Positions 1 to 64,000 of a stretch of 64,000 nt of DNA are shown here, piece by piece. A program made the position numbers and the translations under genes. The DNA is taken from NCBI GenBank assembly GCA_021646415.1, contig SOEU01000005.1, forward strand, positions 1-64,000, given 5' to 3'. Origin of the DNA: Candidatus Brocadia sp. Lineage in GTDB: Bacteria > Planctomycetota > Brocadiia > Brocadiales > Brocadiaceae. Every line of letters begins with the position of its first letter. Positions within the stretch are counted from its first letter, which is position 1. The notes beneath the pieces are model-generated. The model was not told the origin of the DNA. It ran no database searches and worked only from the letters and a program-made list of their open reading frames with translations.

Positions 1-77
1 CGCCTATAACGCCACCGGGTAACTCCGCAAACCGCCAAATATTGAAGTTTATTATTGATTTTTGCGTAGTAAGGGTA

Positions 78-221
78 TTATGGAAGGCCGATTTTTGCTA
101 CGCGAAAATCATTTGCAGAATTTAGGTATAACGTAAAAATTAGTTTTTTGAAAAAGGGGTTTCGACTCATGTCCAGGACTGCAATTACTTTTACGATATC
201 ATTTTCTACTCTTACTTTCAT
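78..221 (-). pseudogene. RelE/ParE-type toxin, C-terminal remnant
   Basis: This 47-residue frame begins with an ATG that overlaps the TGA of the antitoxin at 218-418 (an ATGA overlap), the usual layout of an antitoxin-toxin operon. Its first 22 residues (MKVRVENDIVKVIAVL, then DMSRNP) resemble the last strand and tail of RelE/ParE toxins, which commonly end in a basic R-x-x-P motif. The roughly 60 residues that should precede this tail are missing, and the rest of the frame is unlike the family. I infer an internal deletion that fused the toxin start to its C-terminus, leaving no active toxin. The assignment rests on one short motif. Confidence 0.45.
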
Positions 222-418
222 CGATGACGGCTGCCTTTTAAATCCTCCAGAGAAATATATTCAACATCACCTTTTTCAATTTTCTTTTTTCTTTCTTTGA
301 GAATATCTTTATGCCACTCCGGAGATTCAATTTCTTCTTTGCATAATGAGTCCCATAACTCTTCCATTACTTGTAAACGTTCAATGGTAGACATTTTCTC
401 TATTTCAGTTAAAAACAT
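218..418 (-). CDS. Addiction-module antitoxin, Unstab_antitox family (TIGR02574-like)
   Basis: This small acidic protein of about 66 residues has the hallmark core ERLQVMEELWDSL and a later W-H-K-x-I-L-x-E-R stretch, typical of 'putative addiction module component' antitoxins that pair with RelE/ParE toxins. I chose the ATG at 418 because an AAGG ribosome-binding site lies about 8 bases upstream; GTG codons slightly upstream are alternatives. The partner gene starts within its stop codon but is reduced to a remnant, so this antitoxin is probably orphaned. Family members are short-lived proteins that neutralise the toxin and repress their own operon. Confidence 0.75.
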   Translation of the reverse strand: MFLTEIEKMSTIERLQVMEELWDSLCKEEIESPEWHKDILKERKKKIEKGDVEYISLEDLKGSRHR

Positions 419-508
419 AATCACCACCTTATTTATTGAGAGATAACGAGTTATTATACAGTTTCAGTATAACATTCAAAACTTATCAATTATATCGTGT
501 GTACTTAC

Positions 509-631
509 CTAATAAAGTTTATGCACATTTCCTTCTTGTTTAAATACACACCGATACCCTTTATCTACGTAAAACTCCCAGAAATCAGATCCTTCGAGCC
601 TGTGGATTTGCAATGAATTGTGTTTAGTTCC
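509..631 (-). pseudogene. HigB/RelE-like toxin remnant, out of frame behind the AbrB antitoxin
   Basis: A stop-bounded frame of 40 residues overlaps the 3' end of the AbrB-type gene in another frame. It contains SLQIHRLEGSDFWEFYVD followed by KGYRCVFKQEGNV. This matches the central part of RelE/HigB mRNA interferases, in which an HRL-x-G, a W-x-F-x-(V/I)-D strand and a YR-(V/I)-(I/V)-F strand are conserved. It has no credible start codon, and the N-terminal helices and the catalytic C-terminal His region are absent. I infer a decayed toxin whose deletion also altered the tail of the upstream antitoxin. Confidence 0.5.
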
Positions 632-885
632 TTAACAAATGTATCTATCTCATATGTTTTAAAATTACCCTCCTTGAAGTTTTTATCGGTCTTTTTCACC
701 TTCTTTTGTACATTGGAAGTCCAAAACCATGCCTGTGAACGTGGGATATTCACTGCCGGCTCTAATATAATCTTTCCCTTCTCCACCCGAAAAGCCAACT
801 GGTCTCCTGCCTTTATATGCAATATTTCCCTGACCTCTTTCGGTATGGCAACCTGTCCTTTTTGAGATATTGTTAATGTCTTCAT
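565..885 (-). CDS. AbrB/MazE-family antitoxin (SpoVT-AbrB domain)
   Basis: Residues 1-45 form a swapped-hairpin AbrB DNA-binding domain: the sequence starts MKTLTISQKGQVAIPKEVRE and continues with an I-K-A-G-D segment, the canonical pattern for AbrB, MazE and VapB-like antitoxins. Residues after about 85 look unrelated to the family and read across sequence that, in another frame, is a toxin remnant. The native C-terminus probably ended near the E-L-N at residues 86-88 and has been extended by the deletion that destroyed the toxin. Antitoxins of this type autoregulate their operon. The N-terminal domain is certain; whether the protein still has a function is not. Confidence 0.75.
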   Translation of the reverse strand: MKTLTISQKGQVAIPKEVREILHIKAGDQLAFRVEKGKIILEPAVNIPRSQAWFWTSNVQKKVKKTDKNFKEGNFKTYEIDTFVKELNTIHCKSTGSKDLISGSFT

Positions 886-1102
886 TTTATGAGATTCCCA
901 TAACTCATATTATAAAAACTTTGATTCATAGTAAAATTGTAAAATTATTTTAGAAAACTATCATCTCTATTCATGTATTTCAATATATTTGTATTGTATA
1001 ATAACGGTGACCAAATTGTGACCAACTCATGCGTAAGTAAAAGGAATAAAATGGAATTACCAGAATTTTGACATGTTGTAAAATTTTTTGTTACAGACAA
1101 TT

Positions 1103-3175
1103 TCACTCGGTAGTATCTTCCAGTTGCTCTATAAGTTTCTTTATTCCCATTGCCTGTTCCTGCTGTGGGTCTATCTTCAAGCTTTCTTTCAGGTGAAATA
1201 GGGCCGTGTCTCTGTCCTTCCTGTGTTTGAGGATAACTGCCCCCAGATTCATGTGTGCATTTGCATAGTCAGGTTTTATCTGTATAGCTGTCTCAAATTC
1301 GTGAATGGCATCGTCATATTGGTGTTTGTCGTTGTACAAAATGCCGAGGTCGTTGTGTGCTTCGGCGTGGTAAGGTTCTATACTAATGGTTAATTTGAAC
1401 TCACGCTCGGCCTCGTTTATGAGTCCTTTTCTGTAATAAACTATGCCCAGATTGTTATGGGCATCAGGGTATAAAGGATTTATGGAAATGGCCTGACTGA
1501 ACGCTTGAATTGCATCATCGAACCGCCTTTGTCTGGTAAATACCACTCCCAGATTATTGTGTGCTTTTGTGTGTCTGGGATCTATGGCCAGACATTTTTC
1601 GTAGTATTGAATCGCCTCATCAGAAAGATTCATCTTATCATAATAAATGCCAATGTTATTGTAAACATCTGCATCGTTTGGATCAATTGTTAATGCCTTA
1701 TTGTATTTTTCCAGGGCAGAGGCATTAAATCCTCTTTTTTCATAAGCGTTCCCTAAGTTAATGTGGGCCCTGAAACTGTTTGGTGAGGTTAAGACCGTCT
1801 TCGACCATAACTGCAGGCCGTCCTTCCAGTCATTGTTTCTCTTACAAGTTAGGTAGGCATTTCCCGTTAAAATAAAAAATAATATGAAGACGAATAATGA
1901 ACCTGTTACGTTAAAAAAAGGCGAAAATCCCCCCCACCTTATTCCTCCCCCACCTGCGGGGAGAGGTGAAGGATAAAGGGAACTTGACAATTTCCCTCCT
2001 TTTAACAAGAATGGCGAAGCATGAGTACCATTTTGGTTGAGGTTTGTAACACCCTGTTTACTGAGCTTTGATAGTAAATTGGCAATGATCATGCTAAAAC
2101 CAGCACCTGGTATATACAAATAACGCTCTGCCATGATATTCCCCAATGGAATACTATTCATTACGGGGATGAGTGTGACAAAAAACCAGAGGATAAAAAA
2201 GAAAACATACCTATGCTGGGATCGTAGCCGGAATGTAACTATACCTATTACGATAAGAAGTAAACCAGACAACCAAAATGAGGTTTCGGCAGGCGATGCA
2301 GAAAAAGGGACTACGTAATCGGCATTCAATTGAAAAGGCAGGAAAAGAAGTTTTACGTAATAAGCCACCACACGGGTCATGGCCAGAAAGTTGACGAAAA
2401 GGCTATCATGTGGATAAGAGATTTGTGATTCAGAGGGATTATAGAAAAAGAAAAACCGGTTTAGTATATAAAAAATAGTGATCAAAATAAATCCCATGTA
2501 ATAATGGGGAAATTTTGGTTTGAAATATGAGAACCTACTTTCTCCACCAGAAAAGGTTTTTTTGAGTAAAAGACCTTGAAAAACAACGTCAAACAAAACT
2601 ATCAACAAAGGCAAAGTAATTGCCATTTCTTTGGAAAAGAGGCTCAAAAAATAGCAAAATAGGGATAGAGAGTAATAGAGAATGTATCTTCGCTTATTTG
2701 ACTCCAGATAAAAGATAAAGGCCAGAATCAAAAACAGAAATGCCAGGAGGTCTTCCCGAAAGCCAACGGCATTGACCACTTCCGAAAAGATTGGATATGA
2801 AGAGAAAAAAAGCGCTGAGATGAAAGCCGTCGTCCTTTTTTTAAATATTTGAAAGGCAAAAACAAAGAGAAGTGTACTGTTCGCAGCGTGAAGGAGAATA
2901 TTGGTAAGATGATACCCCAGCGGATTCAAATGCCAGAAGGTATGATCAATAAAATAAGACAAAGTTACTACAGGGCGATACGTCAATTCGGCTGAAAGGA
3001 CGAAGTATTTGCGGGTAAAAAGATTTGAGAGGTTACTCCACTGCCGTATGAAATAATTATTAATAATAGTAGACTCGTCATCGTAAACAAAGGAGTGTTG
3101 CAAACAGTTTAGATAAACAAAAATCGATATAAAAAAGGGTAGCAATAAGCAAAAAATATGGAGACTCTTTTTCAA
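1103..3175 (-). CDS. TMTC/GT-C-like integral membrane protein with C-terminal TPR repeats
   Basis: The 690-residue protein has a signal-anchor-like N-terminus and about ten hydrophobic segments up to residue 450. The first lumenal loop has the features of TMTC/ArnT-like GT-C glycosyltransferases: YDDES near residue 30, then YRPVVTLSYFIDH and a GYHLTNILLH stretch. From about residue 465 to the end there are six to seven TPR motifs with repeated NLG and ALxxDP elements. Family knowledge suggests transfer of sugar from a polyprenyl carrier to protein; substrate and acceptor cannot be told here. The start is a TTG with AGGATTGAG upstream. Residues ~397-417 are encoded by a palindromic repeat and look like an in-frame insertion in a loop. 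Confidence 0.7.
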   Translation of the reverse strand: MKKSLHIFCLLLPFFISIFVYLNCLQHSFVYDDESTIINNYFIRQWSNLSNLFTRKYFVLSAELTYRPVVTLSYFIDHTFWHLNPLGYHLTNILLHAANSTLLFVFAFQIFKKRTTAFISALFFSSYPIFSEVVNAVGFREDLLAFLFLILAFIFYLESNKRRYILYYSLSLFCYFLSLFSKEMAITLPLLIVLFDVVFQGLLLKKTFSGGESRFSYFKPKFPHYYMGFILITIFYILNRFFFFYNPSESQISYPHDSLFVNFLAMTRVVAYYVKLLFLPFQLNADYVVPFSASPAETSFWLSGLLLIVIGIVTFRLRSQHRYVFFFILWFFVTLIPVMNSIPLGNIMAERYLYIPGAGFSMIIANLLSKLSKQGVTNLNQNGTHASPFLLKGGKLSSSLYPSPLPAGGGGIRWGGFSPFFNVTGSLFVFILFFILTGNAYLTCKRNNDWKDGLQLWSKTVLTSPNSFRAHINLGNAYEKRGFNASALEKYNKALTIDPNDADVYNNIGIYYDKMNLSDEAIQYYEKCLAIDPRHTKAHNNLGVVFTRQRRFDDAIQAFSQAISINPLYPDAHNNLGIVYYRKGLINEAEREFKLTISIEPYHAEAHNDLGILYNDKHQYDDAIHEFETAIQIKPDYANAHMNLGAVILKHRKDRDTALFHLKESLKIDPQQEQAMGIKKLIEQLEDTTE
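1921..1986. repeat. Palindromic repeat inserted in frame in the TMTC-like gene
   Basis: A C-rich run with CCCCACCTGCGGGG at its centre is flanked by imperfectly complementary arms (ACCTTATTCCTCC against GGTGAAGGATAAAGG). It belongs to the same style of CCCCTCC/GGAGGGG palindromes found at 17160, 17990, 18258 and 22002. It encodes a Gly/Pro/Ser-rich peptide that breaks the membrane region of the host protein without shifting the frame. Confidence 0.6.
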
Positions 3176-3509
3176 ATTTTCTCAATCCTATTTTGAACGT
3201 ACACAAACAATGCATAAATGCATATATGCATATATGAAAGAATTGAATCAAACAATATACCAAAGTATTTGTATTTTCAACGTAAAACTTATAAGGATAA
3301 GACATTAAAAAAATTACACTTGACAATAAAACTGTGTTATGTAAAATTTGAGCTATATTAATTCCTTATTTATATGATTCGGTTATGAATATCCTCAGTA
3401 ATAATCCAAAACATTGCAGATTTTATTGGGTAATTTATTACTTTAGATACTATTATAAACGAGGGGGTTCTTAGGGTTCGATATTAAATTAGTAAGATGT
3501 TGATATATT
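3176..3509. other. Intergenic region with a possible short leader transcript
   Basis: This AT-rich stretch lies between the divergent TMTC-like gene and aroF. I see no coding frame that resembles a protein. A weak promoter on the + strand is possible, with TTGGGT at 3426-3431 and TATTAT at 3451-3456 (19-base spacing). It would start an approximately 80-base RNA beginning near GAGGGGG at 3461 and ending at the terminator at 3510-3542. Confidence 0.35.
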
Positions 3510-3542
3510 GCCCTAAAACCGTTGGTTTTGGGGCTTTTTTTT
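3510..3542 (+). terminator. Intrinsic terminator or attenuator upstream of aroF
   Basis: GCCCTAAAACC pairs with GGTTTTGGGGC in an 11-bp stem (one G-U pair) with a GTT loop, followed directly by eight T residues. It is oriented towards aroF and ends only 30 bases before its start codon, with no + strand gene upstream. It therefore either ends a small RNA or acts as an attenuator in the aroF leader. Confidence 0.8.
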
Positions 3543-3571
3543 GCCCACAAATTTTGGTGGAGGTGTAGCTC

Positions 3572-4588
3572 ATGATTATTGTAATGAAGGCCGAATCGGC
3601 AAAAAAGGATATAAATCATGTCCTTGAAAGCATAGAAAAGGCCGGATTAAAGGGGGTTCTGTTACAGGGAACGAACCGAAACGTAATTGCGGTTATTGGA
3701 GATGAACGGGTATTACCCGCTGATTTTTGGGACGTGATGCCAGGTGTAGAAAAATCAGTCCCAATTCTTGCGCCATATAAACTGGCAAGTAAAGAAGGAA
3801 AAGATTTTAGAACGATCATTCATCTGAACAATGGGAAAAAAATTGGCGGTGAAGAAGTCGCCGTTATTGCAGGACCATGCGCTATTGAAAGTAAAGAGCA
3901 GATAATTGAAATCGCAAAAAGGGTCAGAGATGCGGGTGCAACTGCATTACGGGGTGGCGCATTCAAACCCCGTAGTAATCCCTATACCTTCCAGGGTCTT
4001 ATGGAAGAGGGTCTCGTACATTTAGCTCACGCCCGGGAAGCATCTGGCCTGCCCATTGTGACAGAAGTACTTACACCTGAGCATGTAAAATTAGTGAGCA
4101 AATACTCCGATATATTACAAATTGGAACCCGCAACATGCAGAATTTTTTACTCCTGCGCGCCGTGGGTGAATCAGGCAAACCTGTGATTTTAAAACGGGG
4201 AATGTCTGCCACGATTGACGAATTTCTCCTGGCAGCAGAATATATCCTGGCACAAAATAATCCCAATGTCATTCTGTGCGAAAGGGGTATTCGAACCTTT
4301 GAGACCTATACACGCTTTACATTGTCGCTGAGTATTGTGCCACAACTCAAGGAAATGACACATCTGCCCGTCATTGTGGACCCCAGTCATGGAACAGGAA
4401 AGAGAAGCCTTGTTAATCCGATGTCCAAGGGCTCCGTGGCAGTGGGTGCAGACGGCTTGTTAATTGAGACTCACCCGGATCCGGAGAAGTCCTTTGTGGA
4501 CGGGCCGCAAACGATTACCCTTGAAGCCTTTGAAGAACTCATGGAAGAGCTAAAACCTGTAGCAGAAGCTGTCGGAAGAAAAATATAA
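3572..4588 (+). CDS. aroF: 3-deoxy-7-phosphoheptulonate synthase (DAHP synthase, type I-beta)
   Basis: The enzyme condenses PEP and erythrose-4-phosphate to DAHP, the first step of the shikimate pathway. Residues 1-70 form the small ferredoxin-like/ACT-type N-terminal domain of the Thermotoga/Bacillus type. The barrel follows with AGPCAIES at 100-107, RGGAFKPRSNPYTFQG, the substrate-binding KRG and the metal-binding DPSHGTG. The length of 338 residues is normal for this class. A GGAGGT ribosome-binding site lies 8 bases before the ATG. A terminator-like hairpin just upstream suggests leader control. A flavin protein gene starts 3 bases after the stop, so they are probably co-transcribed. Confidence 0.95.
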   Translation: MIIVMKAESAKKDINHVLESIEKAGLKGVLLQGTNRNVIAVIGDERVLPADFWDVMPGVEKSVPILAPYKLASKEGKDFRTIIHLNNGKKIGGEEVAVIAGPCAIESKEQIIEIAKRVRDAGATALRGGAFKPRSNPYTFQGLMEEGLVHLAHAREASGLPIVTEVLTPEHVKLVSKYSDILQIGTRNMQNFLLLRAVGESGKPVILKRGMSATIDEFLLAAEYILAQNNPNVILCERGIRTFETYTRFTLSLSIVPQLKEMTHLPVIVDPSHGTGKRSLVNPMSKGSVAVGADGLLIETHPDPEKSFVDGPQTITLEAFEELMEELKPVAEAVGRKI

Positions 4589-4591
4589 ACA

Positions 4592-5092
4592 GTGAGAAGA
4601 AAAGACAAAGAAATAACGGATAAGAACGAAATCGAGGAGATTCTTTTATCGTCCATGGTGGGAAGATTGGGAACGTGCGCAAATAGGATCCCCTATATCA
4701 CACCCATGAATTTTACGTATGACAAAGAAACCGCCAAAATATTCCTTCACTGTGCAAATGAAGGGAGAAAGCTTGAAAACATCCGAATTAATCCGAACGT
4801 ATGCTTTGAGGTGGAAGAAGTCAAAAATGTGATTGTAAAGCAGCCTACTTGTGGATCTTCCGTCGCTTACAGATCTGTTATTATGTTTGGTAACATAAAA
4901 ATACTTTCTGAAGTCAATGCGAAGAATTACGCCCTCCAGAAACTTGCCGAAAAGTATGCGCCACAAAATCCCAAAGTTCCCTTCACCGATACAATGCTGA
5001 ATAAAACAAATGTGCTCGAAATAGAAATCAGGGAAATGACTGCCAAAAGAAGTCCTGTTAAACCATCTGTTACAGACCCATCAAAAAAATAA
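4592..5092 (+). CDS. Pyridoxamine 5'-phosphate oxidase-family flavin protein (NimA-like)
   Basis: A 166-residue split-barrel protein. The start VGRLGTCANRIPYITPMNF, the later IFLHCANEGRKLENI and NVCFEVEE stretches, and a VMFGNIKIL strand match the FMN-binding fold of the NimA/PNPOx-like family. Members reduce small molecules such as nitroimidazoles or act as flavin or heme-handling proteins; the substrate is unknown here. The start is a GTG 3 bases after the aroF stop, so translation is probably coupled. No transmembrane or signal sequence is seen. Confidence 0.8.
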   Translation: MRRKDKEITDKNEIEEILLSSMVGRLGTCANRIPYITPMNFTYDKETAKIFLHCANEGRKLENIRINPNVCFEVEEVKNVIVKQPTCGSSVAYRSVIMFGNIKILSEVNAKNYALQKLAEKYAPQNPKVPFTDTMLNKTNVLEIEIREMTAKRSPVKPSVTDPSKK

Positions 5093-5122
5093 CAAAAGTA
5101 CGAAAGGAACTGGATATAATTT

Positions 5123-6310
5123 ATGGAGATCACGGCATCAAAGAGATTACAGTCTATTGGCGCTTATGCCTTTGCAGAAGTAGACAAAGAAGTCGAAAAA
5201 TTAAAAGTGCTGGGGATTACCCCGATTGACTTTGGTGTTGGTGATCCTACAGTGCCAACCCCTGATATTGTGCGCAAGGCAACACAAAAAGGAATAACGC
5301 TCAGGAGATCTTCAGGTTATCCGAGCTACATTGGCACTCCAGAATTCCGGCAGTCGATCGCCCAGTGGATTCAGAAAAGGTTTGGCATACAATTGGATCC
5401 GGCTACGGAGATTTCATCCACCATCGGCTCAAAAGAGGCGGTATTCAATTTTCCCGAGGGAATCGTTAATCCCGGTGATTATGTCATCATCCCTTCCCCG
5501 GGGTACCCACCTTACACGCGAGGTACATTATTCGCCGAAGGGATTCCTTATTATGTGCCCCTTTTAGCAGAAAATAAATTCCTGATGGACCCAATACCCA
5601 TCCCGGAAGAGGTTCGCAAGAAGACAAAGATTATGTGGATTAACTATCCGAACAGTCCCACAGGAGCCGTAGCACCCTTATCATACCTGAAAGAAATTGT
5701 CGAATTTTGTAAAAAATATAATATAATCGTCGCTTCGGACGAGGCCTACAGTGAGATTTATTTCCAGGAACCCCCGCACAGTATCCTTGAGATTACAAAA
5801 GAGGGAGTTATCGTATTTAATTCTTTCTCCAAGAGGAGCGCCATGACGTGCTACCGGGTTGGATGGGTTGTAGGCGATAAGCAAATTATTGATATATTTA
5901 AAAAAGTAAAAACAAATATTGATTCTGGTACGGCCACGTTTATACAAGACGGGGCAATTGCCGCCCTCAGTGACGAGACCCATGTCGAAAAGATGAGAAC
6001 GGAATACAGGATCAAAAGGGATTTACTGGTGGACGCATTTAAATATATCAACCTCACCGATTGCACTCCGGAAGCAACGATTTATCTCTGGCAAAAGGTA
6101 CCCGCGGGCATGACATCTGTCGATTTTGCCCGGAAACTCCTTTCTCCCGATATTGCCATTGTAACAACTCCCGGGGCATGGATTAGCGACAAGACAGAAA
6201 CCGGACTGAACCCAGGCGAAGGTTATGTACGATTCGCCCTTGTACCCAGTATCAAAGATACAAAAGAAGCTGCGCGACGGATCAAAAAGATATTGCCAAA
6301 GGTTCTCTAA
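5123..6310 (+). CDS. dapL: Class I PLP aminotransferase, probable LL-diaminopimelate aminotransferase
   Basis: A 395-residue fold-type I aminotransferase. The segment GVGDPTVPTPDIV, the YPSYIGTPEFR motif and ATEISSTIGSKEA resemble the DapL2 type of LL-DAP aminotransferase, which makes LL-diaminopimelate directly from tetrahydrodipicolinate. PLP-binding features are NSPTGAV, the aspartate in ASDEAYSE and the lysine in SFSKRSAMT. The usual T-G-(W/F)-R after the lysine motif is T-C-Y-R here, a small oddity. A dapB gene at 39855-40652 supports a local lysine/peptidoglycan role. An aspartate aminotransferase-like specificity remains possible. TrpS follows 12 bases later. Confidence 0.7.
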   Translation: MEITASKRLQSIGAYAFAEVDKEVEKLKVLGITPIDFGVGDPTVPTPDIVRKATQKGITLRRSSGYPSYIGTPEFRQSIAQWIQKRFGIQLDPATEISSTIGSKEAVFNFPEGIVNPGDYVIIPSPGYPPYTRGTLFAEGIPYYVPLLAENKFLMDPIPIPEEVRKKTKIMWINYPNSPTGAVAPLSYLKEIVEFCKKYNIIVASDEAYSEIYFQEPPHSILEITKEGVIVFNSFSKRSAMTCYRVGWVVGDKQIIDIFKKVKTNIDSGTATFIQDGAIAALSDETHVEKMRTEYRIKRDLLVDAFKYINLTDCTPEATIYLWQKVPAGMTSVDFARKLLSPDIAIVTTPGAWISDKTETGLNPGEGYVRFALVPSIKDTKEAARRIKKILPKVL

Positions 6311-6322
6311 AGGAAAGATTTC

Positions 6323-7300
6323 ATGAAAAAGCGATTATTTAGCGGGATTCAACCCAGCGGGGACGTACACATCGGCAACTACCTGGGGGCTATCAAGAAC
6401 TGGGTGCGGATGATTGATCAGTACGACTGCATCTTTTGCATCGTGGATTATCATGCAATTACCATTGAATATAAGCCTGAAGAGATGCAAAAGCGTATCC
6501 TGAACGCTGCGGCTGTTAATATTTCGGCAGGGCTTGATCCGGAACGGTGCATCATCTTTGTCCAGTCCTACGTACCCGAACACACGGAACTCGCCTGGAT
6601 ACTCAACACGGTAACCCCCATGGGTCATTTGGAACGCATGACCCAATTTAAAGACAAGTCAAAGCAGCACAGGGAAAATATCAATGCAGGATTATTTACA
6701 TATCCTGTTTTGCAAGCTGCGGATATCCTCCTTTACAAAGGTGAAGCCGTACCCGTAGGCGAGGATCAGGTACAGCACATTGAACTGGCACGGGAGATTG
6801 CCCGAAAGTTTAATATGAGATACGGAGAAACATTTCCCGAACCGGCCGAAGTCCTTTCAGAAGCCCCGCGGATTATGGGGCTCGATGGCAAAACCAAGAT
6901 GAGCAAGAGCCTGGGAAATTATATCTCACTTGTGGAAACCCCTGAATCGATCTGGAAGAAACTCTCCACGGCGGTAACCGATGAGAACAGAAAGAGACGC
7001 ACCGACCCCGGCAATCCCGACATCTGCAACCTCTTCACCTTGCATAAGCATTTTTCCAAAAAAGACCAGATTGATCGTATCAACGTAGTGTGCCGCTCTG
7101 CAGAAATCGGCTGTATCGAATGCAAAAAGATCTTGTCTGATAATATCGTTGAAGCCCTGGCTCCCATCCGCATGAGGTACGAGCAATTGATACATGACCC
7201 AGATTATCTCTTAGAACTATTGCATGCCAGTGCAAAGAAATGTAAGGGTATGGCAGAAAACACCATGGTTGAAGTGAAAAAGAAGATGGGGTTGATGTAA
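6323..7300 (+). CDS. trpS: Tryptophan-tRNA ligase
   Basis: A class I aminoacyl-tRNA synthetase of 325 residues, the standard bacterial length, charging tRNA-Trp. The HIGH signature is PSGDVHIGNYLGA (HIGN at 16-19) and the KMSKS loop is at 192-196. The segment MGHLERMTQFKDKS is the conserved TrpS specificity region. An AAAGGAAAG ribosome-binding region precedes the ATG. It lies 12 bases after the aminotransferase and 41 bases before argS, consistent with one forward operon. Confidence 0.97.
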   Translation: MKKRLFSGIQPSGDVHIGNYLGAIKNWVRMIDQYDCIFCIVDYHAITIEYKPEEMQKRILNAAAVNISAGLDPERCIIFVQSYVPEHTELAWILNTVTPMGHLERMTQFKDKSKQHRENINAGLFTYPVLQAADILLYKGEAVPVGEDQVQHIELAREIARKFNMRYGETFPEPAEVLSEAPRIMGLDGKTKMSKSLGNYISLVETPESIWKKLSTAVTDENRKRRTDPGNPDICNLFTLHKHFSKKDQIDRINVVCRSAEIGCIECKKILSDNIVEALAPIRMRYEQLIHDPDYLLELLHASAKKCKGMAENTMVEVKKKMGLM

Positions 7301-7341
7301 CAAAAAAGATTAACCCCAGAGGCCACAGGGAAAAGCTTAAA

Positions 7342-9039
7342 ATGGATTATTTTATAAAGAATATCGTATCGGTATTGAAAGAGGGAACAAACCTTCCAGA
7401 ACACGAAATAGAAAAACTTATTGAAATACCCCCTGACTTCAAAATGGGTGATTACGCCTTCCCCTGCTACACCCTCTCAAAAATATTGAAAAAGTCCCCG
7501 AACATCATCGCCACAGAACTGTCGGATACATTACATACCATTCCCCCAATCACAGAGATAAAGGCCGTTGGCCCTTATATAAACTTTTTCGTGGACAAAG
7601 TAACATTATCAGAGCTAGCGTTGAAAATTATTTCCAAAGAACGCGACGGATACGGTAATAAGACCCTTGGCAAAGGAAAGACGGTTGTTATCGACTTCTC
7701 TTCTCCAAACATTGCAAAACACCTTGCCGTTCACCACCTTCGATCCGCACTGATAGGAAATGCCATTTGCAATATTTATAAAACCCTTGGTTATACCTGC
7801 GTTGGGATCAATCACCTTGGCGATTGGGGAACCCAATTTGGGCAATTGATTGTTGCTTATAAAATGTGGGGAAGTGAAAATGCCCATAAGTCTTACACCG
7901 TTACCGATCTGAATAACCTTTACGTAAAATTTCATCAGGAGGCAGAAAAGAATCCGGGTTTAGAAGACGAGGCAAGGGCATGGTTCAAAAAGCTCGAGTC
8001 CGGAGATTTTGAGGCAAAAGACCTCTGGCAGCACTTCAAGGACATCAGCTTAAAAGAATTTCAGAAGATTTACGATATGCTTGGGATACACTTCGATGCC
8101 TTCGTCGGTGAGAGTTTTTACAATACGATGGTTGAAGATACCATAACGAGGATTAAAGAAAAGGGACTAACCAGGGTTAGCGAGCAGGCACTGATCGTCG
8201 ATTTGGAGCCTTACAACATGCCCCCATGTCTTCTTCGCAAAAAAGACGATACCACGCTTTACGCCACCCGCGATATTGCAGCCGCAGAATACAGGAAGAA
8301 GACCTACGACTTTGACAGGATGATTTACGTGGTCGGTTCTGAGCAAAAGCTGCATTTTCATCAGTTTTTCAAGGTTTTGGAGTTAATGGGATACGACTGG
8401 GCAAGCCGTTGTGTACATGTGGATTTTGGACTCATGAAATTTAAAGACGGCAAGATGTCTACCCGCAAGGGAAAAGTCATTTTACTGGAGGACCTGTTAA
8501 TTGAAGCCGTTGAACGGGTCAAAAAAATTATTGAGGAGAAGAATCCATCATTGGAAAATAAAGAGACCGTGGCAAAGGAAGTGGGCATTGGGGCCGTCAT
8601 CTTCGCCGATCTCTGCACGAAACGCAGCAAGGACGTAGTCTTTGATTGGGATGAGGTACTAAATTTCGAGGGTGAAACAGGCCCTTATATCCAGTATACC
8701 CATGCCCGTCTCTGCAGTATCCTGAGAAAATATGGGAAGCCTGTAACGGCAGACATACAATTTGAATTATTGAAAGAAGATGAGGCTATCATCCTGATAA
8801 AATATTTAGGGCAATATCCCACGGTAATCATGAAGGCAGCCGAATTTTACGAACCCTCTTTGATCTGCAATTATCTCATTGATGTGTGTGGCAGTCTGAA
8901 CAGATTTTATAATGCCCATCGCGTCTTGTCGGATGATGTGGAACTGACCAAGGCAAGAATATTGCTGGTAGATGCCACAGGTCAAGTTATAAAGAACGGC
9001 TTAAAAATCCTTGGGATGCAAACGCCAGATCGGATGTAA
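7342..9039 (+). CDS. argS: Arginine-tRNA ligase
   Basis: A class I synthetase of 565 residues. An N-terminal Add-1 domain (about 1-115) is followed by the HIGH-equivalent SSPNIAKHLAVHHLRSALIG, the HLGDWGTQFG motif unique to ArgRS, and the KMSTRKG loop near residue 371. The C-terminal DALR anticodon-binding domain contains YTHARLCSI and ends normally. It is probably the last gene of the forward run that starts at aroF; after it the sequence changes to degraded accessory DNA. Confidence 0.97.
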   Translation: MDYFIKNIVSVLKEGTNLPEHEIEKLIEIPPDFKMGDYAFPCYTLSKILKKSPNIIATELSDTLHTIPPITEIKAVGPYINFFVDKVTLSELALKIISKERDGYGNKTLGKGKTVVIDFSSPNIAKHLAVHHLRSALIGNAICNIYKTLGYTCVGINHLGDWGTQFGQLIVAYKMWGSENAHKSYTVTDLNNLYVKFHQEAEKNPGLEDEARAWFKKLESGDFEAKDLWQHFKDISLKEFQKIYDMLGIHFDAFVGESFYNTMVEDTITRIKEKGLTRVSEQALIVDLEPYNMPPCLLRKKDDTTLYATRDIAAAEYRKKTYDFDRMIYVVGSEQKLHFHQFFKVLELMGYDWASRCVHVDFGLMKFKDGKMSTRKGKVILLEDLLIEAVERVKKIIEEKNPSLENKETVAKEVGIGAVIFADLCTKRSKDVVFDWDEVLNFEGETGPYIQYTHARLCSILRKYGKPVTADIQFELLKEDEAIILIKYLGQYPTVIMKAAEFYEPSLICNYLIDVCGSLNRFYNAHRVLSDDVELTKARILLVDATGQVIKNGLKILGMQTPDRM

Positions 9040-9254
9040 ATGCATATTAATTCCATCCCTTTTGATTGTAGCTCAAAATTAGCATAAATTATGACACAAG
9101 AATTTGCTAGAACACCTATTATCGGCCAACAAGGAGAGATTCCCTCCCGTTCATTCTTCAGAAAAACCAAAAAAACTTGCATTCTTCATTATTTTCGTAT
9201 TATTATACTTTTTAAAGGAAAAGCAATTTCCTATCATCTTGACTTCGCCAAGGA

Positions 9255-9476
9255 GTGAAGACCATGCAGGAAGCTTGCTCCGCAACAACAAGTTCGAACA
9301 GAACCATCAAATGTCCATCAGGCAAGTCGGAAACGGAGCGGAAGCCGAAACTCTTGGACCGTCTTCGTGAAGCCCTCCGCCCTCGTCATTACAGCCGACG
9401 CACGGAGCAGACCTATTGTCATTGGGTCAAGTTACAATGCGTGATAAGAAGCACGGCAACTTCTTATATATATTGA
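9255..9476 (+). pseudogene. Integron integrase (IntI-type tyrosine recombinase), N-terminal remnant
   Basis: Residues about 27-59 of this frame (PKLLDRLREALRPRHYSRRT, then EQTYCHWVK) match the start of the N-terminal SAM-like domain of integron integrases. Homology stops abruptly after the W-V-K at about 9432. There the usual continuation (R-F-I/L-x-F-H) is replaced by unrelated sequence, and none of the catalytic R-H-R-Y residues is present. The break lies less than 100 bases before a putative cassette boundary at 9519. I infer an integron platform truncated by deletion or cassette rearrangement. Confidence 0.65.
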
Positions 9477-9518
9477 AACAGTCTGTGTTTGCCGTTTTAT
9501 ACAGACTGTATAATTATT

Positions 9519-9525
9519 GTTCGGC
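9519..9525 (+). other. Putative 5' cassette boundary (R'-type core site)
   Basis: GTTCGGC is complementary at six of seven positions to the R'' box ACCGAAC of the attC-like site at the end of the HNH gene. This is expected if the circular cassette recombined here between G and TT. Confidence 0.4.
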
Positions 9526-9534
9526 ATTAAAACG

Positions 9535-10308
9535 ATGAATCAATTCTACAACATCTCCCCTGGCTATGATCTTGCTCAAAGGCTTGTAAAATCCGTCTAC
9601 GGCATGGCTGGATACTATGACTATGCGGGGCCGTGCTATTTAGGACCAGTAGACAGAGACTACTGGGCGACAGCAGCAACGCCGCATAAATGGACGCTGT
9701 TGCACTCAGCAATCTTTGACTTTGAGAAGGCAAGTATTGACCAAGAACTCGATGTGCTGCCTTTGAAGGAAAACGTCGAGTTTTTTTCGAACTACATAAA
9801 ATTATCTGGCGTCTTGCCGCCAAATTGGCTCAACGAGGCTGAAATAGATTTACACTTTGATAATTTTCAACAGATGCTGGGAACGAGTATAAAGATAACA
9901 GCAGAGGCAGCTTTCCAACTGCTCTTTCGGGATGTCGAGTTTCTTTTCGAGTTCCAGAAACTGATCCGGGATACTCTCAAAGAATCAGAGCATGCGCTAG
10001 GCACTGAATGGCTCAACAACGAGGGGCAATTCCACAGACCAAATTACCTGCCCAGATGGCTTGAGAAAGCTATTTACCATCGGGATATAGGGCATTGCCG
10101 CTCCTGTGGCCAAGACGTTTCTGGTGAAGTATTTCATTACAATCAGTATCACCTTGACCATATGCTTCCGTTATCACAGGGGGGCTGTAACGATCCCACA
10201 AATTTTCAATTATTGTGCAAAGAGTGCAACCTTTCCAAAGGCGGACAGTTGATACAACCGACAAACAGGGAATTGCGTTTCTGGAAAGCAGAAAATACCG
10301 AACCATAG
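9535..10308 (+). CDS. HNH endonuclease, probable integron gene cassette
   Basis: A protein of 257 residues with a C-terminal HNH nuclease module. It has CRSCG and CKECN knuckles framing YHLDHMLPLSQGG (the H-D-H catalytic element) and a downstream Asn in PTNFQLLC, with a K-G-G tail. Residues 1-170 are helical and unlike any family I recognise. I chose the ATG at 9535 (MNQFYNISPGYD). Its TAG stop lies inside an attC-like site and a matching half-site (GTTCGGC, 9519-9525) lies just upstream, so the whole gene behaves like an integron cassette. The target is unknown; defence and cargo nucleases of this kind are common in cassettes. Confidence 0.75.
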   Translation: MNQFYNISPGYDLAQRLVKSVYGMAGYYDYAGPCYLGPVDRDYWATAATPHKWTLLHSAIFDFEKASIDQELDVLPLKENVEFFSNYIKLSGVLPPNWLNEAEIDLHFDNFQQMLGTSIKITAEAAFQLLFRDVEFLFEFQKLIRDTLKESEHALGTEWLNNEGQFHRPNYLPRWLEKAIYHRDIGHCRSCGQDVSGEVFHYNQYHLDHMLPLSQGGCNDPTNFQLLCKECNLSKGGQLIQPTNRELRFWKAENTEP

Positions 10309-10370
10309 CTTGGGCGAGGACGCGCATTTCGCTGGTGCTTCATGCGCGCCTGTCAAGCTAGCCGTTAGCA
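10297..10370 (+). other. attC-like site (59-base element)
   Basis: The 74-bp element starts with ACCGAAC (R'') and ends with GTTAGCA (R', consensus GTTRRRY). Inner arms AGCTTG and CAAGCT form the L''/L' pair, and ACGCGCAT with ATGCGCGC extends the imperfect hairpin. The stop codon of the HNH gene falls within the first arm, typical of integron cassettes. Layout, length and core sites fit, although R'' has one deviation from RYYYAAC. Confidence 0.6.
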
Positions 10371-10387
10371 AAAGGAGACAAAGAAAT

Positions 10388-10621
10388 ATGAATACCAACG
10401 ATCTTGATAAAAACTTCCAATCTCTTCTCCATCCTTCGACATTCAATCTCCCGAAGATCACACCTATTTCTCACTGGCTCAGCGGTGATGCCGCATTCGT
10501 CCCTCTCAAACAGGCGGTGGATGAACTCGTAGCTTGTGCGCCGAAAGATTACGACGTGCACATCCAAGCATTCAACATCACTGTCAGGGAAATCAGATAC
10601 ATCCGCTTAAACTTGGCCTGA
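10388..10621 (+). CDS. Small protein of unknown function following the attC-like site
   Basis: This 77-residue ORF begins 17 bases after the attC core, with AAAGGAG about 11 bases before the ATG. The sequence (SHWLSGDAAFVPLKQAVDEL, then a D-V-H-I-Q-A-F-N-I strand) has a normal composition and looks real. I do not recognise the family. It may be a second cassette or the N-terminal half of a longer protein cut short. No attC is visible after it. Confidence 0.55.
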   Translation: MNTNDLDKNFQSLLHPSTFNLPKITPISHWLSGDAAFVPLKQAVDELVACAPKDYDVHIQAFNITVREIRYIRLNLA

Positions 10622-10666
10622 AAATAGGATATTGAATAAATCTCTAAAATAATTTAAAATTCTCTT

Positions 10667-10888
10667 ATGATTATAGATACAATACCACAATTAAAAAAAT
10701 TATCCAATTCCGAGAAGCTTTTGCTTATCAATGAGCTGTGGGAGTCTTTATCTTTACAAGAAGATGCTTTACCAGTTCCGGACTCTCACAAAAAAATATT
10801 GGACGAACGTCTTAGAGAGCATGAAGCAAATCCAGAACAAGGCTCTGCATGGAAAGAAGTAAAGACTAGGATATTGAAGAAAAAATGA
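10667..10888 (+). CDS. Addiction-module antitoxin, Unstab_antitox family (TIGR02574-like)
   Basis: A 73-residue protein with the family core EKLLLINELWESL and the later H-K-x-I-L-D-E-R-L-x-E-H-E stretch. It is a distant paralogue of the antitoxin at 218-418. Its TGA overlaps the ATG of the next ORF (ATGA), the classic coupling to a RelE/ParE toxin. The partner is only 51 residues and appears abnormal, so the module may be inactive. Confidence 0.75.
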   Translation: MIIDTIPQLKKLSNSEKLLLINELWESLSLQEDALPVPDSHKKILDERLREHEANPEQGSAWKEVKTRILKKK

Positions 10889-11040
10889 ACCTTGAAATTT
10901 TCATCAAGCCTCGAGCGGAATTCGCGGAACTCTGTGAAATAGTTGAAGAAACAATTGAGCTTTACAAAAAAGATGGAAAACCGCTGCCCCCGCCAACAGC
11001 GGGTAAGGACTATGCAAACAGGTTAATACAGATCGCTTGA
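10885..11040 (+). pseudogene. Truncated or chimeric toxin-antitoxin partner
   Basis: The 51-residue ORF sits where a RelE/ParE toxin should be. Its start (MNLEIFIKPRAE) resembles the first strand of ParE toxins. The remainder (ETIELYKKDGKPLPPPTAGK) instead resembles the linker of HicB antitoxins, where a helix is followed by a D-G-x-P-(I/L)-P turn. I infer a deletion that fused the toxin start to a HicB-like fragment. It could also be a small real protein I do not recognise. Confidence 0.4.
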
Positions 11041-11071
11041 CGTCCAATCTGCATAAATTCAATATAATACC

Positions 11072-11713
11072 ATGTCAGAAGAACGTGTAAAAAAGATACT
11101 ATCACTCCTTGAAAAGGCATACCCGGATGCAAGGCTTGTACTCCATTACAAAAATCCTCTGGAATTACTTGTTGCTACCATCCTTGCCGCACAGTGTACC
11201 GATGAAAGGGTCAATAAAGTAACAGAAACACTGTTCAAAAAATACAAGACAGCGCGGGATTATGCCAATGAGAAGCAAGCGATCTTTGAGCAGGAAATCC
11301 GCACTACTGGTTTTTATAAAAATAAGGCAAAAAACATTATTGCCTGCGCGAAAGAACTCGTCGAAAGATTTAAAGGGAATGTACCCGATACCATGGAAGA
11401 CCTCGTAACCTTGCCAGGGGTAGGAAGAAAAACTGCCAGTGTGCTCTTAGGAAATGTCTTTGGGAGACCGGCCATAGCCGTGGATACCCATGTCTTCCGC
11501 GTTTCTCATCGCCTAGAACTTGCCAGGTCTAACGATCCGGACAAGGTCGAACAGGAACTCTGCAAGATCATTCCCCAGGAAAAATGGACACGATCATGCC
11601 TTGTCCTGGGAACCCACGGACGACGCACCTGCATTGCACGAAAGCCACTCTGCAATGAATGCGCAGTGGAAAAGTTGTGCAACTCGCCGGAAAAAACGTA
11701 CAACAGCAAATAG
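11072..11713 (+). CDS. nth: Endonuclease III (DNA glycosylase/AP lyase)
   Basis: The enzyme removes oxidised pyrimidines and nicks at abasic sites. At 213 residues it has normal length. The helix-hairpin-helix LPGVGRKTA carries the catalytic lysine, and the catalytic aspartate follows in AVDTHVFRV. A C-x6-C-x2-C-x5-C motif at the C-terminus binds the [4Fe-4S] cluster. It stands alone between accessory DNA and a repeat-containing gap before guaB. Confidence 0.95.
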   Translation: MSEERVKKILSLLEKAYPDARLVLHYKNPLELLVATILAAQCTDERVNKVTETLFKKYKTARDYANEKQAIFEQEIRTTGFYKNKAKNIIACAKELVERFKGNVPDTMEDLVTLPGVGRKTASVLLGNVFGRPAIAVDTHVFRVSHRLELARSNDPDKVEQELCKIIPQEKWTRSCLVLGTHGRRTCIARKPLCNECAVEKLCNSPEKTYNSK

Positions 11714-12103
11714 TACCAGGGGATAACTATAATACCTTGTGCATTCATACAGAAACACTCTACAGTCACAGGAAAGGAACGGAAAAATGTATAAACACCC
11801 GTCTTGCACACAGGGGCGTTGATCTGTATACTATATTGAAATTACCAGCAATAACTTACACCTTTAAACTTAACAAAACACAACTTAAATTTCCTAATCC
11901 GAACGAGTCGGAAAAGACAAAATCAGAAACACGAAATTCGTGAGTCAACCCTGTCAGGGTTTTAAACCCTGACAGGGTTAATACTTTTTGCTAAAAATGT
12001 CAAAAGTATCTTTGGAAGATACTAATCATCTTTAATAGGAAAACTTACAAAAAACATTTACCGTGTAATAATAACAACTATTGGAGGTAATGAAATAACT
12101 CTC
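11714..12103. other. Intergenic region before guaB
   Basis: No convincing gene is seen. The region contains the dispersed repeat at 11901-11980. GGAGG at 12083-12087 may be the guaB ribosome-binding site, although its distance from the ATG is longer than usual. Confidence 0.4.
11901..11980 (+). repeat. Dispersed repeat A, copy 1 (with CCCTGTCAGGG palindrome)
   Basis: The copy contains GACAAAATCAGAAACACGAA followed by AATTCGTGAGTC and a palindrome made of AACCCTGTCAGGG and CCCTGACAGGGTT. A second copy in inverted orientation lies at 54323-54410. The two share most of about 80 positions, including the flank outside the palindrome. Confidence 0.8.
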
Positions 12104-13618
12104 ATGTCACCCAACGGACTGGACGCCAAAACATTTTTTGAACGCCAGGGGGGAATCACCTATAATGATTTTATCCTGCTGCCAGGTCATATTGACTTTA
12201 CTCTCGACCAGATCGGTCTTGAAACCAACTTGACCCGTAACATAAAGGTCAAAAGACCCGTGGTGAGCTCTCCCATGGATACCGTAACTGAATCAAGGAT
12301 GGCTATCAGTATGGCCATGCTTGGGGGTATCGGTATCATTCATTACAACAACAGTATTGAGGAACAGGTGAAAGAAGTGCGTCGGGTCAAAAGATTCGAG
12401 AATGGATTTATTACAGAACCTGTAGTCCTCAGCCCAAACCACACCATCCGGGATGTAGACACCCTCAAAGAAACCTATGGCTTTTCAGGTATCCCAATTA
12501 CTGAGGATGGCACATTAAACTCGAAACTTGTTGGTATCGTAACCAAGAGGGATATTGATTTTGAGGAAAACCGAACTAAAAAATTAAAAGAGGTGATGAC
12601 CACCCAATTGGTTACTGCACCAGCCGGTATTTCCCTTGCCGAGGGGAACCGAATACTCAAAGAAAGCAAGAAGGGAAAACTTCCCCTTGTTGATAAGCAA
12701 GGCCGTCTTGTATCTCTCATGAGTCGTACCGATTTATTGAAGAATGAGGACTTCCCCTTTGCATCGAAAAACAGGGACAAACAACTCCTCGTTGGGGCAG
12801 CGCTTTCTACACGGGAAGATGATAAAGAACGACTAGCTGAACTGGTGAAAGCAGGTGTCGATGTTATCGTTATTGATTCATCACAGGGTGATTCTGTTTT
12901 TCAAATTAACACGATCAAATACATCAAGCAAAAATACCCGCAGCTCGATGTGGTGGGAGGAAATGTAGTCACCGCCAAACAGTGCAAATCATTGATTGAT
13001 GCAGGCGTCGATGCCCTTCGTATCGGCATGGGCAGCGGGTCTATCTGTATTACACAGGACACCCTTGCGGTGGGAAGGGCTCAGGGCTCGGCTGTGTACC
13101 ATACTGCAAAATTCTCTAAAGAATACGCCAACATCCCTGTTATTGCGGATGGTGGCATAGCTAATATTGGGCACATTGTAAAGGCATTGTCTCTGGGTGC
13201 CAGCACGGTTATGATGGGAGGCTTGCTTGCCGGTACCAGTGAATCCCCCGGTGAATATTTTTACGAAGGTGGGGTTCGTGTGAAAAAATATCGGGGTATG
13301 GCGTCCCATGAAGCCATGGAAAAAGGAGGAGGAAAAAGGTATCTTTCTGTAGAAGACCGGATAAAAGTTGCACAGGGTGTTACCGGTACGGTTGTAGATA
13401 AGGGGTCAGCCATCCATCTTGTTCAATACCTGATGCAAAGCCTGCTCCATTCATTGCAGGAGCTTGGGCTCAGAAACATTCAAGAACTTCATAACGGACT
13501 CTACGAAGGTACACTCCGTTTTGAAATGCGGTCACCATCAGCACAAACGGAAGGTGCCGTCCACAACCTTTACTCCTTTAAGGAACCGCACCTGGGTTTG
13601 TTACGAATGGGGAGATAA
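12104..13618 (+). CDS. guaB: IMP dehydrogenase, eukaryote-like type
   Basis: The enzyme oxidises IMP to XMP, the committed step of GMP synthesis. Two CBS domains occupy about residues 105-225 inside the barrel, and the catalytic cysteine is Cys315 in GSGSICITQ. The protein of 504 residues follows animal/fungal IMPDH closely along its full length: it starts with a long N-terminal segment containing [13 protein letters not shown], has [10 protein letters not shown] and [20 protein letters not shown], and keeps the C-terminal SSAQ/EGGVH-like tail as [15 protein letters not shown]. Most bacterial GuaB proteins are shorter and differ in these segments. Transfer or retention of an unusual clade is likely. 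Confidence 0.93.
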
Positions 13619-14205
13619 ATTTTTTGTAAACGCTCAGCAATCAGCCTTCAGCGATCAGGATTATATTCGATTGGATATGAGAGACAAGGACATCAATTTT
13701 TTGAATATTTCAGCTAATTTCCTTACATTATTACTCAAATTTTTGAAATTCAGATTTGTTTGACTATATCCAGAGATTAATAACCCTGGATAAAATAAAT
13801 ACAGATCAAACAACAACGAGTCCCAAAGGGACGAAAGAATCTAGCCAGGGGTGAAAGCCCCTGGAGAAGAAAACATCACAATAATCAGCCCCAGCGGGGC
13901 GAAAGAAAAATCCTTACTGACATGAGATTGATTTTTTTCATCTCATTAGTAAATAATAACAATACTCTTTCACCCCTTCGGGGTTTGCATATGTTCTATT
14001 CTATTTTCAGGGGGCTTCACCCCCTGCTATATACTAACGGCCTTTCAGGCCTCAAAGATATATAGTCAAACAAAATAGATTTCGAACGCAATATTATGTC
14101 GCCATCCGGCAAACTGAAGTTCGCCTTACACAAAGGGCGGCGCTAAATTGTTTTTGCCGAAAATGCAAAAATATTTTTATTAAAAACTTATGGTTTCCTT
14201 CATCC
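13619..14205. other. Intergenic repeat-rich region
   Basis: No gene is visible in this 587-base gap. It holds repeated short hairpins (see 13813-14062) and near 14110 a fragment of the 'ctgaagttcg' repeat also seen at 22216 and 58609. Confidence 0.5.
13813..14062. repeat. Cluster of short palindromic repeats (CCCC-TTC-GGGG type)
   Basis: Successive hairpins include TCCCAAAGGGA, CCAGGGGTGAAAGCCCCTGG, CCCAGCGGGG, CACCCCTTCGGGGT and CAGGGGGCTTCACCCCCTG, then GGCCTTTCAGGCC. The right half, read on the opposite strand, resembles the repeat at 15655-15740 in both the TATATAGC-GGGGG-TGAAGCC core and its flanks. Confidence 0.7.
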
Positions 14206-15552
14206 ATGACCGTTAAACAAAACGCTATAGAAATCGTAAAATCTCTGCACGAACACGGCTATAAAGCTTTTTTTGCAGGTGGTTGTGTGCGCGACATGAT
14301 CATGGGGAAGGAATCGGCCGATTATGACATTGCCACCAATGCACTTCCCCAGGATGTCATGAAACTCTTTGAGAAGACCATCCCTGTTGGTGTACAGTTT
14401 GGCGTAGTAATCGTTGTTAAAAATAGTCACAACTTCGAGGTAGCCACCTTCCGCACGGAAGGTTCTTACAGCGATGGACGTCATCCTGATTACGTAGCCT
14501 TTTGTACCCCAGAAGACGATGTAAAGCGAAGAGACTTCACCATCAACGGTCTGCTGTACGATCCCATAAAGAATGAGATACTCGATTACGTTGGCGGACG
14601 CGAGGACATTTCTCAGGGGATTATCCGAACTATCGGAAATCCCATCGAACGATTCACCGAAGACAAGCTGCGTATGATACGGGCTGTCCGCTTTGCATGC
14701 CGTTTTCATTTCCCCATTCATACCGATACAAAACAGGCGATTATTCAACTTGCAAAGAATATTCATGTAGTCAGCGCTGAACGCATACGGGAAGAACTGG
14801 AAAAGATATTAACAGGTCCTAATCCGCATATCGGCATCAAACTCCTGGACGAACTCCATCTCTTGCAAGAGGTATTGCCAGAGGTATCCAACATGAAAGG
14901 AGTGCGACAGCCTGAAAATTTTCATCCTGAAGGAGACGTCTTCGTCCACACCCTCTTGTGCCTGTCCAAACTTGCCCCTGTTACTGAACAGGGGATGGAA
15001 AAACCATCATTCACATTAGCCATGGGGGTGTTATTACACGATATCGGTAAAACCGTTACGTTTGAGGAGTTGGATCGGATTCGGTTCAATCTGCACGAAA
15101 AAGTGGGTGCTGATATGGCTGCAAAGATTTGTGATCGACTGAAGACATCAAATGCTGAAAAAGAGCGGATTGTCTGGCTTGTCCTGAAACATTTATATTT
15201 TAAAGATGCCCAAAAGATGCGACTGAACAAACTCAAGAGACTCTTTGCAAATGAAGGCTATCCGGAACTGGCGGAGTTATGCAGGATTGATGCCCTTTCA
15301 AGCTGCGGTGACCTATCAGATTATCATTACTGTCAGGAGATGTTCAGCAAACTGACCCACGAAGAGGTCAAACCCAAACCACTGATTACCGGACACGACC
15401 TCATTGCCATGGGACTCAGACCCGGTCCTGTGTTTAAAGACATTTTAACAAAAATTGAAGACGAACAACTCGATGGCAACGTTACAACGAAGGATGCCGC
15501 CATTGAGGTGATCAGAGCATTGATTTCTCAAATGAAAACTGTACTCAAGTAA
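14206..15552 (+). CDS. cca: CCA tRNA nucleotidyltransferase / poly(A) polymerase family with HD domain
   Basis: A 448-residue class II nucleotidyltransferase. FFAGGCVRDMI and the catalytic DYDIATNA metal site are followed by RRDFTINGL and the template-like ERFTEDKLRMIRAVRF motif. From about residue 240 there is an HD domain with VFVHTLLC and LLHDIGK. Members add or repair the 3' CCA of tRNA, or add poly(A) tails; sequence alone does not fully separate the two. A CCA-adding role is preferred because no other candidate lies nearby. Confidence 0.88.
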   Translation: MTVKQNAIEIVKSLHEHGYKAFFAGGCVRDMIMGKESADYDIATNALPQDVMKLFEKTIPVGVQFGVVIVVKNSHNFEVATFRTEGSYSDGRHPDYVAFCTPEDDVKRRDFTINGLLYDPIKNEILDYVGGREDISQGIIRTIGNPIERFTEDKLRMIRAVRFACRFHFPIHTDTKQAIIQLAKNIHVVSAERIREELEKILTGPNPHIGIKLLDELHLLQEVLPEVSNMKGVRQPENFHPEGDVFVHTLLCLSKLAPVTEQGMEKPSFTLAMGVLLHDIGKTVTFEELDRIRFNLHEKVGADMAAKICDRLKTSNAEKERIVWLVLKHLYFKDAQKMRLNKLKRLFANEGYPELAELCRIDALSSCGDLSDYHYCQEMFSKLTHEEVKPKPLITGHDLIAMGLRPGPVFKDILTKIEDEQLDGNVTTKDAAIEVIRALISQMKTVLK

Positions 15553-15858
15553 ATAAACGATATTTTTTGATCATATCGGTATTAAAACAATGGTATCAAT
15601 TTAGTTTTTTGAAAAATTGTAACTGTGATATATACAATGAAAATGTCAATTTTCATACCCGAAGGGCTTTCTGTATATAGCGGGGGGTGAAGCCTCCCGC
15701 AATGAATAATAAATTGGTTAGCCCTGAAAGGGTGATACACTATCTTAATTCAATAACATTGCTCATCAAGGGAGGATTGCAATTGTGCAGTTTCCTCTGT
15801 CCTTGTTGGGAGGACTAAGGCGAGAGGTATATAAACTTATTTTGTTGCCATAATAAAA
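15553..15858. other. Intergenic region with repeat
   Basis: A 306-base AT-rich gap holding the palindromic repeat at 15655-15740. I see no other gene before the small cysteine-rich ORF at 15859. Confidence 0.4.
15655..15740 (+). repeat. Palindromic repeat related to the 13813-14062 cluster
   Basis: CCCGAAGGGC, then GCGGGGGGTGAAGCCTCCCGC, then AGCCCTGAAAGGGT occur within 80 bases. The order and spacing match the opposite strand of 13985-14055. Confidence 0.65.
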
Positions 15859-16032
15859 ATGGGTAAATGCCAGGACAAAAAATATCCCTGTGAGGACTGT
15901 TTTAGCTGCCAGTTTTGTAGCGACGAACGCTGTGCCATGTGTCTGTGCAGTAAGCATAAGGCCAGGCAGTTAAGCGTGGAAGAACAGATCGCCATGTATG
16001 AAGCGTTAAATAAGGATACGTTTCGTAAATGA
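15859..16032 (+). CDS. 57-residue cysteine-rich protein
   Basis: The ORF has eight cysteines in its first 30 residues (positions 4, 11, 14, 17, 20, 25, 28, 30), including a run CEDCFSCQFC (C-x2-C-x2-C-x2-C) and CAMCLC. The rest is a short charged helix. Such spacing suggests a Zn or Fe-S binding mini-domain. The ribosome-binding site is weak, which lowers certainty, but the non-random cysteine pattern argues for a real gene. I do not recognise the family. It lies between cca and the U32 gene on the same strand. Confidence 0.55.
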   Translation: MGKCQDKKYPCEDCFSCQFCSDERCAMCLCSKHKARQLSVEEQIAMYEALNKDTFRK

Positions 16033-16074
16033 GGGAAACAGTCACAATTCCTAATTCTAACAAGCCAGAACTAA

Positions 16075-16136
16075 AAAATTTTAGATTTACGATTTCTGAT
16101 TTGAGATTGAAATCGTAAACCGTAAGTCTAAAATCG
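16075..16136. repeat. AT-rich inverted repeat before the U32 gene
   Basis: TTTTAGATTTACGATTT faces GAAATCGTAAACCGTAAGTC followed by TAAAA across a short loop. It may be a dispersed repeat. Its position 50 bases before a start codon could also affect transcript structure. Confidence 0.45.
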
Positions 16137-16186
16137 CAAATCACAATTTTTCCCACAATTGCTAAAATTTAACTTGTAGTATATTC

Positions 16187-19048
16187 ATGTCTACCCTTTA
16201 TTCCCAATGTAAAAAACCAGAACTACTCTCTCCAGCCGGTAATAGGGAGTGTTTTTTTGCTGCTGTTGAAAATGGGGCTGATGCCGTTTATTTTGGTTTA
16301 GAAAATTTCAGCGCCCGTGCAGGAGCACAAAACTTTACCCTTGAGGGTGCCAGCAAGGTCATCGCTTATGCCCATAAGAGGTCTGTTAAGGTTTATATCG
16401 CCTTGAATACATTGATCAAAACACACGAACTGGAAAGGGTGATTGATCTTCTTGTTGCACTGGAAGAACTACAACCCGATGCCCTGATCCTCCAGGATAT
16501 GGGTCTTCTCTATTTGATACGATCCCAATTCTCCCAATTCAATCTCCACGCCAGCACACAGATGACCATTCACAACCTTGCCGGGGTTAGACAACTGGAA
16601 AAGACGGGATTTAAACGGGTCGTTCTGGCCAGGGAACTATCGGTTGATGAAATAAGACATATTTCCCGAAATACCTCAATAGAGACAGAAGTCTTTGTCC
16701 ACGGGGCATTGTGTTATTCCTACTCAGGGCTCTGCTTTTTTAGCAGTATGATAGGTGGTCGTAGCGGAAACCGAGGGAGATGCGCGCAGCCATGCAGGAT
16801 GTGTTATAAATCTCCATCGGGCGAAGGAGGGTATCTTTTTTCTATGAAAGACCTCCTCACCCTTTCCCGGATAAACGATTTAATGACGGCAGGTGTCCAT
16901 TCATTCAAGATCGAAGGGCGTATGAAATCACCGGAATACGTGGCGGTGGTGACAAATACGTATCGCCAGGCAATTGACGGCAAGCTGCAAGATAGAAACG
17001 AGGCCATCAGCAGGATAAAGACCGTATTCAGCCGTGAGACAACACATGCATACTTATTTCAGGATAGTAATCAGCGAATTAAAAAAAGTACAAATACCAA
17101 ATCTGCTCAACATCGAGTGAAAGGCACCACTCCTTACGGAGGAGGGACACGAAAAGTTATTAATTTTACCTCCCCTTTATCCCCTCCTTCGCAAGGAGGG
17201 GAAGGAAGGGTGGTTATAAAATCCCCAGAGAGTCCGTTGGATATTGAGCAATTGCCAAATCACAATCAGGTCAAGCCTGCGGATATGATCAATCCATCTT
17301 ATCCTGCAAACATTGGTTCTTATGCCGGAGAGGTAATAAGGTCGGAAAAGGGCTCCATAGTGATAAGAGCAGATGCCAATATTGGTGTGAGGGATTTATT
17401 ACAGGTGTTTGAAAATTTTCGGGGAAAACCCACCTTGCTGCATGTTAAGAACATTAAGGTAAATGGGAAAAGGGTATTTGGTGTCAGGGCAGGCGAAATT
17501 GCCGCTATCGATTCTGGACAAAAATTTACGCCAGGCGCAAAGCTCTCTATAATTTCTTCCCAAAAGGTCAATGAGGCGTTTGCCTCAAAAATTCCTAAAA
17601 AACTTATTCCCTGTAAGGTACCGGTGGATTTGGAAGTCAAAATAAGAACCGATGGGGTATCCATAGGGGGAACGGTAAAGCAAATTTCGCTTACCAAAGA
17701 TTATCATGTGAAACTTGAGAAGGGAATGAACCGGGTAATTGGGGAAGAACAGATAAGGGACGTCTTTTCTCGTCTGGGTGAGACACTATTTGAGCTGGCG
17801 AGCATTCATGCAGATATTTCTGAAAAATTATTTGTCCCATTAAGTGTATTAAACGATATCCGGAGAGATTATTTCCAAAACCTTTGGGAAGTATGGCAAA
17901 AGGAGAGGGAACGGAGGTCTCAAGAGATAAAGCAATGGGCAAAGAAAAAATGTATCGATAATACTATAGCGCACCATAGTCGCAACCCAATGCCCCCTCT
18001 CTTTCCCCATTTCGCAAGGGGGGACACAGGGGGGTGTAAAGAAACATTCCAGGAAAAGAGGTTTTCTCCAGGTAATACAATAGATGGGAATGGGGGTTTT
18101 GGGGACGATATTTTTCATGATAGAATTCGGCTTTCCCTGAAGGTAGATAAATTACATTATTTGAACCATATTTCCTTAGAAAAGATTTATAAAATCTATA
18201 TTGTATTATCAAACGAACTCCTCACGGTTCTTGTGCCAACAAAAAAGACTGAAACGAATCCCCTCCCCTCTCCCCCTAACGAAGGGGGAGATAAAGAGGG
18301 GGTGAAAAGTCTATCCTCGGATGAGATCACTACCAACTCAATGAGAGAAAATAACGTCATAAATACCTTGTCAAAATTTAGAGACAAGGTTGTTTTCTCA
18401 TTACCGGTCATTATGCGTGACATGGGAAATACTTTCGGGACTTATGGGTATTTTAAAAAGGCCGTGCAGGCGTTGATTGCACAGGGTTACCGACAATTCC
18501 AGCTTTCTAATCTAGGTGCTTTAGACTTATTTGGGGGAGAAGACGTGCAATTGTATGCTGACTATTCCCTGTATTGCCTGAATCCGCTTTCTGCAATGAA
18601 ATTGAGGGAATTGGGGTTTACCCGATATACCTTGTCCCCTGAGGACGACAAAGAGAATCTGCAGACGCTATTTTCTGCTAACGCAGACGTGATCGTCTAT
18701 CACGATACGCCGCTCTTTACATCAGAAACCTGCGTATGGGCCAATATGAAAAGAACATGCCCTAGAATAAGCCAATGCGGTTTCAGGCAGGTAATGGTAG
18801 AAAATGAACATGGTGACCGGTTTACAGCTATAAATGAGCGGTGTAAGACGGTCGTTATTGGCGAACGACCATTCTCCATTACCCATCTTATTCCAAAACT
18901 CCTCGATGCCGGACAGAGGGATTTCAGGATTGATCTGTGTTACCGGGATTATAAGCCGGAGATGATAGAGGACATATTCCTGAATTTTCAAAAGAAGAGC
19001 AAGATTAAAAATTCAATGATAGGAAATTTCGAGAGGGGGTTGTTATAG
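16187..19048 (+). CDS. U32-family peptidase/RlhA-like protein with DUF3656 region
   Basis: The U32 core is clear: LLSPAGNRECFFAAVENGAD at the N-terminus, LHASTQMTIHN and the U32 signature ETEVFVHGALCYSYSGLC with downstream cysteines in RGRCAQPCR. Members include RlhA, which hydroxylates 23S rRNA, and enzymes acting with iron-sulfur clusters; the exact substrate here is unknown. The C-terminal 200 residues form a second U32-like barrel segment. At 953 residues it is longer than relatives because three palindromic repeats (17160-17222, 17985-18040, 18255-18306) are inserted in frame at about residues 324-344, 600-618 and 690-706, adding Pro/Gly-rich peptides. Confidence 0.85.
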   Translation: MSTLYSQCKKPELLSPAGNRECFFAAVENGADAVYFGLENFSARAGAQNFTLEGASKVIAYAHKRSVKVYIALNTLIKTHELERVIDLLVALEELQPDALILQDMGLLYLIRSQFSQFNLHASTQMTIHNLAGVRQLEKTGFKRVVLARELSVDEIRHISRNTSIETEVFVHGALCYSYSGLCFFSSMIGGRSGNRGRCAQPCRMCYKSPSGEGGYLFSMKDLLTLSRINDLMTAGVHSFKIEGRMKSPEYVAVVTNTYRQAIDGKLQDRNEAISRIKTVFSRETTHAYLFQDSNQRIKKSTNTKSAQHRVKGTTPYGGGTRKVINFTSPLSPPSQGGEGRVVIKSPESPLDIEQLPNHNQVKPADMINPSYPANIGSYAGEVIRSEKGSIVIRADANIGVRDLLQVFENFRGKPTLLHVKNIKVNGKRVFGVRAGEIAAIDSGQKFTPGAKLSIISSQKVNEAFASKIPKKLIPCKVPVDLEVKIRTDGVSIGGTVKQISLTKDYHVKLEKGMNRVIGEEQIRDVFSRLGETLFELASIHADISEKLFVPLSVLNDIRRDYFQNLWEVWQKERERRSQEIKQWAKKKCIDNTIAHHSRNPMPPLFPHFARGDTGGCKETFQEKRFSPGNTIDGNGGFGDDIFHDRIRLSLKVDKLHYLNHISLEKIYKIYIVLSNELLTVLVPTKKTETNPLPSPPNEGGDKEGVKSLSSDEITTNSMRENNVINTLSKFRDKVVFSLPVIMRDMGNTFGTYGYFKKAVQALIAQGYRQFQLSNLGALDLFGGEDVQLYADYSLYCLNPLSAMKLRELGFTRYTLSPEDDKENLQTLFSANADVIVYHDTPLFTSETCVWANMKRTCPRISQCGFRQVMVENEHGDRFTAINERCKTVVIGERPFSITHLIPKLLDAGQRDFRIDLCYRDYKPEMIEDIFLNFQKKSKIKNSMIGNFERGLL
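17160..17222. repeat. Palindromic repeat inside the U32 gene, copy 1
   Basis: CCCCTCCTTCGCAAGGAGGGG forms a nearly perfect hairpin flanked by ACCTCCCCTTTAT and GAAGGAAGGGTGGT. It encodes SPLSPPSQGGEGR without disturbing the frame. Confidence 0.8.
17985..18040. repeat. Palindromic repeat inside the U32 gene, copy 2
   Basis: CCCCCTCTCTTTCCCCATTT, then CGCAAGGGGGGACACAGGGG, form an imperfect hairpin of the same family. It encodes PPLFPHFARGDTGG in frame. Confidence 0.75.
18255..18306. repeat. Palindromic repeat inside the U32 gene, copy 3
   Basis: CTCCCCCTAACGAAGGGGGAG is the core, flanked by CCCCTCCC and AAAGAGGGGGTG. It encodes NPLPSPPNEGGDKEG in frame. Confidence 0.75.
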
Positions 19049-19071
19049 CATATTTGTAAATTCTTTTCTTA

Positions 19072-19100
19072 TTGACATTGTTTTGCCAGTTACTTAAATA
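19072..19100 (+). promoter_or_regulatory. Putative sigma70-type promoter of the reverse transcriptase operon
   Basis: TTGACA at 19072-19077 and TAAATA at 19095-19100 are separated by exactly 17 bases. Transcription would start near 19107, leaving a leader of about 130 bases before the ATG at 19239. Confidence 0.55.
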
Positions 19101-19174
19101 TATCGGAAAATAATATACAAACTTTACTATATGCCCAAATGGGCGCATAATACGTCACAGGAAAGGTATTATAT

Positions 19175-19209
19175 GTACTAATAGTCGTTAATAAGACGGC
19201 TATTAGTAC
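19175..19209 (+). ncRNA. Structured leader / candidate ncRNA of the RT operon
   Basis: GTACTAATAGTCGT pairs with ACGGCTATTAGTAC in a 14-bp stem (one G-U) around a TAATAAG loop. A smaller hairpin, GCCCAAATGGGC, lies at 19133-19144. The stem ends 29 bases before the RT start, and no poly-T tract follows. Several antiviral reverse transcriptases use an upstream RNA as template or partner, so this leader is a candidate, but that role is inferred from position and structure only. Confidence 0.4.
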
Positions 19210-19238
19210 GGATAATTCATTCGGCCGAAAAAAAGAAA

Positions 19239-20786
19239 ATGCCATTAGATAATAATTCAATAGAGTGGGCATTGTCCCACTTATCAACTCTTGGTGATTC
19301 AGATTTATTTCCAAAACCAGCTGAGCTTGAGCCTTTATCGGCTCAAATAGATGAACTTAAAGCTCTATTGACCTCACGAGAGGTTTCACAGTTTGCGCCA
19401 AACCCTGCGAGAAGATTCATGGTACCAAAAGATGAGTTTTCGTTCAGGCGAGCAACACAACTAAATATCTTCGATTCTGTAATACTTACTGCAATCATGC
19501 ATCAGTATGGGGCAGGCTTAGAAAATAGGCGCCATAGTGTAGATGAAAAAATCGTATTTTCATATCGGTATGACCCGCAACCAGGATTTTGGTTATATAG
19601 CAGAGATTATGATTGGACTCCTTTCTGGAAACAATGCTACGAAAAGAGTAAAAACTATTCGCATGCGCTTGTTCTGGATATTTCCGATTTTTATAACCAA
19701 ATATATCACCATACTATCGAAAATCAGCTTGTAGAATCTGGATTCCCAAATCCCGCAATCAAGTGGATTATGAATCTACTTGAATCATTAACAGCTAATG
19801 TATCTCGCGGTATTCCTGTAGGCCCTCATGCAGCACATCTTCTTGCGGAAGCCAGTTTAATTCCATTTGATAATAGCTTAAAAAGTCATGGTATTGATTA
19901 CGTCCGTTTTGTTGATGACATCGTCGTATTTGATAATGGCGAGTTAAATTGTCGTAAACGATTATATCAGATAACCGACATTCTGGATAAACAACAAAGG
20001 CTTATTTTAAATAAATCAAAGACGTTATTGCTTACCCAAAAAGAAATTCAAAAATTATGTTCAGAAAGAATAGAGGATCGCCCAATAAATGATTTAGAAA
20101 AACAACTGCTTGGAATCATAAGGAAATACTCGAAGGGCAACCCCTATCAAATTGTTTTATTAAGCGAAGTGTCAAAGGAGGATCTTGCCCAATTTCGTAC
20201 TGAAATTATTGAATCGATACTTCAAGAGTATCTTGATACCCGACCTATAGATTTCATCAGGTTCCGTTGGTTCATGCGTAGACTAACACAAATTGGGCAT
20301 CCGGGTGCTGTTCATTACTGTTTGAATCATTTAGAATTATTAACACCCGCCCTATCTGATGTATGTCACTATCTCCTTGCCGCATCTCAAAATCAAAATA
20401 ATGAAATTCCATCGGTAGGCAAAGAATTAGTCCTTGCGCTGGATAATGAAATAATCAGGACAAACGAATATTTCCAGATTTGTATTTTATCTTTATTTAC
20501 CCGTAATGCCGCCTATAATCATTTCCCAAATTTATTAGAACGTTATGCCAATGGATCTTCATTTATCAAACGTGAAGTTATTCTTGCAGCACGATGCGCT
20601 CATAACAGTGATTGGCTTCGGGAACTGAAAGAATCATTTTTAGGTTTTGAAAGTTGGACTTCGACAGCTTACCTTGTCGCTGCAAAATCGCTTCCCGAGG
20701 AAGAAAGAAGATTCTTTATCAATAAGTTACCTAAAGGAAACGAATATATAGAACTTATAAAGAAGTGGACAAAATCAAAAGCGTAG
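19239..20786 (+). CDS. Reverse transcriptase with helical C-terminal extension (UG/Abi-like)
   Basis: A 515-residue protein with a reverse transcriptase domain at about residues 60-275. Motif A is LVLDISDFYNQIYHH, motif B GIPVGPHAAHLLAEASL, and motif C YVRFVDDIVVF with catalytic Asp226-Asp227. Residues 290-515 are a run of amphipathic helices resembling the HEAT-like extensions of Abi/DRT-type enzymes. There is no group II intron maturase X domain, endonuclease or retron VTG motif, which points to the unknown-group/abortive-infection RTs involved in phage defence. The ORF overlaps the following NERD gene by 22 bases, so the two are translationally coupled. The class within the UG groups cannot be fixed by eye. 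Confidence 0.8.
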   Translation: MPLDNNSIEWALSHLSTLGDSDLFPKPAELEPLSAQIDELKALLTSREVSQFAPNPARRFMVPKDEFSFRRATQLNIFDSVILTAIMHQYGAGLENRRHSVDEKIVFSYRYDPQPGFWLYSRDYDWTPFWKQCYEKSKNYSHALVLDISDFYNQIYHHTIENQLVESGFPNPAIKWIMNLLESLTANVSRGIPVGPHAAHLLAEASLIPFDNSLKSHGIDYVRFVDDIVVFDNGELNCRKRLYQITDILDKQQRLILNKSKTLLLTQKEIQKLCSERIEDRPINDLEKQLLGIIRKYSKGNPYQIVLLSEVSKEDLAQFRTEIIESILQEYLDTRPIDFIRFRWFMRRLTQIGHPGAVHYCLNHLELLTPALSDVCHYLLAASQNQNNEIPSVGKELVLALDNEIIRTNEYFQICILSLFTRNAAYNHFPNLLERYANGSSFIKREVILAARCAHNSDWLRELKESFLGFESWTSTAYLVAAKSLPEEERRFFINKLPKGNEYIELIKKWTKSKA

Positions 20787-21544
20787 CCGAACAAATAAAT
20801 TCAGCGGATGCAAAAAGTCGTGCCGCTGATTTAACCGTTAGCCTCAACAAAGCAGGAAGAAGAATACAGGTGTTCAGTAGTTTCAAAGGATGGTTGGGAG
20901 AGAAAGCTACGCAGTTCGGCATGTGGCTGAAACTCGATGCCAAGACCTACAGGCGCTTTCACAATCTCATCGTGAGCACCCGAAATGGAACGACACAGAT
21001 TGATCATGTCCTTCTGTCTCGGTTTGGAATATTCGTGATTGAGTCAAAGAATTACAACGGGTGGATCTTTGGTAGTGAAAATCAAAAGTCCTGGAGTCAA
21101 GTCTTGTATGGGACAAAGCATACATTCCAAAATCCATTGCATCAAAACTATAGGCACACTAAGACATTAGCCGAACAGCTAAAGGTTGACCCCAGTAAGG
21201 TTCATTCGGTTGTGTTCTTCATTGGTGATGCGGAGCTAAAAACTAATCTGCCCCCCAATGTCATGACGTCGGGACTCTCTGATTACATCAAGCAATTTGA
21301 TCGTGTGGTCTTTTCGGATGTTGAGCTGACCCAGCTTGAACAGCAACTGTCAAGGCTCCACGATGCTTCACTGTCAACAAAAGAGCATGTCTCTAATCTC
21401 AAAGAGAGGTATTCGAGTAATACAACGTGTCCAAAGTGTGGCAGTCCACTCGTCAAGCGAATAGCAAAGCGAGGACCACAAGCAGGAGACGAGTTTCTAG
21501 GTTGTTCCGGTTTTCCAAACTGCAAGTACATCAAGAAAGGATAG
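20765..21544 (+). CDS. NERD-domain nuclease-like protein with topoisomerase-type zinc finger
   Basis: A 259-residue protein. Residues 40-155 form a nuclease-related domain (NERD) with a PD-(D/E)xK-like core: TQIDHVLLSRFGIFVIESKN carries Asp80 and Glu93-x-Lys95. Residues ~220-255 form a C4 zinc finger of the bacterial topoisomerase I type (CPKCGSPLV, then FLGCSGFPNCKYIKKG). The start lies inside the RT gene, with a 22-base overlap. Family knowledge predicts DNA binding and possibly cleavage. Its pairing with the RT suggests the effector of an RT-based defence pair. Confidence 0.85.
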   Translation: MDKIKSVAEQINSADAKSRAADLTVSLNKAGRRIQVFSSFKGWLGEKATQFGMWLKLDAKTYRRFHNLIVSTRNGTTQIDHVLLSRFGIFVIESKNYNGWIFGSENQKSWSQVLYGTKHTFQNPLHQNYRHTKTLAEQLKVDPSKVHSVVFFIGDAELKTNLPPNVMTSGLSDYIKQFDRVVFSDVELTQLEQQLSRLHDASLSTKEHVSNLKERYSSNTTCPKCGSPLVKRIAKRGPQAGDEFLGCSGFPNCKYIKKG

Positions 21545-21999
21545 AAGATGCTAACCAAGACATGCAGGCGGATGGTGCGGCCACGTGTTTAGGCAAGGAA
21601 ATTGGCGTAGAAACCGAGTCCTGTGATACTTCGGTGCCGCCGCTGAAGCCTAACCGTAAAACCCAAAGCTGACTCTTTAAAAAATCAGTGCAAATCTGCG
21701 TAAATCAGCGTCCAAATACATTTTTAGGTTGTTCATCATTTTTCTTTCCATTGTTCCTCATCTCTTAAGCATTTTCCCGCGTCCTTTTTAAATGTATTCT
21801 GCACAACCCTCGCAACAGAAGGAAAGGGTCTTCTTCGCCGGTTCAATTGTCCTCGATTGAACCGAAACATTTGGTAGAATTCTATCTCACAGCACGAGTT
21901 TACTCATTAAAGTTACCCTTCAAAATATATGGTTCAATCTGCAAGATTGAACCAGCCTTGAGTGCGTTGGTTTTTACGCCGAATCTACCTTCAGAATAC

Positions 22000-22045
22000 C
22001 CACCCCTGAGTCCCTTCAGGAGGGGATTGAGGGGTGGGTTCGCTC
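22000..22045. repeat. Palindromic repeat (intergenic member of the CCCC/GGGG family)
   Basis: CCCACCCCTGAGTCCCTTCA then GGAGGGGATTGAGGGGTGGG form nested complementary arms. It is the same family as those inserted into the U32 and TMTC-like genes. Confidence 0.7.
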
Positions 22046-22152
22046 CGTCCTTCGTAAACTCAGGACAGGCTTAACCAACCCTACCGCAAATTTGCATGAA
22101 TAAAATGAAAATTCCTATACAATTTAATTAGGTCTTCAGCAACTTTCTCACT

Positions 22153-22175
22153 AGAGCGACGAGGCTCGTCGCTCT
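22153..22175. repeat. Perfect 11-bp inverted repeat
   Basis: AGAGCGACGAG and CTCGTCGCTCT are separated by one base. No T tract follows, so it is more likely a repeat than a terminator. Confidence 0.6.
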
Positions 22176-22215
22176 ACAACCACAGCGTTGAAATTCCTTA
22201 TCATTGAATCAGGCA

Positions 22216-22262
22216 TACTGAAGTTCGCGCTACAACTGCAACTTTGAATTTCCTAAACATTA
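22216..22262 (+). repeat. Dispersed repeat B, copy 1
   Basis: CTGAAGTTCGCGCTACAACT continues as GCAACTTTGAATTTCCTA. A closely similar copy lies at 58609-58655, and a fragment near 14110. Confidence 0.65.
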
Positions 22263-22401
22263 AATTTCATTGTATTCGTCACGCATTACGTCCTTCTTGA
22301 CGAAATAACCCATTTTTTGTATATTCGCAAAGTTTATTTTTCCTGATACAAAGGATTGTATAAAAAATCAATTTAACTCAATTTTAATAAGGTAAAAGAA
22401 T

Positions 22402-24378
22402 ATGCAAAAGTGGTTGAAGAAGGAAAAGGAATTACGGAAAAAGGGATTTGCAGATAAGCAGATTGAAGAGACTGTTAGCTTTCTGCGTCAAAAGGGTATC
22501 GAAACCGTTTGGGACGTGCAGGCCGCATATGATGCGGGTCTTTTTGGGTTGAAGGATAGGTGTTCCTTTGGAAGCCACGGACTCTGCTGCCGCAACTGTC
22601 ATCTGGGACCCTGCCGGTTGGACGGCGAAGAGATCCCCCTCCACATGAAATTTGCCGCCCCCGATACAAAACGAAGCTCCTGTGGCAAAACGGCCGATGG
22701 TATGGTCGCAGGGATGCTCCTGCAGACCGTAGTAAGCGGCACCAGTGCGCATCTCGGTCACGCGATACACACGGCAAAGACATTCGTGAAGGCAGCGGAG
22801 GGTTCCGTAAACTATCCCATAAAGGACGAGGAAAAGCTCCGGACGGTTGCAAAGGGATTGGGAATTAACATACAGGGAAAACAAAGCCTAGAGATCGCGA
22901 AGGAGGTTGGGCGAAAGGCCATAGAAGACCTCATCGGGCCAGGCGAAGGACCAATGAATTTTGCACTAGCCCTTGCGCCAAAGAAGATCGATAGACTTGT
23001 AAAGGCAGATCTCATACCACAAAAGGGCGCTGCTGAGACCATCGTACAGGGGGTCCATAGTACCGTACAGGGCATGATGAGCAGTACCTACCATCTCCTG
23101 ATGTCTTGCTTAAAATTTGGTGTGATTGATATGATGTCCCTCTACATTTCTACCCAATTACAGGATATTTTATTCGGCGTTCCCACACCAAAGGAAAGCA
23201 AAATTGGAATGGACGTCCTGGATAGGGAAAAAGTAAATATCCTTGTTCACGGCCACGTCCCTGTTCTTTCCGAAATGGTAGTTGCCTGTGCACACAAACT
23301 TGAAGGTAAGGCACGGGAGGCAGGTGCAGGGGGAATTAATGTCGTGGGCATCTGCTGTACAGGAAATGAAATACTGGTACGGCATGGAATTCCTATGGCA
23401 GGCAGCACAATCATGCAGGAACTTGTTGTGGGGACCGGATTGGTCGACGCCGTGTGCGTAGACGTTCAGTGCGTATACCCTTCCCTTTCAACCATAACCA
23501 AAGGGCTTCACACGCGATTGATTACTACTATGCCTGAATTGAGGATGGACAACGACATCTACATTGAATTCACACCTGACAATGCCGATAAAGCAGCCAT
23601 ACAAATCGTTGAAGAGGCTATTGCCGCATTTAAAGCACGCAAATCGGAACGGGCATTCCTGCCAAAATCAAAAGGACACGACCTCTTGAGTGGATTTTCA
23701 GCCGAAGCCCTCATGGGTGTACTGGAAAAATTAAATCCCGAAAAGCCTCTAAAACCGCTTGTTGATTTGATTGTCAATGGTTCAATTCAGGGCGTTGCCG
23801 TGCTTGCGGGTTGTCTGTCTCCAAAAATCCAGACCGATATGAGCTTTGTTACTATTGCGAAGGAACTCCTCAAAAATAATGTCCTCGTTCTTGCCACCGG
23901 ATGTGCCGCCACGGCGTGTGCTAGGCACGGTTTGCTGACCGGCGAGGCAAAAGGTCTTGTAGGAAACTCGTTGCGGGGTGTCCTTAATACCCTCGGAAAG
24001 GCTGCCGGACTAAACGGTAAAATGCCCCCGATTCTTCATTTCGGTTCATGTGTGGATAATTCGCGTTGTGCTGTACTGGCCTCCGCAATTGCCGATTATC
24101 TGGACACCTCCATAGATAAACTGCCCCTGGTGGCAAGTGCCGCAGAACATGTGGTTGAAAAGGCAACCGCTATCTACATGGGAGTAATTGCCCTCGGTAT
24201 AACGACACATATCGGTGTCACGCCGAAGCTCGGTGGTTCCCCGCATGTGGTCAATATGCTCACCAGAGGGCTGGAAGACATTACCGGCAGCACTTTGATC
24301 GTCGAGATTGATCCGGAAGAATCAGCAAAGGCAATGATTCACCATATACAGAAAAAGAGGAGAGATCTCGGAATTTGA
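22402..24378 (+). CDS. cooS: Ni-dependent carbon monoxide dehydrogenase, catalytic subunit
   Basis: The enzyme interconverts CO2 and CO, supplying CO to acetyl-CoA synthase or electrons from CO. The 658 residues cover the whole family. Cysteines in FGSHGLCCRNCHLGPC provide the B/D clusters. Candidate C-cluster ligands are the His in LVHGHVPVL and cysteines in VGICCTGNE, DVQCVYPS, AGCLSPK, ATGCAATACARHG and FGSCVDNSRC. No cooF, cooC or acetyl-CoA synthase gene is adjacent, so partners must lie elsewhere. The ATG follows an AAGGTAAAAG region after a long repeat-rich gap. It fits autotrophic carbon fixation by the Wood-Ljungdahl route proposed for anammox bacteria. Confidence 0.95.
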   Translation: MQKWLKKEKELRKKGFADKQIEETVSFLRQKGIETVWDVQAAYDAGLFGLKDRCSFGSHGLCCRNCHLGPCRLDGEEIPLHMKFAAPDTKRSSCGKTADGMVAGMLLQTVVSGTSAHLGHAIHTAKTFVKAAEGSVNYPIKDEEKLRTVAKGLGINIQGKQSLEIAKEVGRKAIEDLIGPGEGPMNFALALAPKKIDRLVKADLIPQKGAAETIVQGVHSTVQGMMSSTYHLLMSCLKFGVIDMMSLYISTQLQDILFGVPTPKESKIGMDVLDREKVNILVHGHVPVLSEMVVACAHKLEGKAREAGAGGINVVGICCTGNEILVRHGIPMAGSTIMQELVVGTGLVDAVCVDVQCVYPSLSTITKGLHTRLITTMPELRMDNDIYIEFTPDNADKAAIQIVEEAIAAFKARKSERAFLPKSKGHDLLSGFSAEALMGVLEKLNPEKPLKPLVDLIVNGSIQGVAVLAGCLSPKIQTDMSFVTIAKELLKNNVLVLATGCAATACARHGLLTGEAKGLVGNSLRGVLNTLGKAAGLNGKMPPILHFGSCVDNSRCAVLASAIADYLDTSIDKLPLVASAAEHVVEKATAIYMGVIALGITTHIGVTPKLGGSPHVVNMLTRGLEDITGSTLIVEIDPEESAKAMIHHIQKKRRDLGI

Positions 24379-24401
24379 CAAAAAAGTGAAACGACAGTAG
24401 T

Positions 24402-25847
24402 TTAACCTTTAAGGCAATTATGAATAAGTAAGCGGAACCCATACCTGGCATAGTTTTTTAGTTCCCGGAAGCTTTTGATGTGAATAATGGTGCGGCCGAT
24501 ATAACGCGGGCTAAGATACAATGACCGTAAAGCTTTTGCACGCATTCGAATAAGTTCGTCTTTTGATACATGCAAGGTACCTATGGCGGGATTGGAGAAA
24601 TAATTGTGCCCCACGGCTGTTTCCGTTAATATCCCAAAATCCTGGGCAATCTTATAAAATCCTGTCCCCTCATAGGGGATCGCAATATGGATTTCCGAAA
24701 AATCACATCTCAACTCTTTTGCAAGCTGCAGGGTATCCATAATCATCTCTTTTGTTTCCCAGGGGAACCCAATTAAATAAAAACCATAGGTTTTTATCCC
24801 CAGTTTTCTGCACAGTTTCACCGCCTCGCGTGCCTGTGCCCGGGTAGTCCCTTTTTTGATCTTTTTTTGGATTTCATCATTCCCTGACTCAATCCCAAAT
24901 GCCACCAGCCAGCACCCCGCCTTTTTCATCCACACCAGACGTTCTTCATCGATAGTATTGACGCGGCTGTTAGCCACCCATGCGATGTCAAGTCTCCGGT
25001 TAATAATCTCCTTGCACAATTCAATAACCGCTTTTTTATTCATAGTAAAGGTATCGGCACGGAAAAAAAAGTTTCGGATACTGTATTTATTCACACACTC
25101 TTCAAGTTCTGCAATAATATTTCCTACTGATCGTTCCCGTAATTTCATGCCGGAAATAAGGGGTGACAGGCAAAAAATGCATTGTGAAGGACATCCTCGG
25201 GAGGTCTGGATCGTTGCCTGCGGTTCACCCGTATCGGGACGGGCGTAAAGACGATTTTTCATTAAGTCTCTTGCGGGAAATGGTATTTTATCAAGATCTG
25301 TCCAGAATGGTTCCGGATCAGTCCGGACGATCTGGTTCAGATGATTTCTCAATAAAACCCCCCTGATCTTTGACAAATCTGATCCGTTTCTTTTAGCAAG
25401 AATGAGATTGTTTACAATCGTTTCGGCCTCGCCGGCGATGGCAACATCCATGACATGGTAAACTGTTTCTTTAAGATCTTCTTTGTTACACGTAGAAAAG
25501 TGGGCTCCTTTTGCAATTGTAAAGATCTCCGGGTTCATTGACTTGGCAATAGTGAATGCCTGCATATCATCTTTGATGGTAGGGGTGGTAATGCTCATTA
25601 CCAAAAAGTCCGGCTGGATCCTTTTTAAATCCTCTTCAAAGTGACTCCATTGTTTTTTTTCGGCGGGATAATCTGCAATAACAGGTGTAACCCCTATCTG
25701 CCTTAACATGGAGGCGATATACCCAAGATCATTGGGTGGACGCAGTGACGTAGCACTACCTCCGTCAACCTCGGCCTGACACCGATCCTCACCCCGCTGA
25801 TAAAGACCTACAGGAGGATTAAACAAGAGCGCCTTTTCTAATTGCAT
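24402..25847 (-). CDS. B12-binding-domain radical SAM protein
   Basis: Residues 1-150 resemble a cobalamin-binding Rossmann domain (LLFNPPVGLYQRGEDRCQ, then a P-P-N-D-L-G-Y-I-A-S segment). The radical SAM core follows, with its [4Fe-4S] motif SRGCPSQCIFC near residue 205 and the GIESGNDEIQKKIKKG element. Such enzymes perform radical methylations or rearrangements; the substrate is unknown. I took the ATG at 25847 (MQLEKALLF) instead of an upstream in-frame start because the 14 extra residues are not conserved-looking. It is the last gene of the reverse-strand run from ligA. A lipid-related role is conceivable because a polyprenyl-type transferase gene is next to it, but this is inference. Confidence 0.85.
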   Translation of the reverse strand: MQLEKALLFNPPVGLYQRGEDRCQAEVDGGSATSLRPPNDLGYIASMLRQIGVTPVIADYPAEKKQWSHFEEDLKRIQPDFLVMSITTPTIKDDMQAFTIAKSMNPEIFTIAKGAHFSTCNKEDLKETVYHVMDVAIAGEAETIVNNLILAKRNGSDLSKIRGVLLRNHLNQIVRTDPEPFWTDLDKIPFPARDLMKNRLYARPDTGEPQATIQTSRGCPSQCIFCLSPLISGMKLRERSVGNIIAELEECVNKYSIRNFFFRADTFTMNKKAVIELCKEIINRRLDIAWVANSRVNTIDEERLVWMKKAGCWLVAFGIESGNDEIQKKIKKGTTRAQAREAVKLCRKLGIKTYGFYLIGFPWETKEMIMDTLQLAKELRCDFSEIHIAIPYEGTGFYKIAQDFGILTETAVGHNYFSNPAIGTLHVSKDELIRMRAKALRSLYLSPRYIGRTIIHIKSFRELKNYARYGFRLLIHNCLKG

Positions 25848-25995
25848 AATGTATTTCAATGTAACTGCCCAAACACTCAGTGCAAACACACAAAATATAA
25901 AATATCCGTAAGGTTCTGCATGTAAGCAGGCAGTTGCCTACTGCCTACTATTGTCAATTACTTTTCGTCTTTGAAACTTGTGGTGAAAATCCAGG

Positions 25996-26901
25996 CTAAT
26001 GCACGATGTAAATAAATATGATTGATGTGATGACCCATAAGCTTACGTTGATAATCATGGGCTTGTCGGTAAACATAATCTCTGTAGGACTGCCTCCTTC
26101 TTCTTTTTGATGTACCAAATACAGATATCTAAAAATACCATAGAGCACAAACGGAATCGTGTAAAGAAGCTTTGACGTACCAAGTTTTTCAACCGTATCT
26201 CTTGACATGGCATATAAGGCGTAGCAGATTACGGTAGAGGCTGTAACGACCGATATCATTTGGTCCAGGAAGTAAGGGCTATAATGCTTCAGAACATTTC
26301 TGTGATTTGCAGCTGCATCTTCCAGCAGGACGAGTTCATGTCTTCTCTTACTAAAACCAAGGAAAAGTGCCAAAAGGATGGTACAGAGGATCAGCCACTG
26401 TGATGCGGTCACAGAGATAATGACCGCCCCACCTAATACCCTTAACACAAAGCCTGCCGCAATAGTAACAACATCAATAATTACGATATTTTTCAGGTAA
26501 AGACTGTAACTGATATTGAGTAAAAAATAGGCAAGGGCAATAATCCCAAAAAAAAGGTCCATGTAAAATGCAAAAAAGAATCCGATACAACAGAGAAGGA
26601 AAATTATCACAACCGCGGTATTCGTTTTTAGCTTTCCAGATGCAAGGGGTCTTTGAGATTTAACAGGGTGCAGTTTGTCTTTTTCCAGATCAACAAGGTC
26701 ATTAATCAGGTATATACTGCCTGTAATCAGACAAAAAATTACAAATCCGGCAAGGGCTTCAATGCTTTTTGAAAGATTGAGCAAATTTTTTGAAAAAAGC
26801 AAAGCGGTAAAAACGAATAAGTTCTTTATCCACTGCTCAGGCCGCATGGATAAAAGAACATATTTCGGCGCCCTTAGAAAATTACTCAGCATTTCCAGCA
26901 A
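25996..26901 (-). CDS. UbiA-family prenyltransferase (decaprenyl-phosphate phosphoribosyltransferase-like)
   Basis: A 301-residue membrane protein with about eight hydrophobic helices. MRPEQWIKNLFVF at the start and the first aspartate motif (NDLVDLEKDKLHP, then VKSQRPLASG) place it in the DPPR-synthase-like branch of the UbiA superfamily, which transfers a phosphoribosyl group to polyprenyl phosphate. Whether the acceptor here is a polyprenyl phosphate is not shown. Its start overlaps the end of pmbA by 20 bases, so translation is coupled. Confidence 0.85.
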   Translation of the reverse strand: MLEMLSNFLRAPKYVLLSMRPEQWIKNLFVFTALLFSKNLLNLSKSIEALAGFVIFCLITGSIYLINDLVDLEKDKLHPVKSQRPLASGKLKTNTAVVIIFLLCCIGFFFAFYMDLFFGIIALAYFLLNISYSLYLKNIVIIDVVTIAAGFVLRVLGGAVIISVTASQWLILCTILLALFLGFSKRRHELVLLEDAAANHRNVLKHYSPYFLDQMISVVTASTVICYALYAMSRDTVEKLGTSKLLYTIPFVLYGIFRYLYLVHQKEEGGSPTEIMFTDKPMIINVSLWVITSIIFIYIVH

Positions 26902-28195
26902 TATTCATTGCCCTAAAGTAAAAGGGAGGTACTTTTGTTGAACCGTGCCATTCAGCCTTATCGCCAATCGCTACAATGTTATTAAATACCTCAAAGACAT
27001 TTCCCGCTATCATACAATCTTTAACCCTGCCTACAATTTCCCCATTCTCAATAAGATATCCGAGGTCGATATTAACGGAAAATTCACCCGCAAGGATATT
27101 GCTCTGGCCGCCTCCAAGCACCTGATCCACCAGCACACCGTATTTAACGTCTTTTATCATCGCCCCGAATGACATGTTACCAGGTTCAACAGTAACATTT
27201 GAATTGCCAGGCGACGGCTGTGAAGAAAAACTTCTACCGCCGTTTCCGGTGGACTTTGCTTTCATTATTCCAGCCGTTTGCAAGTCAAAGAGATAATTTT
27301 TTAAAACACCTCTTTCGAATAATGGTGTACGCTGCGATGGTATACCTTCCCCATCCCACGGATAGCTGGAATCGGCCATATCAATCGTTGCATCATCATA
27401 CATGCTGACCCGCTCATCGATAATCTTTTCACCCAATCTGTTGGTAAGAGGTGAGGCGCCTTTTTGTACTAACTTTCCGTTGCAGCCTGTTTCGAAGGTT
27501 GCAAGCAAGTTCCCCATAGCCTTTGCTGTAACCACCACAGGATAAGCGCCCGTTTTTAATTTCACTTCCTTTTGTGCTAGTTTTAATCCGATCAGAGCCT
27601 TATCAACGTGTTTATTGAGGTCAGTAGCAAGACCTTTAGAACTTTCCCCTTCCCCAATCCAGAGCAAACTTTGCCCTTTCACATCCAGTATCTCGATACC
27701 CATGCCAAATGATGTGGAAGCAATGGAAATATCCAGTCCTTTTGAATTGATAAGTCTTCGCATCCCGTGTCCTTTTCCAATACTGACACTACATTCATAG
27801 CTGGAATTTACCGACAATGCCTTCTCTATAGCCTCTTTCCCAATGTCTACACACTTGTGAATAGGATAGCTTACAACATGTTGGTCAAAGACAGCTATCT
27901 TTGGAAAATTATTCCGGGAAGGAAATTCGAAGACGGCAGTCTGGCCAAATTTTGCGCTCTCTATGGCATTGGCAACCAGTTTCTCAGGTTTCCTGAAATC
28001 GGTGGTACTGGAGAACCCAATTCTCCCCTCTTTAATTACACGGAGTCCAATTCCACGGATAGATTTTGTATTTACATATTTTAATTTATTATTTTCAAAA
28101 CTCACCGACCGTAACTCACCTTCGTCGTAAAGAACCTCTACGGAGGGAGTCTGTTTTAAAGCTAGTTCCAAGACTTTTTCTTCAAATTTATTCAT
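26882..28195 (-). CDS. pmbA: PmbA/TldE-type subunit of the TldD-PmbA metalloprotease
   Basis: A 437-residue PmbA-like protein. GLRVIKEGRIGFSSTTD in the N-terminal domain and the C-terminal RTPLFERGVLKNYLFDLQTA, GNMSFGAMIKDVKYG and AGEFSVNIDLGYLIENGEIV are family hallmarks. It lacks the HExxxH motif, as expected, because the active-site zinc is held by TldD (30421-31782). The heterodimer degrades or matures peptides. The two partners are in the same reverse-strand run but separated by two PilT-family genes. Confidence 0.92.
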   Translation of the reverse strand: MNKFEEKVLELALKQTPSVEVLYDEGELRSVSFENNKLKYVNTKSIRGIGLRVIKEGRIGFSSTTDFRKPEKLVANAIESAKFGQTAVFEFPSRNNFPKIAVFDQHVVSYPIHKCVDIGKEAIEKALSVNSSYECSVSIGKGHGMRRLINSKGLDISIASTSFGMGIEILDVKGQSLLWIGEGESSKGLATDLNKHVDKALIGLKLAQKEVKLKTGAYPVVVTAKAMGNLLATFETGCNGKLVQKGASPLTNRLGEKIIDERVSMYDDATIDMADSSYPWDGEGIPSQRTPLFERGVLKNYLFDLQTAGIMKAKSTGNGGRSFSSQPSPGNSNVTVEPGNMSFGAMIKDVKYGVLVDQVLGGGQSNILAGEFSVNIDLGYLIENGEIVGRVKDCMIAGNVFEVFNNIVAIGDKAEWHGSTKVPPFYFRAMNIAGNAE

Positions 28196-28211
28196 GTATT
28201 TAACCTCATAT

Positions 28212-29318
28212 TCACTGCATTAATTTAAAACTTGTAGTTTTATCTTCTTTCCCTTCGCATATTCCCTCTGCCTTTATACGCAAACGCAGATCATTGGCGC
28301 TATCAGCATATGCAATGGCATTTTCGTAGTTAATCTTGCCTTCTTTGTAAAGGGTGAACAATGATTGATCAAAGGTTAACATGCCTTCCTGCGTTCCCCT
28401 TGACATCGTTTCTTTTAACAATTCAACCTGTTTCTTAAATATAAGATCTTTGACCCTGGGTGTATCCAGCAATATTTCGAAAGATGCAACTCGTTTCCCG
28501 CCTTTCGCCGGTACCAACCTTTGGGAAACAACAGCACGCAGGTTAAGCGAAAGCAGCAAATAGATCTGTTCGTGGCGTTCCGGGGGAAAAAAATTTATGA
28601 CTCGCTCTATTGCCTGATTAGCATTGTTGGCATGGAGCGTTCCCAGGCAGAGATGTCCTGTCTCAGCAAACGTGATGGCCGATTCCATAGTTTCCGTATC
28701 ACGGATTTCACCAACGAGGATGACATCGGGGGCCTGGCGCAGGGTATTTTTCAGCGCATCACCAAACGACAACGTGTCTATGCCAACCTCCCTTTGTGTA
28801 ATAACGGATTTCTTGTGCCGGTGCACAAACTCAACGGGATCTTCTACCGTAATGATATGCCCTGAGTTATTGGTGTTTCTGTAATCAATCATTGCCGCCA
28901 GGGTGGTTGATTTCCCGGAACCTGTTGCGCCTACGACGAGCACCAACCCTCTTTTTGTCATCGCTATATCCTTAAAAATCTGAGGAAGGACTAAGTCATC
29001 GATGGTTTGGATATTGATTTTTATCTGTCGGATAACAATGCCGATATTCCTTTGCTGGAAGAAGATATTTACACGAAAACGACCCAGTTCCGGATAATAC
29101 AGGGCAAGGTTCATTTCCATCTTTTCATAAAAATCTTTTCTCTGCTTCTCATTCATGCACTTTTCCGCAAGCACACGAGTATCTTCGGCGGTTAGCTTCT
29201 TTGCGCCAAAAGGGAAGTTAGTACCCTCTCTGCGATACATGGGAGGAAGATCCACGGTAATATAAACATCCGAGGCATCCGCCCGAACCATTTCTTGCAA
29301 AAGTTCTTTTATTTCCAT
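28212..29318 (-). CDS. pilU: PilT/PilU-like type IV pilus retraction ATPase
   Basis: A 368-residue secretion/retraction ATPase. Walker A is GATGSGKSTT, the Asp box QAPDVILVGEIRD and the His box ETGHLCLGTLHA. The tail with GMLTFDQSLFTLYKEGKIN is typical of PilU, and the C-terminal extension after residue 345 also fits that subgroup. It is paralogous to the upstream PilT at 29371-30420, 52 bases away. Together they power pilus retraction, twitching or surface sensing. Confidence 0.85.
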   Translation of the reverse strand: MEIKELLQEMVRADASDVYITVDLPPMYRREGTNFPFGAKKLTAEDTRVLAEKCMNEKQRKDFYEKMEMNLALYYPELGRFRVNIFFQQRNIGIVIRQIKINIQTIDDLVLPQIFKDIAMTKRGLVLVVGATGSGKSTTLAAMIDYRNTNNSGHIITVEDPVEFVHRHKKSVITQREVGIDTLSFGDALKNTLRQAPDVILVGEIRDTETMESAITFAETGHLCLGTLHANNANQAIERVINFFPPERHEQIYLLLSLNLRAVVSQRLVPAKGGKRVASFEILLDTPRVKDLIFKKQVELLKETMSRGTQEGMLTFDQSLFTLYKEGKINYENAIAYADSANDLRLRIKAEGICEGKEDKTTSFKLMQ

Positions 29319-29370
29319 AAATTATTGCCTTTTTTCACCATTCCTTTAAAAAATCTATTGCATCTTTACT

Positions 29371-30420
29371 TTATTTAAGACCGCTCAAAACAGTTGGACT
29401 GCTCACCAGACCTTCGATTGCCTCTCTGGCAACCAAATCCTTCTGGCAGAGTTCGACCATGGCCTGATCCATGGTCTGCATACCATATTGCCTGCCTGTT
29501 TGCAGTGATGATGGAATCTGCGCAATCTTGTTTTCCCTGATGAGATTTCTTACTGCCGAAGTACCAATCATGATCTCCAGTGCCGCAACACGCCCTTTCC
29601 CGTCTTTTCGCTTTATGAGTTGCTGAGTAAGTACGGCTTGAATAGATTCAGAAAACATCGTGCGCACTTGTGCCTGTTGTTCTGGTGGAAACACGTCAAT
29701 CACCCTGTCAACAGTCTTGGGTGCGCTGGATGTATGTAACGTACCGAAAACCAGGTGACCTGTCTCGGCTGCAGTAAGCGCCAGAGAAATGGTTTCCAGG
29801 TCCCTCATTTCACCCACAAGGATAACATCAGGGTCCTCACGCAAGGCCGACCTCAAGGCGTTAGCAAAACTGTGGGTATGCGGCCCTAACTCCCTTTGGT
29901 TAATAAGGCTATTTTTAGACTGATGTACAAATTCAATGGGATCCTCAATCGTAAGGATATGACATTTTTCTTCACGGTTGATAAGGTCAACCATCGCAGC
30001 CAGTGTAGTTGATTTGCCACATCCCGTAGGGCCCGTCACAAGTATAAGTCCCTTATTTTTTTTCGTTAGCTCGCCTACAATCTTTGGCATATTAAGCTGT
30101 TCCAGGGTTGGAATGGCCGTTGGTATCGTCCTGAATACGACAGACTCACCCCTGCTTTGCAGGAATGCATTTACCCTAAACCGCCCGGCATCACCCAATG
30201 CAATGGCAAAATCCAACTCGTGATGTTCCTCGTACGTTTTCCGTTGCTGATCGTTGAGAATATCATAAAGTATCTTATGCACTTCTTCCTTATTCAACGG
30301 CGGAACGTCAATCTTCCTGATATCACCATGAATGCGGATCATGGGAGGTTCCCCGGAACTTATATGGATATCCGAGGCATTTTCTTTTTTAGCGAACGCA
30401 AGAAGTTCTAAGATTTCCAT
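29371..30420 (-). CDS. pilT: Twitching motility ATPase PilT
   Basis: A 349-residue hexameric ATPase of the inner membrane pilus machine. ASDIHISSGEPPMIRIHGDI is the typical N-terminal PAS-like start. Walker A is GPTGCGKSTT, the Asp box EDPDVILVGEMRD, the His box ETGHLVFGTLHTS, and the C-terminal part includes the retraction-linked A-I-R-N-L-I-R-E-like motif as AVRNLIRENK. The ATG directly abuts the tldD stop. No pilin genes are in the window. Confidence 0.93.
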   Translation of the reverse strand: MEILELLAFAKKENASDIHISSGEPPMIRIHGDIRKIDVPPLNKEEVHKILYDILNDQQRKTYEEHHELDFAIALGDAGRFRVNAFLQSRGESVVFRTIPTAIPTLEQLNMPKIVGELTKKNKGLILVTGPTGCGKSTTLAAMVDLINREEKCHILTIEDPIEFVHQSKNSLINQRELGPHTHSFANALRSALREDPDVILVGEMRDLETISLALTAAETGHLVFGTLHTSSAPKTVDRVIDVFPPEQQAQVRTMFSESIQAVLTQQLIKRKDGKGRVAALEIMIGTSAVRNLIRENKIAQIPSSLQTGRQYGMQTMDQAMVELCQKDLVAREAIEGLVSSPTVLSGLK

Positions 30421-31782
30421 TTATCTTCCCCCAATAACGACATTTCGTATTCGGACATGCGGACCGCCGTCACTAACACGCAGCGGTGATTGCCCACCCT
30501 TGCCACATCCTCCCAGACCTCCATGTATCTGAAGATCATTTCCGATGGCATCGATATTCATAAGCGTCTCAAACACATTTCCCGTAAGAACAACATCCCG
30601 TATCTTTTCCTGTATCTTTCCGTTTCGTATCATGTAAGCCTCTTCGGCGCTAAAAGTAAACATTTCCATGTTGGTCTGTCCGCCCAGGGCGCCAATGGCA
30701 TAAATGCCGTTGTCAACTTCTGAGAGCATTTTCTGAAAAGTGTAATCACGGGGTTCCATATAGGTATTGGTCATGCGTACGATGGGAGCATGGGCATACC
30801 CTATAGCCCGTGCATTGCCTGTTGGTTTCTCCTCCATCTTGGCAGCCGTTTCCCTCGAATGGAGCCTGCTTGTTAAAATACCGTTTTTTATGAGATAGGT
30901 TTTTTGTGTCGGGACGCCCTCACTATCATATTTATTATATCCTGCCTCTCCAACCAAAGAGCCATCGTCTACAATGGAAAGAGCATCTATCCCAAAGCGT
31001 TTCCCAAGAACCATGATTTCCCGCAATTTTTTGTTTTCATAAATAAAATCGGCCTCGCTGAGATGTCCGAAGGCCTCATGGACAAAGACACCGCAAAGTT
31101 TTGGATCAACGATAACGGTATATTTACCCCCCGTTACCGGCTTTGCTGAGAGCAGGTCAACCGCACGTTTCGTTACTTCTTCGCATTTGTACTCCATATT
31201 CTGAACATTGCTGAAACCCCGTAAATCACCCGCAGAATGATAGGCTTGCTGGACATTCATCCCGTCTCTTGCCATGGCGAGGAGTGAAATTCCACAAAAA
31301 ATAGTCTCCTGCACAATAAAACTACCTTCCGTGTTGGCAAAATATACTGTCCCATGGGAATCTACGTAACGTACATTTGAGGTCTGTATCTGCCTCGCAG
31401 AAAGGATCATGTTGTTGTATTTATTACAAATAGCCTGCTTGTCCGTTAAAGAGATATCAGCCGGATCTATTTCTACTTTTGTTTTTACCTTGTCATTTAT
31501 TACGGGTACCGTGGTAAGCTGACTCTCCTCTGTACCGACGAACCGAGCCTGCTCACAGGCCATTTCTATGTATCTAGGAAGATTCGCAATGTCATTAAAT
31601 GCAACAAATCCCCAGCCACCTTTAAACAATGCCCTTACACATCCACCGAAGGTATTATTTTCACCAATACTCTCAAGTTCTTTCCCCACGTAAGTAATAC
31701 CGGTACTGACGCCTTCCTGTATTCTTATTTCTGCATAATCAGCTTTTGCTGATTTTAGAGCATTTTTTATTAATTTTTCCAT
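30421..31782 (-). CDS. tldD: TldD metalloprotease subunit
   Basis: About 453 residues with the zinc motif HEAFGH (in VFVHEAFGHLSEAD), the glycine-rich GGKYTVIVDPKLCG before it and the C-terminal cysteine/glycine tail GGLGGCGKGG typical of TldD. I prefer the ATG at 31782 (MEKLIKNAL), since AAAGGA lies about 10 bases upstream; an in-frame start at 31824 would add 14 residues. It works with PmbA (26882-28195). Its stop touches the pilT start, indicating an operon. Confidence 0.92.
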   Translation of the reverse strand: MEKLIKNALKSAKADYAEIRIQEGVSTGITYVGKELESIGENNTFGGCVRALFKGGWGFVAFNDIANLPRYIEMACEQARFVGTEESQLTTVPVINDKVKTKVEIDPADISLTDKQAICNKYNNMILSARQIQTSNVRYVDSHGTVYFANTEGSFIVQETIFCGISLLAMARDGMNVQQAYHSAGDLRGFSNVQNMEYKCEEVTKRAVDLLSAKPVTGGKYTVIVDPKLCGVFVHEAFGHLSEADFIYENKKLREIMVLGKRFGIDALSIVDDGSLVGEAGYNKYDSEGVPTQKTYLIKNGILTSRLHSRETAAKMEEKPTGNARAIGYAHAPIVRMTNTYMEPRDYTFQKMLSEVDNGIYAIGALGGQTNMEMFTFSAEEAYMIRNGKIQEKIRDVVLTGNVFETLMNIDAIGNDLQIHGGLGGCGKGGQSPLRVSDGGPHVRIRNVVIGGR

Positions 31783-31841
31783 TTGGATTATTCCTTTGAA
31801 ATTTGAATCAAGTTCTAGAAACAACCACTTGTTTCATGTGT

Positions 31842-33944
<2,103 letters not shown>

Positions 33945-34109
33945 TCACAATTTAAACGGCTGTCAAAGTGTTATGTTTTAAAGATACAAATCGCTTGACT
34001 TTATCATATATCTGTTATAAAATTCAACAAAATGGATTATTGGTATAACTCCCATTATAATAAATTCTTATGAATTCAATAAATTATCCTCGCATGGAGC
34101 GGAAAATTT

Positions 34110-34919
34110 ATGACAAAAGGAAGTGATTCAAGGGAGTTTTTCGAGCTATTTAAACCACCACCAAAGGTACAGGATACCCAAAAGGATGAAATAAAATCTC
34201 AAACGGAGACCCCGGAGATAAGTCCTCAATACAAGCTTCCCATATCTGAGGAGACGTCGGTTAGCAAACCAATGCCAACAGCAGACCCCCTGGGATGGAT
34301 CAAGAAAACAACCGCAGAAAATCCTCTTGTAAAAGAAAAACCAAGGGAATCCCCGCTCATTTCTGCTCCTTCGAAAAATGAACGAGGTTTAAGAAAAGAT
34401 GAGGTGGTGCTCAGGCAAGAAACACTTATTATTGGTGCGATAGCAGCAACTTTCTTATCCATTGCATGTTTTTTTATTGGACACAAAGTTGGATACAATA
34501 AGGGTATAACGAGTCATACTGAAGAATGGTTAGAAACGATAGAACCACAAGACACCAAAAAGACTACTTTTGGGCCGACAGAGCCAGAAGAGGTTCCCCC
34601 ACAAAAGGCTGCAAGCAAATCGGAGAAACAAATTGAACAACAAAAGCCAATTATTAAAGATAAATGGACATTACGCGTAATATCATATAAAAATACCAAA
34701 GATAATGTTGAAAAGGCAAAAGAGACAGCCAAAACAATTCAGAATACATTAGGTTATGACACATTCATTGTAAATACCGGTAAGGAAATTTTTATTTGCG
34801 TGGGAGAATTTGAAACAAATAATAATGCAGATTTGATAAATGCACAAAAAACGCTTGCTGAATTTAAATATGAAAACAGAAAACAGTTTGAAGGATGTTA
34901 TCCTATACGTATGAGATAA
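34110..34919 (+). CDS. Single-pass membrane protein with SPOR-like C-terminus
   Basis: Residues 1-100 are a charged, proline-rich cytoplasmic region. A transmembrane helix spans about 104-124 (LIIGAIAATFLSIACFFIGH). A second charged linker is followed by an approximately 80-residue C-terminal domain (KWTLRVISYKNTKDNVEKA ... GEFETNN) that resembles a SPOR peptidoglycan-binding fold, with alternating strand-helix and an I-C-V-G-x-F strand. Function is unknown; cell envelope or division is plausible. It precedes the small basic protein by 15 bases. Confidence 0.6.
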   Translation: MTKGSDSREFFELFKPPPKVQDTQKDEIKSQTETPEISPQYKLPISEETSVSKPMPTADPLGWIKKTTAENPLVKEKPRESPLISAPSKNERGLRKDEVVLRQETLIIGAIAATFLSIACFFIGHKVGYNKGITSHTEEWLETIEPQDTKKTTFGPTEPEEVPPQKAASKSEKQIEQQKPIIKDKWTLRVISYKNTKDNVEKAKETAKTIQNTLGYDTFIVNTGKEIFICVGEFETNNNADLINAQKTLAEFKYENRKQFEGCYPIRMR

Positions 34920-34934
34920 AATTTAGGAGGAAAC

Positions 34935-35201
34935 ATGAGTGTTGATAAAAGTTTGAAAGCAAAGGGTAAATTGGTAAGACCAAGAAATGTATTTACAAGG
35001 ACGGAACGCATTAAAATACTTAGGGGAGAGGGAAAATGGGAGCCAACGATGTCGGTCTTCGGCATTCCCAAGGTAAAAACCATTAAGTTGAAACGAAAGA
35101 CGAAGTCAGAGAAAAAGGAAGCGAAAGCAGAAGCGGCCCCGACGGCAGGAGCACCATCAGAAGCCGGCGCACCTGCTGGCAAGGAAAAGACCAAGAAATA
35201 A
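34935..35201 (+). CDS. Small basic protein of the TIGR04137 family
   Basis: An 88-residue, lysine-rich protein. Its start MSVDKSLKAKGKLVRPRNVF with a following TRTERIKILR is diagnostic of the small basic protein family found in Planctomycetes, Verrucomicrobia, Lentisphaerae and Chlamydiae; its function is not established, though a ribosome or nucleic-acid association is suspected. Residues 55-88 are a low-complexity Lys/Ala/Pro tail. A TTTAGGAGG ribosome-binding site lies close to the ATG. The stop overlaps the next start (TAATG). It is a useful taxonomic marker. Confidence 0.85.
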   Translation: MSVDKSLKAKGKLVRPRNVFTRTERIKILRGEGKWEPTMSVFGIPKVKTIKLKRKTKSEKKEAKAEAAPTAGAPSEAGAPAGKEKTKK

Positions 35202-36298
35202 TGATCGCCCATAGGATGTCGAAAATCGACTCCTCAGGAATCAGAAAGGTCTTTGATCTGGCACAAAAAATGCGAAATCCGGTGAACCTGAGTATAGGCC
35301 AACCGGATTTTGATGTTCCTGAAGAGATTAAAAATGAAGCAATTAAAGCTATTAAAGATGGTACCAATAAGTATACTGTCACGCAAGGTATACCTGAACT
35401 TCGGAATGGTTTGCTCAAACGACTTCAGAAAGAACGCGGGGTAAATGCCGAAAGTATCATGATCACCTCAGGTGTCTCCGGGGCATTGACACTCGCTTTT
35501 ATGGTTCTTGTCAATCCCGAAGATGAGGTACTCATACCTGATCCTGCCTTTGTGAGTTATAAACATTTGGTCAATTTCTGCGGGGGCAAACCTGTATTTA
35601 TTGATACGTATCCAGACTTTAAATTGACGGCTGCACGCATCCAACCCCACATTACAAAAAAAACAACAACATTGATTATCAACAGCCCTGCAAACCCTAC
35701 GGGTGCCCTGTGTACCAGTCAGGAACTTAAAGAGATTGCTGAACTGGCAAGAAAGCACAACCTTGTCGTGATTTCTGATGAAATATATCATGACTATGAT
35801 TACAATCACGAGTTTGACAGTATCGGGAGGTATTATGAAAAGACGTTAATCCTGGACGGCTTTTCCAAATCCTTCGCCATGACAGGCTGGCGAATGGGCT
35901 ATGCGGCAGGACCTGCCAATATAATCAGCGAGATGATCAAACTGCAACAGTACACGTTCGTATGTGCACCTTCTCCAGCCCAGTATGCCGTGGCAAAATC
36001 TTTAGACACAGACCTGAGCAACTACATCGCAAGCTACAAAAAGAAAAGAGACTTGATGTATGATGGGCTAAAGGACAATTACAACATGATAAGACCCGGC
36101 GGTGCCTTTTATCTTTTTCCGCAGGTTCCATGGGGTACAGATGAAGAATTCGTTACAACCGCTATCCAAAAGAACCTTCTCATTATACCCGGCAGTGTCT
36201 TTTCCGAACGCCATACTCACTTCCGTATCTCTTACGCTGCCTCAGAAGAAACCCTCAAACAAGGCATAGACATCCTCAATAATCTCACCAAACAATAA
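35201..36298 (+). CDS. Class I/II PLP-dependent aminotransferase (aspartate aminotransferase-like)
   Basis: A 365-residue fold-type I enzyme. It has LSIGQPDFDVPEEI at the N-terminus, NSPANPTGALC, DEIYHDYDY, and the PLP lysine in GFSKSFAMTGWRMGY. Closest in feel to aspartate or aromatic aminotransferases of the AspC-I-gamma kind; substrate specificity cannot be assigned. Its ATG overlaps the stop of the small basic protein, so it is translated with it. Confidence 0.85.
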   Translation: MIAHRMSKIDSSGIRKVFDLAQKMRNPVNLSIGQPDFDVPEEIKNEAIKAIKDGTNKYTVTQGIPELRNGLLKRLQKERGVNAESIMITSGVSGALTLAFMVLVNPEDEVLIPDPAFVSYKHLVNFCGGKPVFIDTYPDFKLTAARIQPHITKKTTTLIINSPANPTGALCTSQELKEIAELARKHNLVVISDEIYHDYDYNHEFDSIGRYYEKTLILDGFSKSFAMTGWRMGYAAGPANIISEMIKLQQYTFVCAPSPAQYAVAKSLDTDLSNYIASYKKKRDLMYDGLKDNYNMIRPGGAFYLFPQVPWGTDEEFVTTAIQKNLLIIPGSVFSERHTHFRISYAASEETLKQGIDILNNLTKQ

Positions 36299-36388
36299 CG
36301 CCAAAATTAATTATGCAAATATCTTTATAAATGCGCTCGATGAATTAATTAAGAATGAGATGATCTATTGAGATGAAAACAAGAAAAA

Positions 36389-36420
36389 TGTGACACGACA
36401 CAGATGTGTGTCGTGTCACA
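36389..36420. repeat. Perfect 13-bp inverted repeat
   Basis: TGTGACACGACAC and GTGTCGTGTCACA flank a 6-base loop (AGATGT). No T tract follows, so it is not a typical terminator. It sits between convergent genes and could act as a bidirectional transcription barrier, a protein-binding site or a mobile palindrome. Confidence 0.7.
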
Positions 36421-36516
36421 AGTGTGGCATGGCACATTGTGCACTAGATGAAAGATAGAAAATGCGTAGAATCTTCGTTTCTTTCAGAATTCAAAGTCGC
36501 ATGACCAGGTAGTTCG

Positions 36517-36999
36517 CTAATTCTTCACCAATATACTGATTTCGTCATCAAATTCCTTTTCAGATACATAGCCAATATGCGTATTGGCCACTTTTCCATC
36601 TTTACCGTAAACAACAGTCGTTGGATATGCCCGGAGATCATGTGACTCGGCAATATCTCCTCCTCCAAGATAAACGGGATAATTAATGCCCATTTTTTTT
36701 ATAAACGGCGGAACTACGTCTTGCCCATTTTCATCAAAGGCAATACCAATAATCTCTATTTTTCCCTTATATTTATTGTAGAGATTTACGAAACCGGGTA
36801 TCTCTTTTCTGCACGGTGGACACCACGTTGCCCACAAATCAACAATCACCACCTTGCCTTTGTTACGGTCAAGCAGGGCATTTAATTCTGCAAGTTTTAT
36901 CGTTGTAACAGAATCCCCCCCGTAAGTAATTATCTGAGAGAGAGAGAGAACCGCAGCAAAGAAAAAAGTAAACCACGTGTATTTGACTATCTTGTTCAC
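36517..36999 (-). CDS. TlpA/ResA-family thiol-disulfide oxidoreductase
   Basis: A 160-residue exported thioredoxin-fold protein with a hydrophobic N-terminal signal (about residues 6-25). The active site is WATWCPPCRKEIP, and the cis-proline is in AYPTTVV. Family members keep apocytochrome c cysteines reduced or serve other periplasmic thiol reactions; that suits an organism with many c-type cytochromes, but no cytochrome genes are adjacent. It stands alone between the inverted repeat and clpB. Confidence 0.88.
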   Translation of the reverse strand: MNKIVKYTWFTFFFAAVLSLSQIITYGGDSVTTIKLAELNALLDRNKGKVVIVDLWATWCPPCRKEIPGFVNLYNKYKGKIEIIGIAFDENGQDVVPPFIKKMGINYPVYLGGGDIAESHDLRAYPTTVVYGKDGKVANTHIGYVSEKEFDDEISILVKN

Positions 37000-37120
37000 A
37001 ACATTGCTCCATTCTGTAATATGTAAGAGTTTATAAAAAATTCAAATCAAAAGCATTCCGGTAGGCTTTTATTTTTTCATGCTATCTTGTTTATTCCTGT
37101 GGTAAACAAATATTTGATTC

Positions 37121-39730
37121 CTATACAGCCACCAATTCACCAGTGGTAAAAACCACTTTTCCATTTTCCATATCCACTCGAATCTCTGTCCCCTCCGCAA
37201 ACTTACCTTCCAATATCTCCAGAGAGAGCGGATTCTCAATCATTTGCTGTATTGTACGCTTCAGAGGTCTTGCTCCGAAGTGTGGATCAAAACCCTCCTG
37301 TACCAGCCGTTCCTTTAATCGGTCGGTGACCTTTATTTGATAGTTATTTTTAGCCAAACGCCTTTGAAGTTCTTTCAATTGTATCTCAGCAATCTGTCCA
37401 ATCATTTCCTTTGACAGACCATGGAATATGATTGTTTCGTCGATACGGTTAAGAAACTCTGGTCTGAAGGCCTCTTTCAATGCCTGTTTCACCCGGCTTC
37501 TTAATTCCTCCTCATTCTCAGGACCCGTAAGATCCTGTATCCACTGGCTGGCAATATTTGAAGTCATTACGATAATGGTATTTTTAAAATCCACCGTTCT
37601 GCCATGCCCATCCGTCAACCGCCCATCATCAAAGACTTGAAGCAATATATTAAATACATCCCGATGTGCCTTTTCTACCTCATCGAACAGGATTACGGAA
37701 TACGGTCTTCTCCGAATTGCCTCGGTAAGACGTCCGCCCTCCTCATAACCTACATAACCAGGAGGTGCTCCAATGAGCCGTGCCACTGAGTGTTGTTCCA
37801 TAAACTCAGACATATCGATACGCACCATGGCATTTTCACTATCAAATAAAAAGGCAGCAAGGGCCTTGCAAAGTTCTGTTTTTCCTACTCCGGTAGGACC
37901 AAGGAATAAAAAAGTACCTATAGGACGGTTAGGGTCCTGAAGTCCTGCACGGGCACGCCTGATCGCATTTGAAACGGCTCTGATAGCCTCTTCCTGACCA
38001 ACAACCCTCTCTCTGAGCCGTTCTTCCATTTTCAGGAGTTTTTCCTTTTCACCTTCCAGCATTCGTGTCACAGGGATCCCGGTCCACTTGGACACAACCG
38101 TGGCAATATCGTCCGCGTCAACCTCTTCATTAAGGAGCGACGAGTTCTTTTGTAATTCTTGCAATTCATGGTGTTTTTGCTTCAATTTTTGTTCACATTC
38201 CCGGATAAGTCCGTAGCGTATCTCAGCTACTTTCCCCAAATTCCCTTCCCTTTGCGCTGTCTGTTCATCGATGCGAGACTGCTCGATCCTGGCATTAATT
38301 TCCTGTATTTCTTTAATAATCTTTTTCTCGTTCTCCCATTGAGCGCGAAGGGCACCCGATTCCTCCCGCAAATCTGACAACTGCTTCTCAATTTTCTCCA
38401 TACGCTGTTTTGATGCGGTATCCCTTTCTTTTTTCAGGGCCTCTTTTTCGATCTCCAGTTGCATAATCTTCCGCTCAATCTCGTCCAGTTCAACGGGCAT
38501 ACTATCGATTTCAATTCTCAGCTTAGAAGCAGCCTCATCAATCAAGTCAATGGCCTTGTCAGGCAGAAATCGATCTGAGATGTACCGCTGGGAAAGTGTG
38601 GCCGCAGCGACAATTGCAGAGTCTTTAATACGCACCCCGTGATGCAGTTCATACCGTTCCTTCAATCCCCTCAGGATTGCAATGGTATCCTCTACGGACG
38701 GCTCGCCAACATATACCGGCTGGAACCGCCTTTCCAATGCGGCATCCTTTTCAATATGCTTTCGGTATTCATCCAGGGTAGTGGCGCCCACGCAGCGCAA
38801 CTCACCACGGGCAAGCGCTGGTTTTAACAGATTGGATGCATCCACGGCACCTTCGGCTGCACCTGCCCCCACAACCGTATGTAACTCATCGATAAAGAGG
38901 ATAATCTGGCCTTCTTTTTCGCTTACTTCCTTAAGCACAGCCTTAAGACGATCTTCAAACTCGCCCCGGTATTTTGTACCTGCAATCAGGGCACCCATAT
39001 CTAAAGACATCACCCGCTTGTTTTTCAGACTCTCTGGTATATCACCATTAACGATACGTTGGGCCAGACCCTCTACAATGGCCGTTTTCCCCACACCGGG
39101 TTCACCAATCAAGACAGGATTATTCTTCGTCCTGCGAGATAAAACCTGTATCACGCGCCTTATCTCATCATCCCGTCCAATAACAGGATCGAGCTTTCCC
39201 TTTCGCGCTAGTTCGACAAGGTCTTTACTGTAACGCTCAAGGGCTTGATATTTTTCTTCAGGATTCTGGTCAGTAACCCTTTGGCCCCCCCTGATTTCTT
39301 TTAATGCCACATAAATATTTTCTCTGGTAACACCAGCTTCATGCAATATCCTACCGGCAGTTATGTTCCTTTGCCCCGCCAGCGCCAACAGCAGGTGTTC
39401 TGTACTTACATACTCATCCTTCAATTTGCTGGCTTCTTCCCAGGCAAGATTAAAAGTATCCCGAAGTTCTGTACTTACATAGGCCTGTCCTGGCACTCCT
39501 GGCCCGCTTACTTGTGGTAATTTGTTAACCGCCGACATCGTCTTATCGAGGACGGCATCCGTATTAATTCCTAATTTTTTCAGAAGCGGCATAACTATGC
39601 CCTGCTCCTGAGTTAAAAGGACTTCCAATAAATGCACGGCTAAGATTTGCTGTTGCCTCTTGGATTCCGCTAATTCCTGGGCTTCCTGAACAGCCTCTTG
39701 TGCCTTGATGGTAAATTTATCAAATCTCAT
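37121..39730 (-). CDS. clpB: Chaperone ClpB (Hsp100 disaggregase)
   Basis: 869 residues, full length. An N-terminal Clp_N repeat domain is followed by AAA1 with Walker [11 protein letters not shown] long coiled-coil middle domain (about 410-530, Glu/Lys/Gln-rich) identifies ClpB instead of ClpA/C. AAA2 has Walker [10 protein letters not shown] and the C-terminal D2-small domain ends normally. It works with DnaK to recover aggregated proteins. I see no CIRCE or other heat-shock element immediately upstream. Confidence 0.97.
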
Positions 39731-39854
39731 AGTTTTCTTTTTTAATTACAATTTCCAAACATATAGTGAAATAAAATTTTATGTCACAAAAACACCAAAT
39801 AAATCATTTGTGGCTTTTATGCTTTGGGGAATGGAAAAGTTACTGAAGGTCAAT

Positions 39855-40652
39855 TTATGGTTGTATCTGCAGGACGTCTGACATACTGTACATCCCCGGA
39901 GGCTTTTTAGCTATAAACTTCGCTGCACGGATGGCGCCCCGTACAAAAGTATCTCTGGTGTGTGCCCTATGAGTAATCTCTATCCGTTCTCCCAAACTAC
40001 CAAAAATAACCGTATGATCACCTATGACATCGCCGCTACGTACCGCGTGTATACCAACCTGATTCATGGGTCGCTCTCCGCTAATCCCGCTCCTGCCATA
40101 AATAACATCCTCATCCATCTTTCGACCTGTTACTTCACATACCTTTTCAGCGATTCGCAAGGCTGTGCCACTGGGTGAATCTTTTTTAAACCTGTGATGG
40201 GTTTCAATAATTTCAATATCAAATTCCTTTTCCACCATCTTAGCCACATGAGCAACAAGGTTAAACAGAACGTTAACTCCCACACTCATATTAGGAGATA
40301 CTAAGCATGGAATCAATCTGGAAAAGTGCTGCATTTTTTCGTGTTGTTGTGAGTTTAATCCTGTTGTACCAACAACAAAGGCAACATTTTTCCTTGTGCA
40401 AATCTCGCCGATAGCTATGGCAGATTCAGGTGATGAGAAATCAATTAAAACGTCTGCATGTGCATTGAATGCCGTTGTTATTGTGATACCGGTTTCTCCG
40501 CACCCGGCAACCAAACCCACATCCTTGCCAAGCGACTGGTGACCCGGCCTTTCCAGGGCTGCTACCAATTTCAATTCAGGATCTTCAATGGCAAGTGCAG
40601 CGATCCTGGATCCCATCCTGCCGCAAGCACCATTTATCGCAATTTTAATCAT
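39855..40652 (-). CDS. dapB: 4-hydroxy-tetrahydrodipicolinate reductase
   Basis: A 265-residue enzyme of the diaminopimelate/lysine pathway. The NAD(P) motif GACGRMGSRI is at the N-terminus, followed by DFSSPESA, GTTGLN, SPNMSVGVN and the substrate-binding HHRFKKDSPSGTA. It makes the substrate later used by LL-DAP aminotransferase (candidate at 5123-6310). It is followed on the same strand by clpB and preceded by the rhomboid gene. Confidence 0.96.
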   Translation of the reverse strand: MIKIAINGACGRMGSRIAALAIEDPELKLVAALERPGHQSLGKDVGLVAGCGETGITITTAFNAHADVLIDFSSPESAIAIGEICTRKNVAFVVGTTGLNSQQHEKMQHFSRLIPCLVSPNMSVGVNVLFNLVAHVAKMVEKEFDIEIIETHHRFKKDSPSGTALRIAEKVCEVTGRKMDEDVIYGRSGISGERPMNQVGIHAVRSGDVIGDHTVIFGSLGERIEITHRAHTRDTFVRGAIRAAKFIAKKPPGMYSMSDVLQIQP

Positions 40653-40680
40653 TGTCTACCCCAGAAGCAATTATTATGCA

Positions 40681-41562
40681 TTATTCTTTATTCTTTTTAT
40701 ACCTCTTACTGGCACTCTTGAGAAAACTCCGTTCCCTCCATGATAAGTTCCTTAGACCTTCACGATTCACCTTATCGAGGATTTCATCCACCTTCGCACG
40801 GAGTTCCTGTTCTTTCATCAACTCTTTTTCATGCTGGTGTATCTGCCACTTTTTGAGATACAACCCCACCCGATAGGAGTACCGGACAAATAAAAAACCA
40901 TAAACAAGCCCGCCTAAATGTGCAAAGTGTGCAATATTGCCAGTTTTAGGAAGAATGCAGTTAAATATCGTAATACCGGCAAAAATCATAACCAGGTACT
41001 TCGCCTTCATGGGAAAGAAATAAAGAATAACCGTGCTGTTGGGAAAATACATGGCAAAGGCCACTTCAATGGCAAAGATCGCCCCCGAAGCTCCAAGAAT
41101 AGGAGTCCACGGAGTAAATACGCAACAACATATCCCGGCAAAAATTCCCGCTGTAAAATAAAGGGTTAAAAATCGCCTGGAACCAAGTACCCGTTCAACC
41201 TCACTTCCGAACATCCAAAGACCCAGCATATTAAATATCAAGTGCCATGGGTCTGTTGTGCTGTGCAAGAACATGTATGTGAAAAACTGCCACAGCCACA
41301 AATGTCCCAAAGTGTCGGGAGGATAAAGCCAGAACAGTTTTGTAAATTTATCAGAAGCGGGATAATACCATGGCAGCGCCGCTGTGTGCCCCAGCTGCTC
41401 ATCACTTAAGATGTTCATCATCTGCTGCGACCACTGCATACTCACCGTCGAAAATAACAACTGAAGCATAAACACGCTCACATTGGCAATAATCAAAATC
41501 ATGATTATGCGTGTCCACTTGCTTCCGATATTTATTCCGAAAGTGAGCCGATTGTTGCGCAT
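40681..41562 (-). CDS. Rhomboid-family intramembrane serine protease
   Basis: A 293-residue protein with a lead transmembrane helix and a six-helix rhomboid core. HLIFNMLGLWMFG contains the structural His/Asn of helix 2, the nucleophile serine is in ILGASGAIFA, and the catalytic histidine is in AHFAHLGG. The C-terminal 70 residues are a soluble, highly charged tail. The substrate is unknown. It lies 28 bases upstream of dapB on the same strand. Confidence 0.9.
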   Translation of the reverse strand: MRNNRLTFGINIGSKWTRIIMILIIANVSVFMLQLLFSTVSMQWSQQMMNILSDEQLGHTAALPWYYPASDKFTKLFWLYPPDTLGHLWLWQFFTYMFLHSTTDPWHLIFNMLGLWMFGSEVERVLGSRRFLTLYFTAGIFAGICCCVFTPWTPILGASGAIFAIEVAFAMYFPNSTVILYFFPMKAKYLVMIFAGITIFNCILPKTGNIAHFAHLGGLVYGFLFVRYSYRVGLYLKKWQIHQHEKELMKEQELRAKVDEILDKVNREGLRNLSWRERSFLKSASKRYKKNKE

Positions 41563-41657
41563 GTATTAAACCATCTCATAAGAAATACTTAAAGTATTTT
41601 GTATATTTATACTAATCCTTTTCCGTTAAAAGTCAAGAACGTAATATGGTAAAGCCT

Positions 41658-43307
41658 TTATCTGATAAACAGTTTTCTGAAAACAAACATACCACCAATA
41701 AAAAGGATAATATTTGCACCCCATATGGCAGGTGTCACAGGTACGAAAGTATCCTTTGCCAGCACCATTCCCGTTACGACCAGCGGGTAGTAGATAAACA
41801 GGATCACCATGAAGCTGGCACCAAACCCGATCATGAGGTGTCCGCTCCGCAGCATAATGCCGAGTGGAATGCCAATTATGACAAAAGGTATACAGGAGAG
41901 TGCTTGTGAAAGCCTCTTGTGTATGGAAATATCATTTTTACGCCGTATTTCCTCTTTTTCGGCAATAGTTGATTCCCCCTCCATAGCTTCGACATTTTTC
42001 AGCAAGGCATCGCGCCGGATGTTTATCTCTGAAATAGCTTGAGAGAGAGAGGTAATTTTTTTTGTTTCTTCACTCTGCACCTCTCTGGCCGCAACAATTT
42101 TTCGTTCGATATTATAAATTCTTTGCCTTTCCCTCTCAATGGTTTCCTTTATCTGCATGATTTTTTTATCTCTGTCTTGAGTCATTAAGGTACCCGCCTT
42201 CTTTTCTTTTTTCACTTGAATCAAATTTTCATTAGCAACAAGGATGTAATTTTTTGCTATCTTGCTCTCGTTCTCCAGTCCTTCGATCTTTGATGCCTGA
42301 CGTGCCAGGTTTTCGTTTGAACGCTTCAATTCTGTGGCAAGTTTCTCACGCTTCCGTGACAAACTACCGACTTCCTCCCGATTGGCAGCAAGTTCTTTTA
42401 TCAAAGCATCTTTGTTCTTTCCTGAGTTCAATGGTGTTTTCGGATTTTTTGCCAATTCGTTGTTAATTTCCTTGTTGTATCTGCAGAGTTGAAATACCGT
42501 CATATACTTTGAAGAAGATTCTCGCTTCTTTTCGTTCAGAGAAATTTCGAATGTGGTTTCCTTAAACACACCCACACGAGGAATTTCCTCCAACTTTTTA
42601 TAATTCGGCTTAAGAAATTCCCCCCGGTGCAACGTAAGAAGTATCTTATTTTCCGCTTCATCCATTTTGATAGACCCCTCTTCGGCAAGGATAACATTCG
42701 TCACATAGTCATTCGCATACTCAATTACTGCTATATCTTTATTTATACCACCTTCCATATTTCCGATATAAATTTGGTACGGATGCAGGTCGATTTTTTT
42801 CTGAAAGGTAGCCAAACGCCCTGCCAGAATGTTATTGATAGCGCGCTCCTGAAGCAATATTATTTTATAAGAAGACCGTGGCAAAATCTCGGCAGATAAG
42901 GCTAATGCTATTAAACTAAAGACAACTCCAATTACCAAAACAGGTGTAATTATTCTCAATATATGGATGCCACTTGCCTGGATGGCAATGATTTCATGAT
43001 CAGCACTCATGCGTCCATACGTCATAGACGTAGCAGTCAGTAATGCCGAAGGTATAGAATAAGGAAGCGCCTGAATAAAAAGATGAGGAATCAGTACCCG
43101 TAGGGTAATAATGTCAAGTCCTTTATGTAACAATTGAATAGAAAATCCCAGGAAGATCAACAACTCAAAACACGCTAAGGATGGTAAAAACATCCTGAAC
43201 CATTCTGTCATAAGATAGCGTCGTAATATTTTATTAGCAAAAATTTTAGACATTTTATGAATTTTTTTCGTGCGCGAAATTTTTTTCAATAAAAAATATT
43301 TGTTCAT
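41658..43307 (-). CDS. LptF/LptG-family permease with a coiled-coil insertion
   Basis: 549 residues. Transmembrane helices at about 35-60, 80-100 and 120-140 and three more at the C-terminus (450-545) match LptF/LptG (YjgP/YjgQ), the permease of the LPS-transport ABC machine. YGRMSADHEIIAIQASGI is the conserved cytoplasmic coupling region. The family is usually about 350-400 residues. Here about 150 residues (300-450) of charged heptad-like sequence, a coiled coil, interrupt the periplasmic domain before the last helices. The start may be the ATG at 43253 (MSKIFANKILRR). Confidence 0.82.
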   Translation of the reverse strand: MNKYFLLKKISRTKKIHKMSKIFANKILRRYLMTEWFRMFLPSLACFELLIFLGFSIQLLHKGLDIITLRVLIPHLFIQALPYSIPSALLTATSMTYGRMSADHEIIAIQASGIHILRIITPVLVIGVVFSLIALALSAEILPRSSYKIILLQERAINNILAGRLATFQKKIDLHPYQIYIGNMEGGINKDIAVIEYANDYVTNVILAEEGSIKMDEAENKILLTLHRGEFLKPNYKKLEEIPRVGVFKETTFEISLNEKKRESSSKYMTVFQLCRYNKEINNELAKNPKTPLNSGKNKDALIKELAANREEVGSLSRKREKLATELKRSNENLARQASKIEGLENESKIAKNYILVANENLIQVKKEKKAGTLMTQDRDKKIMQIKETIERERQRIYNIERKIVAAREVQSEETKKITSLSQAISEINIRRDALLKNVEAMEGESTIAEKEEIRRKNDISIHKRLSQALSCIPFVIIGIPLGIMLRSGHLMIGFGASFMVILFIYYPLVVTGMVLAKDTFVPVTPAIWGANIILFIGGMFVFRKLFIR

Positions 43308-43319
43308 ACCGGCAATTGA

Positions 43320-44792
43320 TCATCCCAGGAATCTCCTCGTCTTTCCTGCTGCAATCATGTTTTCGGTAACGGTTTCTTTCTTCCCGGAGAGAATTGCCTG
43401 AATGATCTGGGAAGTATACTCGCTGTGAAGTATGTTTTCTGTATACTTTACCATACCCAACACCTTCTCGATGTCCCTTGCAATTTTCGGAGATATTAAT
43501 TTCATCACATCCCCATTATAATACGATGCTACCGATGAAAGATCATCCAGAAATGCAGGGTATGCGGTCTTGAGGAACACCAAATCCTTTTCAGTCAGAT
43601 AATGCAATCCCAGCAGTTCCGGTGGTAGTCCAATCGAGTAAAGTGAAGCACAATAAGCAATTACCCTCGGCAGGGTAATCCCTTCGATATTTCTTGAATA
43701 ACCGAAAAGACCGATGTGGAGTTTACGCATCCTCCGTTTAGGAACAAATCTGGCTATCTCGTTAATTAACGGAGCAAGCTCCTTTATTTGTTCCCGGTAA
43801 GCCGACGCCAATCTTTCCGCAATATCCAGGGCCACTTCTTCATTTATTGAAGTCGGGCATGATCTCACATGGTCATTAATCTTTTGAATGGCCCCGCTGA
43901 CCTGCCCTTCGTCATAATCGTATTTAAATGCCGATTGTATCGTAAAGGTTTGAACACTGGGAAATTCTTTCAGGCATTCGTCCACAGTTAACGGCGACAG
44001 ATTGCCCCGAAAGAGATTTGAACCGAGTCCCAGGATGGGATAGATAGGGATCCTGATTCTTTCCTGTAACGCATGCAACCTCTGTAAAGCAATTTTGACT
44101 ACCAGTATTGCAGGCAGCATACCATAGTTCAATGCAGGATCTGAACGGCCAAGGAATACCCTTTGATACGAAAATTGTTTGTCCTTTAGATAATTCTGCA
44201 CCATTGTATCCGCAGAGAGCATATAAGGGATATCCTCGAATAACGGAATCACTTCCAGAGTCTCGGGCTTAAATTCGCCAATCCAGTCCTTTATGGTAAT
44301 ATCATTCTCAAAACATTTCCTATGTTGCTTCCCGACAACAAAATCACGATAATAATAATATACGCGGTTAATTGTTTCCGTATTGGTCGTCATGGGAAGG
44401 ATAACTTCAAAGATGGGTGGTATGTTATCGTCTCCGTAAAACTGGCTTGCGGTATCGTACGAACGTGGCGCACTTTCCAAAGTTTCCAGAAGAATCTTCG
44501 CTTCACTTTTTTCTACCATAGGGTTAGGTACGCGTAAAGTAATAAAGACATCCTTCCCAATCCTGCGTTTTTTGAAATAATTGTCATACCGGGTAAGCAG
44601 TTTCTTAATGACAAACTCATCAACTTCCTTTCCTTCACAATCCCACATCTGTTCGTCACACCGCAGATGTGAAAACACGTAATATGCCTCTTTTATTTCA
44701 TCTTCACCCAAAAAGCACGTCCCTTCGGTAAAGAATGGCATAGTAATATTATCCGGGTGTTGGGTACTCATCGTTCTTGGTATTTTTCTCAT
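43320..44792 (-). CDS. ppcA: Phosphoenolpyruvate carboxylase, archaeal type
   Basis: The enzyme adds bicarbonate to PEP to form oxaloacetate. The 490-residue length and IPRTMSTQHPDN at the start identify the short archaeal PEPC family (TIGR02751-like), which differs from the ~900-residue bacterial PEPC. GLGSNLFRGNLSP and the QSAFKYDYD segment fit the active-site barrel. It could feed anaplerosis in a carbon-fixing bacterium. It ends 12 bases before the LptF/G start on the same strand. Confidence 0.93.
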   Translation of the reverse strand: MRKIPRTMSTQHPDNITMPFFTEGTCFLGEDEIKEAYYVFSHLRCDEQMWDCEGKEVDEFVIKKLLTRYDNYFKKRRIGKDVFITLRVPNPMVEKSEAKILLETLESAPRSYDTASQFYGDDNIPPIFEVILPMTTNTETINRVYYYYRDFVVGKQHRKCFENDITIKDWIGEFKPETLEVIPLFEDIPYMLSADTMVQNYLKDKQFSYQRVFLGRSDPALNYGMLPAILVVKIALQRLHALQERIRIPIYPILGLGSNLFRGNLSPLTVDECLKEFPSVQTFTIQSAFKYDYDEGQVSGAIQKINDHVRSCPTSINEEVALDIAERLASAYREQIKELAPLINEIARFVPKRRMRKLHIGLFGYSRNIEGITLPRVIAYCASLYSIGLPPELLGLHYLTEKDLVFLKTAYPAFLDDLSSVASYYNGDVMKLISPKIARDIEKVLGMVKYTENILHSEYTSQIIQAILSGKKETVTENMIAAGKTRRFLG

Positions 44793-45048
44793 GCCCGTAT
44801 TCTACCTCCTGGCTACTGACTTCTTCAAAAACATACACGCAACAGTTTTTCCCTGTTCATAATTATAAACTATGAATTATAGTAAATAATATTGTATTTT
44901 CATCAAATTATTTTAAAAATTACGTTTTCACGTACAATTCAATTTCTTACTTCCTTTATCCATCAAATAGTTTTATAATTACCGTTTATAATTTCATTTT
45001 TAACCGGGATTCTATTTTTCCCCGTTATAAAATATTAGGAGAATAAGT

Positions 45049-47274
45049 ATGTCCAATGAGTGTTCTATTACCGGGAATAAGCTCGATACGAATGAATTGA
45101 TAAACCTTATCAATACGGAACAGTATGACAAACTGGAAGAAGCATGGCTTGGAATTATTGAATCCAACAGTATGGATTTACAGGCGCTTTTCGATGTTGT
45201 TGATCTCCTTGCGAAACGGGAAGAAAAAAAACGGGCTCACGATTTCCTGATGATGTTGGCACCTCATTATCGACAAAAAGGACTCTATCAAGACGTTCTG
45301 GAGGTGCTAAAAAAAGTATTTGAATATAACCCGAAAGAAAAGGGGCTGGCAAAAGAAATCGCCGAGTGTTATTCAAACATTTATAAAGACAGACCTTATG
45401 CAAAGGACTTGGTTGAAAAAACGGGTATAGAGACAGCGTCCGACATCCGTAGTGCCATGAAAAAACTAGAAAAGTACTTTTATCTCGATCGGAACGATTA
45501 TGTCTCCCATAAAAGCTGGGGGGTAGGTCAGGTAGTTTCTATCGACACAGAAGGCGAAAAGGTAAACATCAATTTTGAAAAAAAGAACAACCACAGCATT
45601 TCCATGGATATTGCCCCGGATATATTACAGAAACTGGATAAGGATGATTTACTGGCAATGATTTACGCCCGTAAAGATGTATTGAATAAAATGATTGGAG
45701 AAGACCCCGTAGGTTTAATTAAACTAACCCTGAAATATTTTAAAGGGAAAGCCTCGGTTTCTCATATAAAGAACCGGCTCATATCCGGTGTTATACCGCC
45801 CGAGGCATGGAGTAAATGGTGGGTAAATACCAAAAAGTTGCTTAAAAAAGACCCTTACATAAAACTTACCGACGGGACCCCCACCACGTCCTTCCTGGAA
45901 CTTCGTACCTCACCAATGACACACCATCAAGAGATACTCGAAAAACTGGCCATCACCGGAGATATAAGCAAAAAGGTCGAAATCACCAAAAAATATGTTT
46001 CCATAATGAAAGACACTGAAACATGCAGAGAAACTTTGACTGAAATTACAACTCTTTTTGTGAAAGACGCCGCTACATTGCAGGAGAAAAACCCTTCCCT
46101 TGCCATAGAATGTCTCTTCCTCCTTGAAGAAATACAAGGCGTCCTCAAAGAGGATGCAGGAAAATATAAAGACACTATCGAAACACTTATTCGCACAATT
46201 GAAAATCTTCCGGAATTTATAGATAACATCAACATATTGGAATACAGAAAACAAACCCTCGGTTTAATCAAACAAATCAAACCAGAACATTGGCAGGATG
46301 AATTTATATCACTGTTTTTTCTGAACAGTGGCAATCTATGGGAATTCATTATCAAGGAACTTATTACTGAAAACAAGCAACATGCCATTGAAGGGACAGC
46401 CTTAAAATTATTCAATCAGTTTAACGCCTACCCGGAACACTATATCTGGTTTTGTAAAAATGGCATGCATGGACGATACACTGAACTTTATAAAAACATT
46501 GATCCAGCCCTCATGTTTAATAGGTTAATCGAGCTATCAGACAATATCTATTTTAAGATCCAGAAAGGGCGCGACGGGGATTTAAAGACCATCATCACCA
46601 AGATAAAAAATCTTTTGGAGGATAAAGGCACCGATTATGCCATAAGTATTCTGAATGATGCCAACGCAGAAGCCATTTTTAACGTCGTCTCCCGCAGCAA
46701 GGGCATGGAGGATTGGTTCAAAGTTTCTATCGAAAGTGTCATTCAGGACCGTTATCCGGAACTATTCGAAGAACCAGGTCTCCCCAAACTCGATGAAAGC
46801 AAAATCTACGTCACGAAAGAAGGTTATGAGAGGAAAAAGAAGGAATTTGACCATCTTATGAACGTGGAATTTCCAGAAAACGCACATGATCTCGGAGAAG
46901 CCATAAGCCGGGGAGATCTGCGTGAAAATGCAGAGTATAAGGCAGCACGGGAAAAGCAAGCAATGCTCGTGGAAAAGGCAGAACGCATGAAGGCTGAATT
47001 ACAGAAGGTTGTTATCATTGACCCACATTCAATTCATGCGGATACAGCCTCTCCGGGTACAAAAGTTACTTTAAGGCATGAAGGAAAGGCGGAATTAGAG
47101 ACGTATACCCTATTGGGACCGTGGGATGTGGATATTGAAAAAGGCATAATCTCCTACCTGTCACCCATTGGAAAAGGACTACTAAACAGAACGGCAGGTG
47201 AAACGATAACGATCAAACTCCCGGAAGGAGAGTCTACTTATGAAATCATTAAAGTTGAAAAGGCCTTATTATAA
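45049..47274 (+). CDS. greA: Transcription elongation factor GreA with long N-terminal domain
   Basis: The C-terminal 155 residues are a complete GreA/GreB protein. The coiled-coil tip has GDLRENAEY with the acidic residues that activate RNA polymerase's transcript cleavage, and the FKBP-like domain includes YLSPIGKGLL. Residues 1-580 are extra: a helical repeat region, a small barrel (YVSHKSWGVGQVVSI) of CarD/KOW type near residue 155, and more helices. Chlamydial GreA has a similarly long N-terminal part, so this is a shared PVC trait. Its ribosome-binding site is TTAGGAGAA. Confidence 0.88.
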   Translation: MSNECSITGNKLDTNELINLINTEQYDKLEEAWLGIIESNSMDLQALFDVVDLLAKREEKKRAHDFLMMLAPHYRQKGLYQDVLEVLKKVFEYNPKEKGLAKEIAECYSNIYKDRPYAKDLVEKTGIETASDIRSAMKKLEKYFYLDRNDYVSHKSWGVGQVVSIDTEGEKVNINFEKKNNHSISMDIAPDILQKLDKDDLLAMIYARKDVLNKMIGEDPVGLIKLTLKYFKGKASVSHIKNRLISGVIPPEAWSKWWVNTKKLLKKDPYIKLTDGTPTTSFLELRTSPMTHHQEILEKLAITGDISKKVEITKKYVSIMKDTETCRETLTEITTLFVKDAATLQEKNPSLAIECLFLLEEIQGVLKEDAGKYKDTIETLIRTIENLPEFIDNINILEYRKQTLGLIKQIKPEHWQDEFISLFFLNSGNLWEFIIKELITENKQHAIEGTALKLFNQFNAYPEHYIWFCKNGMHGRYTELYKNIDPALMFNRLIELSDNIYFKIQKGRDGDLKTIITKIKNLLEDKGTDYAISILNDANAEAIFNVVSRSKGMEDWFKVSIESVIQDRYPELFEEPGLPKLDESKIYVTKEGYERKKKEFDHLMNVEFPENAHDLGEAISRGDLRENAEYKAAREKQAMLVEKAERMKAELQKVVIIDPHSIHADTASPGTKVTLRHEGKAELETYTLLGPWDVDIEKGIISYLSPIGKGLLNRTAGETITIKLPEGESTYEIIKVEKALL

Positions 47275-47291
47275 AAAAGACTCCTGATATT

Positions 47292-47669
47292 TCATCTTCC
47301 CTCTACAACGATCTTTCCATTCATTCCAAAATGCCCTGCACCACAAAAGTGAGAACATTGAAAAGGATACGTTCCGGGTTCTTTAGCATAGAACTCAACG
47401 GTAGCCATTCCTTTTTCCGGGATGGTCACAAGAATTCCATACTGTTCAATCTTAAACCCATGCGTCACATCCAGACTCTCGATTTCCAAAATCACATGAG
47501 TGCCCTGCTTAACCTGAATTACTTCCGGAGTAAATTCAAACCGCTTTGCAGTCATGGATATCTTCTGCACCGGCGCATCATAAGGCATAGATTCCAGAGC
47601 CTTATCTTTCTTTACAGCGGCACATCCGGAAAGGACAATTACAATAACCAGCACTATTATACTTTTCAT
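47292..47669 (-). CDS. Lipoprotein with CuA-type cupredoxin domain
   Basis: 125 residues from the ATG at 47669, which has AAAGGA about 9 bases upstream. The signal peptide ends in a lipobox, VLSGC. The domain is a cupredoxin with the CuA ligand set of cytochrome oxidase subunit II: a His in DVTHGF, then CSHFCGAGHFGM giving C-x3-C-x3-H-x2-M. It lacks the transmembrane hairpin of true subunit II and no subunit I is adjacent. It therefore probably acts as a periplasmic electron carrier or nitrous-oxide-reductase/oxidase-like copper protein, anchored by lipid. Confidence 0.85.
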   Translation of the reverse strand: MKSIIVLVIVIVLSGCAAVKKDKALESMPYDAPVQKISMTAKRFEFTPEVIQVKQGTHVILEIESLDVTHGFKIEQYGILVTIPEKGMATVEFYAKEPGTYPFQCSHFCGAGHFGMNGKIVVEGR

Positions 47670-47733
47670 AGCCACATTTCCTTTTTTCATCAACAATTTC
47701 CCGATAATGTAATTATTATGCAGTTATTTAACA

Positions 47734-48789
47734 CTATTCATCCGATCTGACTTTAGATTCCTCCGGGACGACCTCAAGAACGACCTTCTCGGAACGCCGA
47801 ATAATGGTTAGCTCCGACTTTACCCCGATCCAGTGTTCAGTAAGAAGCTTGTGCAGATCGTCTACGCTCTCAATCGCCTGATCGTCGAAACCTATGATTA
47901 CATCCCCTTCAACCAAGCCAGCTCTTTGGGCAGGACTGTTGTTCTCAACGGAAATGACCAGTACACCGCTCTCTATCGGTAAGTTATGGAATAGCACAAG
48001 TCGGCGGTGGAGAAAGACGCTTTGCCCTGCTACACCAATATAACCACGACGGATTTTCCCATCTTTCATAAGCCCTGTCGCGACGAACTTAACTGTGTCA
48101 ACCGCAATAGCGAAACAGAGGCCTTGTGCTCCCTGGATAATCGCTGTATTGACGCCAATTACTTCTCCGTGGGAATTTATGAGCGGGCCTCCTGAATTGC
48201 CCGGATTGAGTGCAGCATCAGTTTGGATGATACTATCTATCAACCTTCCCGATCGTGATCTGAGTGAGCGCCCGAGTGCACTTACCACACCGGCGGTTAC
48301 TGTACACTGGAAGCCATAGGGGTTACCAATTGCAATTACGAGTTGGCCTACTCGAATAGATTGAGAGTTCCCTAAACGTGCATATGCCAGGTCCGGGGCA
48401 TGAACTCTGATAACCGCCAAATCCGTATCGGGATCGTCTCCGATCATATCTGCTGTCAAACGACGGCCATCCGCAAGCGCCACTTCAATTTGACCGGCAT
48501 TATGCACAACGTGACTGTTTGTGAGAATAAAACCATCCGGGGTAAAAATGAACCCCGATCCATTGCCCATCATTTGTTGTGACATCCGTGGATGGACTGT
48601 TTGCCGGCCATTCGACAACTGACGAACGTTAATATTTACTACAGCCGGGATAACTTTCTCTGAAGCGCTAACGACGGCCTTCGAATATGCATCAAGAAGT
48701 TCTTCATCCGCAGGGGCAACAACTTCAGATATCTGCGAACCAGCTGGCCCAACTCCATTGGTTGATACGGCTTGAAAAAGAGGTTCCAC
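47734..48789 (-). CDS. HtrA/DegP-like serine protease with PDZ domain, no signal peptide
   Basis: 351 residues. The trypsin-like catalytic triad is visible: His in TNSHVVH, Asp in DPDTDLAVI and Ser in NPGNSGGPL. One PDZ domain occupies about 255-340. The N-terminus starts MEPLFQAVSTNGVG with no hydrophobic signal, unlike periplasmic DegP, so a cytoplasmic location is suggested, unless an upstream start was lost. It is followed by the CuA lipoprotein gene on the same strand. Confidence 0.9.
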   Translation of the reverse strand: MEPLFQAVSTNGVGPAGSQISEVVAPADEELLDAYSKAVVSASEKVIPAVVNINVRQLSNGRQTVHPRMSQQMMGNGSGFIFTPDGFILTNSHVVHNAGQIEVALADGRRLTADMIGDDPDTDLAVIRVHAPDLAYARLGNSQSIRVGQLVIAIGNPYGFQCTVTAGVVSALGRSLRSRSGRLIDSIIQTDAALNPGNSGGPLINSHGEVIGVNTAIIQGAQGLCFAIAVDTVKFVATGLMKDGKIRRGYIGVAGQSVFLHRRLVLFHNLPIESGVLVISVENNSPAQRAGLVEGDVIIGFDDQAIESVDDLHKLLTEHWIGVKSELTIIRRSEKVVLEVVPEESKVRSDE

Positions 48790-48903
48790 AACAGTTTTTT
48801 CCTTTAAAATTTTTGGTCATTGGTTTAAACTCAAGACATTCAATTCAAATTGTATTGTAAAAGTCTTGTTTGTCAAACTCCTATCCTTAGACCAATGGTG
48901 GAG

Positions 48904-49527
48904 TTATTGATTGTTATTCTTTCCTTGCAGTTTAAGCCCGACTTCGGCGAGCCTGCGCCCTAAAGCGCGGCATATTATAGCCTCATGCTGGTCAATTTCC
49001 CGTTGGCTGTCCGGTCCTGCAACATGACCGGGTCCATATGGAGAACCTCCGGCTTGAGTCGTAAAAAGCTCTTTAACCGAGTAAGGTACACCAACGAGTA
49101 TCATACCGAGGTGCAAGAGAGGGGCCATCAAGGTAAGTATCGTCGTCTCCTGCCCTCCGTGAAGGCTTGCCGTAGACACAAAGACGCCGGCAGGTTTGCC
49201 TTCAAGTTCACCTGCGAGCCACAACGATGTAAGTTGGTCAACCTGGTTTTTTAATTGCGCTGATACATTTCCAAACCTTGTTGGTGTGCCAAAAGCTATC
49301 GCTCCTGCTTCTTTGAAGTCATCTTTTGTAACCATCGGAACGTCTTTCTGCATCGTCTTGCCTGCCTTCATATCCTCCCGGGAATCGATGACAGAGGCAG
49401 GTATCAATTCTGGAACTGTACGGATAACTGGTTCCGCACCCTTAACCTCCTTAACCCCTTCTGCCACGAACTTCGCCATCTTGTATACATTGCCGTATGT
49501 GCTATAGTAGACGATTAGTACTTTCAT
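48904..49527 (-). CDS. wrbA: NAD(P)H:quinone oxidoreductase type IV (WrbA)
   Basis: A 207-residue flavodoxin-fold protein. The FMN loop is YYSTYGNVYKMA, followed by GTPTRFGNVSAQ and a TASLHGGQETT segment typical of WrbA. It reduces quinones by two electrons and so protects against semiquinone radicals. It has an AAGGAGG ribosome-binding site, and the pirin and isochorismatase-like genes are its upstream neighbours on the same strand, giving a quinone/oxidative-stress block. Confidence 0.93.
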   Translation of the reverse strand: MKVLIVYYSTYGNVYKMAKFVAEGVKEVKGAEPVIRTVPELIPASVIDSREDMKAGKTMQKDVPMVTKDDFKEAGAIAFGTPTRFGNVSAQLKNQVDQLTSLWLAGELEGKPAGVFVSTASLHGGQETTILTLMAPLLHLGMILVGVPYSVKELFTTQAGGSPYGPGHVAGPDSQREIDQHEAIICRALGRRLAEVGLKLQGKNNNQ

Positions 49528-49602
49528 AGCTATCCTCCTTTTTATAAATATTCAAAATAAACTACAGGGTATTTCTCCAGGCTTTGTAGTTCTACCATAC
49601 TA

Positions 49603-50517
49603 TTAAACTCTCTCGTATTTGACAAATGTGCCATTATGGTACTCTTCAAAAGCGATCCGTAGTTCATCTTCCGTATTCATCACAATAGGACCGTACCATG
49701 CGACTGGTTCACCAATGGGCTTGCCGGATATAAGCAGGAACCTGACTGCATCGTCTTCCGTTGAGACCATCATCTGATCGCCATCTTCAAACAAGACAAG
49801 AGACTCATTGCCTACAAAAGGGTCTCTTTGCATATCGAAATAGTTAACCCCTTCGATCTCATAAGAAAACGGGAGCTTTTCCTTGCAAAAATATCCCTTA
49901 CCTTCGATGACGTACGCAAAAACGGTGTGTCCACGCTTTGTCGGGTGTATGAATTCTGAACGGGCTGGAACGGTTATATCAAGGTATTCCGGGTCGGCGA
50001 TGATGTCCTGAACGGCCCCCTGCTTGCCGCCAACTTTACCGCATATGACCCGCACTTTTGTGCCGTTCTCCAGCATTACATTAGGGATTTGCCCGCTTTT
50101 CACATCCCGATAACGAGGCTCCATCATTTTATGAGATTTAGGTAGATTGGCCCAGAGTTGAAATCCAAACATCATACCATTTGAGTCTCCTTTGGGCATT
50201 TCCTGGTGTATGATCCCGCTTCCCGCGGTCATCCATTGTATATCGCCAGACGTTATAATGCCCTTATTCCCCATGCTGTCACCATGCTCAACATCTCCCC
50301 GAAGAACATAGGTGATTGTCTCGATTCCACGATGCGGGTGCCATGGAAAACCCTTGATATAATGCTCTGGATTGTTTGAGCGGAAATCGTCCAGAAGTAA
50401 AAAAGGGTCAAACATCGGAACCTGGCTATATCCAAACGCCCGTTTAAGGTGGACACCAGCCCCTTCGATCGTAGGCTTACTTTTCAGGACTTTGCGGATC
50501 TTTCTCGTTTCAGTCAT
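49603..50517 (-). CDS. Pirin-family bicupin protein
   Basis: 304 residues with the pirin signature in the first cupin: FDPFLLLDDFRSN, then HPHRGIETITYVLRGDVEHGDSMG with the metal-binding His residues, and TAGSGIIHQEMP. Pirins of bacteria act as quercetinase-like oxygenases or redox-sensing regulators. Genomic association with WrbA and an isochorismatase-like hydrolase is common in bacteria. An ACAC-rich strip without strong ribosome-binding site precedes the ATG. Confidence 0.92.
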   Translation of the reverse strand: MTETRKIRKVLKSKPTIEGAGVHLKRAFGYSQVPMFDPFLLLDDFRSNNPEHYIKGFPWHPHRGIETITYVLRGDVEHGDSMGNKGIITSGDIQWMTAGSGIIHQEMPKGDSNGMMFGFQLWANLPKSHKMMEPRYRDVKSGQIPNVMLENGTKVRVICGKVGGKQGAVQDIIADPEYLDITVPARSEFIHPTKRGHTVFAYVIEGKGYFCKEKLPFSYEIEGVNYFDMQRDPFVGNESLVLFEDGDQMMVSTEDDAVRFLLISGKPIGEPVAWYGPIVMNTEDELRIAFEEYHNGTFVKYERV

Positions 50518-50793
50518 TGTGTTCCTTCATCGATTTTTGGTTGGGAATATGCCACTGTTATTACCCGAACTATCAGGAATACAAGTAATTCCGTAACAGC
50601 GTTATAGGGCGTTAATTGCTCATGGAAAGCACCAGTACGTTTTATTGTTTGACTCCTTGATTTTTTTCCTCCTAGAGATTTGATTTCTGTAATATGTAAA
50701 AGATATTGTGTCTGACTCGAATACTTTTAACTACAGTACCATCTTGATTTCCTGTAGCGCCTGTTACAATGTCAGAAAGCGAAACAATCACAA
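50518..50793. other. Intergenic region upstream of the pirin gene
   Basis: No coding signal is seen apart from the short frame at 50794-50934. The sequence is of mixed composition without obvious repeats. Confidence 0.35.
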
Positions 50794-50934
50794 TCAAGTC
50801 TCCAAAATCCCGGCGGGCAGGTTCGGAACTCCACTCACCGAACCAAACCCGGTGGGCTGATCGGCAGGGTTCTTGCCTTCGTTGATTGCTTTTTTAACCA
50901 TATCAGTTCTTTCTGGATTCCATGTATTGAGCAT
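50794..50934 (-). other. Short unrecognised ORF, possible gene remnant
   Basis: A 46-residue frame (MLNTWNPERTDMVKKAINEG, then KNPADQPTGFGSVSGVPNLP) has protein-like composition and ends just downstream of the isochorismatase-like gene. It has no ribosome-binding site that I can see. It may be the C-terminal tail of a lost gene. I do not recognise a family. Confidence 0.3.
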
Positions 50935-50970
50935 AAAGGTTACGCCGCATTATTTCTGGCCGGCAACCTC

Positions 50971-51597
50971 TTAAGCCTTTTTGTGGCTTTCCATCAACAA
51001 CCGATAATTCGGTATAATATGTTCGCCAAAGAGGTTGGCGTAGTCCAACGCATCGGGGCGATTCCAGGTCTGTTGGAGTTCTCCGATAACCGCAAACGTA
51101 TCGATAGGAATCACACCGGCCTGCATAATACGGGCGATAGTTAAATCGGTTGCCATCTTGCTCCAGTTGCCCGAAGCATCCACAACGGCATACACCTTGT
51201 AACCGGCCTGGACTGCGCATATAGCCGGAAATGCCAGGCAAACACTCGTCAGCGTACCGGTCATCACCACCGTCTTGCGTTTAGTCTCTTCAACAGCCTT
51301 AACGAACATAGGCACGTCCCATGCGTTGATCTGACCCTGACGCGGGACATATTTGACGTGGGGAGCGAATTGCTGGATTTCGGGGATCACCGGGCCGTTC
51401 GGGCCTTCCGGCACGGACGCAGTGGTAATGACGGGAATCTTCAGCATCGTGGCGATTTTGGCCAGGGCAATGACATTGTTGCGCAATTGAGACACAGACA
51501 TGTCTTTGACGAGGTTGAACAGTCCGCTTTGGTGATCAATCAACAGCATAACAACATCGTTGGGATTCATCATGACTTTTTCTTGAGGTGTGCTCAT
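50971..51597 (-). CDS. Isochorismatase-like hydrolase (YcaC type)
   Basis: 208 residues with the cysteine-hydrolase fold. The catalytic Asp is in [11 protein letters not shown] and the nucleophilic Cys in [13 protein letters not shown], with the cis-peptide region before it. [13 protein letters not shown] and the NAWDVPMF segment resemble YcaC, whose substrate is not established. An AGGAGAATTG ribosome-binding site precedes the ATG. It belongs to the same-strand stress block with pirin and WrbA. Confidence 0.88.
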
Positions 51598-51737
51598 ACA
51601 ATTCTCCTTTCGATTTGGTTAAAGGACTTTGCTTTTAAATAAATCAACGGTATCTCCCCATTTTTCTTAACTCGAAAAACAAAGGCGCAACACCGGGAAC
51701 ACATTCCTGCTAACCCCAACAATCACAGGGTGCACAA

Positions 51738-52307
51738 CTATAAAAGCCGATAGGGATATGCCCGCTTTGTCCACTCGCTCTCAGGATAACCGGCCTGAAG
51801 TTGTTCGTATGCCTCTTTAAGTCCCTTTGGATTTTTCGTATCCTTGTATAAACATACACCTTTCAGGTAAATTGCCTCAGGTGCTGAACTACTTTTAGGA
51901 AAATCAGACAAAATCTTCTCCAAGTTTGAAAGCGACTCTTTGAATGTATTCAAGTCAAAATGAACCTTTGCAATACCCAGCAATAACGAAGGAATCAATT
52001 CTTCGGGAGAAAGAAAACCTACTGTCCTGTGATGTTCTTTGCCTTCCATATCAAGAATTATAAGGGTCGGAGTCCACTTCAGATTAAAATCAGTGGCCAG
52101 GGGTTGAGCATCATAACGGGCACGGAGTGGAATTACCGAGCTATTGATAAATTCAGCAACATTTTTATTTGGATACGAAACTGCATCCATCTGTTGACAA
52201 CCGATTCAGCCTGGATTAAAGAAATCAAGTAGCACAGGTTTTTTCTCTGTTCGTGCCCTTGTCAGGGCCATGTCCATCTGCGTTTCCCATGTAATCTTAT
52301 TTTCCAT
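51738..52307 (-). CDS. Probable selenoprotein: thioredoxin-fold protein with U-x-x-C motif
   Basis: Reading starts at the ATG at 52307, which has a strong AAGGAGG 7 bases upstream. It continues through an in-frame TGA at 52206-52208 (codon 34) to a stop at 51738, 189 residues in all. The surrounding sequence LLDFFNPG-U-IGCQQM is a thioredoxin-family active site with UGA in place of the first cysteine of C-x-x-C. The downstream sequence is colinear with the fold, including TPTLIILD with the cis-Pro, and a TPR-like C-terminal extension. A hairpin (52171-52188) follows the UGA at the spacing of bacterial SECIS elements. Starting at Met40 would remove the first strand and the active site. Confidence 0.75.
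52171..52188 (-). promoter_or_regulatory. SECIS-like hairpin of the thioredoxin-fold selenoprotein
   Basis: In the mRNA, GGAUGC pairs with GUAUCC (one G-U) around the loop AGUUUC. The loop begins 24 bases after the UGA, within the 16-37 range of bacterial SECIS models, and has G at its second base. Confidence 0.55.
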
Positions 52308-52330
52308 AATCTTGCCTCCTTATAGTAAAG

Positions 52331-52681
52331 TTATGGTTCAATAGGATACTCCGCCTTTTTCCATCCATTAACGCCACCACCAAGAACCTTTGCATTCTTG
52401 TACCCTTTTTTTAAGCATACCGCTGCCTGACCGGCAGCACTTGCCTCTTTAGGTCAGCCACAGTAGAAGACGATCTCCTGATCCTTTGATAATGAAGGTA
52501 ATCTTGACTTGAATTCATTCAGAGAAATTCCCCCTTGCAGTTTCATCTGTCTGAACATCGCATCGTCGCAACGTCTGGAAACCTGATAAATTATTGCTAC
52601 GGTAAATTTCTCCGAAAGAAAATGAGTCTTACTGGGAACACAAATAAAAAAAGCCTTACTGCAAAGATATTCTTTAAACAT
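52331..52681 (-). CDS. Probable selenoprotein: rhodanese-domain protein with C-x-U motif
   Basis: The frame contains ISLNEFKSRLPSLSKDQEI then VFYCG-U-PKEASAAG and ends VLGGGVNGWKKAEYPIEP, a single-domain rhodanese. An in-frame TGA lies at 52454-52456 (codon 76), two residues after the active-site cysteine, where relatives of the YCACP-N-E-A type have a second cysteine. A perfect SECIS-like hairpin follows. The ATG at 52681 lies inside a terminator hairpin and the first 25 residues look unlike rhodanese, so the true start is uncertain and the N-terminal helix may have been lost. It ends 23 bases before the thioredoxin-fold gene. Confidence 0.6.
52422..52438 (-). promoter_or_regulatory. SECIS-like hairpin of the rhodanese selenoprotein
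   Basis: In the mRNA, GCUGCC and GGCAGC form a perfect 6-bp stem with loop GGUCA, starting 22 bases after the UGA. The GGUC apical sequence is like that of the E. coli fdhF SECIS. Confidence 0.7.
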
Positions 52682-52697
52682 CTTCGGCAGTAAGGCT
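52646..52697 (-). terminator. Intrinsic terminator of the riboswitch-like leader
   Basis: AGCCTTACTGC pairs perfectly with GCAGTAAGGCT, with inner pairing CGAAGAT/ATCTTT, followed by a run of seven T. It lies between the GEMM-like aptamer and the rhodanese gene, so it is the probable expression platform. Confidence 0.85.
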
Positions 52698-52707
52698 GTC
52701 TTTTCAT

Positions 52708-52725
52708 AAGCCGTTTAAACGGCTT
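52708..52725. repeat. 18-base perfect palindrome in the expression platform
   Basis: AAGCCGTTTAAACGGCTT lies between aptamer and terminator. It could compete with the aptamer's 3' part, which carries the related AGCCGTTAAAC. Confidence 0.6.
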
Positions 52726-52734
52726 AAACTGTTT

Positions 52735-52798
52735 AACGGCTAGCAAGACCCTTTACTTTGCGTCCCCTGATTGCCCAGGGTTTGCCTTTTCGTAACGT
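52735..52798 (-). ncRNA. GEMM-I (c-di-GMP-I)-like riboswitch aptamer
   Basis: On the reverse strand the sequence contains GGCAAACC, a hairpin CCTGG-GCAA-TCAGG and then GGGGACGCAAAG. These are the hallmark elements of the GEMM-I aptamer: the GGCAAACC strand, a GNRA-capped stem, and GGGACGCAAAG(C). It continues AAAGGGTCTTGCTAGCC, similar to the (GG)GYCU...AGCC part of the second stem, though that stem is very short. AACG/CGTT could close the base helix. A downstream terminator supports transcriptional control of the two UGA-containing genes. The short second stem is the main doubt. Confidence 0.55.
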
Positions 52799-52848
52799 TC
52801 TTTTATTACACTACTTCGTAAAAAGTCATTATTTAGAACTGAATATTT

Positions 52849-52877
52849 ATATAACATGCATGATAGCTTATCTCAAG
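52849..52877 (-). promoter_or_regulatory. Putative promoter of the riboswitch-selenoprotein operon
   Basis: On the reverse strand TTGAGA and TATATA are separated by 17 bases. Transcription would start about 45 bases before the aptamer. Confidence 0.45.
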
Positions 52878-52988
52878 CAAAAAATAAAAGAACTTAAAAT
52901 TACTATTGCACTATTCCACTTTTATATGGTCAAATAAGAAATGAAATTTTAATTTATCAATCCAGGTGGACTAAAAGGAGGTTTTATC

Positions 52989-54233
52989 CTGAACGCATAT
53001 CTTGTTCTCATCCTTTGCCTTTACATCCTCAAAGAGGGCTCTGAATACTGGGTTCAGTACCTCAATCTCAAACACATGAGAAAGGTTGGTGCAACTGTCC
53101 CTCCTGAATTTGAGGGAAAGATAGACGAATCGGTATTGAAAAAGACAATTGACTATGAAACAGAAAAAACCCGTTTCAGCTTTATCTCGTCGATATTCAG
53201 TAATATCGTCATTCTGCTATTCTTCTTTGGTGGGCTGCTGAATATCTATACTTCATGGATTGCATCACAGAACCTGTCATTTATCATGTCGGGATGGTTG
53301 TTCTTCTTGCTTTTAGCCTATGGTTCCGAATTCCTATCCATACCTTTCAGCCTTTACCATACCTTTAAGATAGAAAATAAATACGGATTCAACACCATGG
53401 CCCCACGACTGTGGATATCCGATTTCATAAAAGCACTCCTGATTTCAACAATCATGATGTCGCTGGTGACATTTGCAGGGTTCTTGCTCATTCAGTGGAG
53501 CCCCAATTACTGGTGGTTCTGGGTATGGGGCTTTCTCTTTATTTTCAGTATCTTTATTCTGTACGTATCGCCGTATGTCATTGAACCTCTCTTTAATAAA
53601 TTCACCCCAATTGAAGATGAATCACTGAAAGAAAAGGTTATGCAATTAGCCGCCAGGGCCGGTATTCATGCAAGCAGGATTCTCAGGATAGATGCATCAA
53701 AGAGAAGTAAACACACCAACGCCTATTTTACCGGTATTGGAAAAACAAAGAGGATCGTCCTCTACGACACCTTGCTTGCGAGCATGAACCACGATGAAAT
53801 CCTCGCTGTGCTGTCGCATGAGATAGGACACTGGAAGAAAAGGCATATGCTGAAAATGATCATCGCCTTTGAAATATTTTCACTCATAGCCCTTTATCTC
53901 TCATTCAAGGTTATCCAAAGCGACGCCCTTTTAACGCTCTTTCACATCCGCACAAATACCCTTTATGCAAAATTTATAATCCTTGCTTTCCTTGCTGATA
54001 TTCTGTCATTATTTTTAACACCCTGTGTAAGTTATTTCATGAGAATGCATGAAAGGCAGGCAGACAGGGTTTCGTATGAACTCACAAAAGATCCGGAAAG
54101 CATGGTAAGTGCCCTCGTAAAACTTTCAAAGGAAAATCTCACCAATCTTTATCCCCACCCCCTTTATGTTACCTTGTACTATTCACACCCTCCTATTCTG
54201 GAGAGAATCCGATATCTCAAAGGATTCTCCTAA
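52989..54233 (+). CDS. M48-family CAAX protease (Ste24-like)
   Basis: An integral membrane zinc protease. HEIGHWKKRH carries the HExxH site and MHERQADRVS provides the third ligand. The frame remains open upstream of the first ATG (53076) and encodes a hydrophobic NAYLVLILCLYILKEGSEYW helix expected in Ste24 proteins. An AAGGAGG lies 7 bases before CTG at 52989, so I place the start at that CTG, giving 414 residues, normal for the family. About seven transmembrane helices are seen. It is transcribed divergently from the riboswitch-controlled selenoprotein operon. Confidence 0.85.
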   Translation: MNAYLVLILCLYILKEGSEYWVQYLNLKHMRKVGATVPPEFEGKIDESVLKKTIDYETEKTRFSFISSIFSNIVILLFFFGGLLNIYTSWIASQNLSFIMSGWLFFLLLAYGSEFLSIPFSLYHTFKIENKYGFNTMAPRLWISDFIKALLISTIMMSLVTFAGFLLIQWSPNYWWFWVWGFLFIFSIFILYVSPYVIEPLFNKFTPIEDESLKEKVMQLAARAGIHASRILRIDASKRSKHTNAYFTGIGKTKRIVLYDTLLASMNHDEILAVLSHEIGHWKKRHMLKMIIAFEIFSLIALYLSFKVIQSDALLTLFHIRTNTLYAKFIILAFLADILSLFLTPCVSYFMRMHERQADRVSYELTKDPESMVSALVKLSKENLTNLYPHPLYVTLYYSHPPILERIRYLKGFS

Positions 54234-54322
54234 AACAGGGGCTACTTTGCTTTAAATATGCATTTATTGCGGAGCATCCACAACAATTCCTGTTCACTAC
54301 AGGGACAAAAATTGTGAATAAT

Positions 54323-54410
54323 TAACCCTGTCAGGGTTTAAAACCCTGACAGGGTTGACCCGCGAATTTCTTACTTCGGATTTTGTCTTTTCTGACTTGT
54401 TCGAGTCAGG
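54323..54410 (-). repeat. Dispersed repeat A, copy 2 (inverted)
   Basis: TTAACCCTGTCAGGG and CCCTGACAGGGTTG form the palindrome. The flank GCGAATTTCTTACTTCGGAT and TTTGTCTTTTCTGACTTGTT is the reverse complement of copy 1 at 11901-11980. Confidence 0.8.
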
Positions 54411-54456
54411 TGATATTTAACTACAAAAAAAAGGATATTTTGAAACCAGTTGGGGA

Positions 54457-55908
54457 ATGAATCTGCAGCAGAAACAGAACATAACTTCATCAAATAACTT
54501 CTCATCCCTGGGGCGCAAACCGGTACCCCGCTTTCCTGGCTGGTGGGTAGCTCTGGGTCCGGGGATCGTCTGGATGGCACTTGCCCAGGGCAGTGGAGAA
54601 CTGATCTGGTGGCCATATATCATTGCCAAATACGGCCTGACTTTTTTGTTCCTGCTTATTCCTGCCTGCCTCCTCCAATACCCTGTTACTGTTGAAATTG
54701 GTCGATACACACTTCTCACGGGCGAGAGTATTTTCCACGGCTTTATCCGGCTAAACCGCTGGTTTGGGATGTTTCTCTGGCTGCTGATGACGCTGTCATT
54801 CCTCTGGTTCGGCGCATTTGCCTCCGCGGGAGGAACGGCAATGGCGGCGCTTACCCATTTTCCAGCAGGCTGGAGCCAACGCGGTCAAACGTTATTCTGG
54901 GGTTATACTTCTATCATGATCTTTCTTGTCGCTATCCTGATGAGTGGTGTAGTATATTCATTAATCGAAAGATTTATGAAGGCAGTGGCAGTCACCACTG
55001 TTGTCGGGCTACTCTGGGCATGTCTTCAGCCGCAGGTCTTGCACTCTGCACCAGGGTTCATGAAAGGCTTGTTCGGACCTTGCAGTCCAATACCACGTCC
55101 ATGGGATAATAACGATGCTACCAAGCTGCTAACCGCAATCACTTTTGCCGGGCTTGGTGGCTTCTGGATCCTTTTTTATTCTTACTGGATGCGTGATAAG
55201 GGCAATGCTATGGCGGATCATATGGGCCGTATTACCGGACCTGTCACAGGAAAACCTGAGACAATTACAAGCGACGGGAACCTGCCGCATGATTCTCCGG
55301 ATAATTCTGAAAAATGGAAACGCTGGCGGCGTTACCTTTCAGTCGATATTATGGTCGGTATTTGCGGAAACCTGTTTACTACCCTTATGGCCTGTTTGCT
55401 TTCTTATGCCTTGCTCTTCCCCAAAGGACTCCTGCCCCGGGAATACGAATTAGCTGTTGTGCAGAGTAGTTTTTTCGAAGTGAGTTGGGGGTTCGCAGGG
55501 AAATTCCTGTTTCTTCTCGTTGCAGCGGCCTTTCTGACTGATACCTGGCTAGCAACCGCAGATGCTGTAAGCCGGATGCAGGCAGATATTGTGCATATCC
55601 TTTTTCCCAGGAGCCGACGCTTTGAATTACGTCACTGGTATTATTTCTTTCTGGGAATCCTGACAGTGATTACCTCTTTGACCATGCTGCTCGATGCACC
55701 AGGGCCGCTTATTATGACCAGCGCCGTCATCGGCTTTATCGGCACAATCATATTCCCTGTTGTCCTCTATTTCCTGAATTACAAAATTTTGGCACCACAT
55801 CTTCCGCCCTGGGCACGTCCCGGAAGGATATCCAAGTGTCTCCTTGCTATTTCATTTCTTGCATACCTATTACTTGCACTGGCCTATCTCAGGTCGGTAA
55901 TGTTTTAG
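54457..55908 (+). CDS. Nramp-superfamily membrane transporter, divergent
   Basis: A 483-residue protein with about eleven transmembrane helices. PGWWVALGPGIVWMALAQGSGELIWWPYI corresponds to helix 1 of the LeuT/Nramp fold (only partly quoted as family pattern: G-P-G followed by a G-S-G-E-L). Nramp helix-1 D-P-G-N and helix-6 M-P-H metal ligands are not conserved (AGLGGF here), so Mn/Fe transport cannot be assumed. A hydrophilic loop of about 60 residues (260-320) connects two helices. A TGGGGAATG region, without strong ribosome-binding site, precedes the ATG. Confidence 0.65.
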   Translation: MNLQQKQNITSSNNFSSLGRKPVPRFPGWWVALGPGIVWMALAQGSGELIWWPYIIAKYGLTFLFLLIPACLLQYPVTVEIGRYTLLTGESIFHGFIRLNRWFGMFLWLLMTLSFLWFGAFASAGGTAMAALTHFPAGWSQRGQTLFWGYTSIMIFLVAILMSGVVYSLIERFMKAVAVTTVVGLLWACLQPQVLHSAPGFMKGLFGPCSPIPRPWDNNDATKLLTAITFAGLGGFWILFYSYWMRDKGNAMADHMGRITGPVTGKPETITSDGNLPHDSPDNSEKWKRWRRYLSVDIMVGICGNLFTTLMACLLSYALLFPKGLLPREYELAVVQSSFFEVSWGFAGKFLFLLVAAAFLTDTWLATADAVSRMQADIVHILFPRSRRFELRHWYYFFLGILTVITSLTMLLDAPGPLIMTSAVIGFIGTIIFPVVLYFLNYKILAPHLPPWARPGRISKCLLAISFLAYLLLALAYLRSVMF

Positions 55909-56375
55909 CGATAAAAGCTTTTTTCTCCTGATTCACTGTGGTCTGACTTTTGTTTTGATCTTTCTTTTTTCATTTTTCTGTGACGTCCGTGGTTTACACT
56001 CTTTCTATACTTCAATTAAGAAAGAAAGACGACGAGGAGTTGTTTGATATTTTCAATGTCCATGCAGATGAGTTTTTAAATCCCATTGTTTATTTATAGT
56101 TTTCTGATATGATAAAACCACTTTCAACACTTGCAAAGATACTACAGTAAACAGCAAAAGTAAGTTGATATAACCCAAGACTTCGGAGTCTGTGTAAAAG
56201 GTTGTTTTGTGTGGATATTATCAGGTTAGGCACTGACAAACAAGTTTGTCAGTGCCACCTTTTCGTTCTGAAATTCCCAAACATCTATGGAGAGCGAAGG
56301 CGCACTGCGCTCTGCAGGCTCTGAAGGTTTGGGTTACATTTTCTAATGCACCTCTACTTCTAAATTGAGATATCA
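55909..56375. other. Intergenic region before the CoA-disulfide reductase gene
   Basis: A 467-base gap with no convincing ORF. It contains the hairpin at 56229-56256 and a GAGCGAAGGCGCACTGCGCTC-like short palindrome near 56288. It is otherwise AT-rich. Confidence 0.4.
56229..56256 (+). terminator. Hairpin GGCACTGACAAAC / GTTTGTCAGTGCC
   Basis: A perfect 13-bp stem with a 2-base loop, followed by ACCTTTTCG. The T run is short, so it could be a weak terminator or a dispersed palindrome; it lies far downstream of the transporter gene. Confidence 0.45.
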
Positions 56376-58058
56376 ATGGTAAATGAAAAAAATCATCTTC
56401 TCATCATAGGTGGTGTGGCGGCTGGAATGAAGGCAGCGGCCAAGGCACGGCGTGAGTCCCCAACGATGAAGATTACCGTCGTAACTGACGAGCAATACAT
56501 TTCCTATGCAGGGTGCGGCATGCCTTATTTTATCGGAAATATCATCAAAGATTCAAAAAAACTCATCCTTCGGGAACCGATATATTTTAAGAACATGCAT
56601 AATATTGATGTCCTTACCAGACATCAGGCAACGGCCATCGACACCAAGTCTAAACAGGTTAAAGTCAAGAACATTGACAAGGGACATACCCTCACATTTC
56701 ATTATGACAAACTTATTATTGCCACGGGGGCACAACCTATTATTCCTCCCTTGCCGGGTATTTCTTTGGGCAATATCTTTACCCTGAGAACCATGAGCGA
56801 TGCGTTAAAGATAAGGGCATGTGTGGATGGAGGAAGCATTAAAAACGCCGTAATTGTAGGTGGCGGGCTTATTGGTCTGGAAATGGTGGAAAATCTGATT
56901 CCCAGAGGTATCAAGGTCACCGTTGTTGAACTCCTCGACCAAATTCTGCCACCGCTGGACAAGGATATGGCATCAATTGTCCAAAAGTACTTAATGGAAA
57001 AAGGTATCGAGATCATCACATCGGATGGTGTAAAGTCCTTTGAGGGAAATGATGGCAATAACGTGACAAAAGTTATTACTGGCAAACGACAGTTGCCTGC
57101 AGACATGGTCATCCTCTCTATCGGCATAAAACCCAATACCAAACTGGCTCAGGAGTCTGGTATAGAGATTGGTACTACACGGGCCATAAAGGTAAATGGG
57201 CGTATGGAGACAAATATTCCCGATGTGTATGCTGTTGGCGATTGCGCCGAAAATATCCATTTGGTAACGGGAAAACCTGCGTGGATTGCGTTAGGTTCTA
57301 CGGCAGCCAAGATGGGACGTGTCGCCGCCATCAATGCAACAGGTGGCTCTGATACCTTTCAAGGTGTTTTGGGTACTTTGATTGTAAAGATTTTTGAATT
57401 GTATGTGGGAAAGGTAGGCCTTTCCGAACGGGAGGCCTTGAAAGAAGGCTTCAAGGTCGAATCAGCTATTGTCCCGGCAGGAGATAAGGCTCATTACTAC
57501 CCTGAGGCAAAGGATATTATTATCAAACTCATTGCCGATAAGACCACGAAAAGACTCCTGGGAGCAGAGATCGTTGGGGAAGGTGTAGTCGATAAACGCA
57601 TTGATATTATTGTTACAGCACTTACTTTTGGCACAACGGTTGACCAAATCTCCAAACTCGACCTGGCCTATGCCCCTCCTTACGCCATGTCCATGGATGC
57701 TATTATTGTTGCTGCCAATGTTTTAGGCAATAAATTATCTGGAAAGACGCAGGGTATCCTTCCCCATGCGGTTGCAGAAAGACTGGATCGGGGCGAGGAT
57801 TTTGTATTGCTTGATGTAAGGACAGAGTTAGAGTATAAGAGCGGCCATATCAAGGGATGTAAACACATTCCGCTGGATAAACTTGCATCACGGGCTCACG
57901 AACTCGACGTCTCCAAGGAAATTATTACTTACTGTCGTGCAGGCCTGCGTGCTGCACAAGCCTATCGCATCTTAAAAAATGCAGGATTCAGCAATGTGAA
58001 GTATATGGATGGCAGCATTCTGGTATGGACGTATGGACTGGAAAAATACTATGGCTAA
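56376..58058 (+). CDS. CoA-disulfide reductase-like flavoprotein with C-terminal rhodanese domain
   Basis: 560 residues. FAD-binding GGVAAGMKAAAKARR at the N-terminus, active cysteine in SYAGCGMPYFIG (about residue 48), NAD-binding VGGGLIGLEMVE and the second FAD motif VYAVGDCAE give a pyridine nucleotide-disulfide oxidoreductase. The rhodanese domain (465-560) carries the active cysteine in ITYCRAGLRA. The architecture is that of CoADR-RHD enzymes, which reduce CoA-disulfide or persulfides. The downstream YkgJ gene overlaps its end. Confidence 0.9.
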   Translation: MVNEKNHLLIIGGVAAGMKAAAKARRESPTMKITVVTDEQYISYAGCGMPYFIGNIIKDSKKLILREPIYFKNMHNIDVLTRHQATAIDTKSKQVKVKNIDKGHTLTFHYDKLIIATGAQPIIPPLPGISLGNIFTLRTMSDALKIRACVDGGSIKNAVIVGGGLIGLEMVENLIPRGIKVTVVELLDQILPPLDKDMASIVQKYLMEKGIEIITSDGVKSFEGNDGNNVTKVITGKRQLPADMVILSIGIKPNTKLAQESGIEIGTTRAIKVNGRMETNIPDVYAVGDCAENIHLVTGKPAWIALGSTAAKMGRVAAINATGGSDTFQGVLGTLIVKIFELYVGKVGLSEREALKEGFKVESAIVPAGDKAHYYPEAKDIIIKLIADKTTKRLLGAEIVGEGVVDKRIDIIVTALTFGTTVDQISKLDLAYAPPYAMSMDAIIVAANVLGNKLSGKTQGILPHAVAERLDRGEDFVLLDVRTELEYKSGHIKGCKHIPLDKLASRAHELDVSKEIITYCRAGLRAAQAYRILKNAGFSNVKYMDGSILVWTYGLEKYYG

Positions 58059-58575
58059 AGAAGAACTATTTAGGGCTTATCATGAAATCTATGCAACAAA
58101 TTTTGGTTTCATGCCATGCATAGAGCAGTGTGACGGCCGTTGTGAGCAAAAACCGTTGTCCGTACTCTTGCCCTACGAAGATGAGTTTATCTTTGCACGG
58201 AGTGGCAAACACATTAGCAATGAAAGGTTAAAACTAGAAGAAGGAACCCTTGAAATCATCGGCAGTGTGTGTAACTTTACGGATGGCATACAATGCTTTA
58301 TCCATGCACATCGCCCCATTGCCTGCCGTTTGTATCCCTTCTACCCGAATTTGACATTTGAAGGCGAGTTAGAACTGCTCATCGATGAATTCTGTCCGCT
58401 TACGGAATCATTGATCAAAGACTCTGCCTATGTATCAAATATCGCATCGGCGTTAAACAAGCTCATTCCACTAATCGACAAGGATTACTGGAAGATGCTG
58501 AACCAAATACCGTCACACCTCTGGGATGATACCTGTAAGGTAAGGCGTGTGTGCATATTGGCAAAGGATTTGTAA
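58051..58575 (+). CDS. YkgJ-family cysteine-cluster protein
   Basis: 174 residues. The start MAKEELFRAYHEI at 58051 overlaps the TAA of the preceding gene by eight bases. The family pattern is seen as EQCDGRCEQ, then IQCFIHAHRPIACRLYPFYP and a C-P-L segment, giving clustered cysteines thought to bind Zn or Fe-S. Function is unknown. Translational coupling to CoADR-RHD suggests a thiol/sulfur-related role. A longer in-frame start inside the previous gene is less likely. Confidence 0.82.
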   Translation: MAKEELFRAYHEIYATNFGFMPCIEQCDGRCEQKPLSVLLPYEDEFIFARSGKHISNERLKLEEGTLEIIGSVCNFTDGIQCFIHAHRPIACRLYPFYPNLTFEGELELLIDEFCPLTESLIKDSAYVSNIASALNKLIPLIDKDYWKMLNQIPSHLWDDTCKVRRVCILAKDL

Positions 58576-58608
58576 CGAACCGTTCCCGTCATAATTTTCA
58601 AACAGAGC

Positions 58609-58655
58609 GAACTGAAGTTCGTGCTACAATTACAACTTCGCATTCCCTACAACAT
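58609..58655 (+). repeat. Dispersed repeat B, copy 2
   Basis: CTGAAGTTCGTGCTACAATT continues TACAACTTCGCATTCC. It matches 22216-22262 at most positions and runs into the end of the amidohydrolase gene. Confidence 0.6.
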
Positions 58656-59897
58656 TTCAGGAGAAGATGCCTGATAACAAACAACTCCTGAAACCATGGT
58701 AAATATATTTTTCGAGTCAGCAGAGAAAATCTGGTGGTAAATATCCTTTGAGTGGAAATCCGGCAATCTAATTCCGCAGAGATCAGCCCTAAAACCCTCC
58801 TTAATTTGTCCCACGTGTAATTCGAGACCAAGGGCCTTTGCCCCGTTTACCGTAGCCATAGAGAGTATGGTCTCCGGTGAAAGATCATAGTGAAGAAATA
58901 AGAATTTCATTTCATCCAGGATGCTCAGGGTATCATTGCTGGCCAGGCTGTCGGTACCCAGTCCGACATTGACCCCTGCGCTCAAAAGTCTGTGTACAGG
59001 ATGCTGTGCATGGCCAAAGAATTGGTGGCTCCTGGGACAGAATGCTACACTTGCACTGGCGGACTTAATCGCAGATATCTCTTCATCGGTAACATAATTG
59101 CAGTGAATAAGGAGTGGGCGATTATCTAATATTCCTGTTCCCTTCAGATATTGTATGGGAGTGAGTCCAGACGGTTGCCAGTTAGCAGGCATGGCTCGTA
59201 ACTGCCGCAAAAAACCGGGAAAGTTTCCGGTGCCTTTTGTCAGGAATTCAATCTCGTCCTGTGTCTCTGCAATATGCGTGCAAACAGGTATCCCTGTCTG
59301 ACGGGAAAATTGAGCGACTACCTGATATAACTCTTTCGAAACAGAATACGGTGCATGGGGAGAGAGGCCGGTATGAAACAAATCATCTGATTCATACACC
59401 GATAATTCCGATTGGATCTTTGTAATAACATCCCTTGCATGGTCAGGATTCAAGTCAATGACTTCTTTATAGACAACCTTGCGTAAAGGGCTTTTTTTTA
59501 ATGCAGAAAAAGAATATTCCGTATTGGCAATGTCTGCAACCGTTGTGGTACCTGCCTCAATACAGAATCTAATCCCTTTTTCCGTCGATGCGGTATAGTC
59601 TGCCGCACTCCACCGTATCCTCGCCCCTACTAACTGAAATACCCAATGGGTAAAATTACTGGTAGGTTTGATACGCCCATGAAAATTGGTCAAATCGAGG
59701 TGGGTATGTATATTGATAAGACCTGGCAGGATAACTGCATTTCCCAAATCAATAATTTTATCAATATTGGTAAGCATCCTGATATCATCAAATGTACCAA
59801 CCCGGTGTATCTTTGGCCCTTTAATGGCCACAGCACCGTTTTCAATACACTTCTCCGGATTTGAAATGAGATACTTTGCCTTTACGATAGTAGTCAT
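58647..59897 (-). CDS. Amidohydrolase of the MTA/SAH deaminase-like family
   Basis: 416 residues. Metal and catalytic motifs are LPGLINIHTHLDL, CTHIAETQDE, a downstream His in LIHCNYV and GLGTDSLASN, the complete set of the cytosine-deaminase/TrzN/SsnA-like subtype-III amidohydrolases. Related enzymes deaminate S-adenosylhomocysteine, methylthioadenosine or aminofutalosine; in a menaquinone-using anammox bacterium the last is plausible, but the sequence does not decide. The C-terminus reads into repeat B. Confidence 0.82.
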   Translation of the reverse strand: MTTIVKAKYLISNPEKCIENGAVAIKGPKIHRVGTFDDIRMLTNIDKIIDLGNAVILPGLINIHTHLDLTNFHGRIKPTSNFTHWVFQLVGARIRWSAADYTASTEKGIRFCIEAGTTTVADIANTEYSFSALKKSPLRKVVYKEVIDLNPDHARDVITKIQSELSVYESDDLFHTGLSPHAPYSVSKELYQVVAQFSRQTGIPVCTHIAETQDEIEFLTKGTGNFPGFLRQLRAMPANWQPSGLTPIQYLKGTGILDNRPLLIHCNYVTDEEISAIKSASASVAFCPRSHQFFGHAQHPVHRLLSAGVNVGLGTDSLASNDTLSILDEMKFLFLHYDLSPETILSMATVNGAKALGLELHVGQIKEGFRADLCGIRLPDFHSKDIYHQIFSADSKNIFTMVSGVVCYQASSPEML

Positions 59898-59982
59898 ATT
59901 TTACGGTTAATTACTCAGAATTCTTTACCTTTCTGTACCCTTTTGTTTCCAGTCCTTGTCATAAGTTTATTAAAAGAACAAT

Positions 59983-61167
59983 TTATTTATCAACCGGTTT
60001 CATACTTTTGGGCCTCACATCAAAAAAAGTTAGTGGCCCGTGCGGATACATTCCCTGACTTACCATCCCCATCATATTGTGGTCATGGGCAATACTGATA
60101 CCGGGTCCATAATTACACGACAGGCATCCTCGTTTGGCAGAAAAGTCAGAGATTTTGTACAATATGTCATATCGCTCACCCGAGCCAATAAGTAAAGTAT
60201 CTTTTTCATACGGATAGCTTAGCTTTCTCCCATCCGTCCCGATTACCAGCCCATGAAACCCATGTGGGTGCCATGCATAGATATGGTTATACCCTATGGC
60301 CATTAATCGAATCAATACCGTCTCACCTTCGTATGCAACAACCCTTGTCTTGGGGTCATTAATCGTGGACAAAGGATTAGCCAAATTATCCATGAATATT
60401 CTGCCATTGAGCATAAAATAATTCGACTTCCAATCCAATCCACGCCGTATGTTGCCTTCTGTCCTGAGCATCTCCATATATCCGCTATCGACTTCGCTCA
60501 TAATAAGGGTATATTCCCGGTCAAATTTATATCCGTAGATTTCATTTGGACTCTTCTCTATGATCAGCGGGAAATACATCCCCGCCATGAGATGATTGGT
60601 GGTATCCACATGGCAATGCCCCATATAGGACCCTTCAATGTCTTCCGGTATTGTTAACAAATACCGGTACTTTTCCCCTGGAAATACAGGAGTATACGGC
60701 AAATTTGGTACACCATCATAAGCAGGGATTAAATCTAATCCATGGAAATGGATGGTGTGCGGAACTCCATGAATCCCTGAATGCTTCTCTGTTTCATAAA
60801 AACCCGCATTGTGCAACACGACAACGTAGTTCTTGCCTGATCTGAGACGTATCTCGTCGCCAGGCACTTTTAATGGCAGTAATTTTTCATCCCTTTCTTC
60901 TTTTGTCTTGACTTCTCCGGCATCGGCAAAATCATTTGCATGGGTAAACCCCCAGAAATAGATAAATTCTCCGTCAGCCATTTCCTGATAACCATCTGTT
61001 GCATACAGATGAAATTCACCTTCTATCTGCCCTTTTTTACTTAATTCAGAGAAGCTCCCTTCTAATTTTGAGTCTCCGGGTATGAGTATCTCTTCAGGGG
61101 CAGCCGTAACGGGAAGGCAACATAAAATCGTAATCAAGAAATAGAATGCAAAGTATTTTTTCTGCAT
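59983..61167 (-). CDS. Exported two-domain multicopper oxidase
   Basis: 394 residues from the ATG at 61167, with a signal peptide (FYFLITILCCLPVTAA). Cupredoxin domain 1 has HTIHFHGLD and the type-1 copper motif YMGHCHVDTTNHLMAGM. Domain 2 has HPHGFHGLV and ends near AHDHNMMGM, where a second H-C-H is absent. The arrangement resembles two-domain laccases or nitrite-reductase-like proteins, with the type-1 copper kept in domain 1. Substrate is unknown. A C-terminal Pro/Lys tail follows. Confidence 0.82.
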   Translation of the reverse strand: MQKKYFAFYFLITILCCLPVTAAPEEILIPGDSKLEGSFSELSKKGQIEGEFHLYATDGYQEMADGEFIYFWGFTHANDFADAGEVKTKEERDEKLLPLKVPGDEIRLRSGKNYVVVLHNAGFYETEKHSGIHGVPHTIHFHGLDLIPAYDGVPNLPYTPVFPGEKYRYLLTIPEDIEGSYMGHCHVDTTNHLMAGMYFPLIIEKSPNEIYGYKFDREYTLIMSEVDSGYMEMLRTEGNIRRGLDWKSNYFMLNGRIFMDNLANPLSTINDPKTRVVAYEGETVLIRLMAIGYNHIYAWHPHGFHGLVIGTDGRKLSYPYEKDTLLIGSGERYDILYKISDFSAKRGCLSCNYGPGISIAHDHNMMGMVSQGMYPHGPLTFFDVRPKSMKPVDK

Positions 61168-61300
61168 ATATCGTACTTTAAAAATAAACTCGAAAGTTTT
61201 CCTTTTATAAGACAAAAGAAAAATAGGATAAAGTAAAGTTTAGCACACACGGTATGGGGGGTGCAAGTATCATGTGGAAATAGGGTATGGTTAAGATTTT

Positions 61301-61630
61301 GTGACACTCTCAGAGGAAACGGAGAGAAACAGGGAACACAAACTTTATCCGGAGGCAAAAATGAAGCGTGCCGACGGCACGGAACTCCTTTCCTACACTA
61401 GCCCGGATGCAGGCTCCCTTACCGTGAGAGGAGAACTGAACAAAGTCACTGCAAACATCGTCCTTGGGATGAACTTTGCAGGAATCCACTGGCGGACGGA
61501 TTATTCCCAATCGCTCAAGCTGGGTGAAGGTGTTGCCATCGGCCTCCTGCAAGATCCTAAAAATACCCTGAAAGAGAGCTTTGCTGGGTTTTCTCTCACC
61601 AAATTTGACGGGACAACAATAATCATTTAA
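61301..61630 (+). pseudogene. Vanadium haloperoxidase/PAP2-like protein, C-terminal remnant
   Basis: The 109-residue frame carries the C-terminal part of a vanadium-dependent haloperoxidase-like protein: MNFAGIHWRTDYSQSLKLGE contains the H-W-R-x-D-x-x-x-G-x-x-x-G-E pattern of the active-site His region. Nothing upstream encodes the rest (the K-x6-R-P and S-G-H motifs), and the promoter and ribosome-binding site are lacking. I infer a gene remnant left by deletion. Confidence 0.6.
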
Positions 61631-61735
61631 TTGTACTATTTTTTATCCGATCGGTATTTATAATGCTTGAAAAAGACATTGCCCGATCTTAGTTGCAGTA
61701 AGGCGAGTGATCAGATCGTCTGTTTCGCGAACTTT

Positions 61736-62674
61736 TCAATTCTCGGTATTTTTCTTCTCGTCTTTTTCCAAAGCGCGCTTTTCTTTCAAAAGTTCACTAA
61801 TTCCGGCGATACTTCCCAGAATAGCCGTGGCCTCATAAGGCAAAAAGACCTTCGTTGCTTTGCCATCAGCAATTTTTTGGAGAGATTCGAGGTATTTTAT
61901 CGCGATTAAATCATTTGTCGGCCTACCTTTATGAATGGATTCGAAGACGGTCTGGATTGCCTCGGCCTCTCCTTTGGCTACTGTGAGCTTCTGATATTTA
62001 TCAGCTTCTGCAACTTTTTTTATTGCCTCCGCTTGCCCTTCAGCCTTAAGGATTGCTGATTGCTTGTGGCCCTCTGCCTCAAGAATCATTGCCCGCCTCT
62101 CTCGTTCAGCCTTCATCTGTCGGTGCATGGCCTCCGTAACGTCCTTGGGAGGTTCTATTCTCTGGAGTTCGACCCTTGTTACCTTGGTCCCCCATTTGTC
62201 TGTTGCAGTATCAAGAATTTCCCGCAATTTCGTGTTTATTATCTCTCGTGAAGTAAGCGATTCGTCCAGGGCTAAATCACCGATGAGATTCCTCAAATTC
62301 GTCTGCGCAAGTTTGGTAGCAGCCATGTAATAATTGGCGACATTATACGTAACCTGTACCGGATCGGTAACCATATAATAGATTACTGCATCTACCTCGA
62401 CAACGACATTATCCTTGGTAATTACTGCCTGTGGAGGGACATCAACCACCTGTTCCCGCATATCTACTTTAAGCATTCTCTCCAGAAAAGGTACGATAAC
62501 GGTAAGTCCGCTATCAGCTGTACGTTGATATTTTCCCATCCTTTCTATCAGCCCTTTTTGCCATGGTCTGACGATTTTAATTCCGGTAGCAGCGATCACA
62601 AACACAACAATTGCTAAGATAGCAAATACCAGTATTTCGGCAGATATCATTTCCTGCATATCACCCTCCTTCAC
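61736..62674 (-). CDS. Slipin / SPFH-domain (stomatin-like) membrane protein
   Basis: 312 residues with an N-terminal membrane helix ([20 protein letters not shown]) and an SPFH/Band 7 domain recognisable by [20 protein letters not shown] and [10 protein letters not shown]. An alanine/glutamate-rich coiled coil follows (about 185-260). Such proteins scaffold membrane microdomains. It overlaps the NfeD gene at 62661 by 14 bases. Confidence 0.93.
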
Positions 62675-63104
62675 TCAAAATTTTGACCACAAGGTGTGTT
62701 CCAACCACCTTTATCACCTCAACCTTTTTTCCGACAGGTATTATTTCTCCCGTATCGCTATCAGCTCTCCAGTTCTCATTTCTTATTCTGACAAGACCGG
62801 TATTTTTTATAGTATCGATTTCTTCCAGTACGACGCCTTTTTCACCAATATACCGGTTAGCACCGATACCCAACGGTTGCTTTTTGGTAAACCGTTCCGC
62901 AAATCTTCTGGAAATCGCAAAAAGCACACTTGCAATAAGGAGAAAAGCGCCCCATTGCCAGCCCATACCGAATCCCAGGATCGCTAAAATACCCGCTACT
63001 GCCGCTCCAATACCAAACCACAAAAGAAAAAATCCAGGGGTAAATATCTCACCAATAATAAAAGCGGCAGCAATAGACATCCATATCCACCAGATCTGAG
63101 TCAC
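62661..63104 (-). CDS. NfeD-family membrane protein
   Basis: 147 residues with two to three N-terminal transmembrane segments and a C-terminal OB-fold-like domain ([19 protein letters not shown] ... [13 protein letters not shown]). This short NfeD form is almost always partnered with a slipin, as here where the genes overlap. It is thought to act with the slipin in membrane organisation or quality control. Confidence 0.9.
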
Positions 63105-63465
63105 TTTTTTATTTCCTCGTTTTTATGAATGAGAGGGTAGCGGGTCAGATATTCATCTTTCAAAGCCAATTATGAGAGACAAGTATTGAGTTATGAAGGT
63201 CTGAACTGTTTCCCACTTGACCCTATTTTCGCGCCAATTCCTGAAGTAAATACCCCGCTAGCCGGGTGTGAATCGCAAAATATATGGTGTAGTATTTACA
63301 AAAGAAGCCCCCTTCACGATATTGCGATAGGAAATGCTTGAGATTCCCAATAGGAGAGAAGGAGTAGAAGACAAAAAAAGTCTATCACATACAGTGTGTG
63401 AGTGCAAGTATCATTTTTTGCTTATACGAAAGAGATATTTTTTAAAATATCCAGCTTTTTTATTC
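63105..63465. other. Intergenic region after the slipin-NfeD pair
   Basis: No gene is visible. A 32-base segment near 63385 (ending GTGCAAGTATCAT) resembles 61230-61275, so it is another short dispersed repeat. Confidence 0.35.
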
Positions 63466-63494
63466 TTGACACAATTGATAGTTCCCGTTTAAGA
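63466..63494 (+). promoter_or_regulatory. Putative promoter of the second leader-element copy
   Basis: TTGACA at 63466-63471 and TTAAGA at 63489-63494 are 17 bases apart. The start would fall near 63500, at the GGGGACGCAAG sequence. Confidence 0.55.
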
Positions 63495-63497
63495 TGA

Positions 63498-63608
63498 GGG
63501 GACGCAAGTAAAGGATCTTGCTAGCCGTTTAAGCAGTTTAAACCACTTATAAGACAGCCTTACTGCCGAAGGTGTTTCTGATGAATATCCTTCCAGTAAG
63601 GCTTTTTT
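63498..63608 (+). ncRNA. Partial second copy of the riboswitch-terminator element
   Basis: GGGACGCAAGTAAAGGATCT, then TGCTAGCCGTTTAAGCAGTT, and a terminator (GCCTTACTG...CAGTAAGGC, T6 at 63603-63608) mirror the element at 52646-52770 in sequence and order. The GGCAAACC half of the aptamer is missing here. With its own promoter it would give an RNA of about 105 bases with no clear downstream gene. Confidence 0.5.
63556..63608 (+). terminator. Intrinsic terminator
   Basis: GCCTTACTG(C)CGAAGG pairs with CCTTC(C)AGTAAGGC around a 16-base loop, followed by six T. Confidence 0.8.
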
Positions 63609-64000
63609 GTTTTTACGGGTAAAAAAGAGCTATGCTGAAGCCTATAGCTGTTTTCAATTCACCGAAAAACCTGATAATCTCTCATTTTATGCCAGGAATA
63701 TCCTCTTTTTCCGCATCCATTTTGTTTACTGTGATGATTCTTCGGTCGTCCGGGAAGTGCTCTTGTTTGTAGTCGATCATCTGATTGATGATCATCTCAG
63801 AAAGTTTTTCGCTGCATTTGGTATTTGAATTTCGAATTTGTCAAATAAACAAATGATAGTATAGTCAAGTTAAACACGGACAAACAAAGTTCGTTCATAC
63901 CACCCTGTAACCCGAATAAATAAACTGAAAATTCCTATACAATCGAGTTAACTCTTTCACGTATCCTTGCCCATAAAAGTTGTACCCGTTCATATACCAC
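63609..64000. other. Right-edge region, no clear gene
   Basis: A reverse-strand frame at 63682-63795 (MIINQMIDYKQEHFPDDRRI, then ITVNKMDAEKED) has protein-like codons but is only 37 residues, so it may be a remnant. Near 63917 there is AATAAACTGAAAATTCCTAT, also seen at 22101. I cannot assign anything else. Confidence 0.3.

Follow-up and report, generated by a model that had tools for sequence, protein, structure and literature searches.

The window analysed in this study covers the first 64 kb (64,000 nucleotides) of contig 5. The genome (G000), from a Candidatus Brocadia, has 3.81 Mb in 42 contigs; its nearest matches among public sequences are Candidatus Brocadia MAGs, in agreement with the Brocadiales assumed in the first-pass annotation. 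On the minus strand, a promoter-like block is followed by a riboswitch aptamer, an intrinsic terminator that overlaps it, the frame of a rhodanese and that of a thioredoxin with a TPR-like tail. Each of the two frames contains one in-frame UGA, and a gap of 23 bases separates them. The two frames, the two UGAs, the gap, the aptamer and the terminator lie where the first-pass annotation of this DNA had placed them. The sequence comparisons support the prediction of two tandem selenoprotein genes that follow a riboswitch of GEMM-I type and its terminator, an arrangement conserved in Brocadia. Comparison with relatives, which the annotation had proposed as a check, was only partly in favor of it: the aptamer and both UGAs recur in Brocadia, but the rhodanese was decayed or lost in several genomes.

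The second gene of the pair (51738..52307, minus strand) encodes a predicted Sec-thioredoxin of 189 aa. Its thioredoxin domain matched Thioredoxin_2 (PF13098, E 9e-12) with 45.7 bits against a gathering score of 27, and DsbD matches showed likeness to DsbD-gamma; the C-terminal TPR-like region matched TPR_6 slightly under the cut-off. No signal peptide was evident in the sequence. A Shine-Dalgarno sequence AAGGAGG (52315..52321, minus strand) precedes the gene and is conserved in orthologues. The UGA is codon 34 (52206..52208, minus strand), within a UIGC motif. It was present in every orthologue read, including four loci of Desulfobulbaceae/Deltaproteobacteria (L061-L064), and the order-wide search showed one internal UGA in the thioredoxin orthologues and in nearly all remoter relatives. 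So the in-frame UGA of the redox site is conserved and coding continues past it, with dN/dS against the window of 0.09-0.20 (Nei-Gojobori). A SECIS-like hairpin with loop AGUUUC (52171..52188, minus strand) was paired in 100% of cells among 10 sequences, where changes were one-sided only (GC/GU-type), with no two-sided covariation. The thioredoxin is clearly the intact gene of the pair, and it is intact throughout. A second Sec-thioredoxin-TPR gene, 38% identical and with one UGA, was found on another contig of this genome (G000:C4:135440-135982). AlphaFold models of both proteins of the pair had mean pLDDT of 39 and 61, a confidence too low for use.

The rhodanese frame runs from 52681 to 52331 on the minus strand, and its UGA is codon 76 (52454..52456) in the motif YC-G-U. 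Each Brocadiaceae locus that has the Sec form carries this UGA, while L038 and L040-L042 have Cys there; in the homologues at L036, L039 and L045 a UGA stands at the Cys position as well as at the Sec position (UxU). The first-pass annotation had put a UGA at both active sites, which holds for the thioredoxin, whereas the rhodanese UGA lies two residues past the Cys of the catalytic loop (CxU). The SECIS-like hairpin of the rhodanese, with loop GGUCA (52421..52439, minus strand), showed two-sided changes at 3 pairs among 18 sequences, with 92% of cells paired. For this gene, conservation of the in-frame UGA, the presence of homologues with Cys and covariation in the SECIS-like hairpin all agree with a selenoprotein. 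Its dN/dS against the window, over the last 74 codons, was 0.04-0.26 (Nei-Gojobori), with the value of 0.04 for L054.

Only the part from the first in-frame ATG of the conserved region to the stop (52331..52558, minus strand; PF00581, E 8.9e-9) is homologous to the rhodaneses of relatives. The open frame ahead of it (52559..52681, minus strand), which starts from the terminator stem, is mostly non-homologous and probably not a natural N-terminus. The N-terminus of the relatives reads M(A/T)EPxRITPxE...TTLLVCAY; here about 27 N-terminal residues, the start codon and the ribosome site have been swapped for unrelated sequence, and the listed ATG falls inside the terminator stem and is not the ancestral start. 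No full-length second copy that could be the source of the replacing sequence was found in the genome. Other Brocadia show damage as well: a TAA and substitutions in the frame at L034 and L057, loss of the 5' part with the riboswitch about 1 kb away at L029 and L058, and no rhodanese detected beside the thioredoxin at L056. Since the C-terminal part is still conserved, the damage in the window is probably recent. The nearest relative of this part (52331-52555) is L054 (dN 0.023), whereas that of the thioredoxin is L027 (dN 0.026), a split for which recombination is a possible explanation.

The genome has the tRNA-Sec with anticodon UCA, SelA, and a SelD that carries a UGA of its own. In a comparison with synonymous recodings, the thioredoxin hairpin in the window was more stable than about 99% of them and the rhodanese hairpin more stable than about 95%. 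This comparison gives weaker results in some relatives, and low scores were obtained even for two Cys homologues of G+C-rich genomes; we therefore take it as supporting evidence only. Taken with the conservation of the UGAs, the purifying selection across them, the downstream hairpins and the Sec genes, both UGAs appear to be genuine selenocysteine codons. No SelB above cut-off was detected in G000, whose assembly is 99.96% complete in 42 contigs. SelB was present in 23 of the 33 family genomes, and five genomes without it (G182, G228, G088, G267 and G400) also lack the thioredoxin, with a Cys rhodanese in G088. It fits with a linked loss of SelB and thioredoxin, to which G000 is an exception. 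The gene order in G049 is trpF-selA-selB-accA; in G000 no selB was found beside selA or accA, which are on separate contigs. The missing SelB may reflect either an assembly gap or a true loss.

Three other readings of the selenoprotein pair were weighed against these data. Ordinary stops in two pseudogenes would agree with the missing SelB and the damaged 5' end of the rhodanese. However, the UGA is aligned in all close orthologues, including those of another phylum, purifying selection (dN/dS mostly about 0.1 in both frames) spans it, hairpins follow both UGAs, and tRNA-Sec, SelA and the Sec-SelD are retained; the two UGAs are not there by chance, in agreement with the annotation, which had called independent nonsense mutations improbable. 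We regard this reading as very improbable, and for the thioredoxin it is largely refuted. It is also quite unlikely, in our estimate, that the strain lost SelB and that the locus is a recent relic no longer making selenoproteins. The completeness of the assembly and the rearranged neighborhood of selA speak for it, but selA, selC and the Sec-selD are kept, the thioredoxin is intact and conserved, and selB is separate from selA in G206 and G122 too, so that it may fall in a gap among the 42 contigs. The third reading is that the rhodanese is still functional in this strain through an alternative start, since its frame remains open from the terminator onward, its C-terminal part is strongly constrained relative to L054 and its SECIS-like hairpin is kept. 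We consider it doubtful, because this strain lacks the start codon, the ribosome site and the first strand that relatives have, and the frame is damaged or undetected in the congeners listed above. The intact two-enzyme relay envisaged by the first-pass annotation is not supported in this strain, and selenocysteine decoding of an intact thioredoxin next to a 5'-truncated rhodanese is the reading we follow below.

Upstream of the genes, a putative sigma-70-like promoter block, TTGAGA-17 nt-TATATA (52848..52876, minus strand), lies about 50 nt ahead of the aptamer. What the annotation had claimed as a promoter is thus a promoter-like block, which is visible in the alignment of orthologous loci (L023, L025, L027, L028, L034 and L054) but was not reported by the consensus scanner. 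The aptamer (52682..52795, minus strand) is of the c-di-GMP-I (GEMM-I) type, as had been noticed from the sequence, with an RF03167 match of 59.6 bits (E 1.5e-11) that is barely above the gathering score of 59, and the same aptamer precedes the orthologues of these genes in other Brocadia. The intrinsic terminator (52646..52697, minus strand; AGCCUUACUGC...GCAGUAAGGCU-U6) has a stem of 11 bp followed by a T-run, which bears out the earlier call. The fold of the leader had z = -6.7 against shuffles. The 11-nt 5' arm of the terminator, AGCCUUACUGC, sits within the 3' part of the aptamer, so the two structures overlap and are mutually exclusive, which is the design of an ON switch; from this layout we infer the direction of switching. 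The same ON mechanism by exclusion between aptamer and terminator has been described for the Geobacter pilM riboswitch, a cGAMP riboswitch of the GEMM-Ib type (PMC9262584).

The ligand is best predicted to be c-di-GMP rather than cGAMP. The pocket bases, which we take to be G20, A47 and C92 in the numbering of the Vc2 structure, are of this type in the window and in 30 of 30 genomic copies read by eye. Riboswitches of the cGAMP-type GEMM-Ib have A at position 20, while G is found here. Among the GGDEF domains of the genome, all 11 that could be aligned have Asp or Asn at the position where Hypr enzymes have Ser (PMC6456294); a 12th GGDEF match, L155, is outside the alignment. The pocket bases together with the lack of a Hypr-type Ser in the aligned domains favor c-di-GMP. 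On the other side, the best Rfam family of the clan for this aptamer, RF03167, is the c-di-GMP-I-GGC variant, and large GEMM-I regulons for cGAMP are known in Geobacter (PMC6456294, PMC8835794), so the switch might sense cGAMP or another ligand. But the Rfam GGC consensus GACGCGAAG differs from GACGCAAAG in the window, with G against A at the equivalent of A47 by our reading of the consensus, and all 30 genomic copies share the A of the window. With G at position 20 and with GGDEF domains of this kind, a ligand other than c-di-GMP is unlikely.

The riboswitch is far from being a single element in this genome. There were 44 matches, 28 of them above the gathering score, and the overlapping terminator of ON type was present in 30 of 30 copies read. 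Every Brocadia genome searched had 22-58 copies and other genera of the family had 1-28, while 0 matches were found in 14 control genomes. The dedicated control of the selenoprotein genes that the first-pass annotation suggested is therefore not retained; with about 44 near-identical copies of its switch spread over the genome, the operon forms a single branch of a large regulon, of c-di-GMP if the predicted ligand is right. Behind the copies there are genes for a cytochrome c', a cytochrome P460-type protein, a rubredoxin, a YHS protein and a perchlorate-reductase-like molybdopterin subunit, and further a polysaccharide gene, sigma-54 regulators, proteases, a caspase-domain protein and others; the target was taken as the nearest sizeable frame behind each copy, so some assignments may be wrong. 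We tentatively speculate, at somewhat less than even chance, that c-di-GMP is a global regulator in Brocadia that acts through 22-58 near-identical ON riboswitches per genome and links life in aggregates with selenium-dependent thiol defence, with cytochromes, with a perchlorate-reductase-like enzyme and with genes for polysaccharides and proteases.

Some single copies can be described further. The copy at G000:C18:4772-4881 (L126) lies ahead of an alpha subunit of the type II DMSO-reductase family, whose closest PDB match is perchlorate reductase (5e7o, E 1.7e-137). Four copies occur within about 9 kb on contig 38 (G000:C38, at 1377, 5443, 7587 and 9807), and there is a close pair at C1:165046 and 166390. 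In the P3 region of the copies (L116-L144), the loops carry palindromes that vary and fall into several types; some of these resemble interspersed repeats.

Downstream of the pair on the minus strand there are a YcaC-like hydrolase of the isochorismatase family (50971..51597; PF00857, with NF041461 at 213.5 bits below its cut-off of 310), a pirin-like protein (49603..50517; PF02678/PF05726) and a WrbA-type NAD(P)H:quinone oxidoreductase (48904..49527; NF002999/TIGR01755 above cut-off). Genes for pirin, YcaC-like, WrbA or FMN-reductase proteins lie near the thioredoxin in nearly all Brocadiaceae loci: the pirin in most relatives, the isochorismatase-family member in several, and the WrbA-type gene in L053, L054 and L060. 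The downstream gene order differs between species, and the deltaproteobacterial loci have other neighbors, which by eye resemble small heat-shock and Lon-type proteins. This recurrent redox neighborhood suggests a role of the thioredoxin in redox-stress defence more than in a dedicated persulfide relay. Of the thiol/persulfide relay proposed earlier, the partnership between rhodanese and thioredoxin is still plausible by analogy, because TsoB joins both domain types, while a dedicated relay is the less favored role.

We think it likely that a c-di-GMP-responsive ON riboswitch controls this short selenoprotein operon. When no ligand is bound, the terminator hairpin would form, with a piece of the aptamer as its 5' arm, and transcription would stop; bound c-di-GMP would hold the aptamer together and block the terminator, and RNA polymerase would continue. 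Two products would have been encoded on the mRNA, a Sec-rhodanese (CxU) and the TPR-tailed Sec-thioredoxin (UxxC), with each UGA presumably decoded with the SECIS-like hairpin directly downstream. Since neither the start nor the first strand of the rhodanese is left in this strain, the Sec-thioredoxin is probably the one working product. It would act as a DsbD-gamma-like thiol/selenol reductase, and its likely role would be to reduce disulfides, persulfides or peroxides at high c-di-GMP, in granule or biofilm life.

Every part of the locus is of a known kind, as both the selenoprotein families and the riboswitch class have been described, and rhodanese CxU and thioredoxin UxxC selenoproteins are already in reviews (PMC13188914, PMC9312934). 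The leader resembles c-di-GMP-I riboswitches (GEMM-I, RF01051/RF03167) in aptamer architecture, in pocket bases (by our numbering) and in its terminator-type expression platform. It differs in that about 44 near-identical ON copies occur in the Brocadia genome against 17 in G. sulfurreducens (PMC8835794), and in that one of them is predicted to control selenoprotein genes. It differs from the pilM riboswitch by G at position 20 and in that no Hypr cyclase signature was found in this genome, which makes c-di-GMP likelier. The rhodanese shares the CxU motif with the rhodanese-like selenoprotein form 3 (NF041203), a model matched by 14 of 14 aligned homologues, but the N-terminally truncated window protein reaches 58.5 bits against a cut-off of 115. 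The thioredoxin shares fold family and UxxC motif with the thiol:disulfide interchange selenoproteins of PF13098, from which it differs by its short length, its TPR-like tail and the lack of an evident signal peptide, and it reached no NCBIfam cut-off. TsoB (NF045694), a rhodanese/DsbD fusion selenoprotein, has both domain types in one chain, whereas they are separate genes in the window and match different parts of TsoB weakly (44.4 and 20.1 bits, far below the cut-off of 805).

A literature search on anammox riboswitches, Brocadia selenoproteins and c-di-GMP-controlled selenoproteins, with most subscription journals outside its scope, found nothing on point. The combination of riboswitch and selenoprotein genes, and the riboswitch family in anammox bacteria, may therefore be new, and control of selenoprotein genes by a second-messenger riboswitch would be new as far as we know. 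For anammox bacteria, which are not yet in pure culture, a riboswitch family of at least 40 copies gives a readable map of possible c-di-GMP control. Granule formation is central to anammox water treatment, and its link to redox defence becomes directly testable.

Two other features were noticed in the window. About 4 kb from the pair, on the plus strand (56376-58058), there is a pyridine nucleotide-disulphide oxidoreductase fused to a rhodanese domain. On the minus strand, 13864-13819 matches the Acido-Lenti-1 RNA (RF01687) with 42.4 bits.
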